Part shown: piece after piece, positions 1-64,000 of the stretch
How the letters are laid out: every line of letters starts with the position of its first letter
How positions within the stretch are numbered: position 1 is the stretch's first letter
Assembly: GCF_003674065.1 (NCBI RefSeq)
Contig: NZ_RDBE01000006.1
Coordinates: 310,001 to 374,000 of the forward strand
Length of the DNA: 64,000 nt
Reading direction: 5' to 3'
Origin: Nocardioides mangrovicus
Lineage (GTDB): Bacteria; Actinomycetota; Actinomycetes; Propionibacteriales; Nocardioidaceae
Made by a program: the position numbers and the translations under genes
Notes under the pieces: model-generated
Seen by the model: the letters and a program-made list of their open reading frames with translations, nothing else
Databases searched by the model: none
What the model was told of the DNA's origin: nothing

Positions 1-2555
1 CGGGCGAGGGCGACGGCGTGGCTTGGACCGAGGTCCGCTCGGTCGCGGCTGAAGGCGCCAGCCCATTGCGCTCGCGCCTGATTAATGTCGTCGGCGACGA
101 GGTGTGCGACGTTGTGGTGTCGGCCGCGGGTCATGGCGACGTATGCCGACGCCGCCCCGGTCTGCTCACCGAAAGTGAAGTGGGCGGTATCGACGGTGAC
201 GCCCTGAGCGCCGTAGACGGTGGTGGCGTAGGCAAGCTGGACGTGATGAGCGACGTAGTCGTGCGGTAGGACGGCGCTGCGGCGGCCGGCCCCGACGGTG
301 ATGCTCCCGTCAGCACCGGTCGCGGTGATGGTCCAGGTGTCGCGGTTGGCGACTCCGAGGGCGGGCGCGTTGCGACGGGTCGCGACGCGGTCGCCGACGG
401 CGAGACGCTCGCCGGCATCGGTTATGGTCGCGTGGGCGCTGATGGTGCCCTCAATCATCCTGCGTTGGCGGACCGCAGCGTTGAGCTCGGCGACGTCCTC
501 CAGGCCGTCGGCAATGAGCAGACCGTCGACGCTGGCGAGGGCTTGGCGGCGCTCGGCGTCGCTAGCGTGGACGGCGATCTCGCCGCGCTGAAGGAGCCGG
601 TTGAAGACCTCGTCACTGCGTTCCCCCGTTCGCATCAGCAACGTCAAAGCTGCGTAGCTTGGGTCGGCGAAGCGGTGGACCTCGTCAAGCACATGGACAG
701 CGTGAGGATCGGTCCACCGGGCGGCATGGTCGAGCACTCCCCCACGGCCGACCGCGGGCAGCTGGTGGCGGTCGCCGACCAGCGCGATCGAGCAGAAGGC
801 CTCGTCAGCGACGACCAGGAGGGCTCGGGCGGTGTCCTGGTCGAGCATCCCGGCCTCGTCGACCACCAGCACGTCACCTGGACGCAGACACGCCTGCGGT
901 GGCGGTTCGGACTGGCGTTCGCGGGTCCAGTGGCCATCGGTGTCCCAGCGGAAGCCGTGCTGGTGGATCAGCCACGCCGCCGAGAACGCATCACCGCCGA
1001 CCTCGCCTCGGGCGACCTGGGCGGCCTTCAACGTCGGTGTCACCACCACCAGACGCCGCCTCTCGCCGGCTAGGTGACGGTGGGCGGCAGCGAGCATGGC
1101 GGTCTTCCCGGCACCGGCCGCACCCTCGACGACGACGAGGCGGTCGGTGCCGGTGATCGCCGCCGCGGCAGCGCGTTGCGCCGGGTCGAGGCCGGGTGCA
1201 TCGACGTCACCGTGGATCGCGGTCGGTCGCGTCCGCCGCGACAACCGCAGTGCGAGGTCGTCCTCGACCGCCACGACGCGCGGTGAGGTGAGGGCTCGGA
1301 TGTGTTCGGGAACGTCATCGCGGTCGAGGAGGGGAACGCACCGCTCGAGGGCGCGGGCGGTGAGATCCTCGGCCAGCTCGCGACGCACCCCACCCTCGAC
1401 GACGACACCGGCTCGGGCGATGAGCTGCTCGATCTCACCGCGGACGTCGGCGGCGTTCCACGCCGAGCGACGGGCACCCAGCCGCGTCATCGCTCGCTCC
1501 ACCAGTCCCTCTCGGTCTAGTGCACCGATCGACGTTCCCCCCACCCCGACAGGACGCTCCGGTGGCCGGAACCCCAGCTCGGCCAGCTCCTCGACCCACC
1601 GTTCCCCCAACTCGCGTCCGTCCCTGGGGACGACCTTGTCCGGGCGGGCGTCGGCCCACGCCCGGGCGTCCCACGCCCGCTGCAGCTTCGCACCCGGCTC
1701 CTCACCGGGATGCTCGGTCCGCCACTGGGCTTCGTAACGGTCGACGTTCCGCCCGATCTGCGCCGTCCGGCCACTGAACGCACCGATGAACCCCACCAGC
1801 TCGACGATCTCGCCGGACTCAAGATTGAGGTGATAGCCGTGGGCGGCCAAGACCGCCCGAAACTCCGGATCCGCGATGACCGCCGCGTGGCCGATGCCGT
1901 TGATCGCGTCCAGGCTGTCGCGGACCCCGACGGTGTGAATCCCCCGCCAACCCCCGGACGCTTTCACGCGGGCGTTGACCTGCAGATGCAGATGCCGGTG
2001 CGGGTCACCGGCACGGGAGGTGAAGTGACGCACCACTGCCGCCTCCAGCTCTTCCACCGGCACCTGCACCTGCCGCCCCCGCGGACCCACCCGGGTTGTC
2101 GAGTGCTCGACCAGCCACCCGATCACCTCACGAGCCGCCCGCTCCTGCGCCCCGTCATACGCAGCAGCTACCTCGGGGTGTACGGCTGCCGCCAGCGACC
2201 ACGTCTTCGGACCGTTGACCACGACCTCGACGAACCGCACCCCCTGCCCGTCCTTGCGCAATCGACCCTTCGCCACGCCCGTGTCGGCTCCAGCCTCGAC
2301 GTCGTAGCCGGCCACCCACCGCTCATAGGCGTCCCCATCAATCGCAGGCCGCTGATTCATAAGAGTTCCCCCGAAACCCCTGCCAGCACGTTCCCCCTCC
2401 CCCACCACGCGAACACGACCAGATGCGGGACCAGCGGTCGCGACGTACCGGTCGGCCAGACCCGTCCCCTCGGCCAGGTAGTAGTCGTCCGCCCGCGACC
2501 GATCCGCCTCCACGTAGCAGCGCGCCGCAGCCGCAGAACCCCGGTAGACCTTCAT
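1..2555 (-). CDS. MobF-family conjugative relaxase/helicase (TrwC/TraA-like), C-terminus cut by window edge
   Basis: The frame opens at ATG 2555 and stays open to base 1, giving 851 visible residues with no stop, so the C-terminus lies outside the window. The TrwC-type relaxase domain fills the first ~300 residues: a Tyr-Tyr pair at residues 25-26 (DDYYLAEGTG) is the likely nicking tyrosine, and a His cluster (DPHRHLHLQVNARV, ~180-190) is the likely metal site. A RecD-like helicase follows, with Walker A EGAAGAGKTAM (~480), Walker B VLVVDEAGMLD (~565) and a C-terminal motif ATTVYGAQG (~770). Such proteins nick oriT and unwind DNA during conjugation of actinobacterial plasmids and integrative elements. 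It marks the left part of the window as mobile or formerly mobile. A second in-frame Met lies near 2360; I prefer 2555 because it includes the Tyr pair. Confidence 0.93.
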   Translation of the reverse strand, partial: MKVYRGSAAAARCYVEADRSRADDYYLAEGTGLADRYVATAGPASGRVRVVGEGERAGRGFGGTLMNQRPAIDGDAYERWVAGYDVEAGADTGVAKGRLRKDGQGVRFVEVVVNGPKTWSLAAAVHPEVAAAYDGAQERAAREVIGWLVEHSTTRVGPRGRQVQVPVEELEAAVVRHFTSRAGDPHRHLHLQVNARVKASGGWRGIHTVGVRDSLDAINGIGHAAVIADPEFRAVLAAHGYHLNLESGEIVELVGFIGAFSGRTAQIGRNVDRYEAQWRTEHPGEEPGAKLQRAWDARAWADARPDKVVPRDGRELGERWVEELAELGFRPPERPVGVGGTSIGALDREGLVERAMTRLGARRSAWNAADVRGEIEQLIARAGVVVEGGVRRELAEDLTARALERCVPLLDRDDVPEHIRALTSPRVVAVEDDLALRLSRRTRPTAIHGDVDAPGLDPAQRAAAAAITGTDRLVVVEGAAGAGKTAMLAAAHRHLAGERRRLVVVTPTLKAAQVARGEVGGDAFSAAWLIHQHGFRWDTDGHWTRERQSEPPPQACLRPGDVLVVDEAGMLDQDTARALLVVADEAFCSIALVGDRHQLPAVGRGGVLDHAARWTDPHAVHVLDEVHRFADPSYAALTLLMRTGERSDEVFNRLLQRGEIAVHASDAERRQALASVDGLLIADGLEDVAELNAAVRQRRMIEGTISAHATITDAGERLAVGDRVATRRNAPALGVANRDTWTITATGADGSITVGAGRRSAVLPHDYVAHHVQLAYATTVYGAQGVTVDTAHFTFGEQTGAASAYVAMTRGRHHNVAHLVADDINQARAQWAGAFSRDRADLGPSHAVALA

Positions 2556-2610
2556 CCCACCGTGCATCCATCACCATTCACAAATAACCATCATTGACCC
2601 AAAGAATGCA

Positions 2611-2636
2611 GAAAGACCGCCCGAGGGCGGCCTTTC
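2611..2636. terminator. Hairpin upstream of relaxase gene
   Basis: Arms GAAAG-A-CCGCCC and GGGCGG-C-CTTTC surround a 2-base GA loop and match except for one internal mismatch. The T run on one side and A run on the other suit a bidirectional Rho-independent terminator. It lies in the 496-bp non-coding gap 2556-3051, 56 bp before the relaxase start, so a role as part of an oriT is also possible. Confidence 0.5.
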
Positions 2637-2638
2637 AT

Positions 2639-2654
2639 CTACAAACCTTTGTAG
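2639..2654. repeat. Perfect 7-bp inverted repeat, candidate oriT or operator element
   Basis: CTACAAA-CC-TTTGTAG is a perfect palindrome with a 2-base spacer, AT-rich against its surroundings, directly after the hairpin and about 85 bp upstream of the relaxase start. MobF oriT regions usually lie next to the relaxase gene and contain such inverted repeats. I cannot identify a nic site. The rest of 2655-3051 contains no convincing gene. Confidence 0.35.
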
Positions 2655-3051
2655 CATACGTGCCGCTTTCTTGAGCGTTTCGATGTGGCGTTCGCGCGCC
2701 CTGCTGAGCGAGCGGGCGATGACGCACGCCCGCGATGCGTGTCTCGGTGCTCGCTTAGTCTGCCGCGTTCAGGGCCGGTCGGCTTCGGCGGCAGGGCTGC
2801 GTTCGCGCCATCGGACGCCGGCTACCCGGCCCACTCTCGGCAGCGCCGGTCCGAGCACCGCGCTTCACCTCCAGGATCGATCCCGCAATGGACCAAACTG
2901 ATAGATCGCTCTAGCGAGAGTGATCGAGTGCAGCTTCCGATCGCAGATCAATCGCACTGGATAGAGCCAGCCGGGCATGACGTCGGGCTCAGCCACGTCC
3001 GATTAAACCCGCGGACATCGCCTATGCCTCACATGGGACTGGCTCAACTCG

Positions 3052-4056
3052 TCACCGGTTTCGAACTGACATATTTGAAGCCGCGGCGAGCTTGGAAAGT
3101 TGGCCGCTCGTTACGGCTCCGTCCACGAAGTAGCTGCATGAGGCTGCTCCAGCCCTGTTGAGGTCGGCAAGTCGCCGGCGCACTGTGGCTGCCGTTCCCA
3201 CGATGGCGAGCTCGTCGATCCACTCCGCCGGCAACAGCCTGGCAAGGTCGTTCGTCGACCGATGCTGCGCGGCGAGTGCCTTGAAGGCCTCCGCGAACGG
3301 GAGCGAAGCGATGTGCGGCCACCAGTCCGGCTGCCCGAACACGGCGACCGTCTGACGAACCCGGTCACGTGCCACGTCGGGGTCGTCGTCGACCCAAGCC
3401 ACGTTGTACGCATGTAACTGGTGCTCGGCCGCGCTGCTGACATCTTTCTGGCGTGCGGGTCGACGCGCGACTCCTCGCTTGGTCAGCGTACGCGTGTGCT
3501 CTAGGTACTCAACGGTCACCGGTTCGGCCAGAAGGGTGCCGTCCGCGTGTTCGCCGGAGACTTCCATTGATCGAGGACCGCGGACCCCGGCGAGAACGAC
3601 GGGGGGCAGTGCCGGCGGCGCCTCGAGGCGGACGGCGTCTAGGTGCACGTAGCGGCCGTCGATGCTGACCGTGTCGCCGGCCAGCAGGCCACGGACTGCA
3701 TCAAGCGTTTCGGCGAGCAGGGTCAACGGGCTGTCGACGGCGATGCCAACCTGCCGCATCCAGACCGGCATCCCGTGTCCCACGCCGAGGGTGATTCGGC
3801 CCGGGAACAGGTTTGCCAGCGTGGCGGCCTCCATGGCGGTGAAGACCGGGTTGCGGGCGGCCACCGGCAAGACCCCGATCCCGACGCGCACGCGCGACGT
3901 GGCGGCGAGGACGGCACCAGCTTGGGCGAACCCGCCCTTGTAGCCGAGGTCCTCGACGACCCACAGGTTGTCGAAGCCGAGCTCGTCGACGTTCCTGGCG
4001 AACGTGATGACGTTCGTGTCGGGCAGGTCTCGCGGCAGTACGACGCCGATCCTCAT
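3052..4056 (-). CDS. LLM-class (luciferase-like) flavin/F420-dependent oxidoreductase
   Basis: This is a 334-residue luciferase-like (beta/alpha)8-barrel protein. The start MRIGVVLPRD at 4056 is set by a good ribosome site (AAGGAG, 5-6 bases upstream); a longer frame to 4086 adds only ten unconserved residues. Family features include the N-terminal strand IGVVLP, FDNLWVVEDLG (~33-45), the central GRITLGVGHG segment and a C-terminal GTAATVRRRLADL helix. The family uses reduced FMN or coenzyme F420 to oxidise small molecules; the substrate cannot be told from sequence. It lies 91 bp beyond the 3' end of the exonuclease gene and could be the last gene of that minus-strand run. Confidence 0.85.
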   Translation of the reverse strand: MRIGVVLPRDLPDTNVITFARNVDELGFDNLWVVEDLGYKGGFAQAGAVLAATSRVRVGIGVLPVAARNPVFTAMEAATLANLFPGRITLGVGHGMPVWMRQVGIAVDSPLTLLAETLDAVRGLLAGDTVSIDGRYVHLDAVRLEAPPALPPVVLAGVRGPRSMEVSGEHADGTLLAEPVTVEYLEHTRTLTKRGVARRPARQKDVSSAAEHQLHAYNVAWVDDDPDVARDRVRQTVAVFGQPDWWPHIASLPFAEAFKALAAQHRSTNDLARLLPAEWIDELAIVGTAATVRRRLADLNRAGAASCSYFVDGAVTSGQLSKLAAASNMSVRNR

Positions 4057-4147
4057 TGGTTTCTCCTTTGCCTCGGTGCTCTGCACGGCCGCTGGCCCGA
4101 TCAGTGGCCGTGTTGGGTGGGCCAGCGGACCGGCCAGAGAGGGTGGT

Positions 4148-4789
4148 TTAGGTGAGGGTGTGCTCGTCGGAGATGGCGACGAGTCGATGTGCGGTCAGGC
4201 CGGGCTGCTGCTGCTCAAGCTTGGTCGTCAACGCCAGGAAGACCTCGCCGGTGGTGAGCGCGTCGCCGAGGGCCTGGTGTGGGGTGTGCACGCAGAGCCC
4301 TAGATGCTTGGCGCTCACTTCGATATCGGGTTCGTAGCCGGTTCCGCTCGGGGCCAGTCCGGTGGCACGCAAAAGGGCGGCGGTGTCGACGACGGCCGGC
4401 TTCCATCGGCGGCGGGCTGCACGGAGCGGCCGTGTTAGGAACGCTCGCTCGACCCAGGCGGCGTGAGCCACGAGAACTCTGCCGTCGAGCTGGGCCACGA
4501 TCCGGTCTGTCACCTGGCCGAGTTCTGGTGCGTCGTCGAGGTCCTGCTCGCGCAGGCCGTGCACTGTCATCGCGCCGATGCTGATTGGGCGGGACGGCTT
4601 GATCTCGAAACTCTCGCACGAGCTCACGTGCACGCGTCCGGACTTCACCAGGACGCTGCCGAAAGAGATGAGCGTGTCGCGACGCAGGTCCAGGCCCGTG
4701 GTCTCCACGTCGACCACGCAGTACTCGACGTCGCGCCAGGCGACGTCGAGGTCGGGCACTTCGAGGGCGGGTTTGAGCAGCGGGTTCAC
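4148..4789 (-). CDS. DnaQ-like 3'-5' exonuclease family protein
   Basis: The 213-residue protein carries a DEDD exonuclease fold: Exo I is VDVETTG with Asp27 and Glu29, the Exo II position reads VAHAAWVERAFL and Exo III is HQALGDALTT. Its start codon overlaps the stop of the upstream cNMP/CBS/DUF294 gene by 4 bases (ATGA), so the pair is translationally coupled. This two-gene pairing is common in bacteria, often near acetate or organic-acid uptake genes, and is thought to have a signalling role rather than DNA proofreading. The canonical Exo II Asp appears replaced by Glu, which could lower or alter nuclease activity. Confidence 0.85.
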   Translation of the reverse strand: MNPLLKPALEVPDLDVAWRDVEYCVVDVETTGLDLRRDTLISFGSVLVKSGRVHVSSCESFEIKPSRPISIGAMTVHGLREQDLDDAPELGQVTDRIVAQLDGRVLVAHAAWVERAFLTRPLRAARRRWKPAVVDTAALLRATGLAPSGTGYEPDIEVSAKHLGLCVHTPHQALGDALTTGEVFLALTTKLEQQQPGLTAHRLVAISDEHTLT

Positions 4790-6612
4790 AGCTTCAGCCG
4801 GGTCGTCCAGCAGTTAGCAATGTCGTCCTGGATGGACGCGGTCGCGCGGAACGTCTCGCGAAGGTGCCGGCGCGTGAGGGTGTCAAGCTCTCGCGGGTCG
4901 ACGTACGTGCTGGGGTTAGTGCCGCCTGCGATGGCGGCGAGGTCGCGCTTCATCAGCAGTTCGTACGACTGCTCGAACGCGGCGGTGAGGGTGTCAGCCT
5001 CGTCTCGCGTAAGCAACCCGGCGGCGTGGCCGCGGCGGAGCCGGTCGACGGTGCCGCCGCGAGTGTCGCCGGTGACGACAGCGACCCAGCGGCCCAGCGC
5101 GGCGATCGGGAGCAGGCCACCGCGCTTGAGGTCGAGCTGGCCGCGGTGATGGCCACGGTGGTCGACGACGAAGTCACGGACGAAACCGCTCGGCGGCTTC
5201 ACGGCAGTCGCTTCGCGCAGGAACGCGGCGAGGAACTCGACTTGGCGTTCACGTCGCTGCAGCGTGTCCGTCACGGTCCGTCCGAGCGCGACTTCGGTCA
5301 GCGGCCGACTGTCGATCACGATCGAGGAGAGCAGCAGCGCCTGCGGTACGGCCGGGTTCTCGAGCCAACGGGTCACGGCCGCGGCCCAGCTGGACGCGGA
5401 GCGGGCGAACAGTGGGTTGACGGCATTGGCACCGTTGCTGCACCGGCGAAACCCGCACGACTCCATGTCGACCAGGAGTGCCTCAACACGTTCGAGCAAA
5501 TCCTTCTGCTGTTGGTCGCTGACGTGGTCGGGCCAGACCAGGGCGGTGTCGACGTCGGAGTTCGGCAGCGGTTCGCGGCGCGCCATCGACCCGAGCACGA
5601 TCAGCGACAGCTGCGAGGTCGCGTCGTCGAGTCCGTGGAAGGTGACGAGCTTGCGGAGCAGGCCGTCGATGATCGCGGCCAAGAGGCTGGCGACCTGGGC
5701 GGCGGTCATGGAGCTGTCGCCAAGCTCGACCAGCGTCGGTCGGACGAGCTTCGCTGCGCAACGAAGTTCATCGATGCTGGTGGCGGACTCGATCTGGGAG
5801 CGCACCAGCAGCGGGTTACGGATGTCGGTCGAGGCGAAGTCGACTGCTCGCAGAATCCCCTCGGGCGCGCCGTGGCGGTCCAAGACGACGAGGTGGTGCA
5901 CGCCGCGGTCGATCATCCGGGAGAACGCGGCCGCCTGCGAGAACTCCTCGCTCACGCTGAGCGCCGGGAACGTCGCCATCGTGTGGATCGGGTCGTGTGG
6001 GGCGACCTCCCCGGTCGCGACGCTGCGTCGGAAGTCGGCGTCGGTGACGATGCCCCAATCCCCGCTTGCGTCACCGCCGCCACGCACAAGTGCTCCCGAG
6101 TGGCCAGCGTTGGTGATGCGGCGCGCGACTTCGGCGACGGTCTCGTTCGCCTCAGACCACACCAAGGACCGCATCAGGGTCCGCGCGGACCCGGGTGTTT
6201 CGTCTAGGGCACCGCTGCCGGTGAGCCGTTGCCTGCTGATCATGGTGCCGAAGTGGGAGAACCGGAGCCGGTCCGGGTCGTGGACCAGGTGGCGGGGGTC
6301 GGGCAGGAGCAGGCACAGGCTGTCCTCGAGTGCGCGCACCGACAGTGCCGGCGGTAGCCCGGTCAGGACCGAGATGTGCCCGAACGTGTCGCCAGGACCG
6401 AGCTGGTCGACGACCCTGCCACGGTCGACGACCTCGACCGCGCCGGTGCGCACGACCCACATGTGGTCCAACGCTGGTTCGTCGGCCCGCACGATGAGCG
6501 AGCCGGCCGCGAAGTACTCGACCTGCAAATGCTCGACGAGCCGGCCGAGGTCGTCGGCGGTGAGCGCGTCGTACGGGGACTGGGTGCCGAGGAAGTCCGC
6601 GTACTCCTTCAC
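4786..6612 (-). CDS. Cyclic-nucleotide-binding/CBS-pair/DUF294 putative nucleotidyltransferase
   Basis: This is a 608-residue multidomain protein. A cNMP-binding-like domain (~15-125; VVDQLGPGDTFGHISVLTG) is followed by two CBS domains (~145-265) and a DUF294 GlnD-like nucleotidyltransferase core near 320-420 with the G-S-x10-D-x-D signature (LGSMARRE then SDVD), then a DUF294 C-terminal helical domain. I chose the GTG start at 6612, preceded by AAGGA; the frame stays open to 6987 but that part is antisense to the aldehyde dehydrogenase. Domain content suggests a metabolite-sensing protein that modifies a partner by nucleotidylation. It begins 14 bases after the aldehyde dehydrogenase stop, so it probably shares that operon. 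Confidence 0.87.
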   Translation of the reverse strand: MKEYADFLGTQSPYDALTADDLGRLVEHLQVEYFAAGSLIVRADEPALDHMWVVRTGAVEVVDRGRVVDQLGPGDTFGHISVLTGLPPALSVRALEDSLCLLLPDPRHLVHDPDRLRFSHFGTMISRQRLTGSGALDETPGSARTLMRSLVWSEANETVAEVARRITNAGHSGALVRGGGDASGDWGIVTDADFRRSVATGEVAPHDPIHTMATFPALSVSEEFSQAAAFSRMIDRGVHHLVVLDRHGAPEGILRAVDFASTDIRNPLLVRSQIESATSIDELRCAAKLVRPTLVELGDSSMTAAQVASLLAAIIDGLLRKLVTFHGLDDATSQLSLIVLGSMARREPLPNSDVDTALVWPDHVSDQQQKDLLERVEALLVDMESCGFRRCSNGANAVNPLFARSASSWAAAVTRWLENPAVPQALLLSSIVIDSRPLTEVALGRTVTDTLQRRERQVEFLAAFLREATAVKPPSGFVRDFVVDHRGHHRGQLDLKRGGLLPIAALGRWVAVVTGDTRGGTVDRLRRGHAAGLLTRDEADTLTAAFEQSYELLMKRDLAAIAGGTNPSTYVDPRELDTLTRRHLRETFRATASIQDDIANCWTTRLKL

Positions 6613-6626
6613 GGGTCCATCCTTGC

Positions 6627-8102
6627 CTAGTGCAGCGTCACCCAGATCGTCTTGACCTCGGTGTACTGCTCGAGCGCCTCGATGCCGTTGTCGCGGCCAC
6701 CGAAGCCGGACATCTTGTACCCGCCGAACGGGGTCGAGATGTCGCCCTCGCTGTAGCCGTTGACCGCGACGGTGCCGGCCCGGATGCCACGGGCGGTGCG
6801 GATGGCGACGTCGATGTCCTTCGACCACACGGTCGCGGCAAGCCCGTAGGTGCTGTCGTTGCTCAGCCGGAGCGCCTCGGCCTCGTCGGAGAACGACAGG
6901 ACCGACACGACAGGGCCGAAGATCTCTTCGCGGGCGACGCTCATGTCCGGGGTGACGTCGTCGATGACGGTCGCGCCGGCGAACCAACCGCCGGACTCGG
7001 TGAACAGCTGCTCGCCACCGGTCACGATCCGGGCGCCGTCACTGCGGGCCTGGTCGATGAAGGACAGCACCCGGTCCAGCGCGGAGGCCTCGATCAGTGG
7101 CCCCAGCGCGGTGCCTTCGTCGGTGGGCTCGCCGACGATGCGGCTCTCAGCCTCACGGGCGAGCGCGGTCACGAAGTCGTCCTTGATCGACTCGTGAACC
7201 AGGATCCGCGAGCCTGCGCTGCAGTTCTGTCCGGAATTCCAGAACGCTGCATCGGCCAGGTCGGCGGCGATCGCGGCGAGGTTGTCACGGCAGTCGGCCA
7301 TCACGACCTGGGGAGACTTGCCGCCGCACTCGAGCACGATGCCCTTGAGGTTGCTGTCCGCGGAGTAGCGCAGGAACGCGCGGCCCACCTCAGTAGAGCC
7401 AGTGAAGGAGACCATGTCGACGTCCATGTGCAGACCGAGCGCCTTGCCAGTCACGTGCCCGAGCCCGGGCGCGACATTGAACACCCCGTTGGGCAGGCCT
7501 GCTTCGACGGCGAGCTCGGCGAGCCGGATGCTGGTCAGGCTGGCCAGCTCCGGCGGCTTCACGACCACCGAGTTGCCTGCCGCGAGCGCGGGCGCGACCT
7601 TCCAGGCGAGCATCGCCATCGGGAAGTTCCACGGCAGGACGCAGCCGACGACGCCGACCGGTTCGCGCACGATCAGACCAAGGTGGTCGCTGCCGGTGGG
7701 GGCGGTCTTGCCGAACACCTTGTCGGCGGCCTCGGCGTACCAGCGGAACGTGTTGAGCACGTCAGGGATGTCGAAGTCGCGGCAATCGCTGATCGGCTTG
7801 CCTGCGTCGATCGCCTCGGTCAAGGCGAGCTCGTCGCGGTTGGCCTCGATCAGGTCGGCGAACGCGAACAGCACCGCCTTGCGTTCGGCCGGAGAGCGAC
7901 GGCTCCACTCGCCGGCCTCGAACGCGGCCCGGGCATAGGCGACGGCCGTGTCGACGTCGGCCTCGGAACACGAAGCGACGGTCGCGATGACCTGTCCGGT
8001 CGCCGGGGCGAGGCTCTCGAAGGTCTCGCCGCCCTCTGCGTCGACAAGGGCGCCGTTGATGAACGCCTGGGTGCGGATGGTGTCGGGCAGGGTCGAAGTC
8101 AT
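6627..8102 (-). CDS. NAD(P)-dependent aldehyde dehydrogenase (PuuC/betaine-aldehyde type)
   Basis: The protein has 491 residues, the usual class length. It starts at ATG 8102 after AAGGAA; a longer frame to 8255 runs into the kinase gene. Hallmarks are the NAD-binding FTGSTEVG, the general-base region LECGGKSP and the catalytic Cys in NSGQNCSAGSRI. It oxidises an aldehyde to the acid. In this operon (FGGY kinase, class II aldolase, FAD dehydrogenases) the likely substrate is the short aldehyde released by the aldolase, such as glycolaldehyde or lactaldehyde; that is inferred from context. An 86-bp spacer with CTGGTCG tandem repeats separates it from the kinase gene. Confidence 0.93.
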   Translation of the reverse strand: MTSTLPDTIRTQAFINGALVDAEGGETFESLAPATGQVIATVASCSEADVDTAVAYARAAFEAGEWSRRSPAERKAVLFAFADLIEANRDELALTEAIDAGKPISDCRDFDIPDVLNTFRWYAEAADKVFGKTAPTGSDHLGLIVREPVGVVGCVLPWNFPMAMLAWKVAPALAAGNSVVVKPPELASLTSIRLAELAVEAGLPNGVFNVAPGLGHVTGKALGLHMDVDMVSFTGSTEVGRAFLRYSADSNLKGIVLECGGKSPQVVMADCRDNLAAIAADLADAAFWNSGQNCSAGSRILVHESIKDDFVTALAREAESRIVGEPTDEGTALGPLIEASALDRVLSFIDQARSDGARIVTGGEQLFTESGGWFAGATVIDDVTPDMSVAREEIFGPVVSVLSFSDEAEALRLSNDSTYGLAATVWSKDIDVAIRTARGIRAGTVAVNGYSEGDISTPFGGYKMSGFGGRDNGIEALEQYTEVKTIWVTLH

Positions 8103-8113
8103 GACGTTCCTTA

Positions 8114-8140
8114 CTGGTCGCTGGTCGCTGGTCGCTGGTG
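8114..8140. repeat. Short tandem repeat (CTGGTCG)3 in kinase-aldehyde dehydrogenase spacer
   Basis: Three perfect copies of CTGGTCG and a degenerate fourth lie just upstream of the aldehyde dehydrogenase ribosome site. They are followed by two copies of a CCGGTCGCCCG-like unit up to about 8170. This is probably slippage-prone spacer DNA with no evident function. Confidence 0.7.
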
Positions 8141-8188
8141 AGCCGGTCGCCCGTGAACCGGTCGCCCGGACCGGGTCGCTGGTGCCGG

Positions 8189-9697
8189 TCAGTTCTGTTG
8201 ACCGGTGGTGGCCGGTGCAAGGGCTGGGTAGATCTGGGCGAGCGTCGACTCCCACTCGGTACGGAGTTCGGCGTACTGGGCAAAGGCCTCGGCGCGCGGG
8301 GTAACGGTCGGGGCGAGCTCGAGCACGACGGCCAGCGCGGCCTCGACGTTCGCGAACAGGCCGGTTCCCATGCCGGCGAGCATCGCGGCGCCGATGGATG
8401 GTGCTTCGACGCGCAGCGACGGGGTGATGGTCTCACCCATCACGTCGGCCTTGATTTGGTTCCACAGGCGGCTGCGTGCTTCGCCGTCGGAGATCGTGAA
8501 GCCGGTGACCTTGTGCCCCCGGGAGGTGACCACGTCGCGCAGCGCCGGGTACTGGTAAGCGATTCCTTCGAGAGTGGCGCGGGTGAAGTGGGCGCGCGCG
8601 TGGTGTCCGGCGATGCCGTAGTACGAAGCACGGGCCATGTCGTCTTGGACCGGGATCGAGGCGCCTTCGACGTAGGGGAAGCACAACAGACCGTCGCTAC
8701 CGGGCGGCACGTCGGCGCCCTCGGCTATCAGCTGCTCGTAAGTGCGGCCCTCGCCGAACACGCTGCGGAACCAACGCAGCGTCGTGCCGGTGCCGGTAGC
8801 GACCATCTCGTGCAGGTAGCGGTCCGGGATGAGGTGCGGCATCAGCCCGATGACGCCGGTCGGGTCGAACATTGGGTTGTCCTCGACGATGCGCCAGCTC
8901 ATGGAGGAGCCCGTGCCGAGGCTGACGTCTCCGGGTGAGACGACACCGGATCCGAGCGCGGCCGCGGGGTCGTCACCGCCGCCGGCGACCAGGACGGTGC
9001 CGGGCAGCAGGCCGAGGTCGACGGCGGCCTGGGCGCTGAGCTCGCCGCGCGGTTCCCACGGCTTGTACTTGACGTCGGGGAGGATCTCGCGCGGGATACC
9101 GGCCTCATCGCAGGTCTGCTCGCTCCAGCCCTCGGTGCGCCAGTCGTTCATGCAACTGCGGGTCGGGCCGGTCGGATCGGTGCCAACGTCGCCCGTGAGC
9201 CGGTAGGCGAGGTAGTCCTTCGGCTGCAGCGCGTGCCGGGTCTCGGCCCACACCTCGGGCAGGTGTCGCTTGGTCCACATCAGGTTCGGCAGCACAAGAC
9301 CGGGGATGGGTAGCGTGCCGCTGCGCCGGATCAGCACGTCGCGTCCGAGCGAGTCGTACAGGTCGCGGGTCTCGCTGGGGTCGCGCCGGTCGGTCCAGTG
9401 GATGCAGCGGGTGAGGACCTCGCCGTGCTCGTCGAGGAGCACGGCGATGTCGCGCTGCCCGACCAAGCACAGCGCGGTGATGTCTTTGGCCGGCACGTTG
9501 CCGGTCGTGAGCACCTCCGCAACGGCGGAGGCGAGCGCGTCGTACCAGTCGTGTGGGCTGTTCTCCGCCCATCCGCGGTGGGGGCGGTGCATCGGGTAGT
9601 TGCGCTCGGCGACCGCGACGACGCCGCGGTCGGAGTGCACCAGCGAGGCCTTGAGGGCCGACGATCCGACGTCGGCCCCCACCACGTAGCCGCTCAT
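8189..9697 (-). CDS. FGGY-family carbohydrate kinase
   Basis: The 502-residue protein has the N-terminal actin-like ATPase strand GADVGSSALKASL, the central GTGSSMSW segment (~260) and the C-terminal ATP-binding region typical of FGGY kinases (xylulokinase, ribulokinase, glycerol kinase and relatives). It would phosphorylate a sugar or polyol with ATP. The start at 9697 overlaps the stop of the class II aldolase gene by 4 bases, so the two are coupled. FGGY kinase plus class II aldolase plus aldehyde dehydrogenase is the usual set for pentose, deoxysugar or tetritol breakdown. The substrate is unassigned. Confidence 0.92.
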   Translation of the reverse strand: MSGYVVGADVGSSALKASLVHSDRGVVAVAERNYPMHRPHRGWAENSPHDWYDALASAVAEVLTTGNVPAKDITALCLVGQRDIAVLLDEHGEVLTRCIHWTDRRDPSETRDLYDSLGRDVLIRRSGTLPIPGLVLPNLMWTKRHLPEVWAETRHALQPKDYLAYRLTGDVGTDPTGPTRSCMNDWRTEGWSEQTCDEAGIPREILPDVKYKPWEPRGELSAQAAVDLGLLPGTVLVAGGGDDPAAALGSGVVSPGDVSLGTGSSMSWRIVEDNPMFDPTGVIGLMPHLIPDRYLHEMVATGTGTTLRWFRSVFGEGRTYEQLIAEGADVPPGSDGLLCFPYVEGASIPVQDDMARASYYGIAGHHARAHFTRATLEGIAYQYPALRDVVTSRGHKVTGFTISDGEARSRLWNQIKADVMGETITPSLRVEAPSIGAAMLAGMGTGLFANVEAALAVVLELAPTVTPRAEAFAQYAELRTEWESTLAQIYPALAPATTGQQN

Positions 9698-10407
9698 GCC
9701 GAGGGCGCGAATTCCGGCGCGGGGATCGGGTCCGGCGCCGGGAGGGGCTCGGGAGCACCGGGGAACTGGGCCCGGAAGTACGACGCGATCCAGTCGACCT
9801 GCTCCTTCGGCAGCTCGGGCACCTCACCGAACTGGCGAGCGCTTAGGTACACCTCGCACGCGCCCTCCACGACCGAGGCGGTGTGGAAGGCGTGCTCGAT
9901 GTCGGCGCCGATGGCGAGCAACCCGTGGTGTTGCAAGAACGTGGCGCCGCGCTCACGCAGGTACGGCTCGGTGTAGGTGTACATCTGGTCGGTCTCGGGC
10001 TGCGAGTACGGCGAGGTGTACACGGGGCCGCCGGCGGCCTCGCAGAGGCCGGTCAGGATGGGCGGAAGGGTCCAGTTCAGCGTCGCGAACGTCATCACGG
10101 CCTTGCCGTGGGTGTGCACGATGCCGCCGATCTCGGGGCGGTTCTTGCAATACATCGTGTGCATCTGAACCTCGGAGGTCGGCTTGAGCCGGCCGTCGAT
10201 GAGGTTGCCGTCGAGGTCGACGATGGCGACGTCCTCGGGCTGCAGCAGGTCGTACTGCGTCGAGGTGGGAGTGCATGCCAGCAGGCCGGGCTCGCCCGGG
10301 ATGCGGATGCTGATGTTGCCGGCGCAGGAGTAGACGAGGCGCTCTGCCTGCAGCTTGCGGGAGTAGGTGATGACCTTTTGCCGGGTCTCGAGCCACTTGA
10401 TGCTCAT
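9694..10407 (-). CDS. Class II aldolase/adducin family protein (L-fuculose-phosphate aldolase type)
   Basis: The 237-residue protein has the metal-binding pattern of class II aldolases: VHTHGKAVMTF (His-x-His, ~97-99), a later His pair in LQHHGLLAIG, and SCAGNISIRI near residue 30 for substrate phosphate. Members split phosphorylated ketoses into dihydroxyacetone phosphate and an aldehyde, or act as epimerases. The ribosome site is GAAGG before ATG 10407. The C-terminus carries an unusual Pro/Ala/Glu-rich tail of about 20 residues. Its position between kinase and FAD oxidoreductases suggests it cleaves an oxidised phosphorylated polyol whose aldehyde goes to the dehydrogenase at 6627-8102. 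Confidence 0.9.
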   Translation of the reverse strand: MSIKWLETRQKVITYSRKLQAERLVYSCAGNISIRIPGEPGLLACTPTSTQYDLLQPEDVAIVDLDGNLIDGRLKPTSEVQMHTMYCKNRPEIGGIVHTHGKAVMTFATLNWTLPPILTGLCEAAGGPVYTSPYSQPETDQMYTYTEPYLRERGATFLQHHGLLAIGADIEHAFHTASVVEGACEVYLSARQFGEVPELPKEQVDWIASYFRAQFPGAPEPLPAPDPIPAPEFAPSA

Positions 10408-10428
10408 GTTGTTGGATTCCCTTCCTTC

Positions 10429-10662
10429 TCAGGCTTTCCGGTGCGCCCGGGGACGGCGTGCCAGGGCGACGATCAAGGTGGTGCCGCCGAGCGCGTACAG
10501 CGCGGGGCGGGTCAGCCGGAGCAGGGCTGGTAGGTCGGAGATGTCGAGATCGACCTGGGCGGGCCAGGCGCCCATCCGTCCCTCGACACGCAGCCCGCCG
10601 GCGACGATGCGTATGGCCGTCGCCTCGAATGGCAGTTCGCCGATGGGTGAGCTGACCTTCAC
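10429..10662 (-). CDS. Small conserved-looking protein of the FAD-oxidoreductase operon, function unknown
   Basis: This 77-residue protein starts at GTG 10662 after GGAGG and overlaps the stop of the upstream FAD oxidoreductase by 4 bases (GTGA). The first 45 residues look like a small beta-rich unit (IVAGGLRVEGRMGAWPAQVDL); the C-terminal third contains a possible membrane helix (LTRPALYALGGTTLIVALA) followed by a basic tail. Tight coupling between the two FAD oxidoreductases and the aldolase argues that it is real. It may anchor or assemble the oxidoreductases at the membrane, in the position of the third subunit in GlpABC-like systems, but it has none of the Cys clusters of GlpC or DUF1667. 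Confidence 0.7.
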   Translation of the reverse strand: MKVSSPIGELPFEATAIRIVAGGLRVEGRMGAWPAQVDLDISDLPALLRLTRPALYALGGTTLIVALARRPRAHRKA

Positions 10663-11480
10663 GACGGGCCTCCGATCGTCTGCAGCCAGCTCCGGGTCGC
10701 GCGGGCGGCGGCGTCGTAGCGCAGCCGCGGCGACGTGGGCTGGGTGGGTTGGTGGAACAACACGTTCGGGTCGTCCTCGGTGAGGGCTCCAACCACGTTG
10801 CGGTTCGGGCGCGGGTCGGCGGCGAGCACCAGCGCGTCGCATGAGGTGAGAGATGTGGTGCCGTCGGCCGTGGTGAGCTCGACGCCGCTGATCCGGTCGC
10901 GGCCGGCGACGCGGACGCGTGCTGTGGCGTCGATACGTTTATCGGCCCACTGCGACCAGTCGGGCACGTCGGCCAGGTCGGCGACGACGGTGACCCGCGT
11001 GCCGAGTTTCCGGCACAGCTCGGCGACCGGGCGGGCCCACGGGCCGTTTCCGAGGATGACTGCGTGGGTCCACAGCTGCACGCCGGTGCGGAGGAGGTGT
11101 TCGGCCACGGTCGCGGGCACGACGCCGGCAGGGCGGTACCCGTCGATGTGCAGGTCGGCCGGGGTGCCTGGGCGCAGACCGCCGGCGAAGACCAGGTGCC
11201 GTGTCGCCACGGGCTGGAATCCCGTTGGTGAGGCGACAGTGAGGGTCGCCCCGTCGTAGCGCACAGCAGTCTGGCCGAGGGCGAAGTGGGCGCCGCGGGA
11301 GACCACGTCTCGGGTGAGGTCCTTGATCAGCGGGTTTTCCCAGCCGGCAGTGCCTCCGGTGACGGGGATCCGGTCGATGACTGTCACCGGGCCTGCGTGC
11401 AGCAGTTCGGAGGCGCACCCCAGGCCGCTGGGTCCGGCGCCGACGACGACGTAGGCCGCGTCAGCGGCGCGGGCGGTCAC
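10659..11480 (-). CDS. FAD/NAD(P)-binding pyridine nucleotide-disulfide oxidoreductase-like protein (GlpB-like partner)
   Basis: The 273-residue flavoprotein begins at GTG 11480, overlapping the upstream stop (GTGA). The FAD-binding loop is VVVGAGPSGLGCASEL near the N-terminus, and a second Rossmann motif, ILGNGPWARPVAELC, lies around residue 130. It is shorter than typical disulfide reductases and shows no CxxC redox pair. It resembles the small flavoprotein companions of GlpA-like or hydrogen-cyanide-synthase-like dehydrogenases. With the BFD-containing FAD protein encoded just upstream and the 77-aa protein it probably forms a multi-subunit dehydrogenase passing electrons to the respiratory chain. 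The longer open frame to 11696 lies inside the upstream gene. Confidence 0.82.
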   Translation of the reverse strand: MTARAADAAYVVVGAGPSGLGCASELLHAGPVTVIDRIPVTGGTAGWENPLIKDLTRDVVSRGAHFALGQTAVRYDGATLTVASPTGFQPVATRHLVFAGGLRPGTPADLHIDGYRPAGVVPATVAEHLLRTGVQLWTHAVILGNGPWARPVAELCRKLGTRVTVVADLADVPDWSQWADKRIDATARVRVAGRDRISGVELTTADGTTSLTSCDALVLAADPRPNRNVVGALTEDDPNVLFHQPTQPTSPRLRYDAAARATRSWLQTIGGPS

Positions 11481-12910
11481 TGGCCGACCGTCCCGTGTGC
11501 GGTCTGCTTGACGTCTCGGGGGCCGGTGTTGGTGTGCAGGGCGGTGAGGAACGAGATGCCGGCCGCGCACAGTGACCCCTGGCAGCGCCCGTACATGGCG
11601 CCGGTGCGCTTGCGGACCCCGTCGAGCGAGCAGGCCGGGACCGGGGAGGTCAGGGCCCGGTTGATCTCGGCGGCGCTGACGCTCTCGCACGCGCACACGA
11701 CCTGCGCGTACAGCGGGTCCTGTGCGAACAGGGTGTTCAGGTCGGTCGCGGTCCTCAGTCGCGGTGTCGAAGGCAAGGCCCGGACGGCGTCGGGTCGGTC
11801 CTCGGCGTCGAGTCCGGCGTCGCGCAGGAGGTCCAGCGCGTACGCGCCGGCTGCTGGCGAGACGCTGACCCCGGCTGAGCGGTTCGTGACGTGCAGTAGA
11901 TTTGCGACGGTCTGGTCGAAGCGCAGCCGGTGCGGTTCCTCACTGGCGGGACGGTTCGCAGCGAACGTCTTGATCACGACGTCGCGGGTGATGCTCGGAA
12001 CCAGTCGGCGCGCACTCTCAATCAGCGCCTCGACCTGGTCGCGGTCAGTCGAGGTGTCGCCGGCGTCCTCGAGGTCCTGCGCGGTCGGACCGAGCAACGC
12101 GGAGCCGTGCGTGGTCGGAACGACGTTGATGCCCTTGGTCGTCGGTGAGTGGGTGCAGAAGACGGTGCGCTGCAGCTGCTCGGCGAAGCGACGGTCGAGC
12201 ACGGCGTACTGACCCTTGCGTGGCCACGAGCGCAGCGGCTCACCACCAGCCAGCTCGGAGACGTCGCCGGCCCTTACGCCGGCGGCGTTGACGACATAGC
12301 GGCCGCGGACGGTGCCCTGGGGGGTGGCAAGCTCCATCGAGCCGTCGTCGAGCCGTCGAATGGTGGTGACCGGTGCGTTCAGCCGCAGCTGGGCACCGTT
12401 GGTCACCGCCAGGTTGGCGTACGCGACGGTCAGTGCCATCGGATCGATGACTCCCTCATCCGGCATCCACAGCCCGGCCACGGTGGCCATGTTGGCCAGC
12501 GGCTCGAGCTGGGCGACCTCGGCAGGCGTCTTCATCTCACCGCGCACACCCGCCTCGTCGAGCTCGGCGAGAGTGTGCCCGAGGGTCTCGGCCTCGGCGT
12601 CGTCGAGCGCGAGCATGATCGCGCCGCCGCGACGGTACGCGACCCCCAGTCGCCCGCACAGCTCTTCCCAGTGCGGGTAGCTGCGGTTGATCAGCTCGGT
12701 CTCAAGCGTTCCCGGGGGCCCGTAGTAGGAGCAGGCGGTGCCGGCGTTGCCCTTCGAGGCGCCCTCGCACACGTCGCTGGCGGCCTCGAGCACGCACACC
12801 GACGCGGACGTGGCTGCGAGCCGGGCCGCAACCGAGGTGCCCAGGACTCCGCCACCGACGACGACTACGTCGAACCGGTCAGTGCCGGTGGACGAGTTCA
12901 TCTGGGTCAT
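11477..12910 (-). CDS. FAD-dependent oxidoreductase with C-terminal BFD-like [2Fe-2S] domain (GlpA-like)
   Basis: The protein has 477 residues. A DAO-type FAD domain (VVVVGGGVLGTSVAARL, residues ~15-31) spans about 370 residues. It is followed by a BFD-like domain with four Cys (VCACES, then CSLDGVRKRTGAMYGRCQGSLC), the arrangement seen in anaerobic glycerol-3-phosphate dehydrogenase GlpA. The start 12910 is supported by GAGGG six bases upstream. It is the first gene of the minus-strand catabolic operon and is divergent from the APC permease. It may oxidise the phosphorylated polyol made by the FGGY kinase; glycine or L-2-hydroxyacid oxidation is an alternative for this fold. Confidence 0.87.
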   Translation of the reverse strand: MTQMNSSTGTDRFDVVVVGGGVLGTSVAARLAATSASVCVLEAASDVCEGASKGNAGTACSYYGPPGTLETELINRSYPHWEELCGRLGVAYRRGGAIMLALDDAEAETLGHTLAELDEAGVRGEMKTPAEVAQLEPLANMATVAGLWMPDEGVIDPMALTVAYANLAVTNGAQLRLNAPVTTIRRLDDGSMELATPQGTVRGRYVVNAAGVRAGDVSELAGGEPLRSWPRKGQYAVLDRRFAEQLQRTVFCTHSPTTKGINVVPTTHGSALLGPTAQDLEDAGDTSTDRDQVEALIESARRLVPSITRDVVIKTFAANRPASEEPHRLRFDQTVANLLHVTNRSAGVSVSPAAGAYALDLLRDAGLDAEDRPDAVRALPSTPRLRTATDLNTLFAQDPLYAQVVCACESVSAAEINRALTSPVPACSLDGVRKRTGAMYGRCQGSLCAAGISFLTALHTNTGPRDVKQTAHGTVGQ

Positions 12911-12984
12911 TGGGGTTCCCTCGAGGTGTCGTTGCGGTCCAGTGTCGCGCTCGTGATGCTCCGCCTGAGTATCGGACCGTAACA

Positions 12985-12997
12985 GTGTTCAAGTGAA
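12985..12997. promoter_or_regulatory. Candidate DeoR operator 1 (TGTTCA-AG-TGAAC)
   Basis: TGTTCA-AG-TGAAC forms an imperfect palindrome in the intergenic region between the FAD-oxidoreductase operon and the APC permease. The half-site TGTTC recurs four more times in the next 92 bp and twice at the deoR promoter. Confidence 0.5.
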
Positions 12998-13003
12998 CGC
13001 ACA

Positions 13004-13019
13004 AGAACACATTTCGAAC
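13004..13019. promoter_or_regulatory. Candidate DeoR operator 2 (GAACA direct repeat, 11-bp period)
   Basis: GAACA (reverse complement of TGTTC) occurs at 13004-13008 and 13015-13019, exactly one helical turn apart. The same spacing is found for TGTTC at 18267 and 18278 in front of the DeoR gene. Confidence 0.45.
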
Positions 13020-13074
13020 ATGTATTTTTGTGACTCGGAAGGCGTTTAGCAGCAACTGAGCACCAAGTTACGTG

Positions 13075-13088
13075 ATGTTCATATGAAC
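13075..13088. promoter_or_regulatory. Candidate DeoR operator 3 (TGTTCATATGAACA palindrome)
   Basis: A perfect 14-bp palindrome about 100 bp upstream of the APC permease start. It contains the TGTTC half-site in both orientations and is the strongest operator candidate of the locus. Confidence 0.55.
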
Positions 13089-13189
13089 ACGCCTCGTTGA
13101 CATCTGTGTGATTGCAGGTGTTCACTTCGTCGCCAAGATCGTACGAGCGCCCCGGGGGCGGAGCTCGACCCATGGCGAAAGGGCTTCAG

Positions 13190-14740
13190 ATGAGCCAGGA
13201 CATCAGCGACATTCACCGGGCAGACGAGGAACACCTCGCCCGCCTGGGCTACAAGCAGGAACTCGGCCGGACTCTCGGCGCGTTCTCCACGTTCGCGACG
13301 GGCTTCGCGTTCATCTCGATCCTCACCGGGGCGTTCCAGCTGTTTTTCTTCGCCTTCGGGATCGCCGGGCCGGCCTTCTGGTGGACCTGGCTGATCGCGT
13401 TCGCCGGGCAGATGCTGTTCGGGCTGATCTTCGCCGAGCTGGCCACGCACTACCCGATGGCCGGATCGGTTTACAACTGGTCCAAGCACATCGGCAGCCG
13501 CACGGCATCGTGGCTGGCCGGGTTCTCGCTCACGCTGGCCCTGATCGTGTCGACCGCCGCGGTCGCGCTGGCGCTACAGTTCGTGCTGCCGAACATCTCA
13601 AAGGTTTTCTGGATTTACGGTGACGGGACCGGCCCGAACGACGCGGCCGCGAACGGCGTCATCCTTGGCGTGATCGCCATCGTGCTGGCCACGATCATCA
13701 ACTGCCTGGGCGTCAAGGTGGTTTCTATCGTGAACAACATCGGCGTCATCGTCGAGCTCGTCGCGAGCGTCTTCATGATCGTCTTCTTCTTCGTCACCGC
13801 GAAGCGCGGCCCGCAGATCGTGTTCCACACCGAGGGCCACGGCCACGACGCCGGTCTAGGCGTGCCCGGAGCGCTGCTGATGGCGCTGCTGCTCGGCTGC
13901 TACATCATGTGGGGCTTCGACACCGCCGGCTCCCTGGGTGAGGAGACCGTCAACCCGCGCAAGAACAGCCCCACCTCGATCCTGCGTGCGCTCGCGGCTG
14001 CCGGCATCAGCGGCGCTTTGCTGATGCTCGGCGCGCTCATGGCGGTGGGCGACATCAACGCCAAGGAGCTGTCCACTAGCGGCCTGCCGTACGTCGTCGA
14101 GGACGTGATGGGCCATACCCTGGGCAGCGTCCTGCTCACCTGCGTCGCGATCGCGATCTTCGTGTGCATCTTGGCCAACCAGACCGGTGCGATGCGGATG
14201 ATGTTCGCGATGAGCCGCGACAACGCCCTCCCGGCAAGCGCCTCGCTCGCGAAGGTCAGCCGGACGACCAAGGCGCCTGTGACGACCGCGCTCATCGTGG
14301 GCGTCATCGCGGTGGCCATCCTGCTGGTGAACATCAAGCAGGCGCAGATCTTCTTGGTGGTCACCAGCACCACCGTGGTGCTGGCCCTGATCGCCTACGT
14401 AATCGTCGCCGGCGCATTCGCTCGCAAGCGGCTCACCGGCGAGTGGAAGACGACCCCGGAGTACTTCCACCTCGGCCGCTGGGGCGTCCCGGTCTCGATC
14501 GCCGCAGTCGTGTGGGGCGTCGCCATGGTCATCAACATCGCCTGGCCCCGCAACGCCGTCTACAACCCGGCACCGCCGCACCACTGGTTCCTGCAGTGGG
14601 GTGCCGTCGTGTTCGTCCTCGTCGCCTTCGCCCTCGGCTTGGCGTACTACTTCACCCAGCGCGACAAGATCGGCATCCTGCCGCAGCACGCGTCAGCAAC
14701 CGGGGCCAGCGCCCAGTCGCCTGAAGAGGTCGGCGCCTAG
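13190..14740 (+). CDS. APC-superfamily amino acid/amine permease
   Basis: From ATG 13190 (GAAAGGG six bases upstream) the protein has 516 residues; ATG 13172 is an alternative start. About twelve hydrophobic helices are visible, beginning with LGAFSTFATGFAFISILTG, the usual APC first helix, and an MWGFDTAGSLGEET motif at ~245, as in amine/amino-acid permeases. It should import an amino acid, amine or amino alcohol by proton or sodium symport. The gene is divergent from the FAD-oxidoreductase/kinase/aldolase operon with DeoR-type repeats between them and is followed by a terminator and then the glycine-riboswitch operon. An amine permease beside a polyol-type pathway suggests an amino-polyol or hydroxy-amino acid substrate. 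Confidence 0.9.
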   Translation: MSQDISDIHRADEEHLARLGYKQELGRTLGAFSTFATGFAFISILTGAFQLFFFAFGIAGPAFWWTWLIAFAGQMLFGLIFAELATHYPMAGSVYNWSKHIGSRTASWLAGFSLTLALIVSTAAVALALQFVLPNISKVFWIYGDGTGPNDAAANGVILGVIAIVLATIINCLGVKVVSIVNNIGVIVELVASVFMIVFFFVTAKRGPQIVFHTEGHGHDAGLGVPGALLMALLLGCYIMWGFDTAGSLGEETVNPRKNSPTSILRALAAAGISGALLMLGALMAVGDINAKELSTSGLPYVVEDVMGHTLGSVLLTCVAIAIFVCILANQTGAMRMMFAMSRDNALPASASLAKVSRTTKAPVTTALIVGVIAVAILLVNIKQAQIFLVVTSTTVVLALIAYVIVAGAFARKRLTGEWKTTPEYFHLGRWGVPVSIAAVVWGVAMVINIAWPRNAVYNPAPPHHWFLQWGAVVFVLVAFALGLAYYFTQRDKIGILPQHASATGASAQSPEEVGA

Positions 14741-14752
14741 CCGAACCCAGTC

Positions 14753-14790
14753 GATGGGGGTGGTCCCTCGCCCTGACGGCCACCCCCATC
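14753..14790 (+). terminator. Rho-independent-like hairpin after APC permease
   Basis: GATGGGGGTGG and CCACCCCCATC are perfect 11-bp arms with a 16-base loop, 13 bases after the permease stop. There is no strong T tract. It separates the permease transcript from the glycine riboswitch downstream. Confidence 0.65.
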
Positions 14791-14844
14791 AGGTGCCCCC
14801 GTCTGGCCGTCACAACAAATTCATACCTGCGCCGCTACCAACCG

Positions 14845-15055
14845 CAGCGGGAAAGACCCGACTGTCCGTCGTGCACAACTCGCGACGTCAAGGACCGACG
14901 GGGCGCCGACGGAGCAACACCTCCCCAGGAATCTCTCAGGCCCACCGACCGCCGCGGCCAGGCGCTCTCTGGAAAGCCAGGACCAGGTCCTGCACCCACG
15001 GTGCAAGCCGCAGCTGCGGCGAAGCTCTCAGGTACCCACGACAGAGCGGGGAGGT
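14845..15055 (+). promoter_or_regulatory. Tandem glycine riboswitch
   Basis: Two aptamers are recognisable. The first has GACGGAGCAACACCTCCCC then GGAATCTCTCAGGCCCACCG and closes with CTCTCTGGAAAGCC. The second has CACGGTGCAAGCCGC, GCGAAGCTCTCAGGTACCC and ends ACGACAGAGCGGGGAGG. These match the conserved core of actinobacterial glycine riboswitches, including the linker GGAAAGC between the aptamers. It lies 62 bases upstream of a short leader ORF and 103 bases upstream of gcvT, so glycine should induce gcvT-gcvH and the PF03458 gene. The 5' limit is approximate. Confidence 0.92.
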
Positions 15056-15116
15056 CACCGCAACTGCCCGGCCCGCCACGCGACGCCGGTCAGTCCGAGC
15101 AGAAGGACCTCAGCCG

Positions 15117-15161
15117 ATGAGCACCCGCACCCCGCAACCCCTGAACAGCCACACCGCATGA
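15117..15161 (+). CDS. 14-residue leader ORF coupled to gcvT
   Basis: ATG 15117 has a good ribosome site (AAGGA, 9 bases upstream) and encodes 14 residues (MSTRTPQPLNSHTA) ending in TGA, whose ATGA overlap provides the gcvT start at 15158. gcvT has no ribosome site of its own, so its translation probably depends on this leader. Alternatively an indel has detached the N-terminus of GcvT; against this, the reading from 15158 starts exactly where GcvT homology starts. Confidence 0.5.
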   Translation: MSTRTPQPLNSHTA

Positions 15162-16264
15162 GCCGCCAGACCGCTCTGCACTCCGTCCATACCGAGCTCG
15201 GCGCCTCGTTTACCGACTTCGCCGGCTGGTCGATGCCTGTGCGCTACACCTCTGAGACGGCCGAGCACCACGCCGTGCGCACCACGGCCGGGCTGTTCGA
15301 CCTGTCGCACATGGGCGAGATCAAGGTGACTGGACCTGACGCAGGGCGCGTCCTCGACCGCGCCGTCGTCGGAACGCCGTCGCGCATCGGGCTCGGACGG
15401 GCCCGTTACTCGATGATCTGCAACGACGCGGGCGGCATCCTCGACGACCTCGTCGTGTACCGGCTCGCCGACCACGACTACCTCGTCGTCGCGAACGCCA
15501 GCAACGTCGACGTCGTCGCGACAGCCCTGAGCGAACGAACCACCGACGAGGCTGCGGATGCTCAGGTCTCCGACAAATCCCAGCACTGTGCGCTCCTCGC
15601 CGTCCAAGGACCCGCTGCGGTCACGATCCTCGCCGGCCTCGGCGACGACCACGTCACCGCGCTGAAGTACTACTCGATCGCGCGCACCAAGGTCGCCGGC
15701 CACGACGTCCTGCTCGCCCGCACCGGGTACACCGGCGAGGACGGCTACGAGGTCTACTGCTCGCCGAGCGTCGCTCCTGACCTGTGGCGCCAGATCAGCG
15801 CCGCGGGCGAAAGGTACGGTCTCGTCCCTGCCGGACTCGCATGCCGCGACACCCTGCGCCTCGAAGCGGGGATGCCGCTCTACGGCCACGAGCTCGATGC
15901 CGACACGAACCCGTTCGAGGCTGGGCTCGGGCGGGTGATCTCCTTCGACAAGCCCAACAGATTCGTTGGCGACACCGCCCTGCGCCGCTTCCGGGATCTC
16001 CCACGCCGGCGGTCCCTCGTCGGCCTCGCGACGTCCGGGCGGCGAGCGCCGCGTGCCGGATACGACGTGGTCGACCGTGCGGGAAATACCGTCGGCCGCG
16101 TTACGAGTGGTGCCCCCTCGCCCACTCTCGGCTACCCGATCGCCATGGCCTACGTGGAGGCCGGTCACAACACCCCGGGAACCGAGCTCGCGGTCGACCT
16201 GCGTGGAACGCGCGAGCCGGCCCTGGTCGTCGACCTGCCGTTCTACCAGCGTCCCAGCGCCTGA
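15158..16264 (+). CDS. gcvT: Aminomethyltransferase, glycine cleavage system T protein
   Basis: The 368-residue protein has the expected length and begins with the typical TALHSVHTELGASFTDFAGW. Other family segments are LFDLSHMGEIKVTGPDA (~45-61), the folate-pocket region RTGYTGEDGYEVY (~185-200) and RDTLRLEAGMPLYGHEL (~232-248). GcvT takes the aminomethyl group from lipoyl-GcvH and gives 5,10-methylene-tetrahydrofolate plus ammonia. The gene follows a glycine riboswitch and precedes gcvH by 67 bp. No gcvP is in the window, so glycine decarboxylase must be elsewhere, or this T/H pair is a second set serving the adjacent catabolic locus. Confidence 0.95.
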   Translation: MSRQTALHSVHTELGASFTDFAGWSMPVRYTSETAEHHAVRTTAGLFDLSHMGEIKVTGPDAGRVLDRAVVGTPSRIGLGRARYSMICNDAGGILDDLVVYRLADHDYLVVANASNVDVVATALSERTTDEAADAQVSDKSQHCALLAVQGPAAVTILAGLGDDHVTALKYYSIARTKVAGHDVLLARTGYTGEDGYEVYCSPSVAPDLWRQISAAGERYGLVPAGLACRDTLRLEAGMPLYGHELDADTNPFEAGLGRVISFDKPNRFVGDTALRRFRDLPRRRSLVGLATSGRRAPRAGYDVVDRAGNTVGRVTSGAPSPTLGYPIAMAYVEAGHNTPGTELAVDLRGTREPALVVDLPFYQRPSA

Positions 16265-16331
16265 CCTGGACCGGAACCACCACACCCAACATCTGCACCA
16301 CCGACTAGACCTGAGCGTCCAAGGAGCCTCC

Positions 16332-16703
16332 ATGAGCATCCCCAGCGACCTGCGCTACACCGACCAGCACGAGTGGGTCGACTTGAACGGCGACATCGCC
16401 ACGATCGGCATCACCCAGTACGCCGCGGACTCCCTGGGAGACATCGTGTTCGTCGGGCTGCCACCGATCGGATCGAGCCTCGCGTCCGGCCAGCCGTGCG
16501 GCGAGCTGGAGTCCACGAAGTCGGTCAGCGACCTGATGGCACCCCTCGACGGCGACGTGGTCGAGATCAACGACGCGGTCGTCGATGACCCCAGCCTGCT
16601 CAACTCCGACGCCATGGACGCCTGGCTGGTGCGCCTGAAGTTCACCGCAATCCCTGTACTGCTCGACGCCAGCACCTACGCCGCCCTAGTCGCTGCCGGC
16701 TGA
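16332..16703 (+). CDS. gcvH: Glycine cleavage system H protein (lipoyl carrier)
   Basis: The 123-residue protein starts at ATG 16332, with AAGGAG 5 bases upstream. The lipoylation site is Lys in LESTKSVSDL (~residue 63), preceded by the canonical GELE turn; the N-terminus DLRYTDQHEWVDLNGDIATIGIT is typical. GcvH carries the aminomethyl group between GcvP and GcvT. It is transcribed with gcvT under the glycine riboswitch. The C-terminal end (LKFTAIPVLLDASTY) diverges from the usual LLDADAYEKF-like ending but keeps the length. Confidence 0.95.
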   Translation: MSIPSDLRYTDQHEWVDLNGDIATIGITQYAADSLGDIVFVGLPPIGSSLASGQPCGELESTKSVSDLMAPLDGDVVEINDAVVDDPSLLNSDAMDAWLVRLKFTAIPVLLDASTYAALVAAG

Positions 16704-16738
16704 CCCAGCCGGCAGCCCAACACGCTTCGGGGGAGCAC

Positions 16739-17413
16739 ATGGCCTTCCACGACCCCTACGCCGCCCTCGAGCTCCTCGGCACCATCGCCTTTGCCGTCTC
16801 CGGCGCCGAGGTCGCAGCCCGTGCCGGCATGGACTGGGTTGGCATCAGCGTCCTGGCGGTCGTGGCGGCTGTCGGCGGCGGCACGGTACGAGACCTGCTT
16901 CTGGGACTCGAGCCGGTCGGATGGATTTCTCGTCCGCTGCCCGTGTGGATGGCCGTCATTGCTGCTGGCGTGGTGATCGCGGACGCGCACCGACTGAAGC
17001 GCAGAGCGCTCGATGCGCGCACCCTCATCTTGCTTGCCGACGCAGTAGGACTAGCTGTGTTCACGGTCACCGGTGCCGGTCTCGCCTACGCAGTCGGCGC
17101 ATCGCGCCCGGTCGCGGTGCTGCTCGGCGTCGTTACCGGTGTGGGCGGTGGGGTGGCGCGTGACGTCCTCGCCAGGCAGTCACCGCTCGTGCTGGCCGGA
17201 CAGGTCTACGCGCTCGCGGCCGTTGCCGGCGGCTCGACGCTGATGCTGCTCGATGCCGCAGGCGTGCCGAACTCCCTGGCTCGCGGGCTCGCCGTCGGCG
17301 TTGGACTCGGGCTCCGTTTGCTCGCGATCAGCCAGAGCTGGTCACTTCCGCGCCCGCTGCACCGCGCGGAGCCGGACTGCTACGCCGAGCGCGAGGATGA
17401 GGCGGGGCGCTAG
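16739..17413 (+). CDS. Trimeric intracellular cation channel/glycine transporter family protein (PF03458, UPF0126)
   Basis: The 224-residue membrane protein has seven predicted helices in two repeats; each repeat contains the family GGG(T/V)xRD motif (VGGGTVRDLLLG at ~45 and GVGGGVARDVLA at ~138). The ribosome site is GGGGGAG before ATG 16739. PF03458 proteins are homologous to TRIC channels and are often found behind glycine riboswitches, hence the proposed glycine-transport role. Here it sits 35 bp after gcvH in the glycine-riboswitch operon, which supports glycine import or export. Its last 4 bases overlap the convergent DeoR gene. Confidence 0.9.
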   Translation: MAFHDPYAALELLGTIAFAVSGAEVAARAGMDWVGISVLAVVAAVGGGTVRDLLLGLEPVGWISRPLPVWMAVIAAGVVIADAHRLKRRALDARTLILLADAVGLAVFTVTGAGLAYAVGASRPVAVLLGVVTGVGGGVARDVLARQSPLVLAGQVYALAAVAGGSTLMLLDAAGVPNSLARGLAVGVGLGLRLLAISQSWSLPRPLHRAEPDCYAEREDEAGR

Positions 17414-18222
17414 ACGACGACCACGTCGACGCCGCCGGCCTTGAGCGCGGCGAGCTCCTCGGGGTCAGCACCGGAGTCGGTGATCAAAGTCGTTAACGTC
17501 GAGATCGGCGCAATGTGCGCGAACCCACGGCGACCGACCTTGCTCGAGTCGGCGACCACGATTACTTTACGGGCACGCTTGACGATGATGGTTCCAATCT
17601 CGGCGACCAGTTGGTGCGGCGTCGTGATCCCCTCGTCAGCGGTCAGGCCGTCGCAGCCCATCACGGCCACCTCGGCGCTCAGGTTCGCCAGCGACGACAC
17701 CGCCTGCGGTCCGACGAAAGCCATATACGCGGGCAGATATACGCCACCGACCGCAACCAGGTGCGGCTCGTTCCACGAGCTCACCTCGTTGATGATCGGC
17801 ACAGCTGGGGTCACGACCGTTAGGCGCTCGCGTGTGGACTCGTCGAGGGCGCTGACGACCTTCGCCACGGTTGAGCCGGAGTAGAAAAACGCGCTGGTCT
17901 CGTTCGCGAGCATCTCTGCCGCTGCCCGAGCGATCTGCGCCTTCTCCGTTGCGTGACGGCGCTCTGCCTCGAGGTACATGCGCGAGGTCGAGGACGTGCG
18001 AGCGCGCGTGGCTCCGCCGCGCACTCTCGTCAACAGGCCCCGAGCCGCCAAGGCGGTCAGGTCGCGACGCAGGGACATCCCCGTCACCCCAAACTCGTCC
18101 GCCAAGTCGTTGACCGAGACAAATTCTTGCTCCTGCAGACGCTCGAGGATTAGCTGACGGCGCTCGACGGCACCGCTGGGGCCGTCCTCGGGCTCGCCGA
18201 CCTGGTCAATGTCAGTCGACAT
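17410..18222 (-). CDS. DeoR/GlpR-family transcriptional regulator
   Basis: The 270-residue protein has an N-terminal winged helix-turn-helix (RRQLILERLQEQEFVSVNDL then SLRRDLTALAARGLL, ~20-72) and a DeoR C-terminal sugar-phosphate-binding domain with the usual VTPAVPIINEV and GCDGLTADEG segments. Members generally repress sugar or polyol catabolic operons and are released by a phosphorylated intermediate. It is convergent with the glycine-transporter gene. TGTTC repeats 11 bp apart lie 45-60 bp upstream of its start and match repeats in the FAD-oxidoreductase/APC intergenic region, so autoregulation and control of the catabolic locus are likely. Confidence 0.92.
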   Translation of the reverse strand: MSTDIDQVGEPEDGPSGAVERRQLILERLQEQEFVSVNDLADEFGVTGMSLRRDLTALAARGLLTRVRGGATRARTSSTSRMYLEAERRHATEKAQIARAAAEMLANETSAFFYSGSTVAKVVSALDESTRERLTVVTPAVPIINEVSSWNEPHLVAVGGVYLPAYMAFVGPQAVSSLANLSAEVAVMGCDGLTADEGITTPHQLVAEIGTIIVKRARKVIVVADSSKVGRRGFAHIAPISTLTTLITDSGADPEELAALKAGGVDVVVV

Positions 18223-18265
18223 GCGTCCTCCTCTCGCTCAGCAGTCCAATAGAACTTACACCGTT

Positions 18266-18283
18266 GTGTTCGAATAGTGTTCG
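18266..18283 (-). promoter_or_regulatory. Candidate DeoR autoregulatory operator
   Basis: GTGTTCG occurs twice, at 18266 and 18277, an 11-bp period, upstream of the DeoR gene. The remaining gap up to 18736 contains no gene or RNA that I can recognise, only weak short repeats such as GACCAT near 18570-18590. Confidence 0.5.
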
Positions 18284-18736
18284 TTTGCACATTTTAGGAG
18301 CTGGTCGCGCCGCCTGGAGCTACTGGTGGTGCGCTGGACGCCGCCTCGGTGAGCGTCGAAGTCCCATCACGCAAACGAGGGGGCGGGCACTGATCTGACG
18401 CCATCGCTGTGACTGCCCCGGTTTGCCACCCGGGTGCTGCCTGCAAAGCGTCGGACTGGTTCAAGCGAAACAACCGCTAGGCCCACCCGCTGCGCGGCAC
18501 CTCTGCCCTCGGAACGCCACAGCCTGATCCCACTCATGTACCACTGATGTAGCAGACGAGCCGTTCTTGACCATGAACGACCATCAACGGTCATCGCGCG
18601 TTCTCCCAGGTCAAAGGCCCTAGAGGCGGGCTTTCCTGCTCTCCGATCAACCCCCCAACTACTTCATGGTCAACACCTTCGATGAGGCCTGAAGCCGCAG
18701 TTCGAAAGGCGTGGCGCGCGGCGAGTGGCGGCTGGG

Positions 18737-19084
18737 TCAGAGGCTGAGCAGCAGCACGACCAGTGTGACGACGGAGAGCACCAGGAAGGCTGCTGCGCCC
18801 TGCCACTCGGGATCGTGCGCGCGGACGTGCGCCCCAACCGCGCCGGCGAAGTACAGGACCAGCCCGGTCGCGGCAGCGATCCCGAACGGCGTGAACCACA
18901 GCCCGGCGAAAAGACCGGTCGTGGCGAGGAGCTGCAGGCTCCCCAGCACGACGAGGCCCCGACCACCCACACCGACGGCTGCCATGAGTCTGACGATCCG
19001 TTCGGTCCGAGCGATCTTGAGGCTGCCCGACGCGAGCATGGCGACGGCGAGGAGGGCGGAGAGAACGTGGGCGGTGAGTGGCAC
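18737..19084 (-). CDS. DoxX-like family membrane protein
   Basis: The 115-residue protein has four hydrophobic helices and the DoxX-like features of an early GSLKIAR segment after helix 1, GSLQLLATTGLFAG in helix 2-3 and a C-terminal helix LSVVTLVVLLLSL. It starts at GTG 19084 with AAGGA upstream. DoxX-type proteins are small integral membrane proteins linked to oxidoreductases and redox stress; the precise activity is unknown. It lies 47 bp downstream of the LLM oxidoreductase on the same strand and is probably cotranscribed with it. Confidence 0.85.
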   Translation of the reverse strand: MPLTAHVLSALLAVAMLASGSLKIARTERIVRLMAAVGVGGRGLVVLGSLQLLATTGLFAGLWFTPFGIAAATGLVLYFAGAVGAHVRAHDPEWQGAAAFLVLSVVTLVVLLLSL

Positions 19085-19131
19085 GAGAGGTCCTTTCGAG
19101 GATGAACGCGATGGATCAGCGGCGAGCGCCG

Positions 19132-20115
19132 CTACGAGAACTGGGGCACGACGTCGTGAGCGAGGCGATCCATCGAGGCCAGCGAGAGACGCGTGTGCAG
19201 TCCGCCGAGATCGACCTGTCCGAGGAACCGGTCAACGCCCAGGACCTCGTGCTGCGCGGAGACCTTGTCGGCGACCTCGGCTGCGCTGCCGACGACGAGG
19301 GGACCGCGCGGTCCTGCCATCTGCTCGAAGGTCGCACGGTCGAGGTGCACGCCGCGCCCGTCGGCGAAGTACGTCCGGTAGTAGGGGTAGAACGTCTCGC
19401 GCGCCTGCTGGGAAGTCGGGCCCACGTAGAAGTGGCTGACGCCGGCGATGGACGTGTGCGCGTGGCGATCGCGGCCGACGAACGCCTCGCGGTAGGCGTC
19501 CACGAGCGGACGGGAGCGAGCAGCGGTGCCGCCGAGCAGGGCGAGGCTGAGCGGGAGGCCGCGACGACCGGCGCCCGTCGCGCTGGCGGGTGTGCCACCG
19601 ACGCCCACCCAAACCGGCAGCGGTCGCGACAGCCGAGGGACGACGTGCGCGTTCGCCAGCGGTGGCCGGTAGCGGCCCGTCCAGGTGACCGGCTCGTCGT
19701 CGCGCAGCGAGACCAGGAGGTCGAGCTTCTCCTCGAACACGGCGTCGTAGTCGGCGATCGGCACCCCGAAGAGACCGAAGGGCTCGGCGTACGCGCTCCT
19801 GCCGACGGTGACCTCAGCACGGCCTGCGGCGACGAGGTCGAGCTGCGCGAAGTCCTGGTAGAGCCTCACCGGGTCCAGCACGCTGAGCACCGAGACCGTG
19901 CTGGTCAGGCGGATCGACGTGGTCCTCGCCGCGATCGCCGACAGGACGACCGCGGGCGACGACACCGCGAAGCGAGGGGTGTGGTGCTCGCCGACGCCGA
20001 ACACGTCGAGGCCGACCTCGTCGGCGTGCACACCGAGGTCGATCACGGTGCGGACGCGGTCCGCCACGGTCGTGTCGCCCGCGACGTCGGTGAGCGAGAA
20101 GACACCGAACTCCAT
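19132..20115 (-). CDS. LLM-class flavin-dependent oxidoreductase
   Basis: This luciferase-like barrel protein has 327 residues from ATG 20115; GTG 20124 would add three. Recognisable segments are MEFGVFSLTDV, FGVGEHHTPRFAVSSP (~40-55) and the nitrilotriacetate-monooxygenase-like VTVGRSAYAEPFGLFG (~100-115). It should use reduced flavin to attack a small organic molecule. It is divergent from an HxlR regulator; the 11-bp-spaced repeats between them suggest regulation by that protein. No ribosome site is evident, so the message may be leaderless. Confidence 0.88.
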   Translation of the reverse strand: MEFGVFSLTDVAGDTTVADRVRTVIDLGVHADEVGLDVFGVGEHHTPRFAVSSPAVVLSAIAARTTSIRLTSTVSVLSVLDPVRLYQDFAQLDLVAAGRAEVTVGRSAYAEPFGLFGVPIADYDAVFEEKLDLLVSLRDDEPVTWTGRYRPPLANAHVVPRLSRPLPVWVGVGGTPASATGAGRRGLPLSLALLGGTAARSRPLVDAYREAFVGRDRHAHTSIAGVSHFYVGPTSQQARETFYPYYRTYFADGRGVHLDRATFEQMAGPRGPLVVGSAAEVADKVSAQHEVLGVDRFLGQVDLGGLHTRLSLASMDRLAHDVVPQFS

Positions 20116-20127
20116 GTCCACCACGCT

Positions 20128-20155
20128 AGGAACCCGATAGGAACCATTCGGTACC
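20128..20155. promoter_or_regulatory. Candidate HxlR operator (repeated AGGAACC-like units)
   Basis: AGGAACC occurs at 20128 and 20139 and a related CGGTACC at 20149, spaced by about one helical turn, in the short gap between the divergent LLM oxidoreductase and HxlR genes. Confidence 0.4.
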
Positions 20156-20164
20156 TTTCGGAGC

Positions 20165-20536
20165 GTGACCCTTCAAGCAGGCACCGTGTTCTTGGCGGAC
20201 TGCCCCGCCCGCACCGCCATCGAAATCATCGCTAACAAGTGGTCCGTCGTCACTCTCTTCGCGCTCAGTGAGGGTCCGAAGCGGCACGGCGAGCTTGTGG
20301 CGCTCACCGGCGGCATCTCCCGCAAGGTCCTCACCGAGACCCTGCGCAGGCTCCAGGCCCACGGACTGGTCGATCGCCACGCCTACGCCGAGGCCCCGCC
20401 ACGTGTCGAGTACAGCCTCACCCCACTCGGCGAGACCCTGCAGGAGCCCATCCGCATGCTCACGGAATGGGCTCGCACCAACGGAGAGGCACTGGTGGAC
20501 TTCCAGGAGTCGGCGGCCAGGAAGTTCCTGCCCTGA
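20165..20536 (+). CDS. HxlR-family winged-helix transcriptional regulator
   Basis: The 123-residue protein starts at GTG 20165. It carries the HxlR signature: an N-terminal Cys (ADCPARTAIEIIANKW), the recognition region KRHGELVALTGGISRKVLTETLRRL (split by a short turn) and the wing RVEYSLTPLGETL. HxlR proteins sense electrophiles, aldehydes or redox change, often through that Cys. It is divergent from the LLM oxidoreductase/DoxX pair, which it probably represses. The ribosome site is weak. Confidence 0.9.
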   Translation: MTLQAGTVFLADCPARTAIEIIANKWSVVTLFALSEGPKRHGELVALTGGISRKVLTETLRRLQAHGLVDRHAYAEAPPRVEYSLTPLGETLQEPIRMLTEWARTNGEALVDFQESAARKFLP

Positions 20537-20576
20537 CGGGCTGAGACCCACCCCCTACCGACGAGAACGGCCTGGA

Positions 20577-21434
20577 CTACCCCGAGACCTCCGCCTCGAG
20601 GCGGCCGTGCTGGGCGGGGTTCATGGCGGCGGAGCGCTGGGTCTCGCGGTCGAAGGCGACCATGACGACACGGGCCCGTGCCAGGACGTGGTCGTCGTCG
20701 CGGATCTCGGAGACCAGCACCGCCGAGCGGCCGCCGACGGCGTGCACCCAGCTGTGGACGGCGTACGGCTCCCGGCGGAACAGGATGGGGCGGCGGTACT
20801 CCACGTCGGTCTGGGCCACCACCCACGGCGTCCAATCGCCGTCCTCGGGACGTGGCAGTCCCCACAGGTAGGCGATCCGCGACTCCTGGAAGTACTCGAA
20901 GTAGGTGACGTTGTTGACGTGCCCGTAGGCGTCGACGTCGGACCAGCGCACGAAGAGCGGGAACACGTGGCGGGCGCCGGGCGCCGGCACCGCCGGAACC
21001 GGCCCGGCCGACTCGAAGCCGGGCTCGAGCCAGCCGCTCAGCGCCTCCTTCTCGCTGGCGGAGAGCCGACGCGGGCGCTCCTCGGCGAAGACGAACGGCG
21101 AGATGATGGTCGTGGCGCGTAGGTGGACGACGCGCTCGCCGTCGACGACGTCGACGATCTCGTAGGCCATCGTGAAGCTCGCCGCTCGGATCTCGGTGAC
21201 CCAGCACTCGATCGTCACCGGCTCTTGGCGGAAGACCAGCGGGCTGACGTAGTGCACCTCGTGCCGGACCACGACCGTGCCCTCGGCCAGCTCCTCGCCG
21301 CCCTGGACCGGCGCGTGGGTGGCGAGCATGTCGATGCGCGCCTCCTGCAGGTAGTCGACGTAGGTGACGTTGTTGACGTGGCCCAACATGTCCATGTCGG
21401 CCCAGCGCATGGGGCAGGCGTAGGTGTGGCGCAC
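20577..21434 (-). CDS. Double-hotdog acyl-CoA thioesterase
   Basis: The 285-residue protein contains two 4HBT hotdog domains. Each has the catalytic Asp pattern before GHVNNVTY: MRWADMDMLGHVNNVTYVDY near the N-terminus and VRWSDVDAYGHVNNVTYF near residue 170. Such proteins hydrolyse acyl-CoA thioesters such as 4-hydroxybenzoyl-CoA or short/medium acyl-CoAs. It is divergent from the thiolase at 21511 across a 76-bp gap, which suggests a shared role in acyl-CoA metabolism. The tandem arrangement lets one polypeptide form the usual dimer. Confidence 0.88.
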   Translation of the reverse strand: MRHTYACPMRWADMDMLGHVNNVTYVDYLQEARIDMLATHAPVQGGEELAEGTVVVRHEVHYVSPLVFRQEPVTIECWVTEIRAASFTMAYEIVDVVDGERVVHLRATTIISPFVFAEERPRRLSASEKEALSGWLEPGFESAGPVPAVPAPGARHVFPLFVRWSDVDAYGHVNNVTYFEYFQESRIAYLWGLPRPEDGDWTPWVVAQTDVEYRRPILFRREPYAVHSWVHAVGGRSAVLVSEIRDDDHVLARARVVMVAFDRETQRSAAMNPAQHGRLEAEVSG

Positions 21435-21510
21435 GGGCCCGATGCTCGCAGATCCGGACGCGGGCTAACCTCGGCCCGTAGCTACCCGCGAGTACTCGAA
21501 GGAGCCCGTC

Positions 21511-22728
21511 ATGCCCGAGGCCGTCATCGTCGCCGCCGCCCGATCCCCCATCGGCCGCGCCAACAAGGGGTCGCTGAAGGACCTGCGCCCCGACGACCTC
21601 ACCGCCACGATCGTGCGCACCGCGCTGGAGCAGGTGCCCGAGCTCGACCCGACCGAGATCGACGACCTGTACCTCGGCTGCGGCCTTCCCGGCGGCGAGT
21701 CGGGCTACAACATGGGGCGCGTCGTGGCCACGCTGCTCGGCTACGACCACCTGCCCGCGGCCACCATCACCCGCTACTGCTCCTCCTCGGTGCAGACCTC
21801 GCGGATGGCCTTCCACGCCATCAAGGCCGGGGAGGGCGACGTGTTCATCTCCGCCGGCGTCGAGACCGTCTCGCGGTTCGCGAAGGGCACCTCCGACGGG
21901 CTGCCCGACACCACCAACCCGCTCTTCGCCACGGCACAGGCCCGCACCAAGCAGACCGCCGAGTCCGGCGCCGAGTGGCACGACCCGCGCCAGGACGGCG
22001 AGGTGCCCGACGTCTACATCGCGATGGGCCAGACCGCCGAGAACGTCGCCAAGATCCGTGGCCTCTCGCGCCGAGAGCTCGACGAGTTCGGCGTCCGGTC
22101 GCAGAACCTGGCCGAGAAGGCGATCGCCGACGGCTTCTGGGCCAACGAGATCACTCCGGTCACCACGCCCGACGGCACGGTGGTCGACTCCGACGACGGG
22201 CCCCGCGCGGGCGTCACCTACGAGGCGGTCTCAGGACTGCAGCCGGTGTTCCGCCCCGACGGGGTGGTGACGGCGGGCAACTGCTGCGCGCTCAACGACG
22301 GAGCCGCGGCCGTGGTGATCATGTCCGACACCAAGGCCGAGCAGCTGGGTCTCACCCCGCTGGCGCGCATCGTCTCCACGGGCGTGACCGGGCTCTCGCC
22401 GGAGATCATGGGTCTGGGCCCGGTGGAGGCCTCCAAGCAGGCCCTGGACCGGGCCGGCATGAGCATCGGCGACATCGACCTGGTCGAGATCAACGAGGCC
22501 TTCGCGGCCCAGGTGGTGCCCTCCTACCAGGACCTCGGCATCGACATCGACCGGCTCAACGTCAACGGCGGCGCCATCGCGGTGGGCCACCCGTTCGGCA
22601 TGACCGGCGCGCGCCTGCAGAACACGATGCTCAACTCGCTGCGCCACCACGACAAGACCACCGGGCTGATCACCATGTGCGTCGGCGGCGGCCAGGGCAT
22701 GGCGATGATCCTCGAGCGGCTGGGCTGA
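21511..22728 (+). CDS. Acetyl-CoA C-acyltransferase (thiolase)
   Basis: The 405-residue thiolase has the acyl-accepting Cys90 (TRYCSSSVQTSRM), the C-terminal His in NGGAIAVGHPFGMTGAR and the second catalytic Cys in TMCVGGGQG. It starts at ATG 21511 with GAAGGAG upstream. Thiolases cleave 3-ketoacyl-CoA in beta-oxidation or condense two acetyl-CoA. The length and NEAFAAQVVPS segment are typical of degradative FadA-like members. The neighbouring thioesterase is divergent. Two strong palindromes lie downstream, before the convergent YceI gene. Confidence 0.94.
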   Translation: MPEAVIVAAARSPIGRANKGSLKDLRPDDLTATIVRTALEQVPELDPTEIDDLYLGCGLPGGESGYNMGRVVATLLGYDHLPAATITRYCSSSVQTSRMAFHAIKAGEGDVFISAGVETVSRFAKGTSDGLPDTTNPLFATAQARTKQTAESGAEWHDPRQDGEVPDVYIAMGQTAENVAKIRGLSRRELDEFGVRSQNLAEKAIADGFWANEITPVTTPDGTVVDSDDGPRAGVTYEAVSGLQPVFRPDGVVTAGNCCALNDGAAAVVIMSDTKAEQLGLTPLARIVSTGVTGLSPEIMGLGPVEASKQALDRAGMSIGDIDLVEINEAFAAQVVPSYQDLGIDIDRLNVNGGAIAVGHPFGMTGARLQNTMLNSLRHHDKTTGLITMCVGGGQGMAMILERLG

Positions 22729-22766
22729 CGGGGCTGGGCTGACGGGGCTCGTCTCCGAGACGCCGA

Positions 22767-22808
22767 CCGGGCCGCAATTCCCCGCACGTGCGGGGAATTG
22801 CGGCCCGG
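22767..22808. repeat. 42-bp perfect palindrome
   Basis: Bases 22767-22787 and 22788-22808 are exact reverse complements, centred on the ACGT in CCCCGCACGTGCGGGG. It lies between the convergent thiolase and YceI genes and could form a very stable cruciform or hairpin, acting as a two-way terminator. There is no T tract. Confidence 0.85.
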
Positions 22809-22834
22809 AGGCATGGAATGTCATGAGTCCACGA

Positions 22835-22864
22835 GGTGATTCCCCGCACGAGCGGGGAATCACC
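22835..22864. repeat. 30-bp hairpin sharing the core of the adjacent palindrome
   Basis: The 13-bp arms GGTGATTCCCCGC and GCGGGGAATCACC surround an ACGA loop. The core ATTCCCCGCACGAGCGGGGAAT differs from the first palindrome at one base, while the outer arms differ but stay self-complementary. The two cores are 62 bp apart. Confidence 0.8.
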
Positions 22865-22872
22865 CGGACGGC

Positions 22873-23418
22873 TCAGGCCTGGTCGAGCACGGCCTCGATG
22901 GTGAGCACGATGGTGATCTTGTCGCCGACGAGGACCTTGCTGCCGTCCACGACGCCGTTGAAGTTGACGTTGAAGTCCTGACGGACGATCTCGCCGCTGG
23001 CCTCGAAGCCGATGCGGGTGCCGCCCCACGGGTCGCCGCCGATGCCGGTGAACTCGACGTCGAGCTCGATCGGCTTGGTGATGCCCTTGATGGTGAGGTC
23101 GCCGACGGCCTTCTCGCCGTCGAAGGAGGTGGTCGTGAAGGTCATGCCGCCGTGGTTCTCGACGTCGAAGAAGTCGGCCGAGCGCAGGTGGTTGTCGCGG
23201 TTCTCGTCGCGCGTGTTGACCGAGTTCAGGTCGATGGTGGCCTCGGCGCGGGTGTCCTCGATGGAGTCACCGGTGGTGACGGTGCCCTCGAACGTCTCGA
23301 ACTGGCCGCGCACCTTGCTGATCAGGTGACGCACGGTGAAGGCCACGGACGAGTGGCTCGGGTCGATCTTCCAGGTGCCGGCGACCCAGTCGGTCTGCGT
23401 GGCGGCTGCCTCGGTCAT
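22873..23418 (-). CDS. YceI-family lipid/isoprenoid-binding protein
   Basis: The 181-residue protein starts at ATG 23418, with GGAGGAG 6 bases upstream; an open extension to 23469 is not needed. YceI features include WKIDPSHSSVAFTVRHL (~15-31), the TIDLNSVNTRDENRDNHLRSADFFD block (in two parts around 80-105) and a C-terminal lipocalin-like beta barrel. There is no signal peptide, so it is cytoplasmic as in most actinobacterial homologues. It is divergent from a MarR regulator with a perfect palindrome between them, consistent with repression by that regulator. Confidence 0.93.
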   Translation of the reverse strand: MTEAAATQTDWVAGTWKIDPSHSSVAFTVRHLISKVRGQFETFEGTVTTGDSIEDTRAEATIDLNSVNTRDENRDNHLRSADFFDVENHGGMTFTTTSFDGEKAVGDLTIKGITKPIELDVEFTGIGGDPWGGTRIGFEASGEIVRQDFNVNFNGVVDGSKVLVGDKITIVLTIEAVLDQA

Positions 23419-23440
23419 GTTGTCTCCTCCATGGCGAATC

Positions 23441-23454
23441 GTTGAACGTTCAAC
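23441..23454. promoter_or_regulatory. Candidate MarR operator (GTTGAACGTTCAAC)
   Basis: A perfect 14-bp palindrome 23 bp upstream of the yceI start and 60 bp upstream of the divergent MarR gene. It is a typical size and symmetry for a MarR dimer and is placed to control both genes. Confidence 0.6.
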
Positions 23455-23513
23455 TGTCGGCGGGTCCAACGGGCGAGTCCGGCCGGCTATTCCCGGTTCC
23501 TAGAATATTTTTC

Positions 23514-24002
23514 ATGGACCCCCGCGAGACCCAGTGGCTCACCGTCGAACAGCAGCGCATCTGGCGGGCCTACATCATGGGATCGCAGCTGCTCCAGGAC
23601 CGGTTGGACCGCGACCTGCGCGTGGAGCACGGTATCTCGCTGACCGAGTACGAGATCTTGGTGCGGCTCTCGGAGATCCCCGAGCGCCGGATGCGGATGG
23701 CGTTGCTGGCCGACTCGGTCTGCCACTCGCGCAGCCGCGTCACGCACACCGTCGCCCGCATGGAGAGCGCCGGCTGGCTGCGGCGCGAGGAGGCCGCCGA
23801 CGACGGCCGCGGCGTCGACGCCGTCATGACGGCCGCGGGCGGCACGCTGCTCGAGCAGGCCGCCCACACCCACGTCGAGGGCGTGCGCCGCAACCTGGTC
23901 GACCTGGTCGGCGACGACGACTTCGAGGCGCTGGGACGGGTCATGAACACCGTGTCCGACCGGCTGCTCGCCGGCCGGACGCCGGCCGCAGACATCAGGT
24001 GA
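23514..24002 (+). CDS. MarR-family transcriptional regulator
   Basis: The 162-residue protein has a winged helix-turn-helix with ISLTEYEILVRLSE (~43-56), recognition region HSRSRVTHTVARMESAGWL (~85-103) and the wing RREEAADDGRGVDAVMTAAG. I start at ATG 23514; the frame is open to 23442 but that part covers the palindromic operator. The sequence before the start, TAGAATATTTTTC, has no ribosome site and looks like a -10 region, so the message may be leaderless. It is probably an autoregulator controlling the divergent yceI gene. The sequence from 24003 to 24196 contains nothing I can support. Confidence 0.9.
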   Translation: MDPRETQWLTVEQQRIWRAYIMGSQLLQDRLDRDLRVEHGISLTEYEILVRLSEIPERRMRMALLADSVCHSRSRVTHTVARMESAGWLRREEAADDGRGVDAVMTAAGGTLLEQAAHTHVEGVRRNLVDLVGDDDFEALGRVMNTVSDRLLAGRTPAADIR

Positions 24003-24196
24003 TGCGAGCCCTGGCGAGCGAACCTGAGGTCTGCGGCCAGGAGCCGAGACGTCGCATCCTGTCGGCGCTGCGCCCGCGCGAAGCGCGCACCTCAGACCCG
24101 GCGGGATGCGACGCCTCGGCGAGACAGAAGCGAACCGGACCGTCAGCCCGGACCGCGGGAGAAAACGGGTTGGTCTGAACGTCGGGAACCGTCTCG

Positions 24197-25879
<1,683 letters not shown>

Positions 25880-26018
25880 GCCGATGAGCCTACGAGGCTG
25901 GGGTCGTTTCCGGTCCACAGCCCCTGCCCCGGCGCAGTTCTCCACAGCCTGACCACGCGGCGGGTGCGGCCCGCCGCCGGCCCGGCTTGGCTGGTCCTAC
26001 GAGTCGAGAGGAGCAGAC

Positions 26019-26444
26019 ATGAACGAGTCGACGGTCACCCTGCAGGGGTGGGTAGGCAGCGAGGTGCGCGAGCGCGACGCCAACGGGGTGCCGGTGGCCA
26101 GCTTCCGGCTGGCCTGCACGCCGCGCTACCTCAAGGAGGGCACCTGGACCGACGGCCCGACGTCGTGGTTCACCATCAATGCCTGGCGCGGGCTGGCACA
26201 CAACGTGGTCGAGTCGGTGCACAAGGGCGACGCGGTGTTCGTCGAGGGCCGCATCCGCGCCGACACCTGGCAGCGCGACGGGCTGCCCGACAGCACCACG
26301 CTGGTGGTCGACGCCCGCGTGCTCGGGCACGACCTCAACCGCGGGGTGTGCAGCTTCGTGCGGCCGGTGCGCGGCACCGTCACCGAGGAGCAGGCGGCCG
26401 AACCGACCCGTGGACCGGAGCAGCCCGTGCAGGAGGTGGCGTGA
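26019..26444 (+). CDS. Single-stranded DNA-binding protein (SSB-like, OB fold)
   Basis: The 141-residue protein starts at ATG 26019 after GAGAGGAG. The OB-fold core reads TVTLQGWVGSEVRERDANG, VASFRLACTPRYLKEGTW and WFTINAWRGLAHNVVESVHKGD. The tail is short and lacks the acidic DDDIPF tip of canonical SSB, so this is a paralogous SSB of the kind many actinobacteria carry beside the essential one. It may act in recombination, repair or competence. It is convergent with the YfjP-like GTPase gene (30-bp gap). Confidence 0.9.
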   Translation: MNESTVTLQGWVGSEVRERDANGVPVASFRLACTPRYLKEGTWTDGPTSWFTINAWRGLAHNVVESVHKGDAVFVEGRIRADTWQRDGLPDSTTLVVDARVLGHDLNRGVCSFVRPVRGTVTEEQAAEPTRGPEQPVQEVA

Positions 26445-26474
26445 GCCGTACCGCCCCCGGCAGGCTCGCCAGGA

Positions 26475-28133
26475 TCAGGCCAGGGCCCGCTGCAGGCCCT
26501 CGCGCACCTTCTTGTAGGCCTCCAGCTCGGAGTCGACGGGCCGCAGGATCATCTCCTCGGTCACCCCGCTGATCGCCTGTCGCAGCCGCCGATCGGCCGA
26601 CCGCGCCCGGTTGCGGGCGCCGATGCGGACCAGGACGCGGCTGACCGCGGCCAGGACCAGGCCGATCGCGAGACCGGCGACCAGCAGCAGGGTGGGCGCG
26701 GGCAGGCCGCCATAGTGGGGCGGGTCGGCCGGGTTGAGCTGCATGAAGTCCATGACCGCCACGGCGGCCAGCCAGCCCAGTCCGGCGACGACGGCCAGGA
26801 TCGCGAGCCACTGCACGACCTGGACCAGCCGGCACCACAGCGGCACCTTGCCCGCCCCCAGCGGCGTGGAGGTGATGGCCCGGTCCACCGCGTCGGCGAA
26901 GTCGTCGCCGTGGGAGGTCGAGGCCCGTCGCACCGCGCGCACCCAGGGCTGGGCGAGGCCACCGGACACCTCGTCGGCCACGTGGCGCACGGCGGTGTCC
27001 ACGCGGGCGCGCTGCACCTGGGTGGCCTCGGGCACCGACGAGCGTGCGCTGACGACCATCTCGCGACCCTCCGTGTCCAGGTCGAGGTGGAGGCGCTTGA
27101 GCGGGTCGGGTCGCAGCCGCGACACCCACGTCAGCGGCGGCCAGCCGGTCGCGCGGGCAGCACCCAGCCGGGAGGAGCGCTGGACGGCATCGACGACGAC
27201 CGGGACGCCTGCCGCGTCGGCGACCGCGGCGGTCAGCTCCGCCCGGGTGGCCGACGTCAGCTCACGCGGCGGGGCGGACCCGCAGGCCGTGTCGAGCCGC
27301 TCGGCGGCTTCGTGGACGTCGATGCGGAACCGGGCGCGGCTGGCCTTCTTGTCCTGCACGCGCTGGGTGATCAGCCGCTTGAGCTCGGGGATCCCGTCGC
27401 CGGTGGTGGCGGAGGTGGCCACCACCGGGATGCCCTCGAGTCCGTCGAGGGCCAGCAGCCGCCGGACGTCCTCGATCATGCCCTGGCGCTTGTCGCGCGG
27501 CACCTCGTCGATGTGGTTGAGCACCACGATCATGACGTCCTTGTGGCCGGCCAGCGGCGCGAGGAACTTCTGGTGGACGGCGGCGTCGGCGTACTTCTGC
27601 GGGTCGAGGATCCACACCATGAGGTCGGCGAGCACGATGAGGCGCTCGACCTCGAGGTGGTGGGCCACCTCGGTGGAGTCGTGGTCGGGCAGGTCGAGCA
27701 GCACCAGGCCGCGCAGGTCCTTGGCCTCGCGGCCCTTGTCCAGCATCGAGTCGCGGGTGGTCTGGTGTCGCTGCGGGATGCCCATCCACTCCAGCAGCTC
27801 CTCCGCGCCTGCGGGACCGCCCCACAGGCAGGCGGTGGCCCACGAGGTGGTGGGCCGGCGCACGCCGGTGGAGGCGAGGTCGACGCCGGCGAGGGCGTTG
27901 AAGGTCGAGGACTTGCCCGAGCCGGTGGCACCGGCCAGCGCGACGACCGTGTGGTCGGGTGAGAGCCGCAGCCGGGCGCCGGCACGCTCGACGATGGCGG
28001 CGGCCGGCGCCAGGTCCTCCTCGGCCAGCCGGCCGCGCGCCTGGTCGACGGCCTGCTGGAGGCCGCCGATCTGCCCGGCGAGGTCGGAGCGGCGGCCGAG
28101 CAGCCGGCGGGCGCCTTCGAGGAGCGAGCTCAT
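26475..28133 (-). CDS. YfjP-like GTPase with C-terminal membrane segments
   Basis: The 552-residue protein has a GTPase domain with G1 GATGSGKSS (68-76), a G3-type DLPDHDS (~155) and G4 NHID (~205). Two hydrophobic segments (VVQWLAILAVVAGLGWLAAV and LLLVAGLAIGLVLAAV, ~430-500) suggest a membrane hairpin. Its start overlaps the stop of the dynamin-like GTPase by 4 bases. Such paired GTPases resemble the bacterial dynamin pairs of actinobacteria that act on membranes during division or stress; the role here is not established. A PrsW-type protease is encoded first in the same operon. Confidence 0.88.
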   Translation of the reverse strand: MSSLLEGARRLLGRRSDLAGQIGGLQQAVDQARGRLAEEDLAPAAAIVERAGARLRLSPDHTVVALAGATGSGKSSTFNALAGVDLASTGVRRPTTSWATACLWGGPAGAEELLEWMGIPQRHQTTRDSMLDKGREAKDLRGLVLLDLPDHDSTEVAHHLEVERLIVLADLMVWILDPQKYADAAVHQKFLAPLAGHKDVMIVVLNHIDEVPRDKRQGMIEDVRRLLALDGLEGIPVVATSATTGDGIPELKRLITQRVQDKKASRARFRIDVHEAAERLDTACGSAPPRELTSATRAELTAAVADAAGVPVVVDAVQRSSRLGAARATGWPPLTWVSRLRPDPLKRLHLDLDTEGREMVVSARSSVPEATQVQRARVDTAVRHVADEVSGGLAQPWVRAVRRASTSHGDDFADAVDRAITSTPLGAGKVPLWCRLVQVVQWLAILAVVAGLGWLAAVAVMDFMQLNPADPPHYGGLPAPTLLLVAGLAIGLVLAAVSRVLVRIGARNRARSADRRLRQAISGVTEEMILRPVDSELEAYKKVREGLQRALA

Positions 28134-29965
28134 CCCTGACCACGGTCCTGTTCGCGGCTGAAGTCGGTCAGCGGCGTGGCCTCGTGGAACCCCACCGCGT
28201 GGCCGGTGCCGGCGGACTCGGCGCTCTTCTGGGCGAAGCGCAGGTCGTCGACCCGGCGGGCCAGCTCGCGGATCAGCTCGGGGCTCTCGGCGGAGATCTC
28301 CAAGGTGTCGATCCGATCGGTGAACCGACGCTGCTCCTCGGCCAGCAGCACCTGGACGCGCTCGGCCAGGTCCTCGCGAGCGCGTTGGGCCAGGCGGCGG
28401 ACCGCCTGGTCGCCGAAGACGGCCTCGAGGAGCTTCTGGCCCAGCAGGGCGCTGCCGCCCGCGATGCCCACCTCGGCGCCGGTGAGCCCGGCCGTGGAGG
28501 CGAAGACGACCACCATCAACGCGACGCCCAGGCCGTTGACGCCGTAGGCGAGGAAGCGCGCGGTGGTGCGCTTGCCGGCGCCCTCGCTGCGGACCAGGTC
28601 CATCACCCCTTGCTGCCAGTCGCGCACGGCGCGGTCGGCACGACCGCGGAAGTCGCGTGAGGCGCGGCCGAGGTCCTGACCGCCGTCCTCGAGCAGCCGG
28701 CGGCCCGCGGGCACGCCGTGCCAGGCGTTGGCGGCGCGCTCGGCGGCGTCCTCGGCGTTCTCCAGGATCAAGGTGTGCAGTCCGGACTCCACCGCGACCG
28801 AGACCCGGCCGGCCTGCTGCGGCTTACCGCGCACGGCGTTGCCGAGCCGGTCGCGCAGCCACCCGACCTTGGCCTCCAGCCCCTTGAAGAACTCACCGGT
28901 GCCGACGAACTCCTGCCACCGCGCGAGCACCTCACCGCGCAGCAGGGTGCCGTCGGCGCAGCCGCGGTCGATGGCCAGCAGGGCGTCGGCGTAGGACTGC
29001 TCGACGTCGCGCAGCAGCCGGCCGCGGATGGCGACCTGCTCGGTGGCGGCGTCGGCGACCTGGTGCGAGGAACGCGCCAGGACCCGGATGGTGCCCTCGA
29101 GGGTCTGGCGCACCACCCGGCCGCGGGCTCCGGAGTCGGCGGCCAGCGCGGCCAGCCAGTTCTTGATCTCCACGACGTCCTCGGGCGGCAGCAGTCCGTC
29201 GGCGTCGACGTGGCCCTCGCGCACCACGAACAACGGCGAGTCGCGCAGCCCGCGGGCAGTGAGCATCCGGGCGAGGTGGCTGCTCACCTCCGCGACCGCG
29301 GCCGGGGGCGTGCGGTCGAGCACGATGGCCACGGCGGCGCTGCGGTCGGCGGCGCGGCGCAGGTAGTCCCAGGGCACCTGGTCGGCGTACCGCGCGGCCG
29401 TGGTGACGAACAGCCACAGGTCCGCGGCAGCCAGCAGCTCGGCGGCCAGCACGCGGTTGCTCTCCTCGACCGAGTCGACGTCGGGCGCGTCGAGCACGGC
29501 GAGCCCGGGCGGCAGGACCGATGAGGCCACCAGCTGGAGGGCACCGGGGTCGTTGGTGGGGCGCTGGGTGCGCTCGAGACCGGGCAGGATCCGGTCCTGG
29601 CCGAACCACTCGGCGTCGCCGGTGCTGTGCACCAGCACCGGGGAGCGGGTGGTCGGGCGCAGCACGCCGGGGGTGGTGACCTGGGTGCCGACGAGTGAGT
29701 TCACCAGCGTGGACTTGCCCGCACCGGTGGAGCCGCCGACGACGGCGAGCAGCGGGGCGTCGAGCTGCACCAGCCGGGGCAGGACGTAGTCCTCGAGCTG
29801 GTCGACCAGCTCGACGCGCTGCGTGCGCCGCTCCTCGACCTCGGGCAGGTCCAGCGGCAGCGAGGTCTGGGCCAGGGCGTCGCGCAGCCGCACCAGGGTG
29901 GTGAGCATCTGTGCCGACGTCGCCCCGTCGGGTCCCGGCGGCATGCCGGGGCGGGTGCCGCTCAC
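28130..29965 (-). CDS. Dynamin-like GTPase
   Basis: The 611-residue protein begins at GTG 29965, overlapping the PrsW gene stop (GTGA). The G1 loop is GGSTGAGKST (77-86), followed by a G2-like Thr region TRSPVLVHS, G3 LDAPDVDSVEE (~155-165) and G4-type VLDRTPP. A hydrophobic paddle-like pair of helices (GVALMVVVFASTAGLTGAEVG, ~470-490) lies in the helical second half, as in bacterial dynamins. It probably forms a heteropair with the YfjP-like GTPase encoded next. The frame stays open upstream to 30940 but there it is antisense-like shadow of the PrsW gene. Confidence 0.88.
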   Translation of the reverse strand: MSGTRPGMPPGPDGATSAQMLTTLVRLRDALAQTSLPLDLPEVEERRTQRVELVDQLEDYVLPRLVQLDAPLLAVVGGSTGAGKSTLVNSLVGTQVTTPGVLRPTTRSPVLVHSTGDAEWFGQDRILPGLERTQRPTNDPGALQLVASSVLPPGLAVLDAPDVDSVEESNRVLAAELLAAADLWLFVTTAARYADQVPWDYLRRAADRSAAVAIVLDRTPPAAVAEVSSHLARMLTARGLRDSPLFVVREGHVDADGLLPPEDVVEIKNWLAALAADSGARGRVVRQTLEGTIRVLARSSHQVADAATEQVAIRGRLLRDVEQSYADALLAIDRGCADGTLLRGEVLARWQEFVGTGEFFKGLEAKVGWLRDRLGNAVRGKPQQAGRVSVAVESGLHTLILENAEDAAERAANAWHGVPAGRRLLEDGGQDLGRASRDFRGRADRAVRDWQQGVMDLVRSEGAGKRTTARFLAYGVNGLGVALMVVVFASTAGLTGAEVGIAGGSALLGQKLLEAVFGDQAVRRLAQRAREDLAERVQVLLAEEQRRFTDRIDTLEISAESPELIRELARRVDDLRFAQKSAESAGTGHAVGFHEATPLTDFSREQDRGQG

Positions 29966-31137
29966 GCGAGTCCTCCGGCGGCAGGTCCGACGGCACCGCT
30001 GGGGCCCGTGGCGCGCGGCCAGACCAGGTGCGGTCGCAACCGGATGAGCTGGTCGACGTAGGCCTGGCCGCGTGCGGTGGCGTCGCGCGGGGCGGTGCCG
30101 CGCAGGTAGCGGCTGTGCAGGAAGCCGAGCTCGACGGCGGTCTGCTGGTACTCGCGCATCACCCCGAGCGCGTCGGGACCACCGGCCTGCCGGGCGTAAC
30201 GGCGCGCAGCGCGGCGGGCCGGCAGCCGGACCAGCCAGGGCACCTCGGCGGGGTCGAGGAAGCCCCGGCGGGCGCAGTCGGCCAGTGAGTCGGTGAGCAT
30301 GCGGGCCTCGCGGCGGCGCGCCCAGATCGCGAAGCCGGCCAGCAGCGCGAAGGCGGGGACCATGACGAACAGGTAGGTCAGCACGAAGCCGCGGCCGCCG
30401 CCCATGAAGGCCGAGGCGTTCCACGTGGCGTGGGCGGCGACGGCGAGCAGGTAGCCGCCGATCGGAGCCAGCACGCGCACGGCCGGACGGCGGCTGACGA
30501 CGGCCAGGCCGACGCCGATGCCGGTGAAGGTGGTGAACAACGGGTGGGCGAACGGGCTGAAGATGCCGCGCACCACGAACAGCCCGACGGCGCTGCCGAT
30601 GCCGCCCAGCTGGCCCTGCTCGCCGACGTAGGCCGAGGAGAGGTAGAGGATGTTCTCCACGAAGGCGAAGCCGACGCCGACCATCCCGGCGTAGACGATC
30701 CCGTCGAGGACCCCGTCGAGCTCGTTGCGGCGGAAGAAGAGCAGCAGCAGGATGAACAGTCCCTTGGCCGCCTCCTCGGTGACCGGGGCCACCACGGCGC
30801 CGCTGAACGACTGGGGCGCCCGGAACGCGAACTCTCCGACCAGCTGCAGCACCAGCGCGCTGGACGTCGCCACGAACGCACCCCAGCCCAGCCCGAGCAG
30901 GAGCAGGGTGCGCGGCTCGGGCTCGTAGCGGTCGAGCCACAGGAAACAGCCCAGCACCGGGCCCACCGGGAGGGCGGCGAGGACGGCGCCGACGACGATC
31001 GCGCCGGGGGCGTCCGAGGCCAGCAGGACGAAGCCCATGGCCAGCGCGCCGAGGAGCATCGCCACCGAGACCGAGACGGTGAAGCCCAGTCCGCTGCGCC
31101 GCGGGACCACACGGGTCGGAGACGGCGCGACAGACAT
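29962..31137 (-). CDS. PrsW-family intramembrane metalloprotease
   Basis: The 391-residue protein, starting at ATG 31137, has eight or nine membrane helices. PrsW motifs are present: APVTEEAAKGLF (~142-153), FAFVENILYL, SPFAHPLFTTFTG and a late AAHATWNAS; together these supply the Glu and His metal ligands of the Abi/CPBP-like site. The family includes Bacillus PrsW, which cleaves an anti-sigma factor. A cytoplasmic basic C-terminal region of ~110 residues follows. It is the first gene of a coupled operon with two membrane GTPases and is divergent from a Pro aminopeptidase gene. Confidence 0.92.
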   Translation of the reverse strand: MSVAPSPTRVVPRRSGLGFTVSVSVAMLLGALAMGFVLLASDAPGAIVVGAVLAALPVGPVLGCFLWLDRYEPEPRTLLLLGLGWGAFVATSSALVLQLVGEFAFRAPQSFSGAVVAPVTEEAAKGLFILLLLFFRRNELDGVLDGIVYAGMVGVGFAFVENILYLSSAYVGEQGQLGGIGSAVGLFVVRGIFSPFAHPLFTTFTGIGVGLAVVSRRPAVRVLAPIGGYLLAVAAHATWNASAFMGGGRGFVLTYLFVMVPAFALLAGFAIWARRREARMLTDSLADCARRGFLDPAEVPWLVRLPARRAARRYARQAGGPDALGVMREYQQTAVELGFLHSRYLRGTAPRDATARGQAYVDQLIRLRPHLVWPRATGPSGAVGPAAGGLA

Positions 31138-31175
31138 GGACGAAACCCTAGTAGTTCGGGTCGTAGGCTTGCCGA

Positions 31176-32612
31176 ATGGCAGCGGGTGAGCAGGACGCGC
31201 AGGCACCGGGCGAGCTCGAGCAGGAGCACACCGAGACCCACGACCTCCAGGTGCCACAGGCCTGGGCCGAGTTCATGCGGAAGGGCTGGGGCGAGCGGGA
31301 GCTCGACCTGCCCGCCCACCCGGTCACGCCGTGGGCGGCCCGCCGTCGGGAGCGACTGGCCGGTCAGTTCCCCGGCGAGCGGCTGGTGGTGCCCGCCGGC
31401 GGCTTCAAGGTGCGCTCGAACGACACCGACTACCGGTTCCGGCCCGACACCGCCCACACCTGGCTCAGCGGCAACCAGACCTCCGACGCCGTGCTCGTGG
31501 TCGAGGACGGCGAGGCCACCCTGTTCGCGCGCCCGCGCAGCTCGCGCGAGAGCGACGAGTTCTTCCGCGACCGCCAGTACGGCGAGCTATGGGCGGGGCG
31601 GCGACCCTCGCTGCGCGAGATCTCCGACTCCCTCGGCGTGACCACCCGTCACCTCGACGACCTCGACGACGTGCTGGCCCGGCCGGGGAAGACCCGGGTG
31701 CTGCGCGGCGTCGACGCGCGGGTGGACGCGGCGGTCGCCGGCGACGAGGACAGCGACATCGAGCTGGCCAAGGTGCTCTCGGAGCTGCGGCTGGTCAAGG
31801 ACGAGTGGGAGGTCGGCGAGCTGCGGACCGCCTGCGACACCACCACGCTGGGCTTCGAGGACTGCGCGCGCGAATGGGGCGACGTGCTGCGCTACGGCGA
31901 GCGCTGGGTCGAGGGCACGTTCTTCCGACGGGCCCGCGCCATGGGCAACGACATCGGCTACGACTCGATCGTCGGCGGCGGGCGCCACGCCACGACGCTG
32001 CACTGGATCGACAACACCGGTCCGATGACGCCCGGCGAGCTGGTGCTGCTGGACATGGGTGCCGAGGCGACCTCGCTCTACACCGCCGACGTCACCCGCA
32101 CGCTGCCGATCTCCGGCACCTGGACGCCGCTGCAGCGTGACCTGTACTCGCTCGTGCTCGAGGCCCAGACGCAGGGCATCGCCGCGGTGCAGGTCGGGGC
32201 GACGTTCCGCGGCGCCCACCACGCGGCGATGGACGTGCTCGCCCACGGTCTCGACGACCTCGGGCTGCTGCCGGTCTCGGTCGACGAGGCGCTGGCCGAG
32301 GACAGCAAGGTCTACTCGCGCTGGACGCTGCACGGGGTGAGCCACATGCTCGGCATGGACGTGCACGACTGCGCGCAGGCCGACCCCGACATCTACCCCC
32401 AGGGCGACCTGGAAGCGGGCATGGTGCTCACCGTCGAGCCGGGCCTGTACTTCCAGGAGGACGACCTGCTGGTGCCCGAGGAGCTGCGCGGGATCGGGAT
32501 CCGCATCGAGGACGACATCCTGGTCACCGCCGACGGCCCCGTGAACCTGTCCGAGGCCCTCCCCCGCGAGCCCGACGCCATCGAGGAGTGGATGGGCTCA
32601 CTGCGCCGGTGA
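31176..32612 (+). CDS. Xaa-Pro aminopeptidase (M24B metallopeptidase)
   Basis: The 478-residue protein has an N-terminal creatinase-like domain (~40-190) and a pita-bread M24 domain. The metal ligands are visible in order: Asp in LLDMGAE and YTADVTRTLP, His in HGVSHMLGMDVHD, Glu in VEPGLYF and Glu in GIRIEDDIL. It removes the N-terminal residue before proline. An acidic extension of ~25 residues precedes the family core. Its last 15 bases overlap the 3' end of the convergent ECF S-component gene. Confidence 0.94.
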   Translation: MAAGEQDAQAPGELEQEHTETHDLQVPQAWAEFMRKGWGERELDLPAHPVTPWAARRRERLAGQFPGERLVVPAGGFKVRSNDTDYRFRPDTAHTWLSGNQTSDAVLVVEDGEATLFARPRSSRESDEFFRDRQYGELWAGRRPSLREISDSLGVTTRHLDDLDDVLARPGKTRVLRGVDARVDAAVAGDEDSDIELAKVLSELRLVKDEWEVGELRTACDTTTLGFEDCAREWGDVLRYGERWVEGTFFRRARAMGNDIGYDSIVGGGRHATTLHWIDNTGPMTPGELVLLDMGAEATSLYTADVTRTLPISGTWTPLQRDLYSLVLEAQTQGIAAVQVGATFRGAHHAAMDVLAHGLDDLGLLPVSVDEALAEDSKVYSRWTLHGVSHMLGMDVHDCAQADPDIYPQGDLEAGMVLTVEPGLYFQEDDLLVPEELRGIGIRIEDDILVTADGPVNLSEALPREPDAIEEWMGSLRR

Positions 32613-33428
32613 GTCCAACCGGGCCCGCCGGGCGGCGCGTCGCAGCGTGGTGAGGATGGCGGGTCCGAGCACCACGATGGCCAGCGCGTTGGTGATGGCC
32701 CGGCCGGTGTCGAAGCTGCCGGTGGAGGTCAGCAGCGTGTAGACGCCGAACCGGTGCAGGTTGTCGACCAGCGGGTCGCCGGGGACGAACGACAGACCGC
32801 CGTCGTGACCGGGGACGGCGACGCCGAGCAGGAACGGCCAGCTCGACAGGTTCATCAGCAGCCCGAAGACGTAGGCCGCGACGACGCCGTAGGCCACGAG
32901 CATCGCGATCTCGGCTCGGCCGGTGACCCGGCGCGGTAGCAGTCCGGCACCCAGACCGATCCAGGCCGAGGCCAGCATCTGGTAGGGCAGCCAGGGGCCG
33001 ACGCCGGCGGTGAGCAGCGCGGAGGCGAACAACGAGGTGCAGCCGAGCACGAACCCGAAGCCGGCGCCGTAGACCCGGCCGGCCAGCACCAGTAGGAAGA
33101 AGACGAACTCGATCCCGGCCAGACCGGCGTCGAGGCCGCGCAGCACCGCGTTGCAGGCGGTCAGCACGCCGAGCACGGCCAGCACCTTGGCGTCGATGCC
33201 GCCCTCGCTGAGCTCGGCGAGGACCACCAGCACGACGACCGGCAGCAGCACGAGGAAGAAGAACGGCGGCGAGACGGTGTCGCCGTGCACGCGCACGTGC
33301 ACCAGCAGCGGCCAGCAGAACATCAGCAGCCCGGCCACGCTGGCCAGCCCAAGCACGGCGGCCGAGCGCGGCCGCAACGCCAGCGCCGGACGAGTCACTG
33401 CACGACCGGTCAGGTCGAGCGCGCTCAT
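32598..33428 (-). CDS. ECF transporter S component, predicted cobalamin-specific
   Basis: The 276-residue membrane protein has about seven hydrophobic segments, including LLMFCWPLLVHV, FFFLVLLPVVVLVVLAEL, VLAVLGVLTACNAVLRGLD and GLGAGLLPRRVTGRAEI. The NAVLRGLDAG..EFVFFLLVLAGRVYGAGFGFV stretch resembles S components that bind a vitamin and dock on EcfT. It starts at ATG 33428, overlapping the ATPase stop (ATGA), and is last in the cobalamin-riboswitch operon. Specificity for B12 is inferred from the riboswitch and the B12-binder-like genes upstream, not from binding residues. Confidence 0.85.
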   Translation of the reverse strand: MSALDLTGRAVTRPALALRPRSAAVLGLASVAGLLMFCWPLLVHVRVHGDTVSPPFFFLVLLPVVVLVVLAELSEGGIDAKVLAVLGVLTACNAVLRGLDAGLAGIEFVFFLLVLAGRVYGAGFGFVLGCTSLFASALLTAGVGPWLPYQMLASAWIGLGAGLLPRRVTGRAEIAMLVAYGVVAAYVFGLLMNLSSWPFLLGVAVPGHDGGLSFVPGDPLVDNLHRFGVYTLLTSTGSFDTGRAITNALAIVVLGPAILTTLRRAARRARLDSPAQ

Positions 33429-35014
33429 CGCTGCTCCCGGGCCGCGACGACCTGCTCGACGGTGAGCCAGGGCGGCCCGAGGATCTTGGCGACCTGCGGC
33501 GCGAAGGCCGGCGACTGAGCCAGCACCTCGCCGGTGGGGCCGGACGAGACGACCTCGCCGTCGGACAGCACGATGACGCGGTCGGCCACCTCGGCGACGA
33601 ACTCGACGTCGTGGCTGGCGACGACCACGGCCCGGCCCTCGGCCGCCATCGCGAGCAGCACCTCGGTCAGCGCCCGCTTGGCCGGGTAGTCCAGGCCGCG
33701 GGTCGGCTCGTCGAGCGCCACCACCGCGGGCGCGGCAGCCAGCACGACGGCGAGCACCAGCGCGAGCCGCTGGCCCTCGGACAGGTCGCGCGGGTGGACG
33801 CGGTCGTCGACGCCCGGCACCAGCCGGTCGAGCAGTGCCCGTGTGGTGCCCGCCGCCGCGGCGGCGTCGCGGTCGGCGGCCGTGCACTCCTCACCCACGG
33901 TCTCGAGGTAGAGCAGATCGGCCGCGGTCTGCGGCACGAGGCCGACGCCGACGCTCCCCGACACGGAGCCGGCCGCGCGGCGCGCGGGCTCGCGCAGCGC
34001 CCACAGCAGCGAGGACTTCCCCGACCCGTTGCGGCCCATCACCGCGGTCACGGCCCCGGCCGGCAGGTCGACGTCGACGTCGCGCAGCGCAACCGTCTGC
34101 CGGCCGGCGGAGCCATACGTGACCCGCAGACCGCGAGCGGCAAGGCCCTCGCCGGCGGCGGGGGTGTTGCCGGGCGCCCGGCAAAACTCTTGGTCTTGTG
34201 AGGTTGGTGGGACTGGTGGGATCGGTGAGGCATGGCGAGCGGCCCGGCGGGCGTCGCGCACCGAGAGCGGCAGCGGCGACCACCCGGCCACCCGGCCCAG
34301 CTCGACGATGGGCGGGACCACCGGTGAGGCGGCCAGCACCTCGGCGGGCGGGCCCACCACGACGGTGCCGTCGCCGGGGAGCAGGCACACCCGGTCGGCG
34401 AAGGGCACCACCCGCTCCAGCCGGTGCTCGGCGACCACGACGGCCAGGCCGACGTCGTGCACCAGGCGGGCCAGGGTGGCCAGCACGTCCTCGGCCGCGG
34501 TCGGGTCGAGCGCCGAGGTGGGCTCGTCGAGCACCAGGAGCCGCGGGTGCATGGTGAGCACCGAGCCGATCGCCACGCGCTGCTGCTGACCGCCCGAGAG
34601 GGTCCGCAGGTCGCGGCCGCGCAGGTCGGCCACCCCGAGCAGGTCGAGGGTTTCCTCCACGCGGCGGCGCATCGTCGGCGGGTCGAGGCCGAGCTGCTCC
34701 ATGCCGTAGGCGAGCTCCTCCTCCACCGTGTCGGTGACGAAGCCGGCGCTCGGGTCCTGGCCCACGTAGCCGACGTCGGCGGCCCGCTCCCGCGGCGGCC
34801 GGGCGGTGATGTCGACGTCGCCGAGCCACACTCCCCCGCTCATGGTGCCGCCGGTGAACCACGGCACCAGGCCGTTGAAGGTGCCCAGCAGCGTCGACTT
34901 GCCCACGCCGGTGCGCCCGGCCACCAGCAGCAGCTCGCCCTCCTCGACGGCGAGGTCGACGTCGCGCAGTACCCGGTTGCCGGCCAGCTCCACGCCGACC
35001 GCGCGCAGCTGCAT
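33425..35014 (-). CDS. ECF transporter fused ATPase (two ABC domains, EcfA1-EcfA2 type)
   Basis: The 529-residue protein holds two ABC ATPases in one chain. Domain 1 has Walker A AGRTGVGKST (~33), signature LSGGQQQRVAI (~140) and Walker B LLVLDEPTSALDP. Domain 2 has MGRNGSGKSS (~325), a degenerate signature LSEGQRLALVL and VVALDEPTRGLD. A linker with PIPPVPPTSQ joins them. It energises the ECF transporter together with EcfT. The start ATG 35014 overlaps the EcfT stop; GTG 35017 is also possible. The upstream open frame to 36043 is shadow. Confidence 0.92.
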   Translation of the reverse strand: MQLRAVGVELAGNRVLRDVDLAVEEGELLLVAGRTGVGKSTLLGTFNGLVPWFTGGTMSGGVWLGDVDITARPPRERAADVGYVGQDPSAGFVTDTVEEELAYGMEQLGLDPPTMRRRVEETLDLLGVADLRGRDLRTLSGGQQQRVAIGSVLTMHPRLLVLDEPTSALDPTAAEDVLATLARLVHDVGLAVVVAEHRLERVVPFADRVCLLPGDGTVVVGPPAEVLAASPVVPPIVELGRVAGWSPLPLSVRDARRAARHASPIPPVPPTSQDQEFCRAPGNTPAAGEGLAARGLRVTYGSAGRQTVALRDVDVDLPAGAVTAVMGRNGSGKSSLLWALREPARRAAGSVSGSVGVGLVPQTAADLLYLETVGEECTAADRDAAAAAGTTRALLDRLVPGVDDRVHPRDLSEGQRLALVLAVVLAAAPAVVALDEPTRGLDYPAKRALTEVLLAMAAEGRAVVVASHDVEFVAEVADRVIVLSDGEVVSSGPTGEVLAQSPAFAPQVAKILGPPWLTVEQVVAAREQR

Positions 35015-36114
35015 CACGAGGACGTCCTCGGCGCCACCAACGCGGGCACCAGCCCGAGCAGCACCAGCAGCAGCGCGGCCAGCGTGAGCGTCGGCGCCGC
35101 GGTGAGGGCGGGGTCCTGCACCGCCGGCTGGTGCGGCAGCAGCACGAACGCCGCCGCCGCCACCAGCACCCCGCTGCCGGCGACCAGCAGCTCCGGTACC
35201 CGCCACGGGTCGGGCCGGTAGCGCGTGCGCTGCACCCGCCGGCCGGCGGAGACGAAACCGGCCGCCGCCGCCAGCGCCCCCAGGACGAGCATCGGCACCG
35301 CCAGCACCCGCGGGGCGCTCTGGTCGAGCACCGCGTACACCCCGACGCTGATGCCCACCAGCCCGGCGATGAGCAGCGTGCCGGTCACCCGGCGCTGGCG
35401 CGGCGTCAGGTCGCCGGCCCGGCCGTAGCCGCGGGCGTCCATGCCGGCAGCCAGCGCCAACGACCGCTCGAGCGCGTCCTCGAGCACGGGAACCAGCAGC
35501 CGACGCAGGCTGCGGCGACCGTGTCCGGAGCCGCGCAGGCGCTGCGCCTGGCGGACCCGCCGCACGCTGTCGGCCAGCTGCGGCAGGATCGCCACCGCCA
35601 CCACCACCGTCGTCCCGACCTCGTACAACGCGGGCGGCAGCGACTTGAGCAGCCGCTTGGGGTTGGCCAGCGCGTTCGCCGCGCCGACGCAGATGAGGAT
35701 GGCGGCCAGTCGCATGCCGTCGTAGAGCCCGGCCAGCACGGTGTCGGCCGTGACCGGCCCGAGCAGCCGGATGCCCAGCACCCAGTGCGGCAGCGGGATC
35801 TCGGGCAGGTCGAGGAGCACGGTGCCGGTGCCGGTGGCGCCGCCGAGCACCACCCGGAACAGCACCCGCAGCACCACCACGACCAGACCCAGCCAGAGGT
35901 AGAGCCGGAACGCCCGCGACCACGGGTGGTCGGAGCGTCGCAGCGCGACCACCACCCCGGCCTCGGCCACCACCAGCAGGAGCAGCAGCGGGTTGGTGGT
36001 GGCCGACGCCGCCGCGGCCAGGCCGAGCGCCCAGATCCACCACGCCCCGGGATGGAGCTCGCGCGGGAGCTGCCGCACGCGGACCCTCGCCCGGGGCAGC
36101 TCGGCCGTGGTCAC
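35014..36114 (-). CDS. ECF transporter transmembrane scaffold (EcfT/CbiQ family)
   Basis: The 366-residue protein starts at GTG 36114, overlapping the stop of the DUF4430-like gene. N-terminal helices begin with HPGAWWIWALGLAAAASATTNPLL; the two coupling motifs of EcfT are seen as MRLAAILI..(A)NPKRLLKSLP and the Ala-Arg-Gly type MDARGYGRAG (~235). A C-terminal group of four extra helices (~260-360) is longer than in minimal EcfT proteins. It couples the fused ATPase to the S component. Position within the B12-riboswitch operon points to cobalamin uptake. Confidence 0.9.
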   Translation of the reverse strand: MTTAELPRARVRVRQLPRELHPGAWWIWALGLAAAASATTNPLLLLLVVAEAGVVVALRRSDHPWSRAFRLYLWLGLVVVVLRVLFRVVLGGATGTGTVLLDLPEIPLPHWVLGIRLLGPVTADTVLAGLYDGMRLAAILICVGAANALANPKRLLKSLPPALYEVGTTVVVAVAILPQLADSVRRVRQAQRLRGSGHGRRSLRRLLVPVLEDALERSLALAAGMDARGYGRAGDLTPRQRRVTGTLLIAGLVGISVGVYAVLDQSAPRVLAVPMLVLGALAAAAGFVSAGRRVQRTRYRPDPWRVPELLVAGSGVLVAAAAFVLLPHQPAVQDPALTAAPTLTLAALLLVLLGLVPALVAPRTSS

Positions 36115-36956
36115 ACGCCTCGACGCCGCCACACGACCGCGCCGAGGCCGCCCCCGGCCAGCAGCACGACCACGATCACCGGCAGCCACCACGGCAGCGT
36201 CCCACCACCGGTCTGCTGACTGTCATCGGTCGTGGCCGCCGCGGGTGAGAGCGCCTGGGCGCTCGACGTCGCGCTCGGGGTGGCCGTGGGCGACGGCGTG
36301 GCGGCCGCCGGTGTCGCCGCGGTGGGGGTCGGGGTGGGCGTTGGGGTCGGCGCGGAGGTGGTGGCGGTGCTCGCCGCCACCGTCGCGGTCGACGCCGCAC
36401 GCGGCGTCGCCGAGGCCGTGGTCTTGGTCTTGGGCTTGGACTTCGTCGTGGACTTGGACGTGGGCGCGCGGGTCGGCTTCGCGGCGGAGGTGGCCTTCAC
36501 CTGCGTCGGCGCGACCCCCGGCGGGTTGGCGTTGGTGCTCCCCTGCCAGGCGAACGCGACGCTGCCGCCGGCAGGGACCTGCAGGCCTCTGACGCCGCTG
36601 GTGGAGTAGGTCCACCCACCGCCCTGGCCGTCGTTCCAGAACAGTCCCCAGTAGGCGTCGGCCGGCGAGGTGGTGGTGCACGGGTCGCTCTGCGGGGCGT
36701 TCTCGACCCGGCACACGAACCCGGGCTGGCGCGAGGCGTAGCTCAAGCTCACGCCGACGTCGCGGAAGATGTCGTCGGCGTACCGGCCGCCGCCCGCGGT
36801 GTCGCAGGACTGCCGCACCCCGCCCCCGAGCTGGTGGAAGTCGACGACGACGGTGACGCCGCCCGCGGTGCAGGCACCCGCCGAGCTCGGCGCGGCGCCC
36901 GCGGGCGCCGCGCCGAGAACCAGGAGTGCTGCGATCGCGACCAGGAGTCGGGTCAC
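36111..36956 (-). CDS. Secreted, membrane-anchored DUF4430-like protein (possible transcobalamin beta-domain analogue)
   Basis: The 281-residue protein has a signal peptide (MTRLLVAIAALLVLGAAPAGA), a globular domain (~25-140), a Thr/Pro/Lys-rich linker (~145-245) and a C-terminal membrane anchor (LPWWLPVIVVVLLAGGGLG) with basic stop-transfer. The globular part begins with GVTVVVDF, continues through ADAYWGLFWNDGQGGGWTY and ends VPAGGSVAFAW; this order resembles DUF4430, the beta domain of animal transcobalamin and intrinsic factor. Four Cys could form two disulfides. Its start overlaps the stop of the prenyltransferase-repeat gene and it is under the cobalamin riboswitch. The DUF4430 assignment is by pattern only. 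Confidence 0.75.
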   Translation of the reverse strand: MTRLLVAIAALLVLGAAPAGAAPSSAGACTAGGVTVVVDFHQLGGGVRQSCDTAGGGRYADDIFRDVGVSLSYASRQPGFVCRVENAPQSDPCTTTSPADAYWGLFWNDGQGGGWTYSTSGVRGLQVPAGGSVAFAWQGSTNANPPGVAPTQVKATSAAKPTRAPTSKSTTKSKPKTKTTASATPRAASTATVAASTATTSAPTPTPTPTPTAATPAAATPSPTATPSATSSAQALSPAAATTDDSQQTGGGTLPWWLPVIVVVLLAGGGLGAVVWRRRGV

Positions 36957-38557
36957 CGCACCACCTTGAAGGTGATGGCCCCCTTGCGAACCCCGCCGAA
37001 GCGGCCGAACACCTTCACCGTGACCTTGCGCACCCGCTTGCCGGCCTTGAAGCTCAGCGAGACCTTGCCCTGAGCATTGGCGACGCGGTTGATGGTGGTG
37101 CCGTAGACCTTGATCCGCACCGGCTCACCGGTGGCGAAGCCCTTGACGGCCAGGTACTGCCGGGCGCCGCGCTTGATCCGCTTGTGCGAGACGTAGGTCT
37201 TGAACTTCGCGTTCTGGAGCACCTGCACCGACGCCGCGGCGCTGCGACCCTGCGAGTCCACGATGGTGTAGCTGGCCGTGCCCGACTTCGGCGCCGTGAC
37301 CGAGACGTCCGCCGTGCCGCTGGCACCAGCCGTGCCGAGCTTGGCGGTACCGGGACCGGTGACGCACACCGAGTCACCCGGGGCGACTCCACTGACGCTG
37401 ATCGTCGTGGCCGCCTTCGGCCGGGCGAAGCCGTCGGTGGTGGAGACGGGGCCGGTGCCGGTGGGCGCGTTCCCGAGCACGAGCATGCCCTGGGTCGTGG
37501 CGCGGCGGAACTTGTCGAGCACGGTGGCGTTGCCGAGACCGTTGTAGCGACCGGTGCTCAGCGTGGCGGCGTCGTAGCCGACGGTGCCCTGGGCGTTCGA
37601 CAGCGCGTCCGTGCACGCGGCCGGCTGGTGCACCTGCAACGAGCGCACGTAGACGGCCGCCTTCTGGGCGGCCGCGGTGTCGCCGAGCAGGCCGAGGGCG
37701 TACCCGGCGAGACCAGTGCTGTTGGCGTTGCTGGCCGCCGTGCTGGTGCCGCCCCCGAACGAGCCGTCGGATTTCTGCTGCGAGGCCAGCCAGGTCTTCG
37801 CCGTGTTGAGCTTGGCGGTGATCGCTGGGGTGGCGGCGAGCTGGCTGAGCTGGATGACCGCGATCGACGTGGCGTCGGTGTCGGCGGTCGAGGACGCCGT
37901 GCATCCCGCCGCCGACAAGCTGAGGCTGAAGTAGCCGGCGGTGCACTCCTGGTTGAGGAGCGCGTTGACGGCGGCCGACGCCTCGCTGGATCCGGCGTTC
38001 GTCAGGCCGCGCGCGGCGTAGGCCTGACCGATAGTGCTGGCGTAGTTGTCCCCCGAGCTGTCCGCTACCACACCGGTGGTGTTGTCGGTCAGGTCGTTCA
38101 TGCGGGTCAGGATGTTCTGCCCGCCGTAGGTGCCGTTGGTGTACCCGTTCGCCTGGGCGAACACGAGGAGCTTGGCCAGCGAGTTGGCGTAGTAGGTCGT
38201 CGTGTTCGTGGAGGAGTCGGTGTAGCTGTAGTAGTCGGTCGCGTTGGTGCCGGAGGCGACCGCGTTGGCGATGGCGGTCCGCTGCGGGGCGTGGCCGCCG
38301 GCGACACCCAAAGCGTCGAAGGCGTCGATCGACAGCCCGACGTCGTTGCCGTAGGGGCCCACCATGAGGCCGCCCGACGAGAGCTGCCCGGCCACCCAGT
38401 CGGCGGCACCGGCCAGCGGCTTCGGGTCGTTCGCGGCCTGCGCGGGCGCCCCGACGAGCGCGGTACCAGCCAGCGGCAGCACGAGTGCGGCGGCGGTGGC
38501 GACGCCACGCAACCGGCGCCTTCCCGGGGCTCCCGGAGCGGCAGAGAAGATGGTCAT
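36953..38557 (-). CDS. Secreted prenyltransferase-repeat protein (possible transcobalamin alpha-domain analogue)
   Basis: The 534-residue protein has a signal peptide (~residues 15-41, ending GAPAQA). An alpha/alpha-toroid of prenyltransferase/squalene-oxidase-like repeats (~45-330) follows, for example AADWVAGQLSSGGL, WLASQQKSDGSFGG and ANSTGLAGYALGLLG. The last ~190 residues are beta-rich, with an Ig-like segment (TISVSGVAPGDSVCVTGPG) and a basic C-terminal domain. The toroid is the fold of the alpha domain of intrinsic factor and transcobalamin. The gene is directly behind a cobalamin riboswitch and is first in an operon with an ECF transporter, so I propose a cell-surface B12-capturing protein. 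Confidence 0.82.
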   Translation of the reverse strand: MTIFSAAPGAPGRRRLRGVATAAALVLPLAGTALVGAPAQAANDPKPLAGAADWVAGQLSSGGLMVGPYGNDVGLSIDAFDALGVAGGHAPQRTAIANAVASGTNATDYYSYTDSSTNTTTYYANSLAKLLVFAQANGYTNGTYGGQNILTRMNDLTDNTTGVVADSSGDNYASTIGQAYAARGLTNAGSSEASAAVNALLNQECTAGYFSLSLSAAGCTASSTADTDATSIAVIQLSQLAATPAITAKLNTAKTWLASQQKSDGSFGGGTSTAASNANSTGLAGYALGLLGDTAAAQKAAVYVRSLQVHQPAACTDALSNAQGTVGYDAATLSTGRYNGLGNATVLDKFRRATTQGMLVLGNAPTGTGPVSTTDGFARPKAATTISVSGVAPGDSVCVTGPGTAKLGTAGASGTADVSVTAPKSGTASYTIVDSQGRSAAASVQVLQNAKFKTYVSHKRIKRGARQYLAVKGFATGEPVRIKVYGTTINRVANAQGKVSLSFKAGKRVRKVTVKVFGRFGGVRKGAITFKVVR

Positions 38558-38599
38558 GGGTGTCCTTCCCGCTGCTGGCGGAAGGGCGGCGCTCCCGAG

Positions 38600-38765
38600 T
38601 GCCGCTCATCCACCGTTGTCCTCGACAGCGTGTGATGAAGACGCCTCGCCCCAGGCGCTCCGGCTCGTCACGCCTGGCGACCAGGCGGGACACACGGTTG
38701 CGGGACAGCGCCGGAATCGGACCGGCTTCCCCTGTGGACGTGCGTATGCGGTTGTGTGAACGAAC
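38600..38765 (-). promoter_or_regulatory. Cobalamin riboswitch
   Basis: On the minus strand the conserved core reads GGGGAAGCCGGTCCGATTCC then GGCGCTGTCCCGCAACCGT. It is followed by GCCTGG.., a B12-box-like GACGAGCCGGAGCGCC and a closing GAGGACAACGG. These are the hallmarks of the adenosylcobalamin riboswitch family. It lies about 45-200 bases upstream of the secreted toroid gene (start 38557, ribosome site AAGGA). Cobalamin should therefore repress the whole ECF operon. The boundaries are approximate. Confidence 0.93.
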
Positions 38766-38804
38766 GGTAACCCATCTGTGAGCCACTACCCTGTGGCCGG
38801 TCGG

Positions 38805-38878
38805 GCCCCCGTAGCTCAGCTGGATAGAGCAAGAGCCTTCTAATCTCTAGGTCGCAGGTTCGAGTCCTGCCGGGGGCG
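38805..38878 (+). tRNA. tRNA-Arg (anticodon TCT)
   Basis: The acceptor arms GCCCCCG and CGGGGGC pair fully. The D arm is GCTC..GAGC, the anticodon loop CTTCTAA gives TCT at 34-36, and the T arm is GCAGG-TTCGAGT-CCTGC. One C-T mismatch occurs at the top of the anticodon stem (31-39). CCA is not encoded. It precedes the ABC exporter gene by 84 bp. Confidence 0.93.
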
Positions 38879-38961
38879 CTGGTCCTCGCCGCAGGCGGAA
38901 CCGGAGGGCTACGACCTAGGTCCCATGGCGGATACGACCAGGTCGAGGAGATCGTCGACTC

Positions 38962-40731
38962 GTGCCTCTCCCCCTCGCGCTGCGCGTCGTCGCTCCGGCC
39001 GCCCGGCCCCAGGCTGCGCGCCTGGGGTTGGCCGCCGGTTCGGTGCTGGTGCAGGTGGGCCTGGAGCTGCTGCGGCCCTGGCCGCTGGCCCTGGCGGTCG
39101 ACCATGCGCTCGCCGCGGGGGCACGCCCGCTGCGGCTGCCCGTGCTCGGCGAGCTGGGTGCGACGTCGGCGCTGGTGCTGGCGGCCCTGGCCACCGTGGT
39201 GCTGACCGTGGGCATCGGCGCGCTCGACCTCGTCCTGGAGCGTTCCGCCGAGGGCGCGGCCGAGCGGATCGGAGCCCGGGTGCGCTCGGACATGTTCACG
39301 CGGCTGCTCACCCGTTCGTTGCGCTGGCACGACCGGACGAGGGTCGGCGAGCTGCAGTCGCGGATGAGCACCGACGTCGGCCGGCTGCAGGACGCCGTGG
39401 TGGCCACGACCACCACGCTCGTCCCCGACGCCGTGATGGTGGCGGCCGTGGTCGTGCTGATGGCGCGACTCGACCCGATGCTGGCCGTCGTCGGCCTCAG
39501 CGTGGTGCCGGTGCTGGCGCTGCTGGTGGTGGTGCAGCGGCGGCAGGTCCGTGCCGCCCAGCTCGCGGCGCGCAGCACCTCGGGCCGGCTCGCGAGCACC
39601 ACCACCGACCTGCTGCGCAACATCCGGGCGGTGCAGGCCTTCGGTCGCCACGACCGCGCCGAGACCATCCACGGCGCCGACAACCACGCGGTGCTGCGGG
39701 CCGAGCTGCGAGCCGTCGACGTGACGGCGCGGTGGACGCCGGTGGGCGACGTCGTGCTGGCCCTCGGCACGGGTCTGGTGCTGGTGGTGGGTGGCACCCA
39801 CGTGCTGCGCGGCGGGCTGAGCGTCGGTGCGCTGCTGGTGGTGCTGGCCTACCTCTCGAGCCTCTACTCCCCGGTGAAGAACCTGGCCCGGCTCTCCACC
39901 GTGCTGGCCAAGGCCTCGGTCTCGGCGGGCCGCGTGCGGGAGGTGATGGTCTGCGAGGAGGCGATCCGCGAGCACCCGCTCGCCGTCCCCGCGCCCTCGC
40001 TGCGCCACGGCATCTGGTTCGAGGACGTCAGCTTCGGCTACGAGCCGGGCCGCCCCGTCATCAGCCACCTCACCCTCGCGGTACGCGCCGGTGAGACGGT
40101 GTGCCTGCTCGGCGCCAGCGGTGGCGGCAAGAGCACCCTGACCTACCTGCTGCTCCGGCTCTACGACGTCGACTCCGGTCGCGTCACCCTCGACGGCGTC
40201 GACGTCCGCGACTGCACGCTGGCCAGCCTGCGCTCCCGGTTCGCCTACCTGCCGCAGGACCCGTGGCTGCTGGACGCCACGCTCGCCGAGAACATCGCCT
40301 TCGGAACGCCCGACGCCGACCGCGAGCAGGTCCGCGAGGCCGCTCGCCTGGCGCGGGTGGAGGAGTTCGTGGCGCGGCTGCCGCTGGGTTACGACACCCC
40401 GCTGGGTGAGAACGGCGTCCGCCTCTCCGGCGGTCAACGACGCCGGGTGGCGCTGGCCCGAGCCGTGCTCGGCGACGCGCCGATGATGCTGCTCGACGAG
40501 CCGACCGCCTCGCTCGACCAGGCCTCGGCGGAGGCGGTGCTCGACGCCGTCGGCGCCACCGTCGGGGCCGGCGCCGGGACCGGCGCCGGCGTCGTCTCCG
40601 GGGCCCCCGGCCGCCGGACCACCCTCATCGTCACCCACGACCCGCGACTGGCCGTCATGGCCGACCGCGTCCTCGAGCTGCGTCCCGGCGATCCGACCGG
40701 GACGCCCGTCGTCACCGTGGAGAGGAGGTGA
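38962..40731 (+). CDS. ABC exporter, fused permease/ATPase half-transporter
   Basis: The 589-residue protein starts at GTG 38962. Six membrane helices occupy ~15-320, including VVLAYLSSLYSPVKNLARL in the last. The ATPase has Walker A LGASGGGKST (~390), Q-loop LPQDPWLLDATLAENI, signature LSGGQRRRVAL, Walker B MMLLDEPTASLDQ and the switch VTHDPR. It works as a homodimer and is probably an exporter. A Gly/Ala-rich insert (VGAGAGTGAGVVSG) breaks the D-loop to H-loop region. It ends five bases before a 25-codon peptide gene with its own strong ribosome site, suggesting that the peptide is cargo. Confidence 0.92.
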   Translation: MPLPLALRVVAPAARPQAARLGLAAGSVLVQVGLELLRPWPLALAVDHALAAGARPLRLPVLGELGATSALVLAALATVVLTVGIGALDLVLERSAEGAAERIGARVRSDMFTRLLTRSLRWHDRTRVGELQSRMSTDVGRLQDAVVATTTTLVPDAVMVAAVVVLMARLDPMLAVVGLSVVPVLALLVVVQRRQVRAAQLAARSTSGRLASTTTDLLRNIRAVQAFGRHDRAETIHGADNHAVLRAELRAVDVTARWTPVGDVVLALGTGLVLVVGGTHVLRGGLSVGALLVVLAYLSSLYSPVKNLARLSTVLAKASVSAGRVREVMVCEEAIREHPLAVPAPSLRHGIWFEDVSFGYEPGRPVISHLTLAVRAGETVCLLGASGGGKSTLTYLLLRLYDVDSGRVTLDGVDVRDCTLASLRSRFAYLPQDPWLLDATLAENIAFGTPDADREQVREAARLARVEEFVARLPLGYDTPLGENGVRLSGGQRRRVALARAVLGDAPMMLLDEPTASLDQASAEAVLDAVGATVGAGAGTGAGVVSGAPGRRTTLIVTHDPRLAVMADRVLELRPGDPTGTPVVTVERR

Positions 40732-40736
40732 GCCTC

Positions 40737-40814
40737 ATGGTGAAGAAGGCCATCCGCAAGCACCGCACGCGCACCCGCTCGCGCTCGCGCAGCCGCTCGC
40801 GCAGCCACGGCTGA
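40737..40814 (+). CDS. 25-residue Arg-Ser/Thr repeat peptide, candidate exporter cargo or RiPP-like precursor
   Basis: ATG 40737 follows GGAGAGGAGG with an 8-base gap, one of the best ribosome sites in this region, and lies five bases after the ABC exporter stop. The peptide begins MVKKAIRKH; residues 10-23 strictly alternate Arg with Thr or Ser (R-T-R-T-R-S and on), then it ends HG. The calculated charge is strongly positive (11 Lys/Arg). No Cys is present. Next come a Ser/Thr-kinase-like protein and an FAD/NAD(P)-binding protein, so the alternating Ser/Thr or Arg residues could be modified. No family is recognised. Confidence 0.6.
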   Translation: MVKKAIRKHRTRTRSRSRSRSRSHG

Positions 40815-40900
40815 CGCGCACCCGCTCGTCTCGTCGCTCCGGTCGTTCCCCTGGACCGGAGCGACGGGGCGGGCACCGCACTCCCGGACGAGGACCCCGC

Positions 40901-41740
40901 ATGACGCTGCTGATCGAACGAGCCGATGTCGACGACGTCGACGGCCTGCCCGTGTGGGGCTTCGAGGCGGGCGAGGAGCTCGTCCCCGGCGCTCGGGCCC
41001 TCGAGCGGCTCGGCGTCGGCCACCGGTGCGAGACCTGGCTGGCCTGGTGGGCCGCCGGCTGGCACCCCGTCGTGGTCAAGCTCGCCCGCCCGCACCAACG
41101 CGACCACCCGCGCGCCCGCGCAGCGCTGCGGCGCGAGGTCGACGCCGCACTCCCCCATCCCCATCTGGCCCGGCTGCTGGTCGACGGCAGCAACGCGCCG
41201 CTGCCGTTCGTGGTCACGGAGTACCTCGACGGGCCCACCGTCGCCGACGTCGTCGACGACCAGGGCGCGTTCACCTTTGAGGACGCCGCCACGCTCGGCA
41301 GCGCCGTGCTCAGTGCGCTGCGGGCCCTGCACCGCGCCGGGCTGGCCCACCTGGACGTCAAGGCCGAGAACGTCGTGCTGCGCGACGGCAGGCCCTACCT
41401 CATCGACGCCGGCTCCGCCCGGCCGCTGGGGCGCACCCAGCCACCCGGCCGGCCCGTCGGCACCCCGGGCTACACCGCGCCGGAGATGGAGGCCTGCTCG
41501 CCGGTCGCGGCGGCGATGGACCGCTTCGGGCTCGGCACGCTGCTGGCCGAGGCGCTCACCGGCACGCCCTTCCCCGAGGCCGGGCGGCTGCCCGACGTCG
41601 CGCTGGCCGCGGTCGTCCGTCGGTTGCTCGACGCCGACCCACTGGCGCGCGGCACCGACGAGTCGATCCTCGGTGAGCTCGCCGAGCTCACCGGCGAGGA
41701 CCGACCCTGGCCGACCTGGGCCGACGCCGACCTGGCCTGA
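40901..41740 (+). CDS. Ser/Thr protein kinase-like protein
   Basis: The 279-residue protein has a compact eukaryotic-like kinase domain. Visible elements are the VAIK-type lysine in HPVVVKLARP (Lys60), catalytic loop HLDVKAENVVL (150-160, with Asp152, Lys154 and Asn157), the DFG equivalent IDAGSA (Asp169) and GTPGYTAPEM (~188). The glycine-rich loop is poor, but all catalytic residues are there, so activity is plausible. There is no membrane segment or sensor domain. It starts at ATG 40901 after GAGGA, 86 bp behind the Arg-Ser peptide gene, whose Ser/Thr residues are obvious candidate targets. Confidence 0.85.
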   Translation: MTLLIERADVDDVDGLPVWGFEAGEELVPGARALERLGVGHRCETWLAWWAAGWHPVVVKLARPHQRDHPRARAALRREVDAALPHPHLARLLVDGSNAPLPFVVTEYLDGPTVADVVDDQGAFTFEDAATLGSAVLSALRALHRAGLAHLDVKAENVVLRDGRPYLIDAGSARPLGRTQPPGRPVGTPGYTAPEMEACSPVAAAMDRFGLGTLLAEALTGTPFPEAGRLPDVALAAVVRRLLDADPLARGTDESILGELAELTGEDRPWPTWADADLA

Positions 41741-41788
41741 TCCCCGGCGGGTCGACTCGCGGCGTCGGGCTCTCGTGCTCTAACATTA

Positions 41789-41814
41789 GTAACCCGATAG
41801 ACAAAAGGGGTTAC
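41789..41814 (+). promoter_or_regulatory. Inverted repeat covering the ribosome site of the FAD/NAD(P)-binding gene
   Basis: GTAACCC (41789-41795) and GGGTTAC (41808-41814) are perfect 7-bp arms. The right arm includes the AAAAGGGG ribosome site of ATG 41817, and TAACAT at 41781 could be a -10 element. It could be an operator or an RNA hairpin that hides the ribosome site. Confidence 0.4.
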
Positions 41815-41816
41815 GG

Positions 41817-43142
41817 ATGCGGGTCACACGGGTGGTGATCGTCGGCGGTGGCGCCGGCGGCGTGATCACGGCGGCCCAGCTGCTGCGGAGCGCGACCTCG
41901 CACGACCCGGTGCACGTGACCCTGGTCGAGCAGCGCCCACGCACCGGACCCGGGCTGGCCTACCGCACCCGGCACCGGCTGCACACGCTCAACAACTACG
42001 CCGGGCGGCTCAGCGCGTTCGCCGACCGTCCCGACGACCTCGTCGCCTGGTGCCGCGAGCGCCAGTACGCCGCCCACGAGCACTCCTTCCTCCCGCGCGG
42101 GCTCTACGGCGACTACCTGGCCGAGGTGCTCGACCGCGTCGACGTCCCCACGGGGAGCGCCGTGGAACAGGTCCGCGGCGAGGTGGTCGACCTGCTCCCG
42201 GGACGCCCGCACGCTGTGATCGTCCGGACCGCACCCAACGAGCCCGAGCAGCTGCTCCGCCTCGCCGCCGACAAGGTGGTGCTGGCCCTGGGCAACCCGC
42301 CGGTCGGCCGGCTGCGGCACCTGGAGTCGCTCGGCGCCCGCTATGTGGCCGACCCGTGGGCCGAGGACCTGGTCGAGCAGGTCGGCCCGGCCGACCACGT
42401 GCTGCTGGTCGGCACCGGACTGACCACCATCGACGTGGCCGCGCAGCTGCACGAGGCCGACCCGTCGGTGCGGCTGGTGGCGGTCTCCCGCCACGGACTG
42501 CTGCCGCGCACGCACCTGCCCTTCCCTGCCACCACCGGCGGCCCGTGGACCCCGCCGGGCGGCTCGCTGAGCGCGGTGCTCAGCGGCGCCCGCGCCGGCG
42601 TCGAGGAGCGCGAGGGCGAGTGGCGGCCCGTCGCCGACTCGCTGCGTGAGTACGTCAACGACCTCTGGCACGGGCTGCCGCCCGCCCACCGCGAACGCTT
42701 CGTGCGCCACGTCGCGCGCTGGTGGGAGGTCCACCGCCACCGCACCTCACCGGAGATGGGCGACCGCATCCGCGGCCTCGTCGACGCCGGCTCGCTGCGG
42801 GTCGCGCACCCCGACGATGTCGAGCCGGCCAGCTTCGACAAGGTCGTCAACTGCACCGGCCCCTCGCCGGTGTTCAGCTCCGGCTGGAACCCGCTGGTCG
42901 ACGCCCTCCTCGAGCGCGGCCTGATCAGGCCGCACCCGCTGGGGCGGGGCCTCGACCTCGACCCCGACGCCGGCCCCATCGGCGTCGACGGCGCGGTGCT
43001 ACCCGGCGTGCACGTCGTGGGCGCCGCGCGCCGGGGCCTGGAGTGGGAGGTCGCGGCCATCCCCGACCTGCGCGAACAGGCGTTCCGGCTGGCTCGGGCC
43101 TGGCAGCCCGTGCCGACGCCGACCACCGCGGTCCGGCCGTAG
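41817..43142 (+). CDS. FAD/NAD(P)-binding protein (NAD_binding_9-like flavoprotein)
   Basis: The 441-residue protein has an N-terminal dinucleotide fold VVIVGGGAGGVITAAQL (6-22) and the family segment LNNYAGRLSAFADRPDDLVAWCR (in two pieces around 58-82). A second Rossmann motif is HVLLVGTGLTTIDVAAQL (~197-214), and a C-terminal VNCTGPSP and HVVGAARRGLEWE region is typical of this flavoprotein class. It resembles single-component N-hydroxylating or other monooxygenases. It is last in the putative exporter/peptide/kinase cluster, with its own inverted-repeat leader. The substrate is unknown. Confidence 0.85.
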   Translation: MRVTRVVIVGGGAGGVITAAQLLRSATSHDPVHVTLVEQRPRTGPGLAYRTRHRLHTLNNYAGRLSAFADRPDDLVAWCRERQYAAHEHSFLPRGLYGDYLAEVLDRVDVPTGSAVEQVRGEVVDLLPGRPHAVIVRTAPNEPEQLLRLAADKVVLALGNPPVGRLRHLESLGARYVADPWAEDLVEQVGPADHVLLVGTGLTTIDVAAQLHEADPSVRLVAVSRHGLLPRTHLPFPATTGGPWTPPGGSLSAVLSGARAGVEEREGEWRPVADSLREYVNDLWHGLPPAHRERFVRHVARWWEVHRHRTSPEMGDRIRGLVDAGSLRVAHPDDVEPASFDKVVNCTGPSPVFSSGWNPLVDALLERGLIRPHPLGRGLDLDPDAGPIGVDGAVLPGVHVVGAARRGLEWEVAAIPDLREQAFRLARAWQPVPTPTTAVRP

Positions 43143-43211
43143 CCCCCACGTTCACGTGCAGGTGCGTGTCGCACCACGGAACCGATGCTCCGGTGCCCTA
43201 GAAAGGGAAGC

Positions 43212-43242
43212 GGGCTGAGCGGAGTATGAGACCGCTCAGCCC
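43212..43242. terminator. Bidirectional terminator-like hairpin
   Basis: GGGCTGAGCGG and CCGCTCAGCCC are perfect 11-bp arms with a 9-base loop between the convergent FAD/NAD(P) gene and the deaminase gene; the right arm covers the deaminase stop codon. Confidence 0.65.
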
Positions 43243-44282
43243 CGTTGCGTGACGGAGTTGATCTCCTCCAGCACGCGGGCCCGTACCTCGTCGGGGGCGT
43301 AGCTGGACCTCACGGCCGAGCGCGCCAGCTCGGCCAGCCCCGCCTCGTCCAGGCCCAGCAGGCCGGCCGCCACCTCGTACTCGTGGTTCAAGGTGGTGCC
43401 GAACATCGGCGGGTCGTCGGTGTTGATGCTGACCCTCACGCCCGCCTCGACGAAGCGCGGCAGCGGGTGCTCGGCGAGGTCCGCGACCGCCTTGGTGGCC
43501 AGGTTCGACGACGGGCACACCTCCAGCGGCACGCCGGTCTCGGCCAGACGGGCCAGCAGCTCGGGGTCCTGGGCGGCCGAGGTGCCGTGGCCGATCCGCT
43601 CGGCCCCCAGTTCGTTCAGCGCGTCCCAGATCGTCTGCGGACCGGTGGTCTCGCCGGCGTGCGGCACGCTGTGCAGCCCGGCGGCGCGGGCGGCGTCGAA
43701 GTAGGGCTTGAACTGCGGACGCGGGACGCCGACCTCGGGCCCGCCCAGCCCGAAGCCGACGAGCGTGTCGGGCGCGTGGTGCAACGCCATGTCGAGCGTC
43801 GCCTCGGCCGCCGGCAGCCCGGCCTCGCCCGGGATGTCGTAGATCCACCGCAGCACGATCCCCAGCTCGCGCTCGGCGGCCACCCGGGCGTCCTCGATGG
43901 CCTCGACGTACGCCTCGATGGCCATGCCGTGCTCGTCGTCGTGCGGCAGCACGATCGTGTACGGCGTGCAGGTGAGCTCGGCGTAACGGATCCGCTGCCC
44001 GACCGCCATCTCGCGGGCGATCTCGTAGGTCAGCAGCCGCACGTCCTCGGGCGTGCGCACCAGGTCGACCACCGAGAGGTAGACGGTGATGAAGTGGCCG
44101 AAGTCGCGGAAGGCGAAGTAGCGCCGCAGCTCGTCGGGGTCGGTCGGCACCGGGGAGTCGGCGTGGCGCTCGGCCAGCATCGCCACCACCTCCGGCGACG
44201 CCGAGCCCACGTGGTGCACGTGCAGCTCCGCCTTCGGCAGGGCCCGGATGAACTCGGCGAGCCCGGCGCCCGGCTCAGCCAT
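43236..44282 (-). CDS. Adenosine deaminase family protein
   Basis: The 348-residue TIM-barrel amidohydrolase shows an N-terminal metal site ELHVHHVGSAS (His-x-His, ~20), SVPHAGETTGPQ with the catalytic Glu (~210-220), RIGHGTSA and SINTDDPPMFG with the metal Asp. The replacement of the usual HLDGS by HHVGSAS marks the actinobacterial subgroup, which may include aminodeoxyfutalosine deaminases of menaquinone synthesis, so either adenosine or that nucleoside could be the substrate. The start at 44282 overlaps the stop of the DsbA-like gene by 8 bases. A longer frame to 44321 lies inside that gene. Confidence 0.85.
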   Translation of the reverse strand: MAEPGAGLAEFIRALPKAELHVHHVGSASPEVVAMLAERHADSPVPTDPDELRRYFAFRDFGHFITVYLSVVDLVRTPEDVRLLTYEIAREMAVGQRIRYAELTCTPYTIVLPHDDEHGMAIEAYVEAIEDARVAAERELGIVLRWIYDIPGEAGLPAAEATLDMALHHAPDTLVGFGLGGPEVGVPRPQFKPYFDAARAAGLHSVPHAGETTGPQTIWDALNELGAERIGHGTSAAQDPELLARLAETGVPLEVCPSSNLATKAVADLAEHPLPRFVEAGVRVSINTDDPPMFGTTLNHEYEVAAGLLGLDEAGLAELARSAVRSSYAPDEVRARVLEEINSVTQRG

Positions 44283-45015
44283 CCGCCGCGATCTTCTTCT
44301 CCAGCGCCGAGACGAGCGCATCGATGCTCTGGCCCTGCGCGAACTGCTTGCCGTCGACCATCACCGTCGGCGTGGAGTCGATGCCGGAGGCCGACTGCTG
44401 GGCCTCGTCGTAGAACGAGCCGTCGTCGTCGCCGATGAGCTTCTGCACGCTCGAGCTGACACCGGCCTTGGCCGCCAGCTTGCGCAGGTCGGCGGCGTCG
44501 GGGAACGACGAGGCGGTCTCGTAGGGCTGGTTGTCGTAGAGCAGGTCGTGGAACTTCAGGGCCTGCTTGCCGGTGCCGTGGTTGAGCACCTGCCCCCACG
44601 CCACCAGCGCTTCTCGCGAGTAGTCCTCGGAGAGCAGGTGGAAGGGGCGGTAGGTGATGAGCACCTTGCCCGCGGCCGCGTCGGCGTGCAGGAAGTCGCG
44701 CGAGGAGGTCTCGAACTCCCGGCAGTACGGGCACAGGAAGTCCTCGTAGACGGTGACCTTCACCCTGGCGTCGGGGTTGTTGCCCACGACCATCGCGTCG
44801 CCGTCGCGGACGACCTTCAGCCCGCTCGTGGAGCCGGCGGCGGCGGTGTCGCCACTGCCGCGGGTGGCCCAGAACGCGGCCCCGATGATGAGCGCGACCA
44901 CCACCACGACCACCCCGGAGATGGCCACGCGGCGGTTGCGCTCCTTGCGGTGCTGCTCGCGCTGGATGGCGGCCGCCCGCTCGGTACGGCCCTGGTCGCG
45001 GTTCTTCGTCGACAT
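44275..45015 (-). CDS. Membrane-anchored DsbA-family thioredoxin-fold protein
   Basis: The 246-residue protein has an N-terminal basic cytoplasmic stretch, one membrane anchor (VAISGVVVVVVALIIGAAFW, ~30-50) and an extracytoplasmic DsbA-like domain with redox motif DFLCPYCREFE (~92-102) and the cis-Pro loop STPTVMVDG (~212). It should catalyse or relay disulfide exchange outside the membrane. It follows a MauE/DoxX membrane protein by 12 bp, a pairing seen in actinobacterial oxidative-folding systems, and is coupled to the deaminase gene, which probably has no functional link. Confidence 0.9.
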   Translation of the reverse strand: MSTKNRDQGRTERAAAIQREQHRKERNRRVAISGVVVVVVALIIGAAFWATRGSGDTAAAGSTSGLKVVRDGDAMVVGNNPDARVKVTVYEDFLCPYCREFETSSRDFLHADAAAGKVLITYRPFHLLSEDYSREALVAWGQVLNHGTGKQALKFHDLLYDNQPYETASSFPDAADLRKLAAKAGVSSSVQKLIGDDDGSFYDEAQQSASGIDSTPTVMVDGKQFAQGQSIDALVSALEKKIAADG

Positions 45016-45027
45016 CGGTGTCCTTCC

Positions 45028-45525
45028 TCAGGTGTCTGCGGTCACCGGCTCCGCGGCGACGTCTCGCTGGGGGAACAGCAAGCCGTCCAGCGAGGCGGGG
45101 GTGCGCGGGCGCCACACCAGCAGCAGTGAGCCCAGCGCGAGCGCGGTGTCGCGGGCGATCTCCCACGGGTACTTGGCCGCCGCGTTCGGGTCGTAGCCGC
45201 CGTCGCCGAAGCAGCCGCAGTTGATGGAGATCCCGCGCGCCCAGACCGAGGAGATGCCCACGATGAAGGCGATCAGCAGCAGCGCCGAGACCAGGCCCGA
45301 GACCCGCGTCAGCAGACCCAGCACGAGCAGCACCCCGACGGCGACCTCGACCAGGGGCAGCAGCCGGCCGACGGTGTCGGTGGTGGAGGTGGGCAGCAGC
45401 TGGTAGGCGCGCACGGCCGTCACGCTCGACTCCAGGTGGGGCAGCTTCAGCGCCCCGGCCCAGATCCAGACCCCGCCGACGACCAGCCGCGCCAGGAGTC
45501 CGATCCACCTGACCATGACTTTCAT
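45028..45525 (-). CDS. MauE/DoxX-family redox membrane protein
   Basis: The 165-residue protein has four helices (LARLVVGGVWIWAGALKL, LPLVEVAVGVLLVLGLLTRV, SALLLIAFIVGISSVWARG and a C-terminal segment) and a conserved redox-like NCGCFGD (~105). This is the arrangement of MauE/DoxX proteins that feed electrons to periplasmic disulfide proteins. It is immediately upstream of the DsbA-like gene, so the two probably form a membrane electron-transfer or disulfide-generating pair. The start is ATG 45525 or ATG 45516; neither has a clear ribosome site. Confidence 0.85.
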   Translation of the reverse strand: MKVMVRWIGLLARLVVGGVWIWAGALKLPHLESSVTAVRAYQLLPTSTTDTVGRLLPLVEVAVGVLLVLGLLTRVSGLVSALLLIAFIVGISSVWARGISINCGCFGDGGYDPNAAAKYPWEIARDTALALGSLLLVWRPRTPASLDGLLFPQRDVAAEPVTADT

Positions 45526-45566
45526 GCTAATCCGGGGCTCCAGAGGGTCTGGGTAGGGTCGGGGGC

Positions 45567-46199
45567 GTGAGTGACCGACTGGTGTGGATCGACTGCGAGA
45601 TGACCGGCCTGGACCTCGGGGCCGACGCCCTCATCGAGGTGGCCGCGCTCGTCACCGACTTCGAGCTGCAGGTGCTCGGCGACGGCGTCGACGTCGTCAT
45701 CCGGCCGCCCGAGGCCGCCTTGACCCAGATGGACGAGTTCGTGCGCACCATGCACACCACCTCGGGGCTGCTCGAGGAGCTTGCCGAGGGCAGCACCATG
45801 GAGGACGCCCAGGCCCAGGTGCTGGCCTACGTGCGCGAGCACTGCGACGACGGCAGCCGCCCCCCGCTGGCCGGCAACAGCGTCGGCACCGACCGCATGT
45901 TCCTCGAGCGCGACATGGCCGAGCTCACCGCGTTCCTGCACTACCGGATCATCGACGTCTCCTCCATCAAGGAGCTCTCGCGGCGCTGGTTCCCGCGGGC
46001 CTACTACAACGCCCCGGCCAAGAACGGCGGCCACCGCGCACTGGCCGACATCCGCGAGAGCATCGAGGAGCTGCGCTACTACCGCGAGGCCGTCTTCGTC
46101 CCCCCGCCCGGCCCGTCCTCCGACACCGCCAAGGAGATCGCCGCCCGCCACGGTGGCGCCCTGACCGCCGATTCGTCTGCGACGCCCGGGACCGCTTAG
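45567..46199 (+). CDS. orn: Oligoribonuclease
   Basis: The 210-residue DEDDh exonuclease has Exo [12 protein letters not shown] (7-17), Exo [17 protein letters not shown] and Exo III HRALADI, plus the Orn-specific MHTTSGL segment. It starts at GTG 45567. Orn degrades 2-5 nt RNAs and pGpG to mononucleotides and is usually essential in actinobacteria. A C-terminal tail of ~30 residues is variable. tRNA-His lies 31 bp downstream. Confidence 0.96.
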
Positions 46200-46230
46200 A
46201 ATCCTCTGCGGTCTCCCCGGAGACCTCTTG

Positions 46231-46303
46231 GTGGGCGTAGCTCAGCTGGTAGAGCATCGCGTTGTGGTCGCGAGGGTCGCGGGTTCAAGCCCCGTCGCTC
46301 ACC
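46231..46303 (+). tRNA. tRNA-His (anticodon GTG)
   Basis: The acceptor arms GTGGGCG/CGCTCAC pair with one G-T. The anticodon loop is TTGTGGT (GTG). The T arm is GCGGG-TTCAAGC-CCCGT with one G-T pair. A G is encoded at -1 (46230) opposite discriminator C46303, as expected for tRNA-His. Confidence 0.93.
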
Positions 46304-46322
46304 CCAAGGTTGTCGGCGCCGC

Positions 46323-46372
46323 GAGACGTCATACGAACTGGTCGCTCCCGCGACCCGGACGTATGACGTCTC
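46323..46372. repeat. Palindromic dispersed repeat, copy 1 (next to tRNA-His)
   Basis: Outer arms GAGACGTCATACG and CGTATGACGTCTC (13 bp, perfect) enclose an inner GGTCG/CGACC stem. The 46-bp core closely matches 60252-60297. It lies between tRNA-His and the convergent pirin gene and may serve as a terminator or REP-like element. Confidence 0.75.
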
Positions 46373-46471
46373 AGCCCAGCGCGGCGGACTGCTGGGCGGC
46401 GGAGTGCAGCGCGTATTCCGCTGGTTGTCGGGCTTTCCGGCAGATCCTCACCACGAGAAGCGCCGGCGCCC

Positions 46472-47452
46472 TCAGCCCTCCTGCAGGCTCGTGGGCGCAC
46501 CGTGGACGCTGGGGATGGTGCCCAGCCGGCCCTTCTGGAAGTCCTCGAAGGCCTGCTGCACCTCGGCCCTGGTGTTCATCACGAACGGTCCGGCCCAGGC
46601 CACGGGCTCGTTGATCGGACGTCCGCCGAGCACGAGGACGTCGAAGGCCGGGGTGCGGCTGTCGTGGCGGGTGTCGCCGGCGACGCTGACGAAGTCGCCG
46701 GCCCCGAGCACCGCGAGGTTGCCGGTGCGCAGCGGACGCTTCTCGACGCCCACGAAGCCCTGCCCGGCCAGCACGTAGACCAGCGCGTTGTACTCGACCG
46801 GCCACGGCAGCTCCAGCTGCGCACCCGCCTCGACGCTCGCGTGCACCAGCGACATCGGCGTGAAGGTGGACCCCGGCCCCGCGACACCGTCGACCTCGCC
46901 GGCGATGACGCGCACCAGCGCGCCGGCGTCGGCCGAGGTGGCCAGGCCGACGTCCTTGGCGCGGATGTCCTGGTAGGCGGGGGCGTTCCACTTGGCCTCG
47001 CGCGGCAGGTTGACCCACAGCTGGATGCCGTGGAACAGCCCACCCGAGGTCACCAGCCACTCCGGCGGCGCCTCGATGTGCAGCAGGCCGGAGCCGGCGG
47101 TCATCCACTGGGTGTCGCCGTCGGTGATGGTGCCGCCGCCGCCATGGCTGTCGTGGTGGTCGAAGGTGCCGTCGATGATGTAGGTGACGGTCTCGAAGCC
47201 CCGGTGCGGGTGCCACGGCGTGCCCTTGGGCTCTCCCGGCGCGTAGTCGACCTCGCCCATCTGGTCCATGTGCACGAACGGGTCGAGGTCGCGCAGGTCC
47301 ACGCCCGCGAACGCACGCCGCACCGGGAACCCCTCGCCCTCGTAGCCCGAGGGCGCGTCGACGACCTGCCTCACCGGCCGCACCCGGTCGCCCAGTCCTG
47401 GCGTACGCAGGCGGCGCAGGACGGTGAGGTCGTCGACGCTGATCGCAGGCAT
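46472..47452 (-). CDS. Pirin-family bicupin protein
   Basis: The 326-residue protein has an N-terminal cupin with the pirin metal motif HPHRGFETVTYII (~78-90) and a second His group in LLHIEAPPEW. A C-terminal cupin includes VYVLAGQGFVG. It starts at MPAISVDDL (ATG 47452); a longer frame to 47509 overlaps the divergent gene's promoter. Pirins are iron-binding proteins, some with quercetin dioxygenase activity, others regulators. It is divergent from the phytoene-dehydrogenase-like gene. Confidence 0.93.
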   Translation of the reverse strand: MPAISVDDLTVLRRLRTPGLGDRVRPVRQVVDAPSGYEGEGFPVRRAFAGVDLRDLDPFVHMDQMGEVDYAPGEPKGTPWHPHRGFETVTYIIDGTFDHHDSHGGGGTITDGDTQWMTAGSGLLHIEAPPEWLVTSGGLFHGIQLWVNLPREAKWNAPAYQDIRAKDVGLATSADAGALVRVIAGEVDGVAGPGSTFTPMSLVHASVEAGAQLELPWPVEYNALVYVLAGQGFVGVEKRPLRTGNLAVLGAGDFVSVAGDTRHDSRTPAFDVLVLGGRPINEPVAWAGPFVMNTRAEVQQAFEDFQKGRLGTIPSVHGAPTSLQEG

Positions 47453-47511
47453 GTCGTCTCCAGCGTGGTTGAAGTCTCTACTATTCCGCGTTCCCGCTAG
47501 CGTGACCACCC

Positions 47512-49080
47512 GTGGACAGCTACGACGTGGTGGTGGTCGGCGGCGGGCACAACGCGCTGACGGCGGCTGGCTACCTGGCCCGCGAGGGGCTCAGCGTGCT
47601 GGTGCTGGAGCGCCTCGACCACACGGGCGGAGCGGCGGTCAGCACGGAGGCGTTCCCGGGCACGGGCGCCCGGCTCTCCCGCTACTCCTACCTGGTGAGC
47701 CTGCTGCCGCAGCAGATCGTGGACGACCTCGGCCTCGACATCGAGCTGCGCTCTCGTCGCACCGCCTCCTATACCCCGGTGCACCGCGACGGTCGCGACC
47801 TCGGACTCCTCGCCGAGCGGCCGGAGGGCCAGCTGACCGCGGACTCGTTCTGGACACTCACCGGCAGCGACGAGGCGTACCGCGCCTGGCAGCACTTCTA
47901 CGAGCAGATGACGGAGTTCGCCGAGGTCGTCTCCCCCACGCTCACCGAGCCGCTGCCGTCCGCCCGCGACCTGAGCGCCCGCATCGGCGCCGACCTGTGG
48001 CGCGGCGTCGTCGAGGAGCCGCTCGACCTCCTGCTGCGCGAGCGCTTCGCCGACGATGCCGTGCGCGGCGTGGTGGCCACCGACGCCCTCATCGGCACGT
48101 TCGCCCCGATGGACGCGCGCTCACTGGTGCAGAACCGCTGCTTCCTCTACCACCTGATCGGCAACGGCACCGGCGAGTGGCGCGTGCCCGTCGGCGGGAT
48201 GGGCTCGGTCACCGCGGCGTTGGACGCGACCGCCCGCGGTGCCGGCGCCGAGATCCGCACCGGAGCCGGCGTCAGCTCGCTGGTACCCGGACCCGACGGC
48301 GTCGAGGTGACCTTCCACGACGGCTCGTGGCACCGCTCGGTGCGTGCCGGCACGGTGCTGGCCGGGGTCGCACCGTGGGTGCTGCGGATCCTGCTCGGCG
48401 AGCACCCCGGGCCCCGCACGCGTCCCTCGGGCGCGCAGCTGAAGGTCAACCTGCTGCTCTCGCGGCTGCCGCGGCTGCGCTCGGGCGACGACCCGGAGAC
48501 CGCCTTCGCCGGCACCTTCCACGTGGCGGAGTCCTACGCCGAGCTGCAGCAGGCGTACGAGGAGGCGGCGGCAGGGTCGATCCCGTCCCGGCCGCCGGGC
48601 GAGATGTACTGCCACTCGCTGACCGACCCCTCCATCCTCGGCCCGCTCACCGGCACCGGCGCACAGACGCTGACCTGGTTCGGGCTGCACATGCCCGCCT
48701 CGCTGTTCGCCGAGGACCGCGAGGCCGCCCGCGCCGAGGCGCTGCGCCGCACGATCGCCGTCATCGACGAGTACCTGGCCGAGCCGCTCATGGACTGCGT
48801 GCTCCTCGGCCCCGACGGCCAGCCGTGCATCGAGGCCAAGGTGCCCCAGGACGTCGAGGCCGACCTGGCGATGCCCGGCGGCCACATCTTCCACGGCGAC
48901 CTCTCCTGGCCGTGGACATCGGGTCGCGAGTCACTCGACACCCCCGCCCGTCGCTGGGGCGTCGACACGGGCGTCGAGGGCGTCCTGCTCTGCGGCTCCG
49001 GCGCCCGCCGGGGTGGCGCGGTGAGCGGCCTGGGCGGCCACAACGCGGCGATGGCCGTGCTGGAGTCGCGGCGCCGCTGA
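47512..49080 (+). CDS. Phytoene dehydrogenase-like FAD-dependent oxidoreductase
   Basis: The 522-residue protein starts at GTG 47512. The FAD motif is VVVVGGGHNALTAAGYLA (5-22) and the C-terminal dinucleotide segment is GVLLCGSGARRGGAVSGLGG (~490-509). Middle segments GEWRVPVGGMGSVTAALD and TVLAGVAPWVLRILLG are typical of the CrtI/PYROXD2-like amine oxidoreductase family. The actual substrate is unknown. No carotenoid genes are nearby, so a pigment role is not indicated. tRNA-Lys follows 62 bp downstream. Confidence 0.9.
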   Translation: MDSYDVVVVGGGHNALTAAGYLAREGLSVLVLERLDHTGGAAVSTEAFPGTGARLSRYSYLVSLLPQQIVDDLGLDIELRSRRTASYTPVHRDGRDLGLLAERPEGQLTADSFWTLTGSDEAYRAWQHFYEQMTEFAEVVSPTLTEPLPSARDLSARIGADLWRGVVEEPLDLLLRERFADDAVRGVVATDALIGTFAPMDARSLVQNRCFLYHLIGNGTGEWRVPVGGMGSVTAALDATARGAGAEIRTGAGVSSLVPGPDGVEVTFHDGSWHRSVRAGTVLAGVAPWVLRILLGEHPGPRTRPSGAQLKVNLLLSRLPRLRSGDDPETAFAGTFHVAESYAELQQAYEEAAAGSIPSRPPGEMYCHSLTDPSILGPLTGTGAQTLTWFGLHMPASLFAEDREAARAEALRRTIAVIDEYLAEPLMDCVLLGPDGQPCIEAKVPQDVEADLAMPGGHIFHGDLSWPWTSGRESLDTPARRWGVDTGVEGVLLCGSGARRGGAVSGLGGHNAAMAVLESRRR

Positions 49081-49142
49081 ACCGATTTCGCTGCGCCTGC
49101 GACCCGCTGCTATCGTTCCGGAGGCTTCGCACCTGAGGCCTT

Positions 49143-49218
<76 letters not shown>

Positions 49219-49289
49219 CCCCTGTGATACCGCTGGGTCACTCAGCGTCCAGGTATTTGTAGGCGTGCCCCTGCACACCGTGTCAGCGG

Positions 49290-50045
49290 CTATGGGTCCT
49301 TGGCCGCACCAGGCTGATGTAGCTCCATCTCGGCCAACCGTTGGCGGACCTGCTGAAGTTCGGCGAGCACACGCTCCAGGTCCCGCCTGGTCTCCATCTG
49401 CTCGGCTCGCTCGATGCTGCTCAAGTGCGAGAGTAGCCAGTTGGCGAAAGATGCCGTGACGACCGCTACCAGGGCGATGCCCGAGACCATCAGGCCAGCG
49501 GCTATCAGCCGGCCTGTCTCGGTTACCGGATAGCGATCGCCGTACCCCGTAGTACTAACCGTGGCGAGCGCCCACCACAGCGCGTCACCGAAGGACGTGA
49601 TGTTCGCTGAGTGCGACTTCCTCTCGGCGTCGAGAACGGCCAGCGCAGCGACGAAGACCAAGAGCGTGCTGGCGCCCAGCGCGTACACCGCGACCCGGTT
49701 GCTGAGCCTCAACTCGGCGCGCCGATTGAGCACTTTAAGCACCGTGATCAGGCGCAGGAGTCTCAACGGTCGCAGGATGGGCACCACGACGATCAGCAGA
49801 TCGACCAGGTTCTGCCGCATGAAGGCCGCCTTGTCCCGACTGAGCACGAGGCGTACGACGTAGTCGACGGCGAATCCCACCCAAGCCGTTGCCGCGACCG
49901 CGCTGCAGACATCCCCCACCGGCTGATGCTGGATGCTCGGCTCGAGAATCGGCCACGCGTAGGCGACGAGAAATGCTACGGCCGCTAGCGTGAGCGGGAG
50001 GTCGCTGAGTCGCTCCCACGCCTGACGCGCTGGCTCCCGACCCAC
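49290..50045 (-). CDS. Potassium channel family protein (two-pore-helix/voltage-gated-like ion channel)
   Basis: From GTG 50045 the protein has 251 residues; the frame is open to 50291, so the start is uncertain. Helices include LTLAAVAFLVAYAWPI and WVGFAVDYVVRLVL. An Arg-rich S4-like stretch is RPLRLLRLITVLKVLNRR. The pore helix and selectivity filter are WWALATVSTTGYGDRYP (T-x-G-Y-G), and a C-terminal coiled coil (~210-245, ERAEQMETRRDLERVLAEL) may tetramerise the channel. Its codon use looks less GC-biased than its neighbours, and it is enclosed by 17-bp direct repeats, one in tRNA-Lys. Confidence 0.85.
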   Translation of the reverse strand: MGREPARQAWERLSDLPLTLAAVAFLVAYAWPILEPSIQHQPVGDVCSAVAATAWVGFAVDYVVRLVLSRDKAAFMRQNLVDLLIVVVPILRPLRLLRLITVLKVLNRRAELRLSNRVAVYALGASTLLVFVAALAVLDAERKSHSANITSFGDALWWALATVSTTGYGDRYPVTETGRLIAAGLMVSGIALVAVVTASFANWLLSHLSSIERAEQMETRRDLERVLAELQQVRQRLAEMELHQPGAAKDP

Positions 50046-50104
50046 TGGCTGAGGGTAAGCCCACCTCGTGCCGTTGGTGCGCGAGTTCGTATGCGAGTTC
50101 GCTC

Positions 50105-50121
50105 GGCGCACCACCCCTGTG
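50105..50121 (+). repeat. 17-bp direct repeat, right copy
   Basis: An exact copy of the tRNA-Lys 3' end sequence GGCGCACCACCCCTGTG, 895 bp from the left copy. The enclosed DNA holds only the K+ channel gene. Confidence 0.6.
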
Positions 50122-50166
50122 GACAACCGCACGCACGGTCGGCGGAGCCGGCGCAGACTCCCGGGC

Positions 50167-51555
50167 ATGGACCTGGTCGAGGCGGTGGCAAGGCTCGGCG
50201 GCGTCGCCTCGCGCGCCGACCTCGTCGCCGCCGGGTCGCGGGCCGAGCTCGACCGGGCGATCCGTGCCGGCGACCTGGTCCGGACGGCCAAGGGCCGCTA
50301 CGTGCTGCCGCACATCGACGCCGCGACGCGCGTCGCCCACACCCACCGCGGCGTGCTGTGCCTGACCAGCGCGGCCCTGTTCCACGGCTGGGAGGTGGCT
50401 CGCGCACCGGCGCGCCCGCACCTGCTGTTCCCGCACAACCGCAAGGTTCCCGACCAGGTGTACGAGGTCGCCCACGTGCATCGCGGCAGCGTTCACCCCG
50501 ACCTCGTCGACGGCCCGGCCACGTCGCGGGCCGCCACCGTCGAGGCGTGCATGCGGCGGCTGCCGTTCGACGAGGCGCTGGCCGTGGCCGACTCCGCCTG
50601 GCGTCACGACGACGTCATCTCGGCGACGATGCGGTCCCTGTCGGCCTCGGCCCGAGGGCCGGGTTCGGTCCAGTTGCGCCGGGTGGCGGCGGTGTCGGGG
50701 CCCGAGGCCGCCAACCCGTTCGAGTCCGTCCTGCGCGCCATCGTGCTCGACGTGCCGGGGCTGCACGTCGTGCCGCAGCTCGTCATCCGCGACCGTCGCG
50801 TCTGGGCCAGGCCCGACCTCGCCGACGTCGACCTCGGCATCGTGCTGGAGGCCGACTCGTTCGAGTGGCACGGCGGCCGCGCGGCCCTGGACAAGGACGC
50901 TCGGCGCTACAACCTGCTCGTGGTCGAGGGCTGGATCGTGCTGCGGTTCAGCTGGGAGCAGGTGATGTTCGAGCCCGACGAGGTGCGGCGGATCGTGGTG
51001 GCCGCCGTCGATCTCGCATTGCGACGTAGCAAAGGCGAGGTGCGTGCCCGGTTGGTGGCTGAGGCGCAGTTCTGGGAGGGGTTCCCTACGTCGCCATGCG
51101 GAGCACGGCAGGATCAGGCTCATGACCGCCTACTGGATCGCCACCTACGACGAGATCTCCGACCCGGACAAGATGGCGGCGTACGCCGCGCTGGCCGCGC
51201 CCGCGCTCGAGGCGGCCGGGGGGCGGTACCTGGCACGGGGCAACCCCGAGCAGGTCTACGAGCTGGGCCAGGACACCCGCACCGTGCTGCTGGAGTTCGA
51301 GTCGGTGCAGGCGGCTCGCGACGCCCACGACGGGGCGGCCTACACCGAGGCCCTCGAGGCGCTCGGCGACGGCGCGCGCCGCGACATCCGGATCGTGCCC
51401 GGGGTCTAGTAGCCCACCAGGCCCGGGAGCTTGTGGCCCACCGAGACGAACTCGCCCGAGACGGCGGCGACGCCGCGCGAGCAGAGCAGCACGACCACGG
51501 TGGCCACCTGCTCCGGCGTCGAGTCGCCCGGCACGCCGCGCTCGGTCCTCGGTGA
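50167..51555 (+). CDS. AbiEi-antitoxin-like/DUF559 (Vsr-like) protein with abnormal C-terminal read-through
   Basis: Residues 1-~300 form a recognisable protein: an N-terminal winged-helix of the AbiEi antitoxin type (VEAVARLGGVASRADLVAAG, RTAKGRYVLP) and a C-terminal DUF559/Vsr-like nuclease domain (VLEADSFEWHGGRAALDKD, WIVLRFSWEQVM). After ~51065 the frame continues for about 160 residues through the DUF1330 gene and into the antisense of the SDR gene, with Arg/Gly-rich shadow-like sequence. The natural stop has probably been lost by an indel or point change; the true product likely ends near 51030-51065. Function of this orphan family is unknown. Confidence 0.65.
   Translation: MDLVEAVARLGGVASRADLVAAGSRAELDRAIRAGDLVRTAKGRYVLPHIDAATRVAHTHRGVLCLTSAALFHGWEVARAPARPHLLFPHNRKVPDQVYEVAHVHRGSVHPDLVDGPATSRAATVEACMRRLPFDEALAVADSAWRHDDVISATMRSLSASARGPGSVQLRRVAAVSGPEAANPFESVLRAIVLDVPGLHVVPQLVIRDRRVWARPDLADVDLGIVLEADSFEWHGGRAALDKDARRYNLLVVEGWIVLRFSWEQVMFEPDEVRRIVVAAVDLALRRSKGEVRARLVAEAQFWEGFPTSPCGARQDQAHDRLLDRHLRRDLRPGQDGGVRRAGRARARGGRGAVPGTGQPRAGLRAGPGHPHRAAGVRVGAGGSRRPRRGGLHRGPRGARRRRAPRHPDRARGLVAHQARELVAHRDELARDGGDAARAEQHDHGGHLLRRRVARHAALGPR
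51122..51409 (+). CDS. DUF1330 family protein
   Basis: The 95-residue ferredoxin-like alpha/beta protein starts at MTAYWIATYDEISD with the conserved AYAALAAPALEAAGGRYLARG segment and a VLLEFESVQAARDAH strand-helix. DUF1330 proteins are small dimeric-barrel-like proteins of unknown activity. Its start has AGGA 9 bases upstream. The open frame of the AbiEi/DUF559 gene runs over it in another frame; this one carries the family signature. Its last 4 bases overlap the convergent SDR gene. Confidence 0.88.
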   Translation: MTAYWIATYDEISDPDKMAAYAALAAPALEAAGGRYLARGNPEQVYELGQDTRTVLLEFESVQAARDAHDGAAYTEALEALGDGARRDIRIVPGV

Positions 51556-52119
51556 GGCGTCCTCGCGGACCGGGCCGGGGTTCACCACGTTGATCGTCAC
51601 GCCCGTGCCGGCCACCTGGTCGGCCAGTGCCTTGGCGGCGATGGCCACGCCGGCGTTGCGCACCGTGCCGGTGATCGAGCCGGTGACGTACATGTTCTGC
51701 CCGTTGACCTGCACCACCCGCCCGTAGCCGGCCTCGCGCATCTGCGGCAGCACGGCGTTGGTCATGCGCAGGTAGCCCATCGCCTTGCCCTGCAGGCCCT
51801 CGACCACCTGCTCGGGGTCGCTGGACCGGCCGGGGTCCAGGGTCTGCGCCGACGGCGCCGCGGTGTTGACCAGCACGCCGATGGTGCCGAACCGCTCGTT
51901 CACCGAGGCCACGGCCGCGTCGACGGAGGCCTGCTCGGCGGTGTCGACGACCACCGTCTCGACGCCGAGCTCACCGGCCACCCGCGCCAGGGAGTCCTCC
52001 GAGCGCGCACCGACCACGACGGTCGCGCCCTCCTCCTGCAGCAACCGAGCGGTCGCCTCGCCGATCAGGCCGGTGCCGCCCACGACGAAGGCCACGATGT
52101 CGCGAAGTCCCAGATCCAT
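51406..52119 (-). CDS. SDR-family protein lacking the catalytic Tyr
   Basis: The 237-residue Rossmann protein has VGGTGLIGEATARLLQEEG at its N-terminus in place of the usual TGxxxGIG loop, LVNTAAPSAQT for the NNAG motif and VVNPGPVRED at the PG motif. Where YxxxK is expected it reads VRNAGVAIAAKALAD, so Lys is kept but Tyr is replaced by Ala. It may be a binding or structural protein rather than an active dehydrogenase. It is separated by 3 bases from the GNAT gene upstream, so they are probably cotranscribed. Confidence 0.87.
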   Translation of the reverse strand: MDLGLRDIVAFVVGGTGLIGEATARLLQEEGATVVVGARSEDSLARVAGELGVETVVVDTAEQASVDAAVASVNERFGTIGVLVNTAAPSAQTLDPGRSSDPEQVVEGLQGKAMGYLRMTNAVLPQMREAGYGRVVQVNGQNMYVTGSITGTVRNAGVAIAAKALADQVAGTGVTINVVNPGPVREDASPRTERGVPGDSTPEQVATVVVLLCSRGVAAVSGEFVSVGHKLPGLVGY

Positions 52120-52122
52120 GGC

Positions 52123-52692
52123 TCAACCCTTCCACTCGCGCCGCAGCAGCGCGTAGCTGTACCCGTCCTGCCAGCCCAGCTCGCGATGCAGGGAGTCCTC
52201 GACGGTGTGCGCCTCGCGCCGCATCCCGAGGTCCTCCATCATCCGCCACGACGCCTCGTTGGCGGCGAAGCAGTTGGAGACGACGCGGCGCAGCCCCAGG
52301 TCGGCGAAGCACAGCCCGATCAGCGCCCGCGCGGCCTCGCGGGCGTAGCCGCGACCGGTGTGGGCCGGGTGCAGGCACCAGCCGATCTCGGCCTGGGTCG
52401 CGGCGGCCTGCTCGCGCACGTCGAGCTGCGCCCATGCGTCCTCGACGGCCAGGAACAGGTCGCCGACCAGCTCCTCGCCGGACTGCACCACCAGCGTCTT
52501 CGCCAGCATCGGCGGCCGGCCGAGGTGCGCGACGAAGGCCTCGAGCGAGTCCGAGCGCGAGGTCATCCAGGCGATCACGGCGTCGTCGCCGCGGTAGGGC
52601 CACATCCGCGGCAGGTCCTCGCGGGTGGCGGGTCGGATGGTGAGCCGCTCGGTCCGCAGCGGCCAGGAGATCTGTTCCAACGAAGCGCCCAC
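52123..52692 (-). CDS. GNAT-family N-acetyltransferase
   Basis: From GTG 52692 the protein has 189 residues; ATG 52725 would give 200 residues but the AGGAG site lies between the two. It has the RimJ/RimL layout: LRTERLTIRPATREDLPRMW at the N-terminus, the acetyl-CoA loop HPAHTGRGYAREAARALIGL and FAANEASWRMMEDLGMRREA. It transfers acetyl from acetyl-CoA to an amine or protein N-terminus; substrate unknown. It is divergent from the secreted C39-like peptidase gene. Confidence 0.88.
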   Translation of the reverse strand: MGASLEQISWPLRTERLTIRPATREDLPRMWPYRGDDAVIAWMTSRSDSLEAFVAHLGRPPMLAKTLVVQSGEELVGDLFLAVEDAWAQLDVREQAAATQAEIGWCLHPAHTGRGYAREAARALIGLCFADLGLRRVVSNCFAANEASWRMMEDLGMRREAHTVEDSLHRELGWQDGYSYALLRREWKG

Positions 52693-52778
52693 GACGACAT
52701 GTTCTCCTCTTGCCACGATCCGCACGAGCGGGATCTACTGGTTCGGACCACTCTCGGGTCCGTTTCTTCGGAGGTCTG

Positions 52779-54044
<1,266 letters not shown>

Positions 54045-54071
54045 GCCCCGGCGGCTCTACGGTGGGCGGCC

Positions 54072-54692
54072 GTGGACCTCTACGACGCCATCCACCGACG
54101 CCGTGACGTCCGGGCCGAGTTCACCGGCGAGCCGGTGTCCGACGACGCGCTCGAGCGCGTGCTGGCCGCCGCCCACGCGGCACCCAGCGTCGGCCACAGC
54201 CAGCCGTGGGACTTCGTGCTGGTGCGCGACCCCGCCACGCTTGCGAGCTTCGCTGCGCACGTCGCGCACGAGCGGGAGGTCTTCGCGGCGGACCTGAGCG
54301 GCGAGCGGGCCGAGACGTTCGCGCGGATCAAGATCGAGGGCGTGCGGGAGTCCGGGCTGGGCGTCGTGGTGGCCTACGACCCGAGCCGCGGCGGCGACCA
54401 GGTGCTCGGCCGCCACGCCATCGCCGACACCGGGCTGTACTCCACGGTGCTCGCGGTGCAGAACCTGTGGCTGGCCGCGACCGCCGAGGGTCTCGGCGTG
54501 GGCTGGGTGTCGTTCTACCGCGAGGAGGTGCTCCGCGGGCTGGTCGGGCTGCCCGACGGGCTGCGGCCGGTGGCCTGGCTGTGCCTGGGCCACGTCGACC
54601 GGCTCCAGGAGACCCCCGACCTGGTGCGCCACGGCTGGCGGCGCGGCCGACCGCTCAGCGAGGCGGTGCACCAGGAGCGCTACCGGGGCTGA
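54072..54692 (+). CDS. bluB: 5,6-dimethylbenzimidazole synthase
   Basis: The 206-residue flavin-destroying nitroreductase-fold enzyme starts at GTG 54072. BluB features are the N-terminal [16 protein letters not shown] (8-23), [15 protein letters not shown] (37-51) and [19 protein letters not shown] with [10 protein letters not shown] near the C-terminus. It cleaves FMNH2 with oxygen to make dimethylbenzimidazole, the lower ligand of cobalamin. Together with the cobalamin-riboswitch ECF operon at 32.6-38.8 kb it indicates that this organism both salvages and remodels or completes B12. It lies 57 bp before zwf. Confidence 0.92.
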
Positions 54693-54748
54693 GCGGGCGT
54701 GATGGAGGTCAATGCGTCGGATCGGGCCGGTTGGGGTACGCAGGGGGC

Positions 54749-56157
54749 ATGGCCGACGTCTCTGACGACCTCCTCCCCCACGTCCTCGTGCTCTTCGGCG
54801 CCACGGGCGACCTCGCCAAGCGCAAGCTGTTCCCCGGGCTCTACTCGCTGGCGAAGGCCGGCCGGCTGCCCGAGGACTACGCGATCATCGGCAGCGGCCG
54901 GCACTCCCCGGGCACTGACGAGGAGTTCCGCGAGCACATCAAGGAAGCCCTCGAGGACACCGTCGACGACCTCGACGAGTCGGTGGCCGACGACCTGCTG
55001 GAGCGGCTGAGCTTCCAGACCTCCTCGGCCGACGACGGCTCGGACCTGGCCGAGAAGGTGCGCGAGGCCGAGGAGCGGCTCGGTGGGAGCGACGACGTAC
55101 GCCGGCTGGTCTACCTCTCGGTGCCGCCCAGCGCGATGCAGGACATGATCGCCATGCTCGGCACCGAGAAGCTCACCGAGCGGGCCCGGCTGGTCATCGA
55201 GAAGCCGTTCGGCCTCGACCTCGCCTCCTCCCGCGAGCTCGACACCGCGCTCAAGGACGTCGTCGAGGAGGACCAGGTCTTCCGCATCGACCACTTCCTG
55301 GGCAAGGAGGCGGTGCAGAACATCTTGGCGCTGCGATTCGCCAACGGCCTCTTCGAGCCCGCCTGGGACCGGCGCAGCATCGCTCAGGTGCAGATCGACG
55401 TACCCGAGACGCTGGGCATGGAGGGCCGCGGCTCGTTCTACGAGTCCACCGGCTGCCTGCGCGACATGATCTCCACCCACCTGTGCCAGCTGCTCGGCTT
55501 CGTCGCGTTGGAGGATCCCGGCGCGTTCGAGGAGAAGGCGCTGCGCGACGCCAAGCACGCCGTCTTCGAGGCCATGCGGCCGCTCGACCCGGCCCGCGTC
55601 GTGTTCGGCCAGTACGACGGCTACCGCGACGAGGACGACGTCGCCGACGACTCCGACGTCGAGACGCTGGTGGCGGTGGAGGCCTACGTCGACAACGACC
55701 GCTGGCGCGACGTGCCGTTCTACCTGCGCACGGGCAAGGCGATGGCGCAGACCCGGCGCACCATCACGCTGCGGTTCCGCACGCCGGACTCGCAGATCTT
55801 CCAGGGCAGCCCCGGGCCCAACGAGCTCGTCCTCGAGCTCACCGACGAGCCGGAGGTCTCCGTCGACGTCCGCGCGAAGCGACCCGGCCCCGAGATGGAG
55901 CTGGCCGAGGCCACGCTGCGACTCGACTTCGCCGACGACTTCCCCGACGACCACCCGCTGGAGGCCTACGAGCGGCTGCTGCTCGACGTGCTGCGCGGCG
56001 ACCAGACGCTGTTCACCCGCGCCGACGAGGTCGACCGGCTCTGGCAGATCTGCCAGCCGGTGCTCGACGACCGACCGCAGGTGCACACCTACGAACAGGA
56101 GTCGTGGGGACCGCAGCAGGCGCTCGACCTGCCCGACGGCGGGTGGGCCCTGCAGGG

Positions 56158-56161
<4 letters not shown>
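54749..56161 (+). CDS. zwf: Glucose-6-phosphate 1-dehydrogenase
   Basis: The 470-residue protein starts at ATG 54749 (CAGGGGG upstream). It has [19 protein letters not shown] (NADP-binding), [14 protein letters not shown] and the active-site peptide [13 protein letters not shown] (~178-190). It oxidises glucose-6-phosphate to 6-phosphogluconolactone. The length is slightly short for the family, and an acidic stretch ([12 protein letters not shown]) is inserted around residue 295. Its stop overlaps the start of the GH15 gene (ATGA), so the two are coupled. Confidence 0.96.
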
Positions 56162-57963
<1,802 letters not shown>

Positions 57964-57993
57964 GCCCATCCGCCGACGAAAGGACCTTCACCC

Positions 57994-58659
57994 ATGACCA
58001 CGCTCGCGATCATCGGCGCCGGGCGAGGCCTCGGCGCCGCCGTGGCCCGGCGCTTCGGCACCGAGGGCTTCTCGGTGGCCCTCATCTCCCGCCACCAGGG
58101 ACGTCTCGACGCCCTCGCCACGGAGCTGGCCGAGGACGGCGTGCAGGCCCAGGGCTTCACCGCCGACGTCCGCGACCCGGCCTCGCTGGCCGCGGCCCTG
58201 GAGCGGGCCACCGTCGAGCTTGGCCCGATCGAGGTGCTGCAGTACAGCCCGCTGCCGCAGAAGGACTTCATGCGCCCGGTGCTGGAGACCACCCCGGCCG
58301 ACCTGGTCGGCCCGGTCGAGTTCTCCATCTACGGACCGGTGGCCGCCGTGCACGCGGTGCTGCCCGGCATGCGGTTCCTCGGCCAGGACCGGGGCACGAT
58401 CCTCTTCGTCAACGGCGGCTCGGCGGTCAAGCCGGGGCGCGCCGTGACCGGCACGTCGGTCGCCTTCGCCGGGCAGGCGGCGTACGCCGAGCTGCTGCAC
58501 GAGGTGCTCGGCGAGGAGGGCATCGCGGTCTCCCAGCTGATCATCGGGGGCGCGATCGACCCCGACAGCGAGGACAAGAGCCCCGAGGCGCTAGCCGAGC
58601 GGCTCTGGGGTCTGCACACCGACCGCACCACCTTCCGGGTGCAGGTCGACAGCGACTGA
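57994..58659 (+). CDS. SDR-family NAD(P)-binding protein, atypical active site
   Basis: The 221-residue protein has an N-terminal IIGAGRGLGAAVARRFG (6-21), RHQGRLDALATELAE for NADP preference and FTADVRDPASL. The NNAG motif is replaced by QYSPLPQ and the YxxxK region reads SVAFAGQAAYAELLHEVL, so both catalytic Tyr and Lys are missing at the usual spots. It starts at ATG 57994 with GAAAGGA upstream. It may be a non-catalytic or differently working SDR. It follows the GH15 gene by 30 bp and could be cotranscribed. Confidence 0.88.
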   Translation: MTTLAIIGAGRGLGAAVARRFGTEGFSVALISRHQGRLDALATELAEDGVQAQGFTADVRDPASLAAALERATVELGPIEVLQYSPLPQKDFMRPVLETTPADLVGPVEFSIYGPVAAVHAVLPGMRFLGQDRGTILFVNGGSAVKPGRAVTGTSVAFAGQAAYAELLHEVLGEEGIAVSQLIIGGAIDPDSEDKSPEALAERLWGLHTDRTTFRVQVDSD

Positions 58660-58823
58660 CGACCGGTTGCACGAACCTGCAACAACGCCCGGCTGCACAG
58701 ACCTGTGAGTGCCCGTTTTGATGGGGTATTGCCATTTCCTGCAAACCGGCGCACGATGGTCGAAGACCGGGTAGGCGCACCGCCCGCCCAGCGAATCGCC
58801 CCCCACACGATTGGCTCCCCGAC

Positions 58824-59000
58824 ATGGGTTCGACGCTCGACTCCCCGGTCATCACCCACAAGGCCGCGACGGCGGCCGTTATCACCTCCGCTGCCCTGCG
58901 CGGCGCGACGACCACCTCCGAGGTCGGCGCGGCGCGTGTCTCCCGGCGGCGTCGGCACATCGCCGAGGCGACCAGCGTGGTACCCAAGCACTACCGCTGA
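58824..59000 (+). CDS. Possible small basic protein, 58 residues, function unknown
   Basis: ATG 58824 opens 58 codons with an Ala/Thr-rich first half (THKAATAAVITSAALRG) and a basic second half (ARVSRRRRHIAEA, ending VVPKHYR). It lies alone in a 457-bp gap (58660-59117) with AT-richer upstream DNA (TTTTGATGGGGTATTGCC) that could contain a promoter, and a strong hairpin terminator begins 11 bases after its stop. There is no clear ribosome site. The isolated promoter-ORF-terminator layout favours a real small gene; a small RNA in the same place is an alternative. Confidence 0.45.
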   Translation: MGSTLDSPVITHKAATAAVITSAALRGATTTSEVGAARVSRRRRHIAEATSVVPKHYR

Positions 59001-59010
59001 TCGCTGTTCT

Positions 59011-59061
59011 CGAAGGCCGAGGCCCGCAGACTGTCCCCCCAGCCGCGGACCTCGGCCTTCG
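59011..59061 (+). terminator. Hairpin terminator between small ORF and GroES-like gene
   Basis: The 12-bp perfect arms CGAAGGCCGAGG and CCTCGGCCTTCG enclose a 27-base loop. It lies between converging transcription units and could stop both. Confidence 0.6.
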
Positions 59062-59117
59062 TGCGTCCGCACGCAGCCCGCGGGGCGCCTGTGCGGTGCC
59101 TGGCGCGTGAGGTCGGC

Positions 59118-59447
59118 TCAGAGGTAGAGGCCGGTCTGGCTGTCGCCGAGCCGGTCGGCCGCCACGGCGTGGATGTCGCGCTCGCGCAGCACCACGTAGG
59201 TGGAGCCGTGCACCTCGACCTCGGCCTTGTCGTCGGGGTCGAACAGCACGCGGTCGCCGTTCTCCACCGCGCGGACGTGCGGGCCGATCGAGACCACGCG
59301 CGACCACGCCAGCCGCCGTCCACCCATCTCGGCGGTCGCGGGGATCAAGATGCCGCCGGTGGAGCGACGCTCGCCCTCACCGCGATCGACGCTGACCAGG
59401 ACCCGGTCGTGGAGCATCCGGATCGGGGTGCGCTCAGGATCGCTCAC
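59118..59447 (-). CDS. GroES-family co-chaperonin-like protein
   Basis: The 109-residue protein has a chaperonin-10 fold pattern: IRMLHDRVLVSVDRGEGE at the N-terminus, STGGILIPATAE (mobile-loop position, ~30), GDRVLFDPDDKAEVEV and YVVLRERDIHAV. It is a divergent paralogue of GroES: no groEL follows, and the mobile loop lacks the usual hydrophobic tripeptide context. It may be a stress-related partner of the actinobacterial extra chaperonins. It is encoded 5 bp after the DUF3618 stop on the same strand and probably cotranscribed. Confidence 0.87.
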   Translation of the reverse strand: MSDPERTPIRMLHDRVLVSVDRGEGERRSTGGILIPATAEMGGRRLAWSRVVSIGPHVRAVENGDRVLFDPDDKAEVEVHGSTYVVLRERDIHAVAADRLGDSQTGLYL

Positions 59448-59452
59448 CGGGT

Positions 59453-59710
59453 TCAGTCGCGAACGATCCTGCGCAGCACGACCACCACGACGACGGCGCC
59501 GACCGCTCCGCCCACGACCTTGACGATGTTGCCGGTGCGCGGCGCACCGTCGACGTCGACGAAGTAGCCCTTGACCGCGGCGACCTGTCGTCCCGCGATC
59601 GTCTTGGGGTTGGCGCGGTACACGAGCTGGTCCAGGGTGGCACCGAGGTGCTGGCGCGTCTGCTCCATCTCCCGCTCGATGGCATCGCGTGACTCCGGCG
59701 TACCCGGCAT
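59453..59710 (-). CDS. DUF3618 family protein
   Basis: The 85-residue protein starts at ATG 59710 with GAGGAG 7 bases upstream. It has the DUF3618 N-terminal motif IEREMEQTRQHLGATLDQL (~12-30) followed by a C-terminal membrane helix (VVGGAVGAVVVVVVLRRIV). The function is unknown; members are often near membrane-stress or DUF1269-like genes. The frame is open to 59842 but that stretch overlaps the divergent bcp start and lacks conservation signs. It precedes the GroES-like gene by 5 bp. Confidence 0.88.
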   Translation of the reverse strand: MPGTPESRDAIEREMEQTRQHLGATLDQLVYRANPKTIAGRQVAAVKGYFVDVDGAPRTGNIVKVVGGAVGAVVVVVVLRRIVRD

Positions 59711-59786
59711 CGGCTCGCTCCTCGGTTGGCTGCTGAGGCTGTCCCGGCTCACGCTATCGCGCACGGCGCCCGGTACCTTCACGCGC

Positions 59787-60251
59787 ATGCCCCGACTCTC
59801 CCCCGGCGACACCGCCCCCGACTTCACCCTGACCGACGACACCGGCGCCTCGGTGTCGCTCTCGGACTACCGCGGCAAGCGCACCATCGTCTACTTCTAC
59901 CCCGCGGCGATGACTCCCGGCTGCACCACGCAGGCCTGCGACTTCACCGACTCCCTCGACTCGCTGCACGCGGCCGGCTTCGAGGTGCTCGGCATCTCAC
60001 CCGACAAGCCCGAGAAGCTGGCGACCTTCCGCGAGCGCGACCACCTGACGATCACGCTGCTCTCGGACCCCGACAAGCAGGTGCTCACCGCGTACGGCGC
60101 CTACGGCGAGAAGAAGCTCTACGGCAAGGTCGTCGAGGGCGTCATCCGCTCCACGGTGGTCGTCGACGCCGACGGCGTCGTGGAGATCGCCCAGTACAAC
60201 GTCAAGGCGACGGGGCACGTGGCGAAGCTGCGTCGCGACCTCGGCCTGTAG
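59787..60251 (+). CDS. bcp: Thioredoxin-dependent thiol peroxidase (Bcp/PrxQ)
   Basis: The 154-residue peroxiredoxin starts at MPRLSPGDTAPDFTLTDDTG. The peroxidatic Cys is in TPGCTTQACDF (~46), with the second Cys five residues later as in PrxQ proteins, followed by GISPDKPEKLATFRE and a C-terminal GHVAKLRRDL. It reduces peroxides with electrons from thioredoxin. Its stop codon lies at the edge of a palindromic repeat (60252-60297), which may terminate transcription before tRNA-Leu. Confidence 0.94.
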   Translation: MPRLSPGDTAPDFTLTDDTGASVSLSDYRGKRTIVYFYPAAMTPGCTTQACDFTDSLDSLHAAGFEVLGISPDKPEKLATFRERDHLTITLLSDPDKQVLTAYGAYGEKKLYGKVVEGVIRSTVVVDADGVVEIAQYNVKATGHVAKLRRDLGL

Positions 60252-60297
60252 GAGGTCATACGCTCTGGTCGTCTCGGCGACCACGGCGTATGACGTC
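60252..60297. repeat. Palindromic dispersed repeat, copy 2 (before tRNA-Leu)
   Basis: The outer arms GAGGTCATACG and CGTATGACGTC pair with one mismatch; the inner stem is GGTCG/CGACC. The 46-bp element matches 46325-46370 in length, both arms and inner stem, differing mainly in the loops. Confidence 0.75.
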
Positions 60298-60311
60298 CTG
60301 CTCGCCCCGAC

Positions 60312-60393
60312 GCCGGAGTGGTGGAACAGGCAGACACGCAGGTTTTAGGTACCTGTGCCTTCGGGCGTGGGGGTTCAAGTCCCCCCTCCGGCA
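60312..60393 (+). tRNA. tRNA-Leu (anticodon TAG)
   Basis: The acceptor arms GCCGGAG/CTCCGGC pair fully. The anticodon arm is CAGGT-TTTAGGT-ACCTG (TAG at 34-36). A long variable arm (TGCCTTCGGGCG) marks a class II tRNA, and the T arm is GGGGG-TTCAAGT-CCCCC. CCA is not encoded. Confidence 0.95.
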
Positions 60394-60395
60394 CG

Positions 60396-61007
60396 TCAGG
60401 AACCCTGCAGCACCTCGACCACCAGAGCCGCGATCTCCCGCAGCGCCCGGCCGCGGTGCGAGATCGCGTCCTTGACCTCCGGGCTCATCTCGGCGGAGGT
60501 GAGCGCGCCGTCCTGGTCGTCGGGCACGAAGAGCACGTCGTAGCCGAAGCCGCCGGTGCCGCGGGGTTCGCGGATCACCCGGCCGGCCATGTCGCCGCCG
60601 ACGACGAGCTCGCCGCCCGCGTGCACGAAGGCGACGCTGGCGTGGAAGTGGGCGCCACGCCGCTCGTCGGGGACGTCGCCGAGCTGCTCGAGCAGCAGCC
60701 GGTTGTTGCGGTCGTCGTCCTTGGGCCGGCCCGACCAGCGGGCCGAGAGCACGCCCGGCATGCCGTTGAGCGCGTCGACGGCGAGACCGGAGTCGTCGGC
60801 CAGCGACGGCAGTCCGGTGCGCTCGAAGCCGGCGCGGGCCTTGAGCAGGGCGTTGCCGTCGAAGTCGGGAGCGTCCTCGACGGGCTCGTCGTAGGGGTCG
60901 ACGTCGTCGAGACCGAGCACGCGGATCTCGGGCAGCAGCTCGGCGAGGATCCGCTGCATCTCCCCCAGCTTCTTGGGGTTGCGCGAGGCGAGGAAGACCT
61001 CGGTCAC
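60396..61007 (-). CDS. rdgB: RdgB/HAM1 XTP/dITP diphosphatase
   Basis: The 203-residue protein starts at GTG 61007, overlapping the rph stop by 4 bases. Family motifs are [13 protein letters not shown] (5-17), [16 protein letters not shown] (~70-85) and [16 protein letters not shown] (~150-165), plus SHRGRALRE at the C-terminus. It hydrolyses non-canonical purine NTPs such as ITP, dITP and XTP to keep them out of nucleic acids. The rph-rdgB order is conserved in actinobacteria. Confidence 0.96.
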
Positions 61008-61723
61008 GAGGAGAGTGCCTGCTGCTGGAGCCGGGTCAGCTCCGCACAGCCCTGCTCGGCCAACCCGAGCAGGGCGTCGAGCTCGGCGCGGTCGAAGGGC
61101 GCACCCTCGGCGGTGCCCTGCACCTCGACGAACGTGCCCGCACCGGTCATGACGACGTTCATGTCGGTCTCGGCGCGCACATCCTCCTCGTAGGGCAGGT
61201 CCAGGCGCGGCACCCCGTCGATGACGCCCACCGAGATCGCCGCCACCGACCCGGTGAGGGGGTCACCGGCGAGGGCACCCTCTGCCTTGAGGTGGGCGAC
61301 GGCGTCGGCCAGCGCGACGTAGGCGCCGGTGATGGCCGCGGTGCGGGTACCGCCGTCGGCCTGGAGCACGTCGCAGTCGAGGACGATGGTGTTCTCGCCC
61401 AGTGCGGCGTAGTCGACCACCGCCCGCAGCGAGCGCCCGACCAGCCGCGAGATCTCGTGCGTACGTCCGCCGATGCGGCCCTTGACCGACTCGCGGTCGC
61501 TGCGGGTGTTGGTGGCGCTGGGCAGCATCGCGTACTCGGCGGTCACCCAGCCCAGCCCGGAGCCCTTGCGCCAGCGCGGCACCCCGACCGACGCCGACGC
61601 CGCGCACAGCACGCGGGTGCGGCCGAACTCGACGAGGACCGACCCGGCGGGGTGGTCCTGCCAGTGGCGGGTGAGCTTCACCGGACGGAGCTCGTCGTCG
61701 GCACGACCATCTGCGCGAGTCAT
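61004..61723 (-). CDS. rph: Ribonuclease PH
   Basis: The 239-residue phosphorolytic exoribonuclease shows [41 protein letters not shown] (in two pieces ~60-82), the phosphate-binding [19 protein letters not shown] region and [20 protein letters not shown] (~120-139). It trims tRNA 3' ends using phosphate. It starts at ATG 61723 and is coupled to rdgB. It is divergent from the mycothiol-dependent enzyme gene (37-bp gap). Confidence 0.97.
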
Positions 61724-61760
61724 GCCACCGACCCTAGGGCGCCACCGCGATCATGGGCTC

Positions 61761-62486
61761 ATGGACCCCGCGACCCACGTCGACCATCTCGAGGCCGAAG
61801 GCGCGCGGGTGGTGGCCGCGGCATCGCGGTGCACCGGCCAGGAGGCGGTGGCCGCCTGTCCCGGCTGGGACGTCGACCAGCTGCTGCGCCACCTCGCCAC
61901 CGTGCACGAGTGGTCGCGACGCGCGGTCGTCGGCGGCGGCGCGAAGCCGCCACCCCGGCGACCGTTGGAGGCCGACGCCCCGGCCGACCACACCTCGCTG
62001 GTCGCCTGGTACGCCGAGCTGCACCGCCGGCTGGTCGACGAGCTGCGCGACGCCGACCCCGACGCCGCCTGCTGGCAGATGTGGTCCGGCCCCGACGGCC
62101 CGGCGTACTGGGCCCGGCGGCAGGCGCACGAGACCGCGGTGCACCGCATCGACGTGGAGATCGCTGCCGATCGGCCGACCCCGCTCGACGCCGGGCTGGC
62201 CGTCGACGGCATCGACGAGCTGATGATGCTGGTGCCGCGGCTGCTGCCGGTCACCGAGCCGCACACCGTCTACCACCTGCTCGCCACCGACACCGGCGAC
62301 TCGTGGCGGGTGGTGGCCGGCCCCGAGCTGACCACCGTCGAGCGTGGACACAGCGCCGAAGGCGTACAGGTCAGCGGGAGTGCTGCTGACCTGTACGCCT
62401 TCTGCTGGAACCGTCGCCCGGGCACCACCCCCGTGGTGTCCGATCCCTCCCAGTGGGAGGTCTGGCGCGGTTCGGTCCAGGTGTAG
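61761..62486 (+). CDS. Maleylpyruvate-isomerase-family mycothiol-dependent enzyme
   Basis: The 241-residue protein starts at MDPATHVDHLEAEG. The N-terminal four-helix DinB-like domain contains the metal-type His in CPGWDVDQLLRHLATVHEW (~35-53) and HETAVHRIDVE (~130). The C-terminal MDMPI domain contains VYHLLATDTGDSWRVV and GSAADLYAFCWNRR. Members use mycothiol as cofactor or nucleophile for isomerisation or conjugation; the substrate is unknown. An 18-bp perfect inverted repeat lies inside the 3' part of the coding sequence. Confidence 0.9.
   Translation: MDPATHVDHLEAEGARVVAAASRCTGQEAVAACPGWDVDQLLRHLATVHEWSRRAVVGGGAKPPPRRPLEADAPADHTSLVAWYAELHRRLVDELRDADPDAACWQMWSGPDGPAYWARRQAHETAVHRIDVEIAADRPTPLDAGLAVDGIDELMMLVPRLLPVTEPHTVYHLLATDTGDSWRVVAGPELTTVERGHSAEGVQVSGSAADLYAFCWNRRPGTTPVVSDPSQWEVWRGSVQV
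62358..62402. repeat. 18-bp perfect inverted repeat inside coding sequence
   Basis: GAAGGCGTACAGGTCAGC (62358-62375) and its exact reverse complement (62385-62402) flank a 9-base loop within the mycothiol-dependent enzyme gene, encoding around EGVQVSGSAADLYAF. Such a stable stem in a reading frame is unusual. Confidence 0.85.
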
Positions 62487-62492
62487 CCCGGG

Positions 62493-63266
62493 CTACTTGA
62501 CCTCGGTGCGCAGCACGCGCCACAGGCCGACCACGAACGGCACGACCACCCAGATCAGCGTGGTGGTCAGCAGGTGTTGCCACTCGGTGGAGGTGAGGTG
62601 GTCACCGCTCTGCAGCGGTCCCTGCGCCGTGGCCGGGTCGATCCACGGCTGCGCCTTGTGCACGGCGTTCCACAGCGAGGTGACGACGCTGAACACGATC
62701 GGCAGCGCGAAGCTGACGACGATGGCCGCCGCGGTGTTGAGGAACAGCAGGCCGAACACCAGGCCGCCGACGACGCCGACCACCTCGAGCAGGAAGTACT
62801 GGCCGATGACGCCGGCGTCCATGCCGGCCCAGGGGTCGGCCGCGCCGCCGATGGCGGCGACGACGGCGGCCAGCGCGAGCGCGAGCACCATCGCGGCGAC
62901 GCCGAGCACGACGGCCGCGGCTACCTTGGCCCACAGCACCTTGGCGCGGTGCGGTTCGAGGGTGAAGGTGACCATGCCGGTGCGCTGGCCCCACTCCTGG
63001 GTGATGAGCAGGATGCCCAGCACCGGCAGCAGGATGCCCTGAGGTGTGGCCGCGGCTCCGACGGCGTTGGCGAACGTGTGCTCCTGCGTGCTCGCGGCCA
63101 GCAGCAGGATCACCAGCGCGGCGGCGGTCAGCAGACCGATGACGCCGAGCAGCCACTTGCCGGCGCGGGTGTCCACCATCTTGCGCAGCTCCACGCGGAG
63201 CAGCCGGCCGAAGGGGATCGCATTGCCGGTGGCGAACGCGGGGGTCTCGAGAGTGGCGGTGGTCAT
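62493..63266 (-). CDS. ABC transporter permease (ABC-2 type)
   Basis: The 257-residue protein has six helices (GKWLLGVIGLLTAAALVILLLA first, LIWVVVPFVVGLWRVL last) and the ABC-2 pattern in which helix 1 follows a VELRKMVDTRAG juxtamembrane segment. It starts at ATG 63266, overlapping the ATPase gene stop by 4 bases. With the adjacent ATPase it forms a drug- or lipid-type exporter; the substrate is unknown. It is convergent with the mycothiol-dependent enzyme gene, with 6 bp between stops. Confidence 0.9.
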   Translation of the reverse strand: MTTATLETPAFATGNAIPFGRLLRVELRKMVDTRAGKWLLGVIGLLTAAALVILLLAASTQEHTFANAVGAAATPQGILLPVLGILLITQEWGQRTGMVTFTLEPHRAKVLWAKVAAAVVLGVAAMVLALALAAVVAAIGGAADPWAGMDAGVIGQYFLLEVVGVVGGLVFGLLFLNTAAAIVVSFALPIVFSVVTSLWNAVHKAQPWIDPATAQGPLQSGDHLTSTEWQHLLTTTLIWVVVPFVVGLWRVLRTEVK

Positions 63267-64000
63267 GCCTGGGGTCCTTCCTGGACGGGCTGCTCACGCT
63301 GGGTGTCGGAGGTGAGCTCGAGGAACAGCTGCTCGAGGCCGGCGCTCTCGGCGGGCCGGAGCTCGGTGAGGACAACGCCGTTCGTGGCGGCGGCCCGACC
63401 GACGACGACGGGGTCGACCTCGGTGCGGAACCCGCCGTCGGCGATCGGGGTCGCCGTGATGTCGGCTCCGGCGAGCGCCTTGCCGAGCAGTGCGTCGTCC
63501 TCGGCGCGCACCAGGGTGCCGGCGCTGCGGAGCAGCTCGGCCTTGGTGCCCTGGGCGACGATCTTGCCGCGGCCGATGACGACCATGTCGTCGGCGATCA
63601 CCTCCACCTCGTGCAGCAGGTGCGAGGAGAGCAGCACGGTGCCGCCGCGGGAGGCGTAGTCGCGCAGCAGCCCGCGCATCCAGTGGATGCCGGCGGGGTC
63701 GAGGCCGTTGGCCGGCTCGTCGAGGATGAGCACCGACGGGTCGCCGAGCAGGGCATGGGCGATGCCCAGCCGTTGCCGCATGCCGAGGGAGTAGGCACCG
63801 ACCCGGCGCTTGGCCTCCTTCTCGTCGAGGGAGACCAGCCGCAGCATCTCGTCCACGCGGCTCTCGGGCAGGCCCATGGTCATCGCGGCCAGGTGCAGCA
63901 CCTCGCGGCCGGAGCGGCCGGCGTGCTGGGCGGAGGCGTCGAGCAGGACGCCGACGTGGCGTCCGGGGTTGGGGATGTCGGCGTAGCGCAGGCCACCGAT
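63263..64000 (-). CDS. ABC transporter ATP-binding protein, N-terminus cut by window edge
   Basis: The visible 245 residues are the C-terminal part of an ABC-2-type ATPase: Q-loop region VLLDASAQHAGRSGREVL, signature SLGMRQRLGIAHALLG, Walker B VLILDEPANGLDP and switch LLSSHLLHEVE. The Walker A motif and start lie to the right of base 64000. The C-terminal ~95 residues form a regulatory extension typical of drug exporters. It is translationally coupled to the permease gene. Confidence 0.93.
   Translation of the reverse strand: MGGLRYADIPNPGRHVGVLLDASAQHAGRSGREVLHLAAMTMGLPESRVDEMLRLVSLDEKEAKRRVGAYSLGMRQRLGIAHALLGDPSVLILDEPANGLDPAGIHWMRGLLRDYASRGGTVLLSSHLLHEVEVIADDMVVIGRGKIVAQGTKAELLRSAGTLVRAEDDALLGKALAGADITATPIADGGFRTEVDPVVVGRAAATNGVVLTELRPAESAGLEQLFLELTSDTQREQPVQEGPQA

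Follow-up and report, generated by a model that had tools for sequence, protein, structure and literature searches.

An Arg/Ser-repeat micropeptide gene linked to ABC exporter and Ser/Thr kinase genes in Nocardioides mangrovicus and other actinobacteria: a putative kinase substrate and export cargo

In the DNA of Nocardioides mangrovicus analysed here (the window, a stretch of 64,000 nucleotides), an open reading frame of only 25 codons lies between the genes for an ABC exporter and a protein kinase. This raised the question of whether so small a reading frame codes for a genuine peptide and whether this peptide is modified by the kinase and transported by the exporter. The locus comprises the following features.

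38805-38879: tRNA-Arg(TCT), its 3' end 82 nt ahead of the exporter start
38962..40731, plus strand: ABC exporter half-transporter of 589 aa (Pfam PF00664 and PF00005), GTG start, TGA stop at 40729-40731
40720..40729, plus strand: Shine-Dalgarno sequence of the micropeptide, GAGAGGAGGT, overlapping the final codons and the stop of the exporter gene
40737..40814, plus strand: Arg/Ser-repeat micropeptide MVKKAIRKHRTRTRSRSRSRSRSHG, 25 codons, ATG at 40737, stop codon extending to 40814, kept in relatives
40832..40866, plus strand: perfect 13-bp hairpin (CGTCGCTCCGGTC, 9-nt loop) in the gap between peptide stop and kinase gene, without a T-run
40901..41740, plus strand: stand-alone PknB-like Ser/Thr protein kinase of 279 aa (Pfam PF00069) with catalytic residues
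41817-43142: FAD/NAD(P)-binding protein, following the kinase gene after a gap of 76 nt

An earlier note on this DNA had described a 25-codon ORF with a ribosome site five bases after the exporter gene, in which Arg alternates with Thr or Ser in residues 10-23, followed by genes for a protein kinase and an FAD/NAD(P)-binding protein, and this arrangement was confirmed in the sequence. The ribosome site is GAGAGGAGG at the end of the exporter gene, where the codons GAG AGG AGG TGA double as Shine-Dalgarno sequence; five bases separate the exporter stop from the peptide ATG, and the same overlapping layout is present in most relatives. A search of the locus for Sigma-70 promoters and T-run terminators identified neither. 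The flavoprotein, which had been regarded as part of the cluster, was rejected as a member of the cassette in view of the gap before its gene and the absence of homologues near any of the other loci, and is probably independent of it. Because it is missing from every other locus, the oxidation of Arg proposed at the same time is left without support. A genomic island behind the tRNA-Arg was also rejected, since the tRNA 3' end is repeated nowhere else in the window and the composition is ordinary. On the minus strand of the window, positions 32598-38784 contain genes for an ECF-type transporter, including a CbiQ-family T component (35014-36192), which adjoin two secreted-looking proteins without a Pfam match (36111-36956 and 36953-38557) and a cobalamin riboswitch near threshold (38633-38784; 27.1 bits against a gathering value of 31.5). 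This region is likely to serve B12 uptake, its binding proteins acting outside the cell.

The kinase contains the catalytic residues K60, E79, D152, K154, N157 and D169, with DAG in place of DFG, in agreement with the earlier description. By sequence, PknB is the nearest protein in the PDB, and neither a sensor domain nor a membrane domain was found in the window kinase. An AlphaFold model (pLDDT 80) aligned loosely to many kinases (rmsd 11-17 A, TM about 0.5), which supports a protein kinase fold and nothing more specific. The PADLOC matches of the kinase were generic, and PADLOC holds no model for the peptide. K60, E79, D152, N157 and D169 are conserved across all kinases compared. In five loci (L120, L121, L124, L207 and L179), Cys, Ser or Thr occupies the position of the catalytic-loop Lys (HxDxK) and the remaining catalytic residues are intact, so that kinase activity is uncertain there; L120, L121 and L179 nevertheless have peptides with Arg/Ser or Arg/Thr repeats, and loss of this Lys showed no relation to how much Ser the neighbouring peptide contains. 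The window exporter consists of a transmembrane domain (PF00664) and a nucleotide-binding domain (PF00005) without a C39 peptidase domain, and cleavage by the exporter is therefore not expected.

Relatives with the gene order exporter-peptide-kinase, designated type A, were identified in about 24 genomes, although some of these records probably represent one genome in two collections. They belong to Kribbella, relatives of Microlunatus, Blastococcus/Frankiales, relatives of Amycolatopsis and a congener. A genome scan with the exporter as query identified 14 loci at 53-62% identity, in Kribbella (7), Blastococcus (4), a Frankiales MAG, Amycolatopsis and Microlunatus. In 14 of 14, an ORF of 30-41 codons led by a Shine-Dalgarno sequence lies directly past the end of the exporter gene or overlaps it; the kinase gene comes next in 13, and in L122 the contig ends. 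In a search with a profile built from the kinases (A1), the member kinases were sharply separated (E <=1e-97) from the next kinases (1e-56). The earlier note had made its proposal depend on conservation of the small frame, and among readable type A loci the micropeptide is retained wherever exporter and kinase are; in G832 the peptide region is unreadable, the kinase gene being at the contig start. Every readable exporter-to-kinase gap contains a micropeptide of 25-46 residues led by a Shine-Dalgarno sequence, usually with Arg alternating with Ser or Thr (examples are MRIKPVMHHGRSRSRSRSRSRSRSRSRSRG, MIIIRIKGLVADRKHGRSRSRSRSRSYSRSRSRY, MLLIKGPMSYRKHGHKHGKHTGKTTRTTRTSRSRC and MANSSDWNNRNRNRTRSRTRTRSRSRDKNSR), and the congener G114, at only 40% identity, still has one (MSTTHSSLIRGLAEAYPAQTSQRRTRTRTRGRTRTGHRRGHGRGHR). 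The cassette is sparse, with 13 of 392 genomes in the order of the window, the window genome included, 6 of 115 in the Blastococcus family and 4 of 249 in the Amycolatopsis family. Its patchy occurrence within the genus points to horizontal gain or loss.

Peptides of the Blastococcus group have a constant front part (RVLGEVSAP and similar) and a core that varies, being an RS repeat in L121, Arg-Asp in L124 (...DDRHKDRDRDRRRSRDRHDRKW) and Ser/Glu in L207 (...NWSCSSSSSSEEKYDCGDEED). Judged from these sequences, this resembles the leader/core pattern of RiPP precursors. The replacement of Arg-Ser by Arg-Asp in L124 looks as if a fixed negative charge had taken the place of phosphoserine, and would fit an alternating charge pattern as the property that counts. 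Cys is present in a minority of the relatives and missing from the window peptide, and L179 contains the peptide gene in tandem copies.

A second clade of exporter-kinase pairs (type B; 33-38% identical) was identified in the family of the window itself. Here, the Arg/Ser micropeptide is encoded upstream of the exporter (MARSGILTALAPAVQARR...RRRRRRRRRNRSRSRSRSS), giving the order peptide-exporter-kinase, with MARSGILTALAPAVQARRGDSSSDDGRRRRRRRRRRNRSRSRSRSS and its relatives as peptides. The type B leader, MARS..L.PA (MARSGILTALxPA), is joined to cores of R8-12, RT or RS; the leader of the window peptide is very short. A type B peptide profile matched in 32 of 295 genomes of the family, and an exporter match accompanies the peptide in 28 of 30 fetched loci. 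Of the other two, one is truncated where its contig ends and the other contains the peptide gene twice in tandem; L241, of type B, has tandem copies of this gene. L092 and L088, which at first seemed to be without a peptide, have peptides with RT/RG repeats. Neighbouring genes vary between type B loci, and the cassette is the sole unit in common; a search for the peptide in plasmids found none. At L257 (G004:C14), the kinase gene lies beside the nucleotide-binding part of an exporter only and the peptide was not found, so that by its gene content this is a decaying exporter-kinase locus.

Each of exporter and kinase forms the same clades (exporter A 100/100 and B 100/100; kinase A 98), which indicates that both are inherited together; a sister grouping of the type A and type B exporters was not shown by the tree. 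The next-closest kinases (type C; L037-L042, L048-L054, L096-L098 and L258, in many genomes of the window's family) adjoin proteins of approximately 120-200 residues with poly-Asp or other acidic stretches and TRD, RSRD or NT repeats, for example MRKILPTTLLGVAGLTAFGLIGMSSPVVSA...TRDWTRDGGDKTRDKTANNTNDRSRNDTRG. By our own reading these proteins carry a putative Sec-type signal sequence, and no family was found for them in Pfam or NCBIfam. At one of these loci (L041), an OmpR-type two-component system is present. A quick tree placed 16 of 17 other actinobacterial kinases outside the group formed by types A, B and C (SH-aLRT 99, without bootstrap), and the exception, L105, is the degraded exporter-kinase pair of L257. 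The link of type C to types A and B is suggestive, since the tree has no bootstrap and the substrate relation is putative. The constant partner of this kinase group thus appears to be a Ser/Thr-rich repeat chain that is putatively exported.

Within the repeats, AGC/AGT and TCC/TCG codons for Ser stand side by side and Arg is encoded by CGC, CGG and CGT, which shows that it is the protein repeat, and not a repeat in the DNA, that is maintained. For close type B sequences pN was 0.064 versus a pS of 0.265, and for a Kribbella pair 0.073 versus 0.479. A hairpin follows the peptide stop, its stem being perfect over 8 bp or more in 42 of 51 loci (median z -3.5 over the 51), and a T-run is almost always missing. 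Chance statistics were drawn from the window and the fetched loci. A run of at least six R[ST] dipeptides occurs once in the 64-kb window and in none of its 60 dinucleotide shuffles; across the 1.48 Mb of loci that were fetched, such runs are confined to loci of this system, with one exception that is an out-of-frame reading of a PEPEPE-coding repeat. A composition rule (ATG ORF of 20-70 codons, Shine-Dalgarno sequence, second half at least 35% Arg/Lys and at least 20% Ser/Thr) matched in the window only the micropeptide ORF, and in approximately 0.72 Mb of control loci nothing except L198, which is itself a member locus. Three findings speak for a genuine peptide product, namely the hairpin, purifying selection at the codon level and the lack of such ORFs in control DNA. 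We have hardly any doubt that the gene is real and that its function is linked to the exporter and the kinase.

The most economical reading is that the peptide is the substrate of the kinase and the cargo of the exporter, and we consider it probable that it is a phosphopeptide analogous to the kinase-tailored RiPPs. The three genes would then form a dedicated cassette to make, modify and export a small Arg/Ser-repeat peptide. Once translated, the peptide would present its short N-terminal part as a recognition leader and the repeat as its business end; phosphorylation of the repeat Ser and Thr residues by the cytosolic kinase would convert a strongly basic chain into one of alternating positive and negative charge, which would no longer stick to nucleic acids and ribosomes in the cell, and the ABC exporter would move it out without C39-type cleavage. 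Outside, it may serve in envelope binding, competition or signalling. Hairpins occur after bacteriocin structural genes, and the hairpin here suggests, by analogy, that peptide output would be held above that of the downstream kinase gene. This reading is favoured by the presence of the peptide in every readable type A locus including the congener, by the same three genes in the independent type B clade, where the cassette is the only shared unit, by selection on the peptide at the protein level, by the co-inheritance of exporter and kinase, and by the grouping of the A, B and C kinases, type C being found beside putatively Sec-exported S/T/R/D-repeat proteins. A precedent is provided by lasso peptides, where a kinase of the cluster phosphorylates the precursor (PMC9266682). 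Against it stand the replaced catalytic-loop Lys in five kinases, the L126 peptide with just three Ser/Thr, the Ser/Glu/Asp core of L207, by which charge is not conserved throughout, and the type A and B exporters not shown as sister groups. The kinase could also phosphorylate the exporter instead of the peptide.

Alternatively, the peptide might be an antimicrobial or cell-penetrating cationic peptide that is exported in an unphosphorylated active form, with the kinase serving in immunity or self-protection rather than in maturation. The net charge of +9 to +14 in most members and the presence of an exporter would fit. In Kribbella, Blastococcus and the Frankiales MAG, a divergent histidine kinase gene adjoins the exporter gene, accompanied by a NarL-type regulator at those loci whose gene list includes one, and two-component systems are found at many peptide-antibiotic loci; such a system is absent beside the exporter in the window, Microlunatus, Amycolatopsis and G114. 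However, the Arg-Asp and Ser/Glu cores of L124 and L207 are not strongly cationic and a separate immunity gene is conserved at none of the loci, which makes this explanation unlikely.

The strong hairpin past the ORF in most loci keeps alive a further explanation, attenuation by a regulatory leader peptide. Here, Arg-tRNA supply or nascent-chain stalling while the Arg-rich ORF is translated would determine how much read-through past the hairpin reaches the kinase gene in type A or the exporter gene in type B, while the peptide itself would have no function. The runs of Arg codons and the tRNA-Arg directly upstream in the window are in line with this. Attenuation needs Arg codons only, whereas the segments RIKPxM, RVLGEVSAP and MARSGILTALxPA and the alternation with Ser/Thr are conserved; L207, with few Arg, keeps exporter and kinase, pN/pS is low, and L179 and L241 have complete tandem copies of the peptide gene. 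Regulation of this kind is therefore improbable.

It is highly improbable that the peptide is an intracellular nucleic-acid-binding micropeptide of the protamine or SR type, regulated by the kinase and only adjacent to an exporter with a different cargo: its RS repeats do resemble eukaryotic RS domains, but peptide and exporter have stayed linked across two distinct clades that differ in gene order. A chance ORF without function, for which low complexity and GC-rich DNA might speak, is refuted as far as sequence can do so by conservation, Shine-Dalgarno sequence, codon evidence and controls, and has practically no probability left.

The substrate-and-cargo reading shares its logic with the RiPPs, where a small gene-encoded precursor adjoins a predicted modifying enzyme and an exporter. 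In phosphorylated lasso peptides (paeninodin/PadeK, ThcoK, pseudomycoidin/PsmK), a cluster-encoded kinase phosphorylates a Ser of the precursor, and an ABC exporter is often present in lasso clusters (PMC9266682). The combination of kinase and ABC exporter with a precursor is the same here, where phosphorylation is inferred; in contrast, the B (protease) and C (cyclase) maturation proteins were not among the ORFs at the cassette and its relatives by inspection and clustering, and the putative substrate would offer many sites along a linear Arg/Ser repeat. Lasso kinases are HPr-kinase-like, whereas the cassette kinase belongs to Pfam Pkinase (PF00069) with PknB as its nearest relative. In class V lanthipeptides or lanthidins (cacaoidin, lexapeptide), genes for a kinase, a small peptide and an MdlB-type ABC exporter adjoin (cao9-caoA-cao11; PMC8068269). 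However, the HopA1-type partner (LxmY/Cao7), searched for with PF17914, is absent from the whole genome of the window, inspection of the neighbouring ORFs, by which the other defining enzymes were sought, revealed no lanthionine-forming partner beside the cassette, and Cys for lanthionine is missing in the window peptide and most relatives. The class III/IV lanthipeptide synthetases LanKC and LanL have a PknB-like kinase domain and are distant matches, whereas the cassette kinase is a lone domain of 279 aa in which no lyase or cyclase domain was found. From the double-glycine bacteriocins the system differs in its exporter lacking the C39 peptidase domain. Thus, no known class appears to fit, lasso and class V peptides sharing parts of the logic without their defining enzymes being found here.

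Neither Pfam nor NCBIfam holds a model for the peptides, and no description of them was found in an open-access literature library that is not complete; the claim of novelty rests on these absences. Peptide genes of this kind are too small and repetitive for standard annotation. If the reading is correct, bacteria use a dedicated kinase to phosphorylate exported Arg/Ser-repeat peptides at multiple residues, and no description of such a product type was found. One peptide, one kinase and one exporter would then provide a simple test bed for the chemistry of RS-repeat phosphorylation, a recognisable signature for genome mining and perhaps a role for a group of stand-alone actinobacterial Ser/Thr kinases. 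The cassette peptides share RS dipeptide repeats with the SR proteins of eukaryotes, which are phosphorylated by dedicated kinases, but they are free peptides of 25-46 residues with an exporter, and their kinase is nearest to PknB and not to SRPK. In bacteria, RS domains are rare and have been reported mainly with helicases (PMC9479744). There is an even chance, in our judgement, that the loci represent an undescribed class of exported repeat polypeptides, tailored by a kinase and widespread among actinobacteria, in which one kinase group is paired with low-complexity chains of the Arg/Ser type. With the same half-measure of confidence, export in this class would proceed by a dedicated ABC half-transporter, in two gene orders, or by Sec, making it an extracellular bacterial counterpart of the RS-repeat/SR-kinase pair.

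Follow-up and report, generated by a model that had tools for sequence, protein, structure and literature searches.

A conserved bacterial gene for an Arg-Ser/Thr repeat peptide in fixed order with exporter and protein kinase genes

The 64,000-nucleotide stretch of the Nocardioides mangrovicus genome analysed here (the window) carries a real, conserved bacterial gene for an Arg-Ser/Thr repeat peptide, which is under selection and stands in a fixed order with the genes of an ABC exporter and a Ser/Thr protein kinase. A sequence-only reading had pointed to an alternating Arg-Thr/Ser peptide at 40737–40814; both coordinates and alternation proved exact, the translation giving 25 residues with seven R-[ST] pairs and zero Cys. 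A gene of this length probably escapes standard gene callers, as that reading had held. The conserved unit extends beyond that reading in both directions, to the exporter gene and to the kinase gene, and its features in the window are as follows:

38962–40731, plus strand: ABC exporter with membrane domain and ATPase, 589 aa (Pfam ABC_membrane 6.5e-33, ABC_tran 1.2e-30)
40724–40731, plus strand: ribosome-binding site GGAGGTGA, read from the sequence, overlapping the exporter stop codon
40737–40814, plus strand: Arg-Ser/Thr repeat peptide gene, 25 aa, MVKKAIRKHRTRTRSRSRSRSRSHG (exact translation, orthologues)
40824–40874, plus strand: RNA hairpin with a 21-bp stem (40824–40844 with 40854–40874; −49.1 kcal/mol, z −2.57)
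40901–41740, plus strand: soluble Ser/Thr protein kinase, 279 aa, with a CETWLAW motif (Pfam Pkinase 2.8e-23)

The ribosome-binding site is built from the last codons and the stop codon of the exporter gene, the peptide start follows five bases after that stop, and 86 bases separate the end of the peptide gene from the start of the kinase gene. In the run, CGC serves for Arg throughout (seven codons), while Ser is encoded by three TCG and two AGC codons and Thr by one ACG and one ACC. A six-frame search of the window gave no other R-[ST] run of five or more pairs, and sixty simulated 64-kb windows (order-3 Markov) produced none that long and two of at least four pairs. Across the whole 4.1-Mb genome a degenerate six-unit CGN-WSN pattern matched five times (reversed control pattern, three times), two of the five matches being registers of the peptide locus and the other three pure DNA microsatellites that code for something other than Arg-Ser. 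A chance control using MGN-WSN times four in the same genome was discarded as too loose (522 matches, control 729) in favour of the tighter CGN-WSN pattern. The microsatellites at C1:200808, C3:74492 and C19:681950 of G000 (CGTTGC, CGGTGC and CGGTGT) consist of identical six-base units, unlike the peptide locus. No Pfam or NCBIfam family matched the peptides above cut-off; the weak profile matches of a Kribbella peptide were splicing factors, owing to its composition.

Several neighbouring features of the window were also recorded. A tRNA-Arg gene (anticodon TCT; 38805–38879) lies just 5′ of the exporter gene and was not linked to the peptide because the peptide repeat uses CGC codons. A 534-aa protein with a signal-like start and without a Pfam or NCBIfam match is encoded on the minus strand at 36953–38557, and a FAD/NAD(P)-binding protein (NAD_binding_9) lies 3′ of the kinase gene at 41817–43142; the latter gene was not seen as kept in the other listed neighbourhoods of exporter-peptide-kinase triads (type I loci).

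Most species in this genus lack the unit: among 24 examined genomes it was present in two, that of the window and G017. A search of genome contigs with two kinases returned seven loci, comprising three from Kribbella (K. pratensis, K. pittospori and K. jiaozuonensis; 51–53% identity), one from G017 (a Marmoricola metagenome assembly) and three distant kinases from other phyla, of which the one inspected (L086) had no such peptide. A profile was then built from five kinases and used on genomes of the order and the phylum. The order search gave 13 of 391 genomes at E < 1e-90 (nine from family f3, all in the Kribbella-containing genus g16, three from family f2, and the window's own), and the phylum search four of 396 at E < 1e-69 (the window's own and three of family f23, which belongs to another class). 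The class of f23 was represented by three genomes, all with the unit; in f2 it was found in the same three of 147 genomes. Among 384 genomes of the window's own class, the type I kinase was confined to the window's genome, and the other six matches at E < 1e-55 included kinases with Ser/Thr-repeat neighbours. A plasmid search with the kinase protein gave no match. The loci from the profile searches together with G017 make up 17 distinct type I loci, the named Kribbella records being repeats that were not added; these are the loci recovered by the strongest kinase matches, and they span four families and two classes.

A peptide gene was found between the exporter and kinase genes in 17/17 type I loci, examples of its product being MRIKPVMHHGRSRSRSRSRSRSRSRSRSRG (Kribbella), MPRIAPTMYHKRHRRHRKHSRSWSRSCSRSRSRSRSRC (G411), MIIIRIKGLVADRKHGRSRSRSRSRSYSRSRSRY (G370), MKAFHLGIKGLLSKRSHSRSRSRSRSRSRSRSRG (G420), MSRGRGRGRRVRGGHKVFSHHGGPSASSMSRSRTRTRTRTRG (G587) and MSTTHSSLIRGLAEAYPAQTSQRRTRTRTRGRTRTGHRRGHGRGHR (G017). 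G479 carries two tandem Arg-Ser peptide genes with one kinase (L109 1100–1382, reverse complement), the cores of which are identical at the protein level while their leaders differ. An alternating Arg stretch was seen in 17 of 18 type I peptides, strict alternation having been lost in that of G601 (end CGWRTSTTSRSCSSRSQSCD). The partner of Arg may be replaced by Thr, Gly, Tyr, Cys, His or Trp, with Arg itself unchanged. Each of the 18 peptide genes has a purine-rich ribosome site, GGAGG or GGGGG, in front of it. Leaders of type I are short and differ between families.

The sequence-only reading had taken the mixture of Ser codons as a sign of a protein pattern rather than a DNA repeat, had proposed comparing related species, and had named a variable CGCTCG microsatellite with shifted frames as the outcome that would speak against a gene. 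This comparison bore it out: R-[ST] alternation persists from family to family while Ser is written with both TCN and AGY codons and Arg with CGC, CGT or CGG, purifying selection is visible, and no such microsatellite was seen among the orthologues. Over all stretches, Arg was encoded by CGC (76), CGT (32), CGG (26) and AGG (1), and Ser/Thr by AGC (55), TCC (25), TCG (22), ACC (9), ACG (6) and AGT (3); repeat units within a single gene share just 63–83% of their bases. Six Kribbella peptides, which come from close relatives, differed by 35 synonymous versus 10 non-synonymous changes over 15 non-independent pairs (pS 0.097, pN 0.010), and the peptides of G393 and G411 gave pS 0.48 and pN 0.07.

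The exporter of the window is 42–63% identical to those of four other triad loci. Its profile matches were P-glycoprotein-like and MsbA-like transporters, a broad multidrug/lipid-like group; Pfam gave ABC_membrane and ABC_tran only, and a C39 peptidase domain was not found. A divergently oriented pair of genes for a histidine kinase and a LuxR-type response regulator stands beside the exporter gene in 9/9 distinct loci with long flanks from f3 (the Kribbella family) and f2, and in 0/5 of the window, G017 and the three f23 loci. The histidine kinase (L082–L084, L161–L166) has a HisKA_3 domain and a sensor domain of about 150 residues between two membrane segments. An acidic sensor domain was considered as a sign of peptide sensing and rejected, as no uniform acidic bias was present. 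Folding of the region behind the peptide stop codon revealed a hairpin in 5/5 loci tested (z −2.6 to −6.0), and a second test with 60 shuffles each gave z < −2 in 15/17 loci, the exceptions being L128 (−0.4) and L105 (−1.9).

The catalytic residues K60, E79, D152, N157 and D169 of the kinase are invariant in 11/11 aligned kinase rows, and the triad kinases show HLD where HRD is usual. Mycobacterial PknB is the nearest solved relative by sequence (1.7e-37); PknB, StkP and PknA ranked first in the profile search, with no SRPK or CLK among the best 60 matches shown. The AlphaFold2 model (pLDDT 85.8) retrieved kinases only in Foldseek, with TM-scores of ~0.5 despite good E-values, and was not taken as a clue to the substrate. 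The NCBIfam LanL score was 66.6 bits against a cut-off of 650. PADLOC matches (PD-T4-6, MAD6) were considered as pointing to a defence role and rejected as generic kinase-domain matches. Net charge was likewise rejected as a sign of a basic substrate: it does not discriminate triad from other kinases (means per 100 aa, −4.4 vs −3.2; range −7.4 to 0.8), and as the former show no clear excess of acidity, the values lend no support to a docking site matched by charge. In a 46-row tree, which leaves out row L131, the type I kinases formed one clade with support of 97/96.

A second layout (type II) was identified in the window's family, where a profile search yielded 33 of 245 genomes at E < 1e-55. 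Type II kinases carry the motif DTWDAWDE or similar and are encoded 3′ of an exporter gene whose product is about 35% identical to that of the window, with no room for a peptide between the two. The view that these pairs are peptide-free was rejected, as Arg-rich peptides were found further upstream, before the exporter gene. We read 28 such loci, namely 26 of the 28 best places (G110 and G331 left out) together with G266 and G144. Peptides (for example MARSGILTALAPAVQARRGDSSSDDGRRRRRRRRRRNRSRSRSRSS) were present in 26/28, all with the leader M-A-R-S-x-[ILV]-[FLI]-x-[AS]-L-x-P-A or a near variant; unlike the type I leaders, this leader is conserved. It is mostly followed by a Ser/Asp stretch, an Arg run and an end such as NRSRSRSRTN or NRSRSRS. 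Peptides of L173–L176 and L209–L230 combine the leader MARSGILTALxPA with about ten consecutive Arg residues and an RSRSRS end, and in G184 a type II leader is joined to TGTGTGTRTRTRTRG (RTRTRTRG end). G144 has an exporter-kinase pair with no such peptide found nearby, and in G326 (L208) neither peptide nor exporter was found. The exporter was adjacent in 25 of the 26 type II loci where our script recognised one, L209 being the exception.

A third group was drawn from 36 further loci, namely all non-type-I kinase matches listed in the order, phylum and class searches, less two same-genome repeats. Immediately upstream of the kinase gene, 28/36 by rule and 26/36 after inspection by eye have a gene for a Ser/Thr-rich low-complexity protein, with ends such as RDRDKSRGDKTRDWTRDGGDRTRDKTANNTNDRSRNDTRG and NTAPTKNTAPTKNTAP and repeats such as TRD, SRDRDKSRGDKTRDWTRDGG and NTAPTKNTAPT; two of these proteins were tested against Pfam and gave no match. 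The kinases of the repeat-linked loci (L110–L126, L132, L133, L135, L139, L140, L144, L155–L157) form a clade sister to the triad kinases and, with their Ser/Thr-rich proteins, may represent a separate substrate-kinase system. In a 36-row tree that included type II, the triad clade had support of 85/85, and type I, type II and repeat-linked clades fell together, apart from other kinases. What all three groups share is a low-complexity partner that contains Ser/Thr and is Arg-Ser-rich in two of them.

The simplest reading of these arrangements is that each kinase is dedicated to the peptide encoded next to it, and that in types I and II the product leaves the cell via the ABC protein. We therefore favour, with somewhat more confidence than doubt, a RiPP-like cassette in which the kinase would phosphorylate the Arg-Ser/Thr tail and the ABC protein would export the peptide. 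The peptide would be overproduced from its strong ribosome site, while the hairpin behind it may hold down expression of the kinase gene further on. Recognition would fall to the short N-terminal part of the peptide and the Arg-Ser/Thr run would serve as substrate, the co-encoded kinase presumably phosphorylating Ser/Thr beside Arg. Were every Ser/Thr to be phosphorylated, much of the Arg-Ser charge would be offset, which suggests producer protection or a transport mark: the modification could neutralise a very basic peptide in the cell or tag it for transport. The ABC protein would then carry the peptide out, and outside the cell it might act as a signal, a cell-surface binder or an antimicrobial. 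In Kribbella and f2, the neighbouring two-component system probably controls the operon. Points against the cassette reading are the degenerate peptide of G601, the two peptide-free type II loci, the non-universal two-component system, a multidrug/lipid-like exporter without a peptidase domain, and the lack of a distinctive charge in the triad kinases and of a uniform acidic bias in the histidine-kinase sensor domains. The exceptions G144 and G326 also suggest that exporter and kinase may be linked independently of the peptide.

A more far-reaching version, to which we give somewhat less than even credence, is that of an actinobacterial SR-peptide/SR-kinase system that arose apart from the eukaryotic one and produces a new class of secreted phosphopeptides. 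One kinase clade would have Arg-Ser/Thr peptides as its dedicated multisite substrates, the genes being arranged in three ways (exporter-peptide-kinase, peptide-exporter-kinase and repeat protein-kinase), and phosphorylation would turn a toxic polycation into a neutral zwitterion, allowing safe storage and export.

A different fate for the peptide is conceivable, in which it stays intracellular and binds nucleic acid or another polyanion like a protamine, the kinase switching this binding and the exporter moving something else. The resemblance to protamine or SR-type sequences had been remarked on in the sequence-only reading and holds in so far as R-[ST] alternation is kept in the orthologues and the peptide gene adjoins a Ser/Thr kinase gene; this composition, together with the runs of about ten Arg in type II peptides, is what an intracellular binder could look like. 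The protamine label, however, implies nucleic-acid packing; the likeness is one of composition only, and the adjacent exporter (17/17 type I and 25/26 type II loci) speaks for another role. As peptides of 25–58 aa with a conserved N-terminal leader also resemble precursors and the peptide has no RNA-binding domain, we regard intracellular binding as unlikely.

It also seems improbable that the short frame is a regulatory leader (an attenuator or stalling peptide), with the pace of translation over the Arg-Ser run, together with the hairpin, setting kinase expression. A short, Arg-rich coding sequence followed by a strong hairpin before the kinase gene in 15/17 loci would suit such a device, but the two tandem peptide genes of G479, the position of the type II peptide before the exporter instead and the conservation of the leader part do not. 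Arg and Ser codons, moreover, vary freely, so that no single tRNA appears to be watched, and in joint folds, a weak test, 3–28 coding bases paired with bases 3′ of the stop codon without a shared alternative structure.

A further reading, which we consider quite doubtful, is that the kinase acts on the exporter to gate transport of an unrelated substrate and that the peptide is a pseudosubstrate inhibitor or kinase sensor. Basophilic kinases such as SR kinases generally bind Arg-Ser repeats well, and the exporter-kinase pair of G144 without a detected peptide also fits this reading; the presence of peptides in 17/17 type I and 26/28 type II loci does not, nor do the kept Ser/Thr residues, which a pseudosubstrate would not need. 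Exporter-free sister kinases, furthermore, pair with Ser/Thr-rich repeat proteins, which makes the repeat partner the common theme. Finally, although GC-rich microsatellites occur in the window's genome, the idea that the open frame arose by chance in a GC-rich repeat is refuted by the comparative evidence, namely conservation over families and classes with changing codons, together with the ribosome sites before the peptides and simulations without a comparable run.

Compared with known systems, the pairing of peptide, kinase and exporter resembles the SR-protein/SR-kinase pairs of animals and seems to have arisen separately. Shared with SR proteins and SRPK/CLK are uninterrupted Arg-Ser dipeptide repeats, a Ser/Thr kinase (its gene alongside in the bacterial unit) and plausible multisite substrates. 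In contrast to SR proteins, the bacterial peptide has no RNA-recognition motif (25 aa in the window, no Pfam match above cut-off); it is a free peptide of 25–46 aa, the unit includes an exporter, and the closest solved kinases are PknB, with no SRPK among the best 60 shown. With PknB and other Hanks-type kinases the window's kinase shares the fold and the best sequence match, but it is soluble, lacks a sensor domain, has HLD for HRD and is linked to a repeat peptide.

The likeness to RiPP clusters lies in a short precursor-like gene with leader-like and core-like parts beside enzyme and exporter genes, a hairpin behind the precursor and, in some loci, a two-component system. A short gene beside a putative modifying-enzyme gene, the arrangement typical of RiPPs, recurs across species in 17/17 type I and 26/28 type II loci. 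The sole enzyme here, however, is a stand-alone protein kinase, and the conserved unit yielded no cyclase, lyase, radical SAM enzyme or protease; unlike C39-type exporters, the window's exporter has no N-terminal C39 domain by Pfam. The parts of the unit (RiPP-like precursor, enzyme, exporter) are of known kinds. In class III, IV and V lanthipeptides (LanKC, LanL and LxmK), a kinase or kinase domain acts on Ser/Thr of the precursor. These systems likewise pair a kinase with a Ser/Thr-bearing peptide, action of the window's kinase on its peptide being presumed, but the window's kinase is a single domain of 279 aa without lyase or cyclase, and its peptide has no Cys.

RS domains are rare in bacteria according to a survey of SR-related proteins in all domains of life (Cascarina and Ross 2022, PMC9479744), the passages of which on RS domains make no mention of an actinobacterial peptide-kinase pair. 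Titles and abstract openings in the open-access literature described no such unit, preprints and subscription papers lying outside this scope.

In dozens of genomes, members of the kinase clade have genes for Arg-rich or Ser/Thr-rich repeats as neighbours. If the kinase does phosphorylate the repeats, this would draw attention to many unannotated small genes, and bacteria would own a version of a famous eukaryotic substrate-kinase pair, with substrate, enzyme and exporter in one short operon that could be rebuilt in the laboratory. The peptides would then form a class with a Hanks-type kinase as the only tailoring enzyme, and would provide natural dedicated substrates for bacterial Ser/Thr kinases, filling a long-standing gap.
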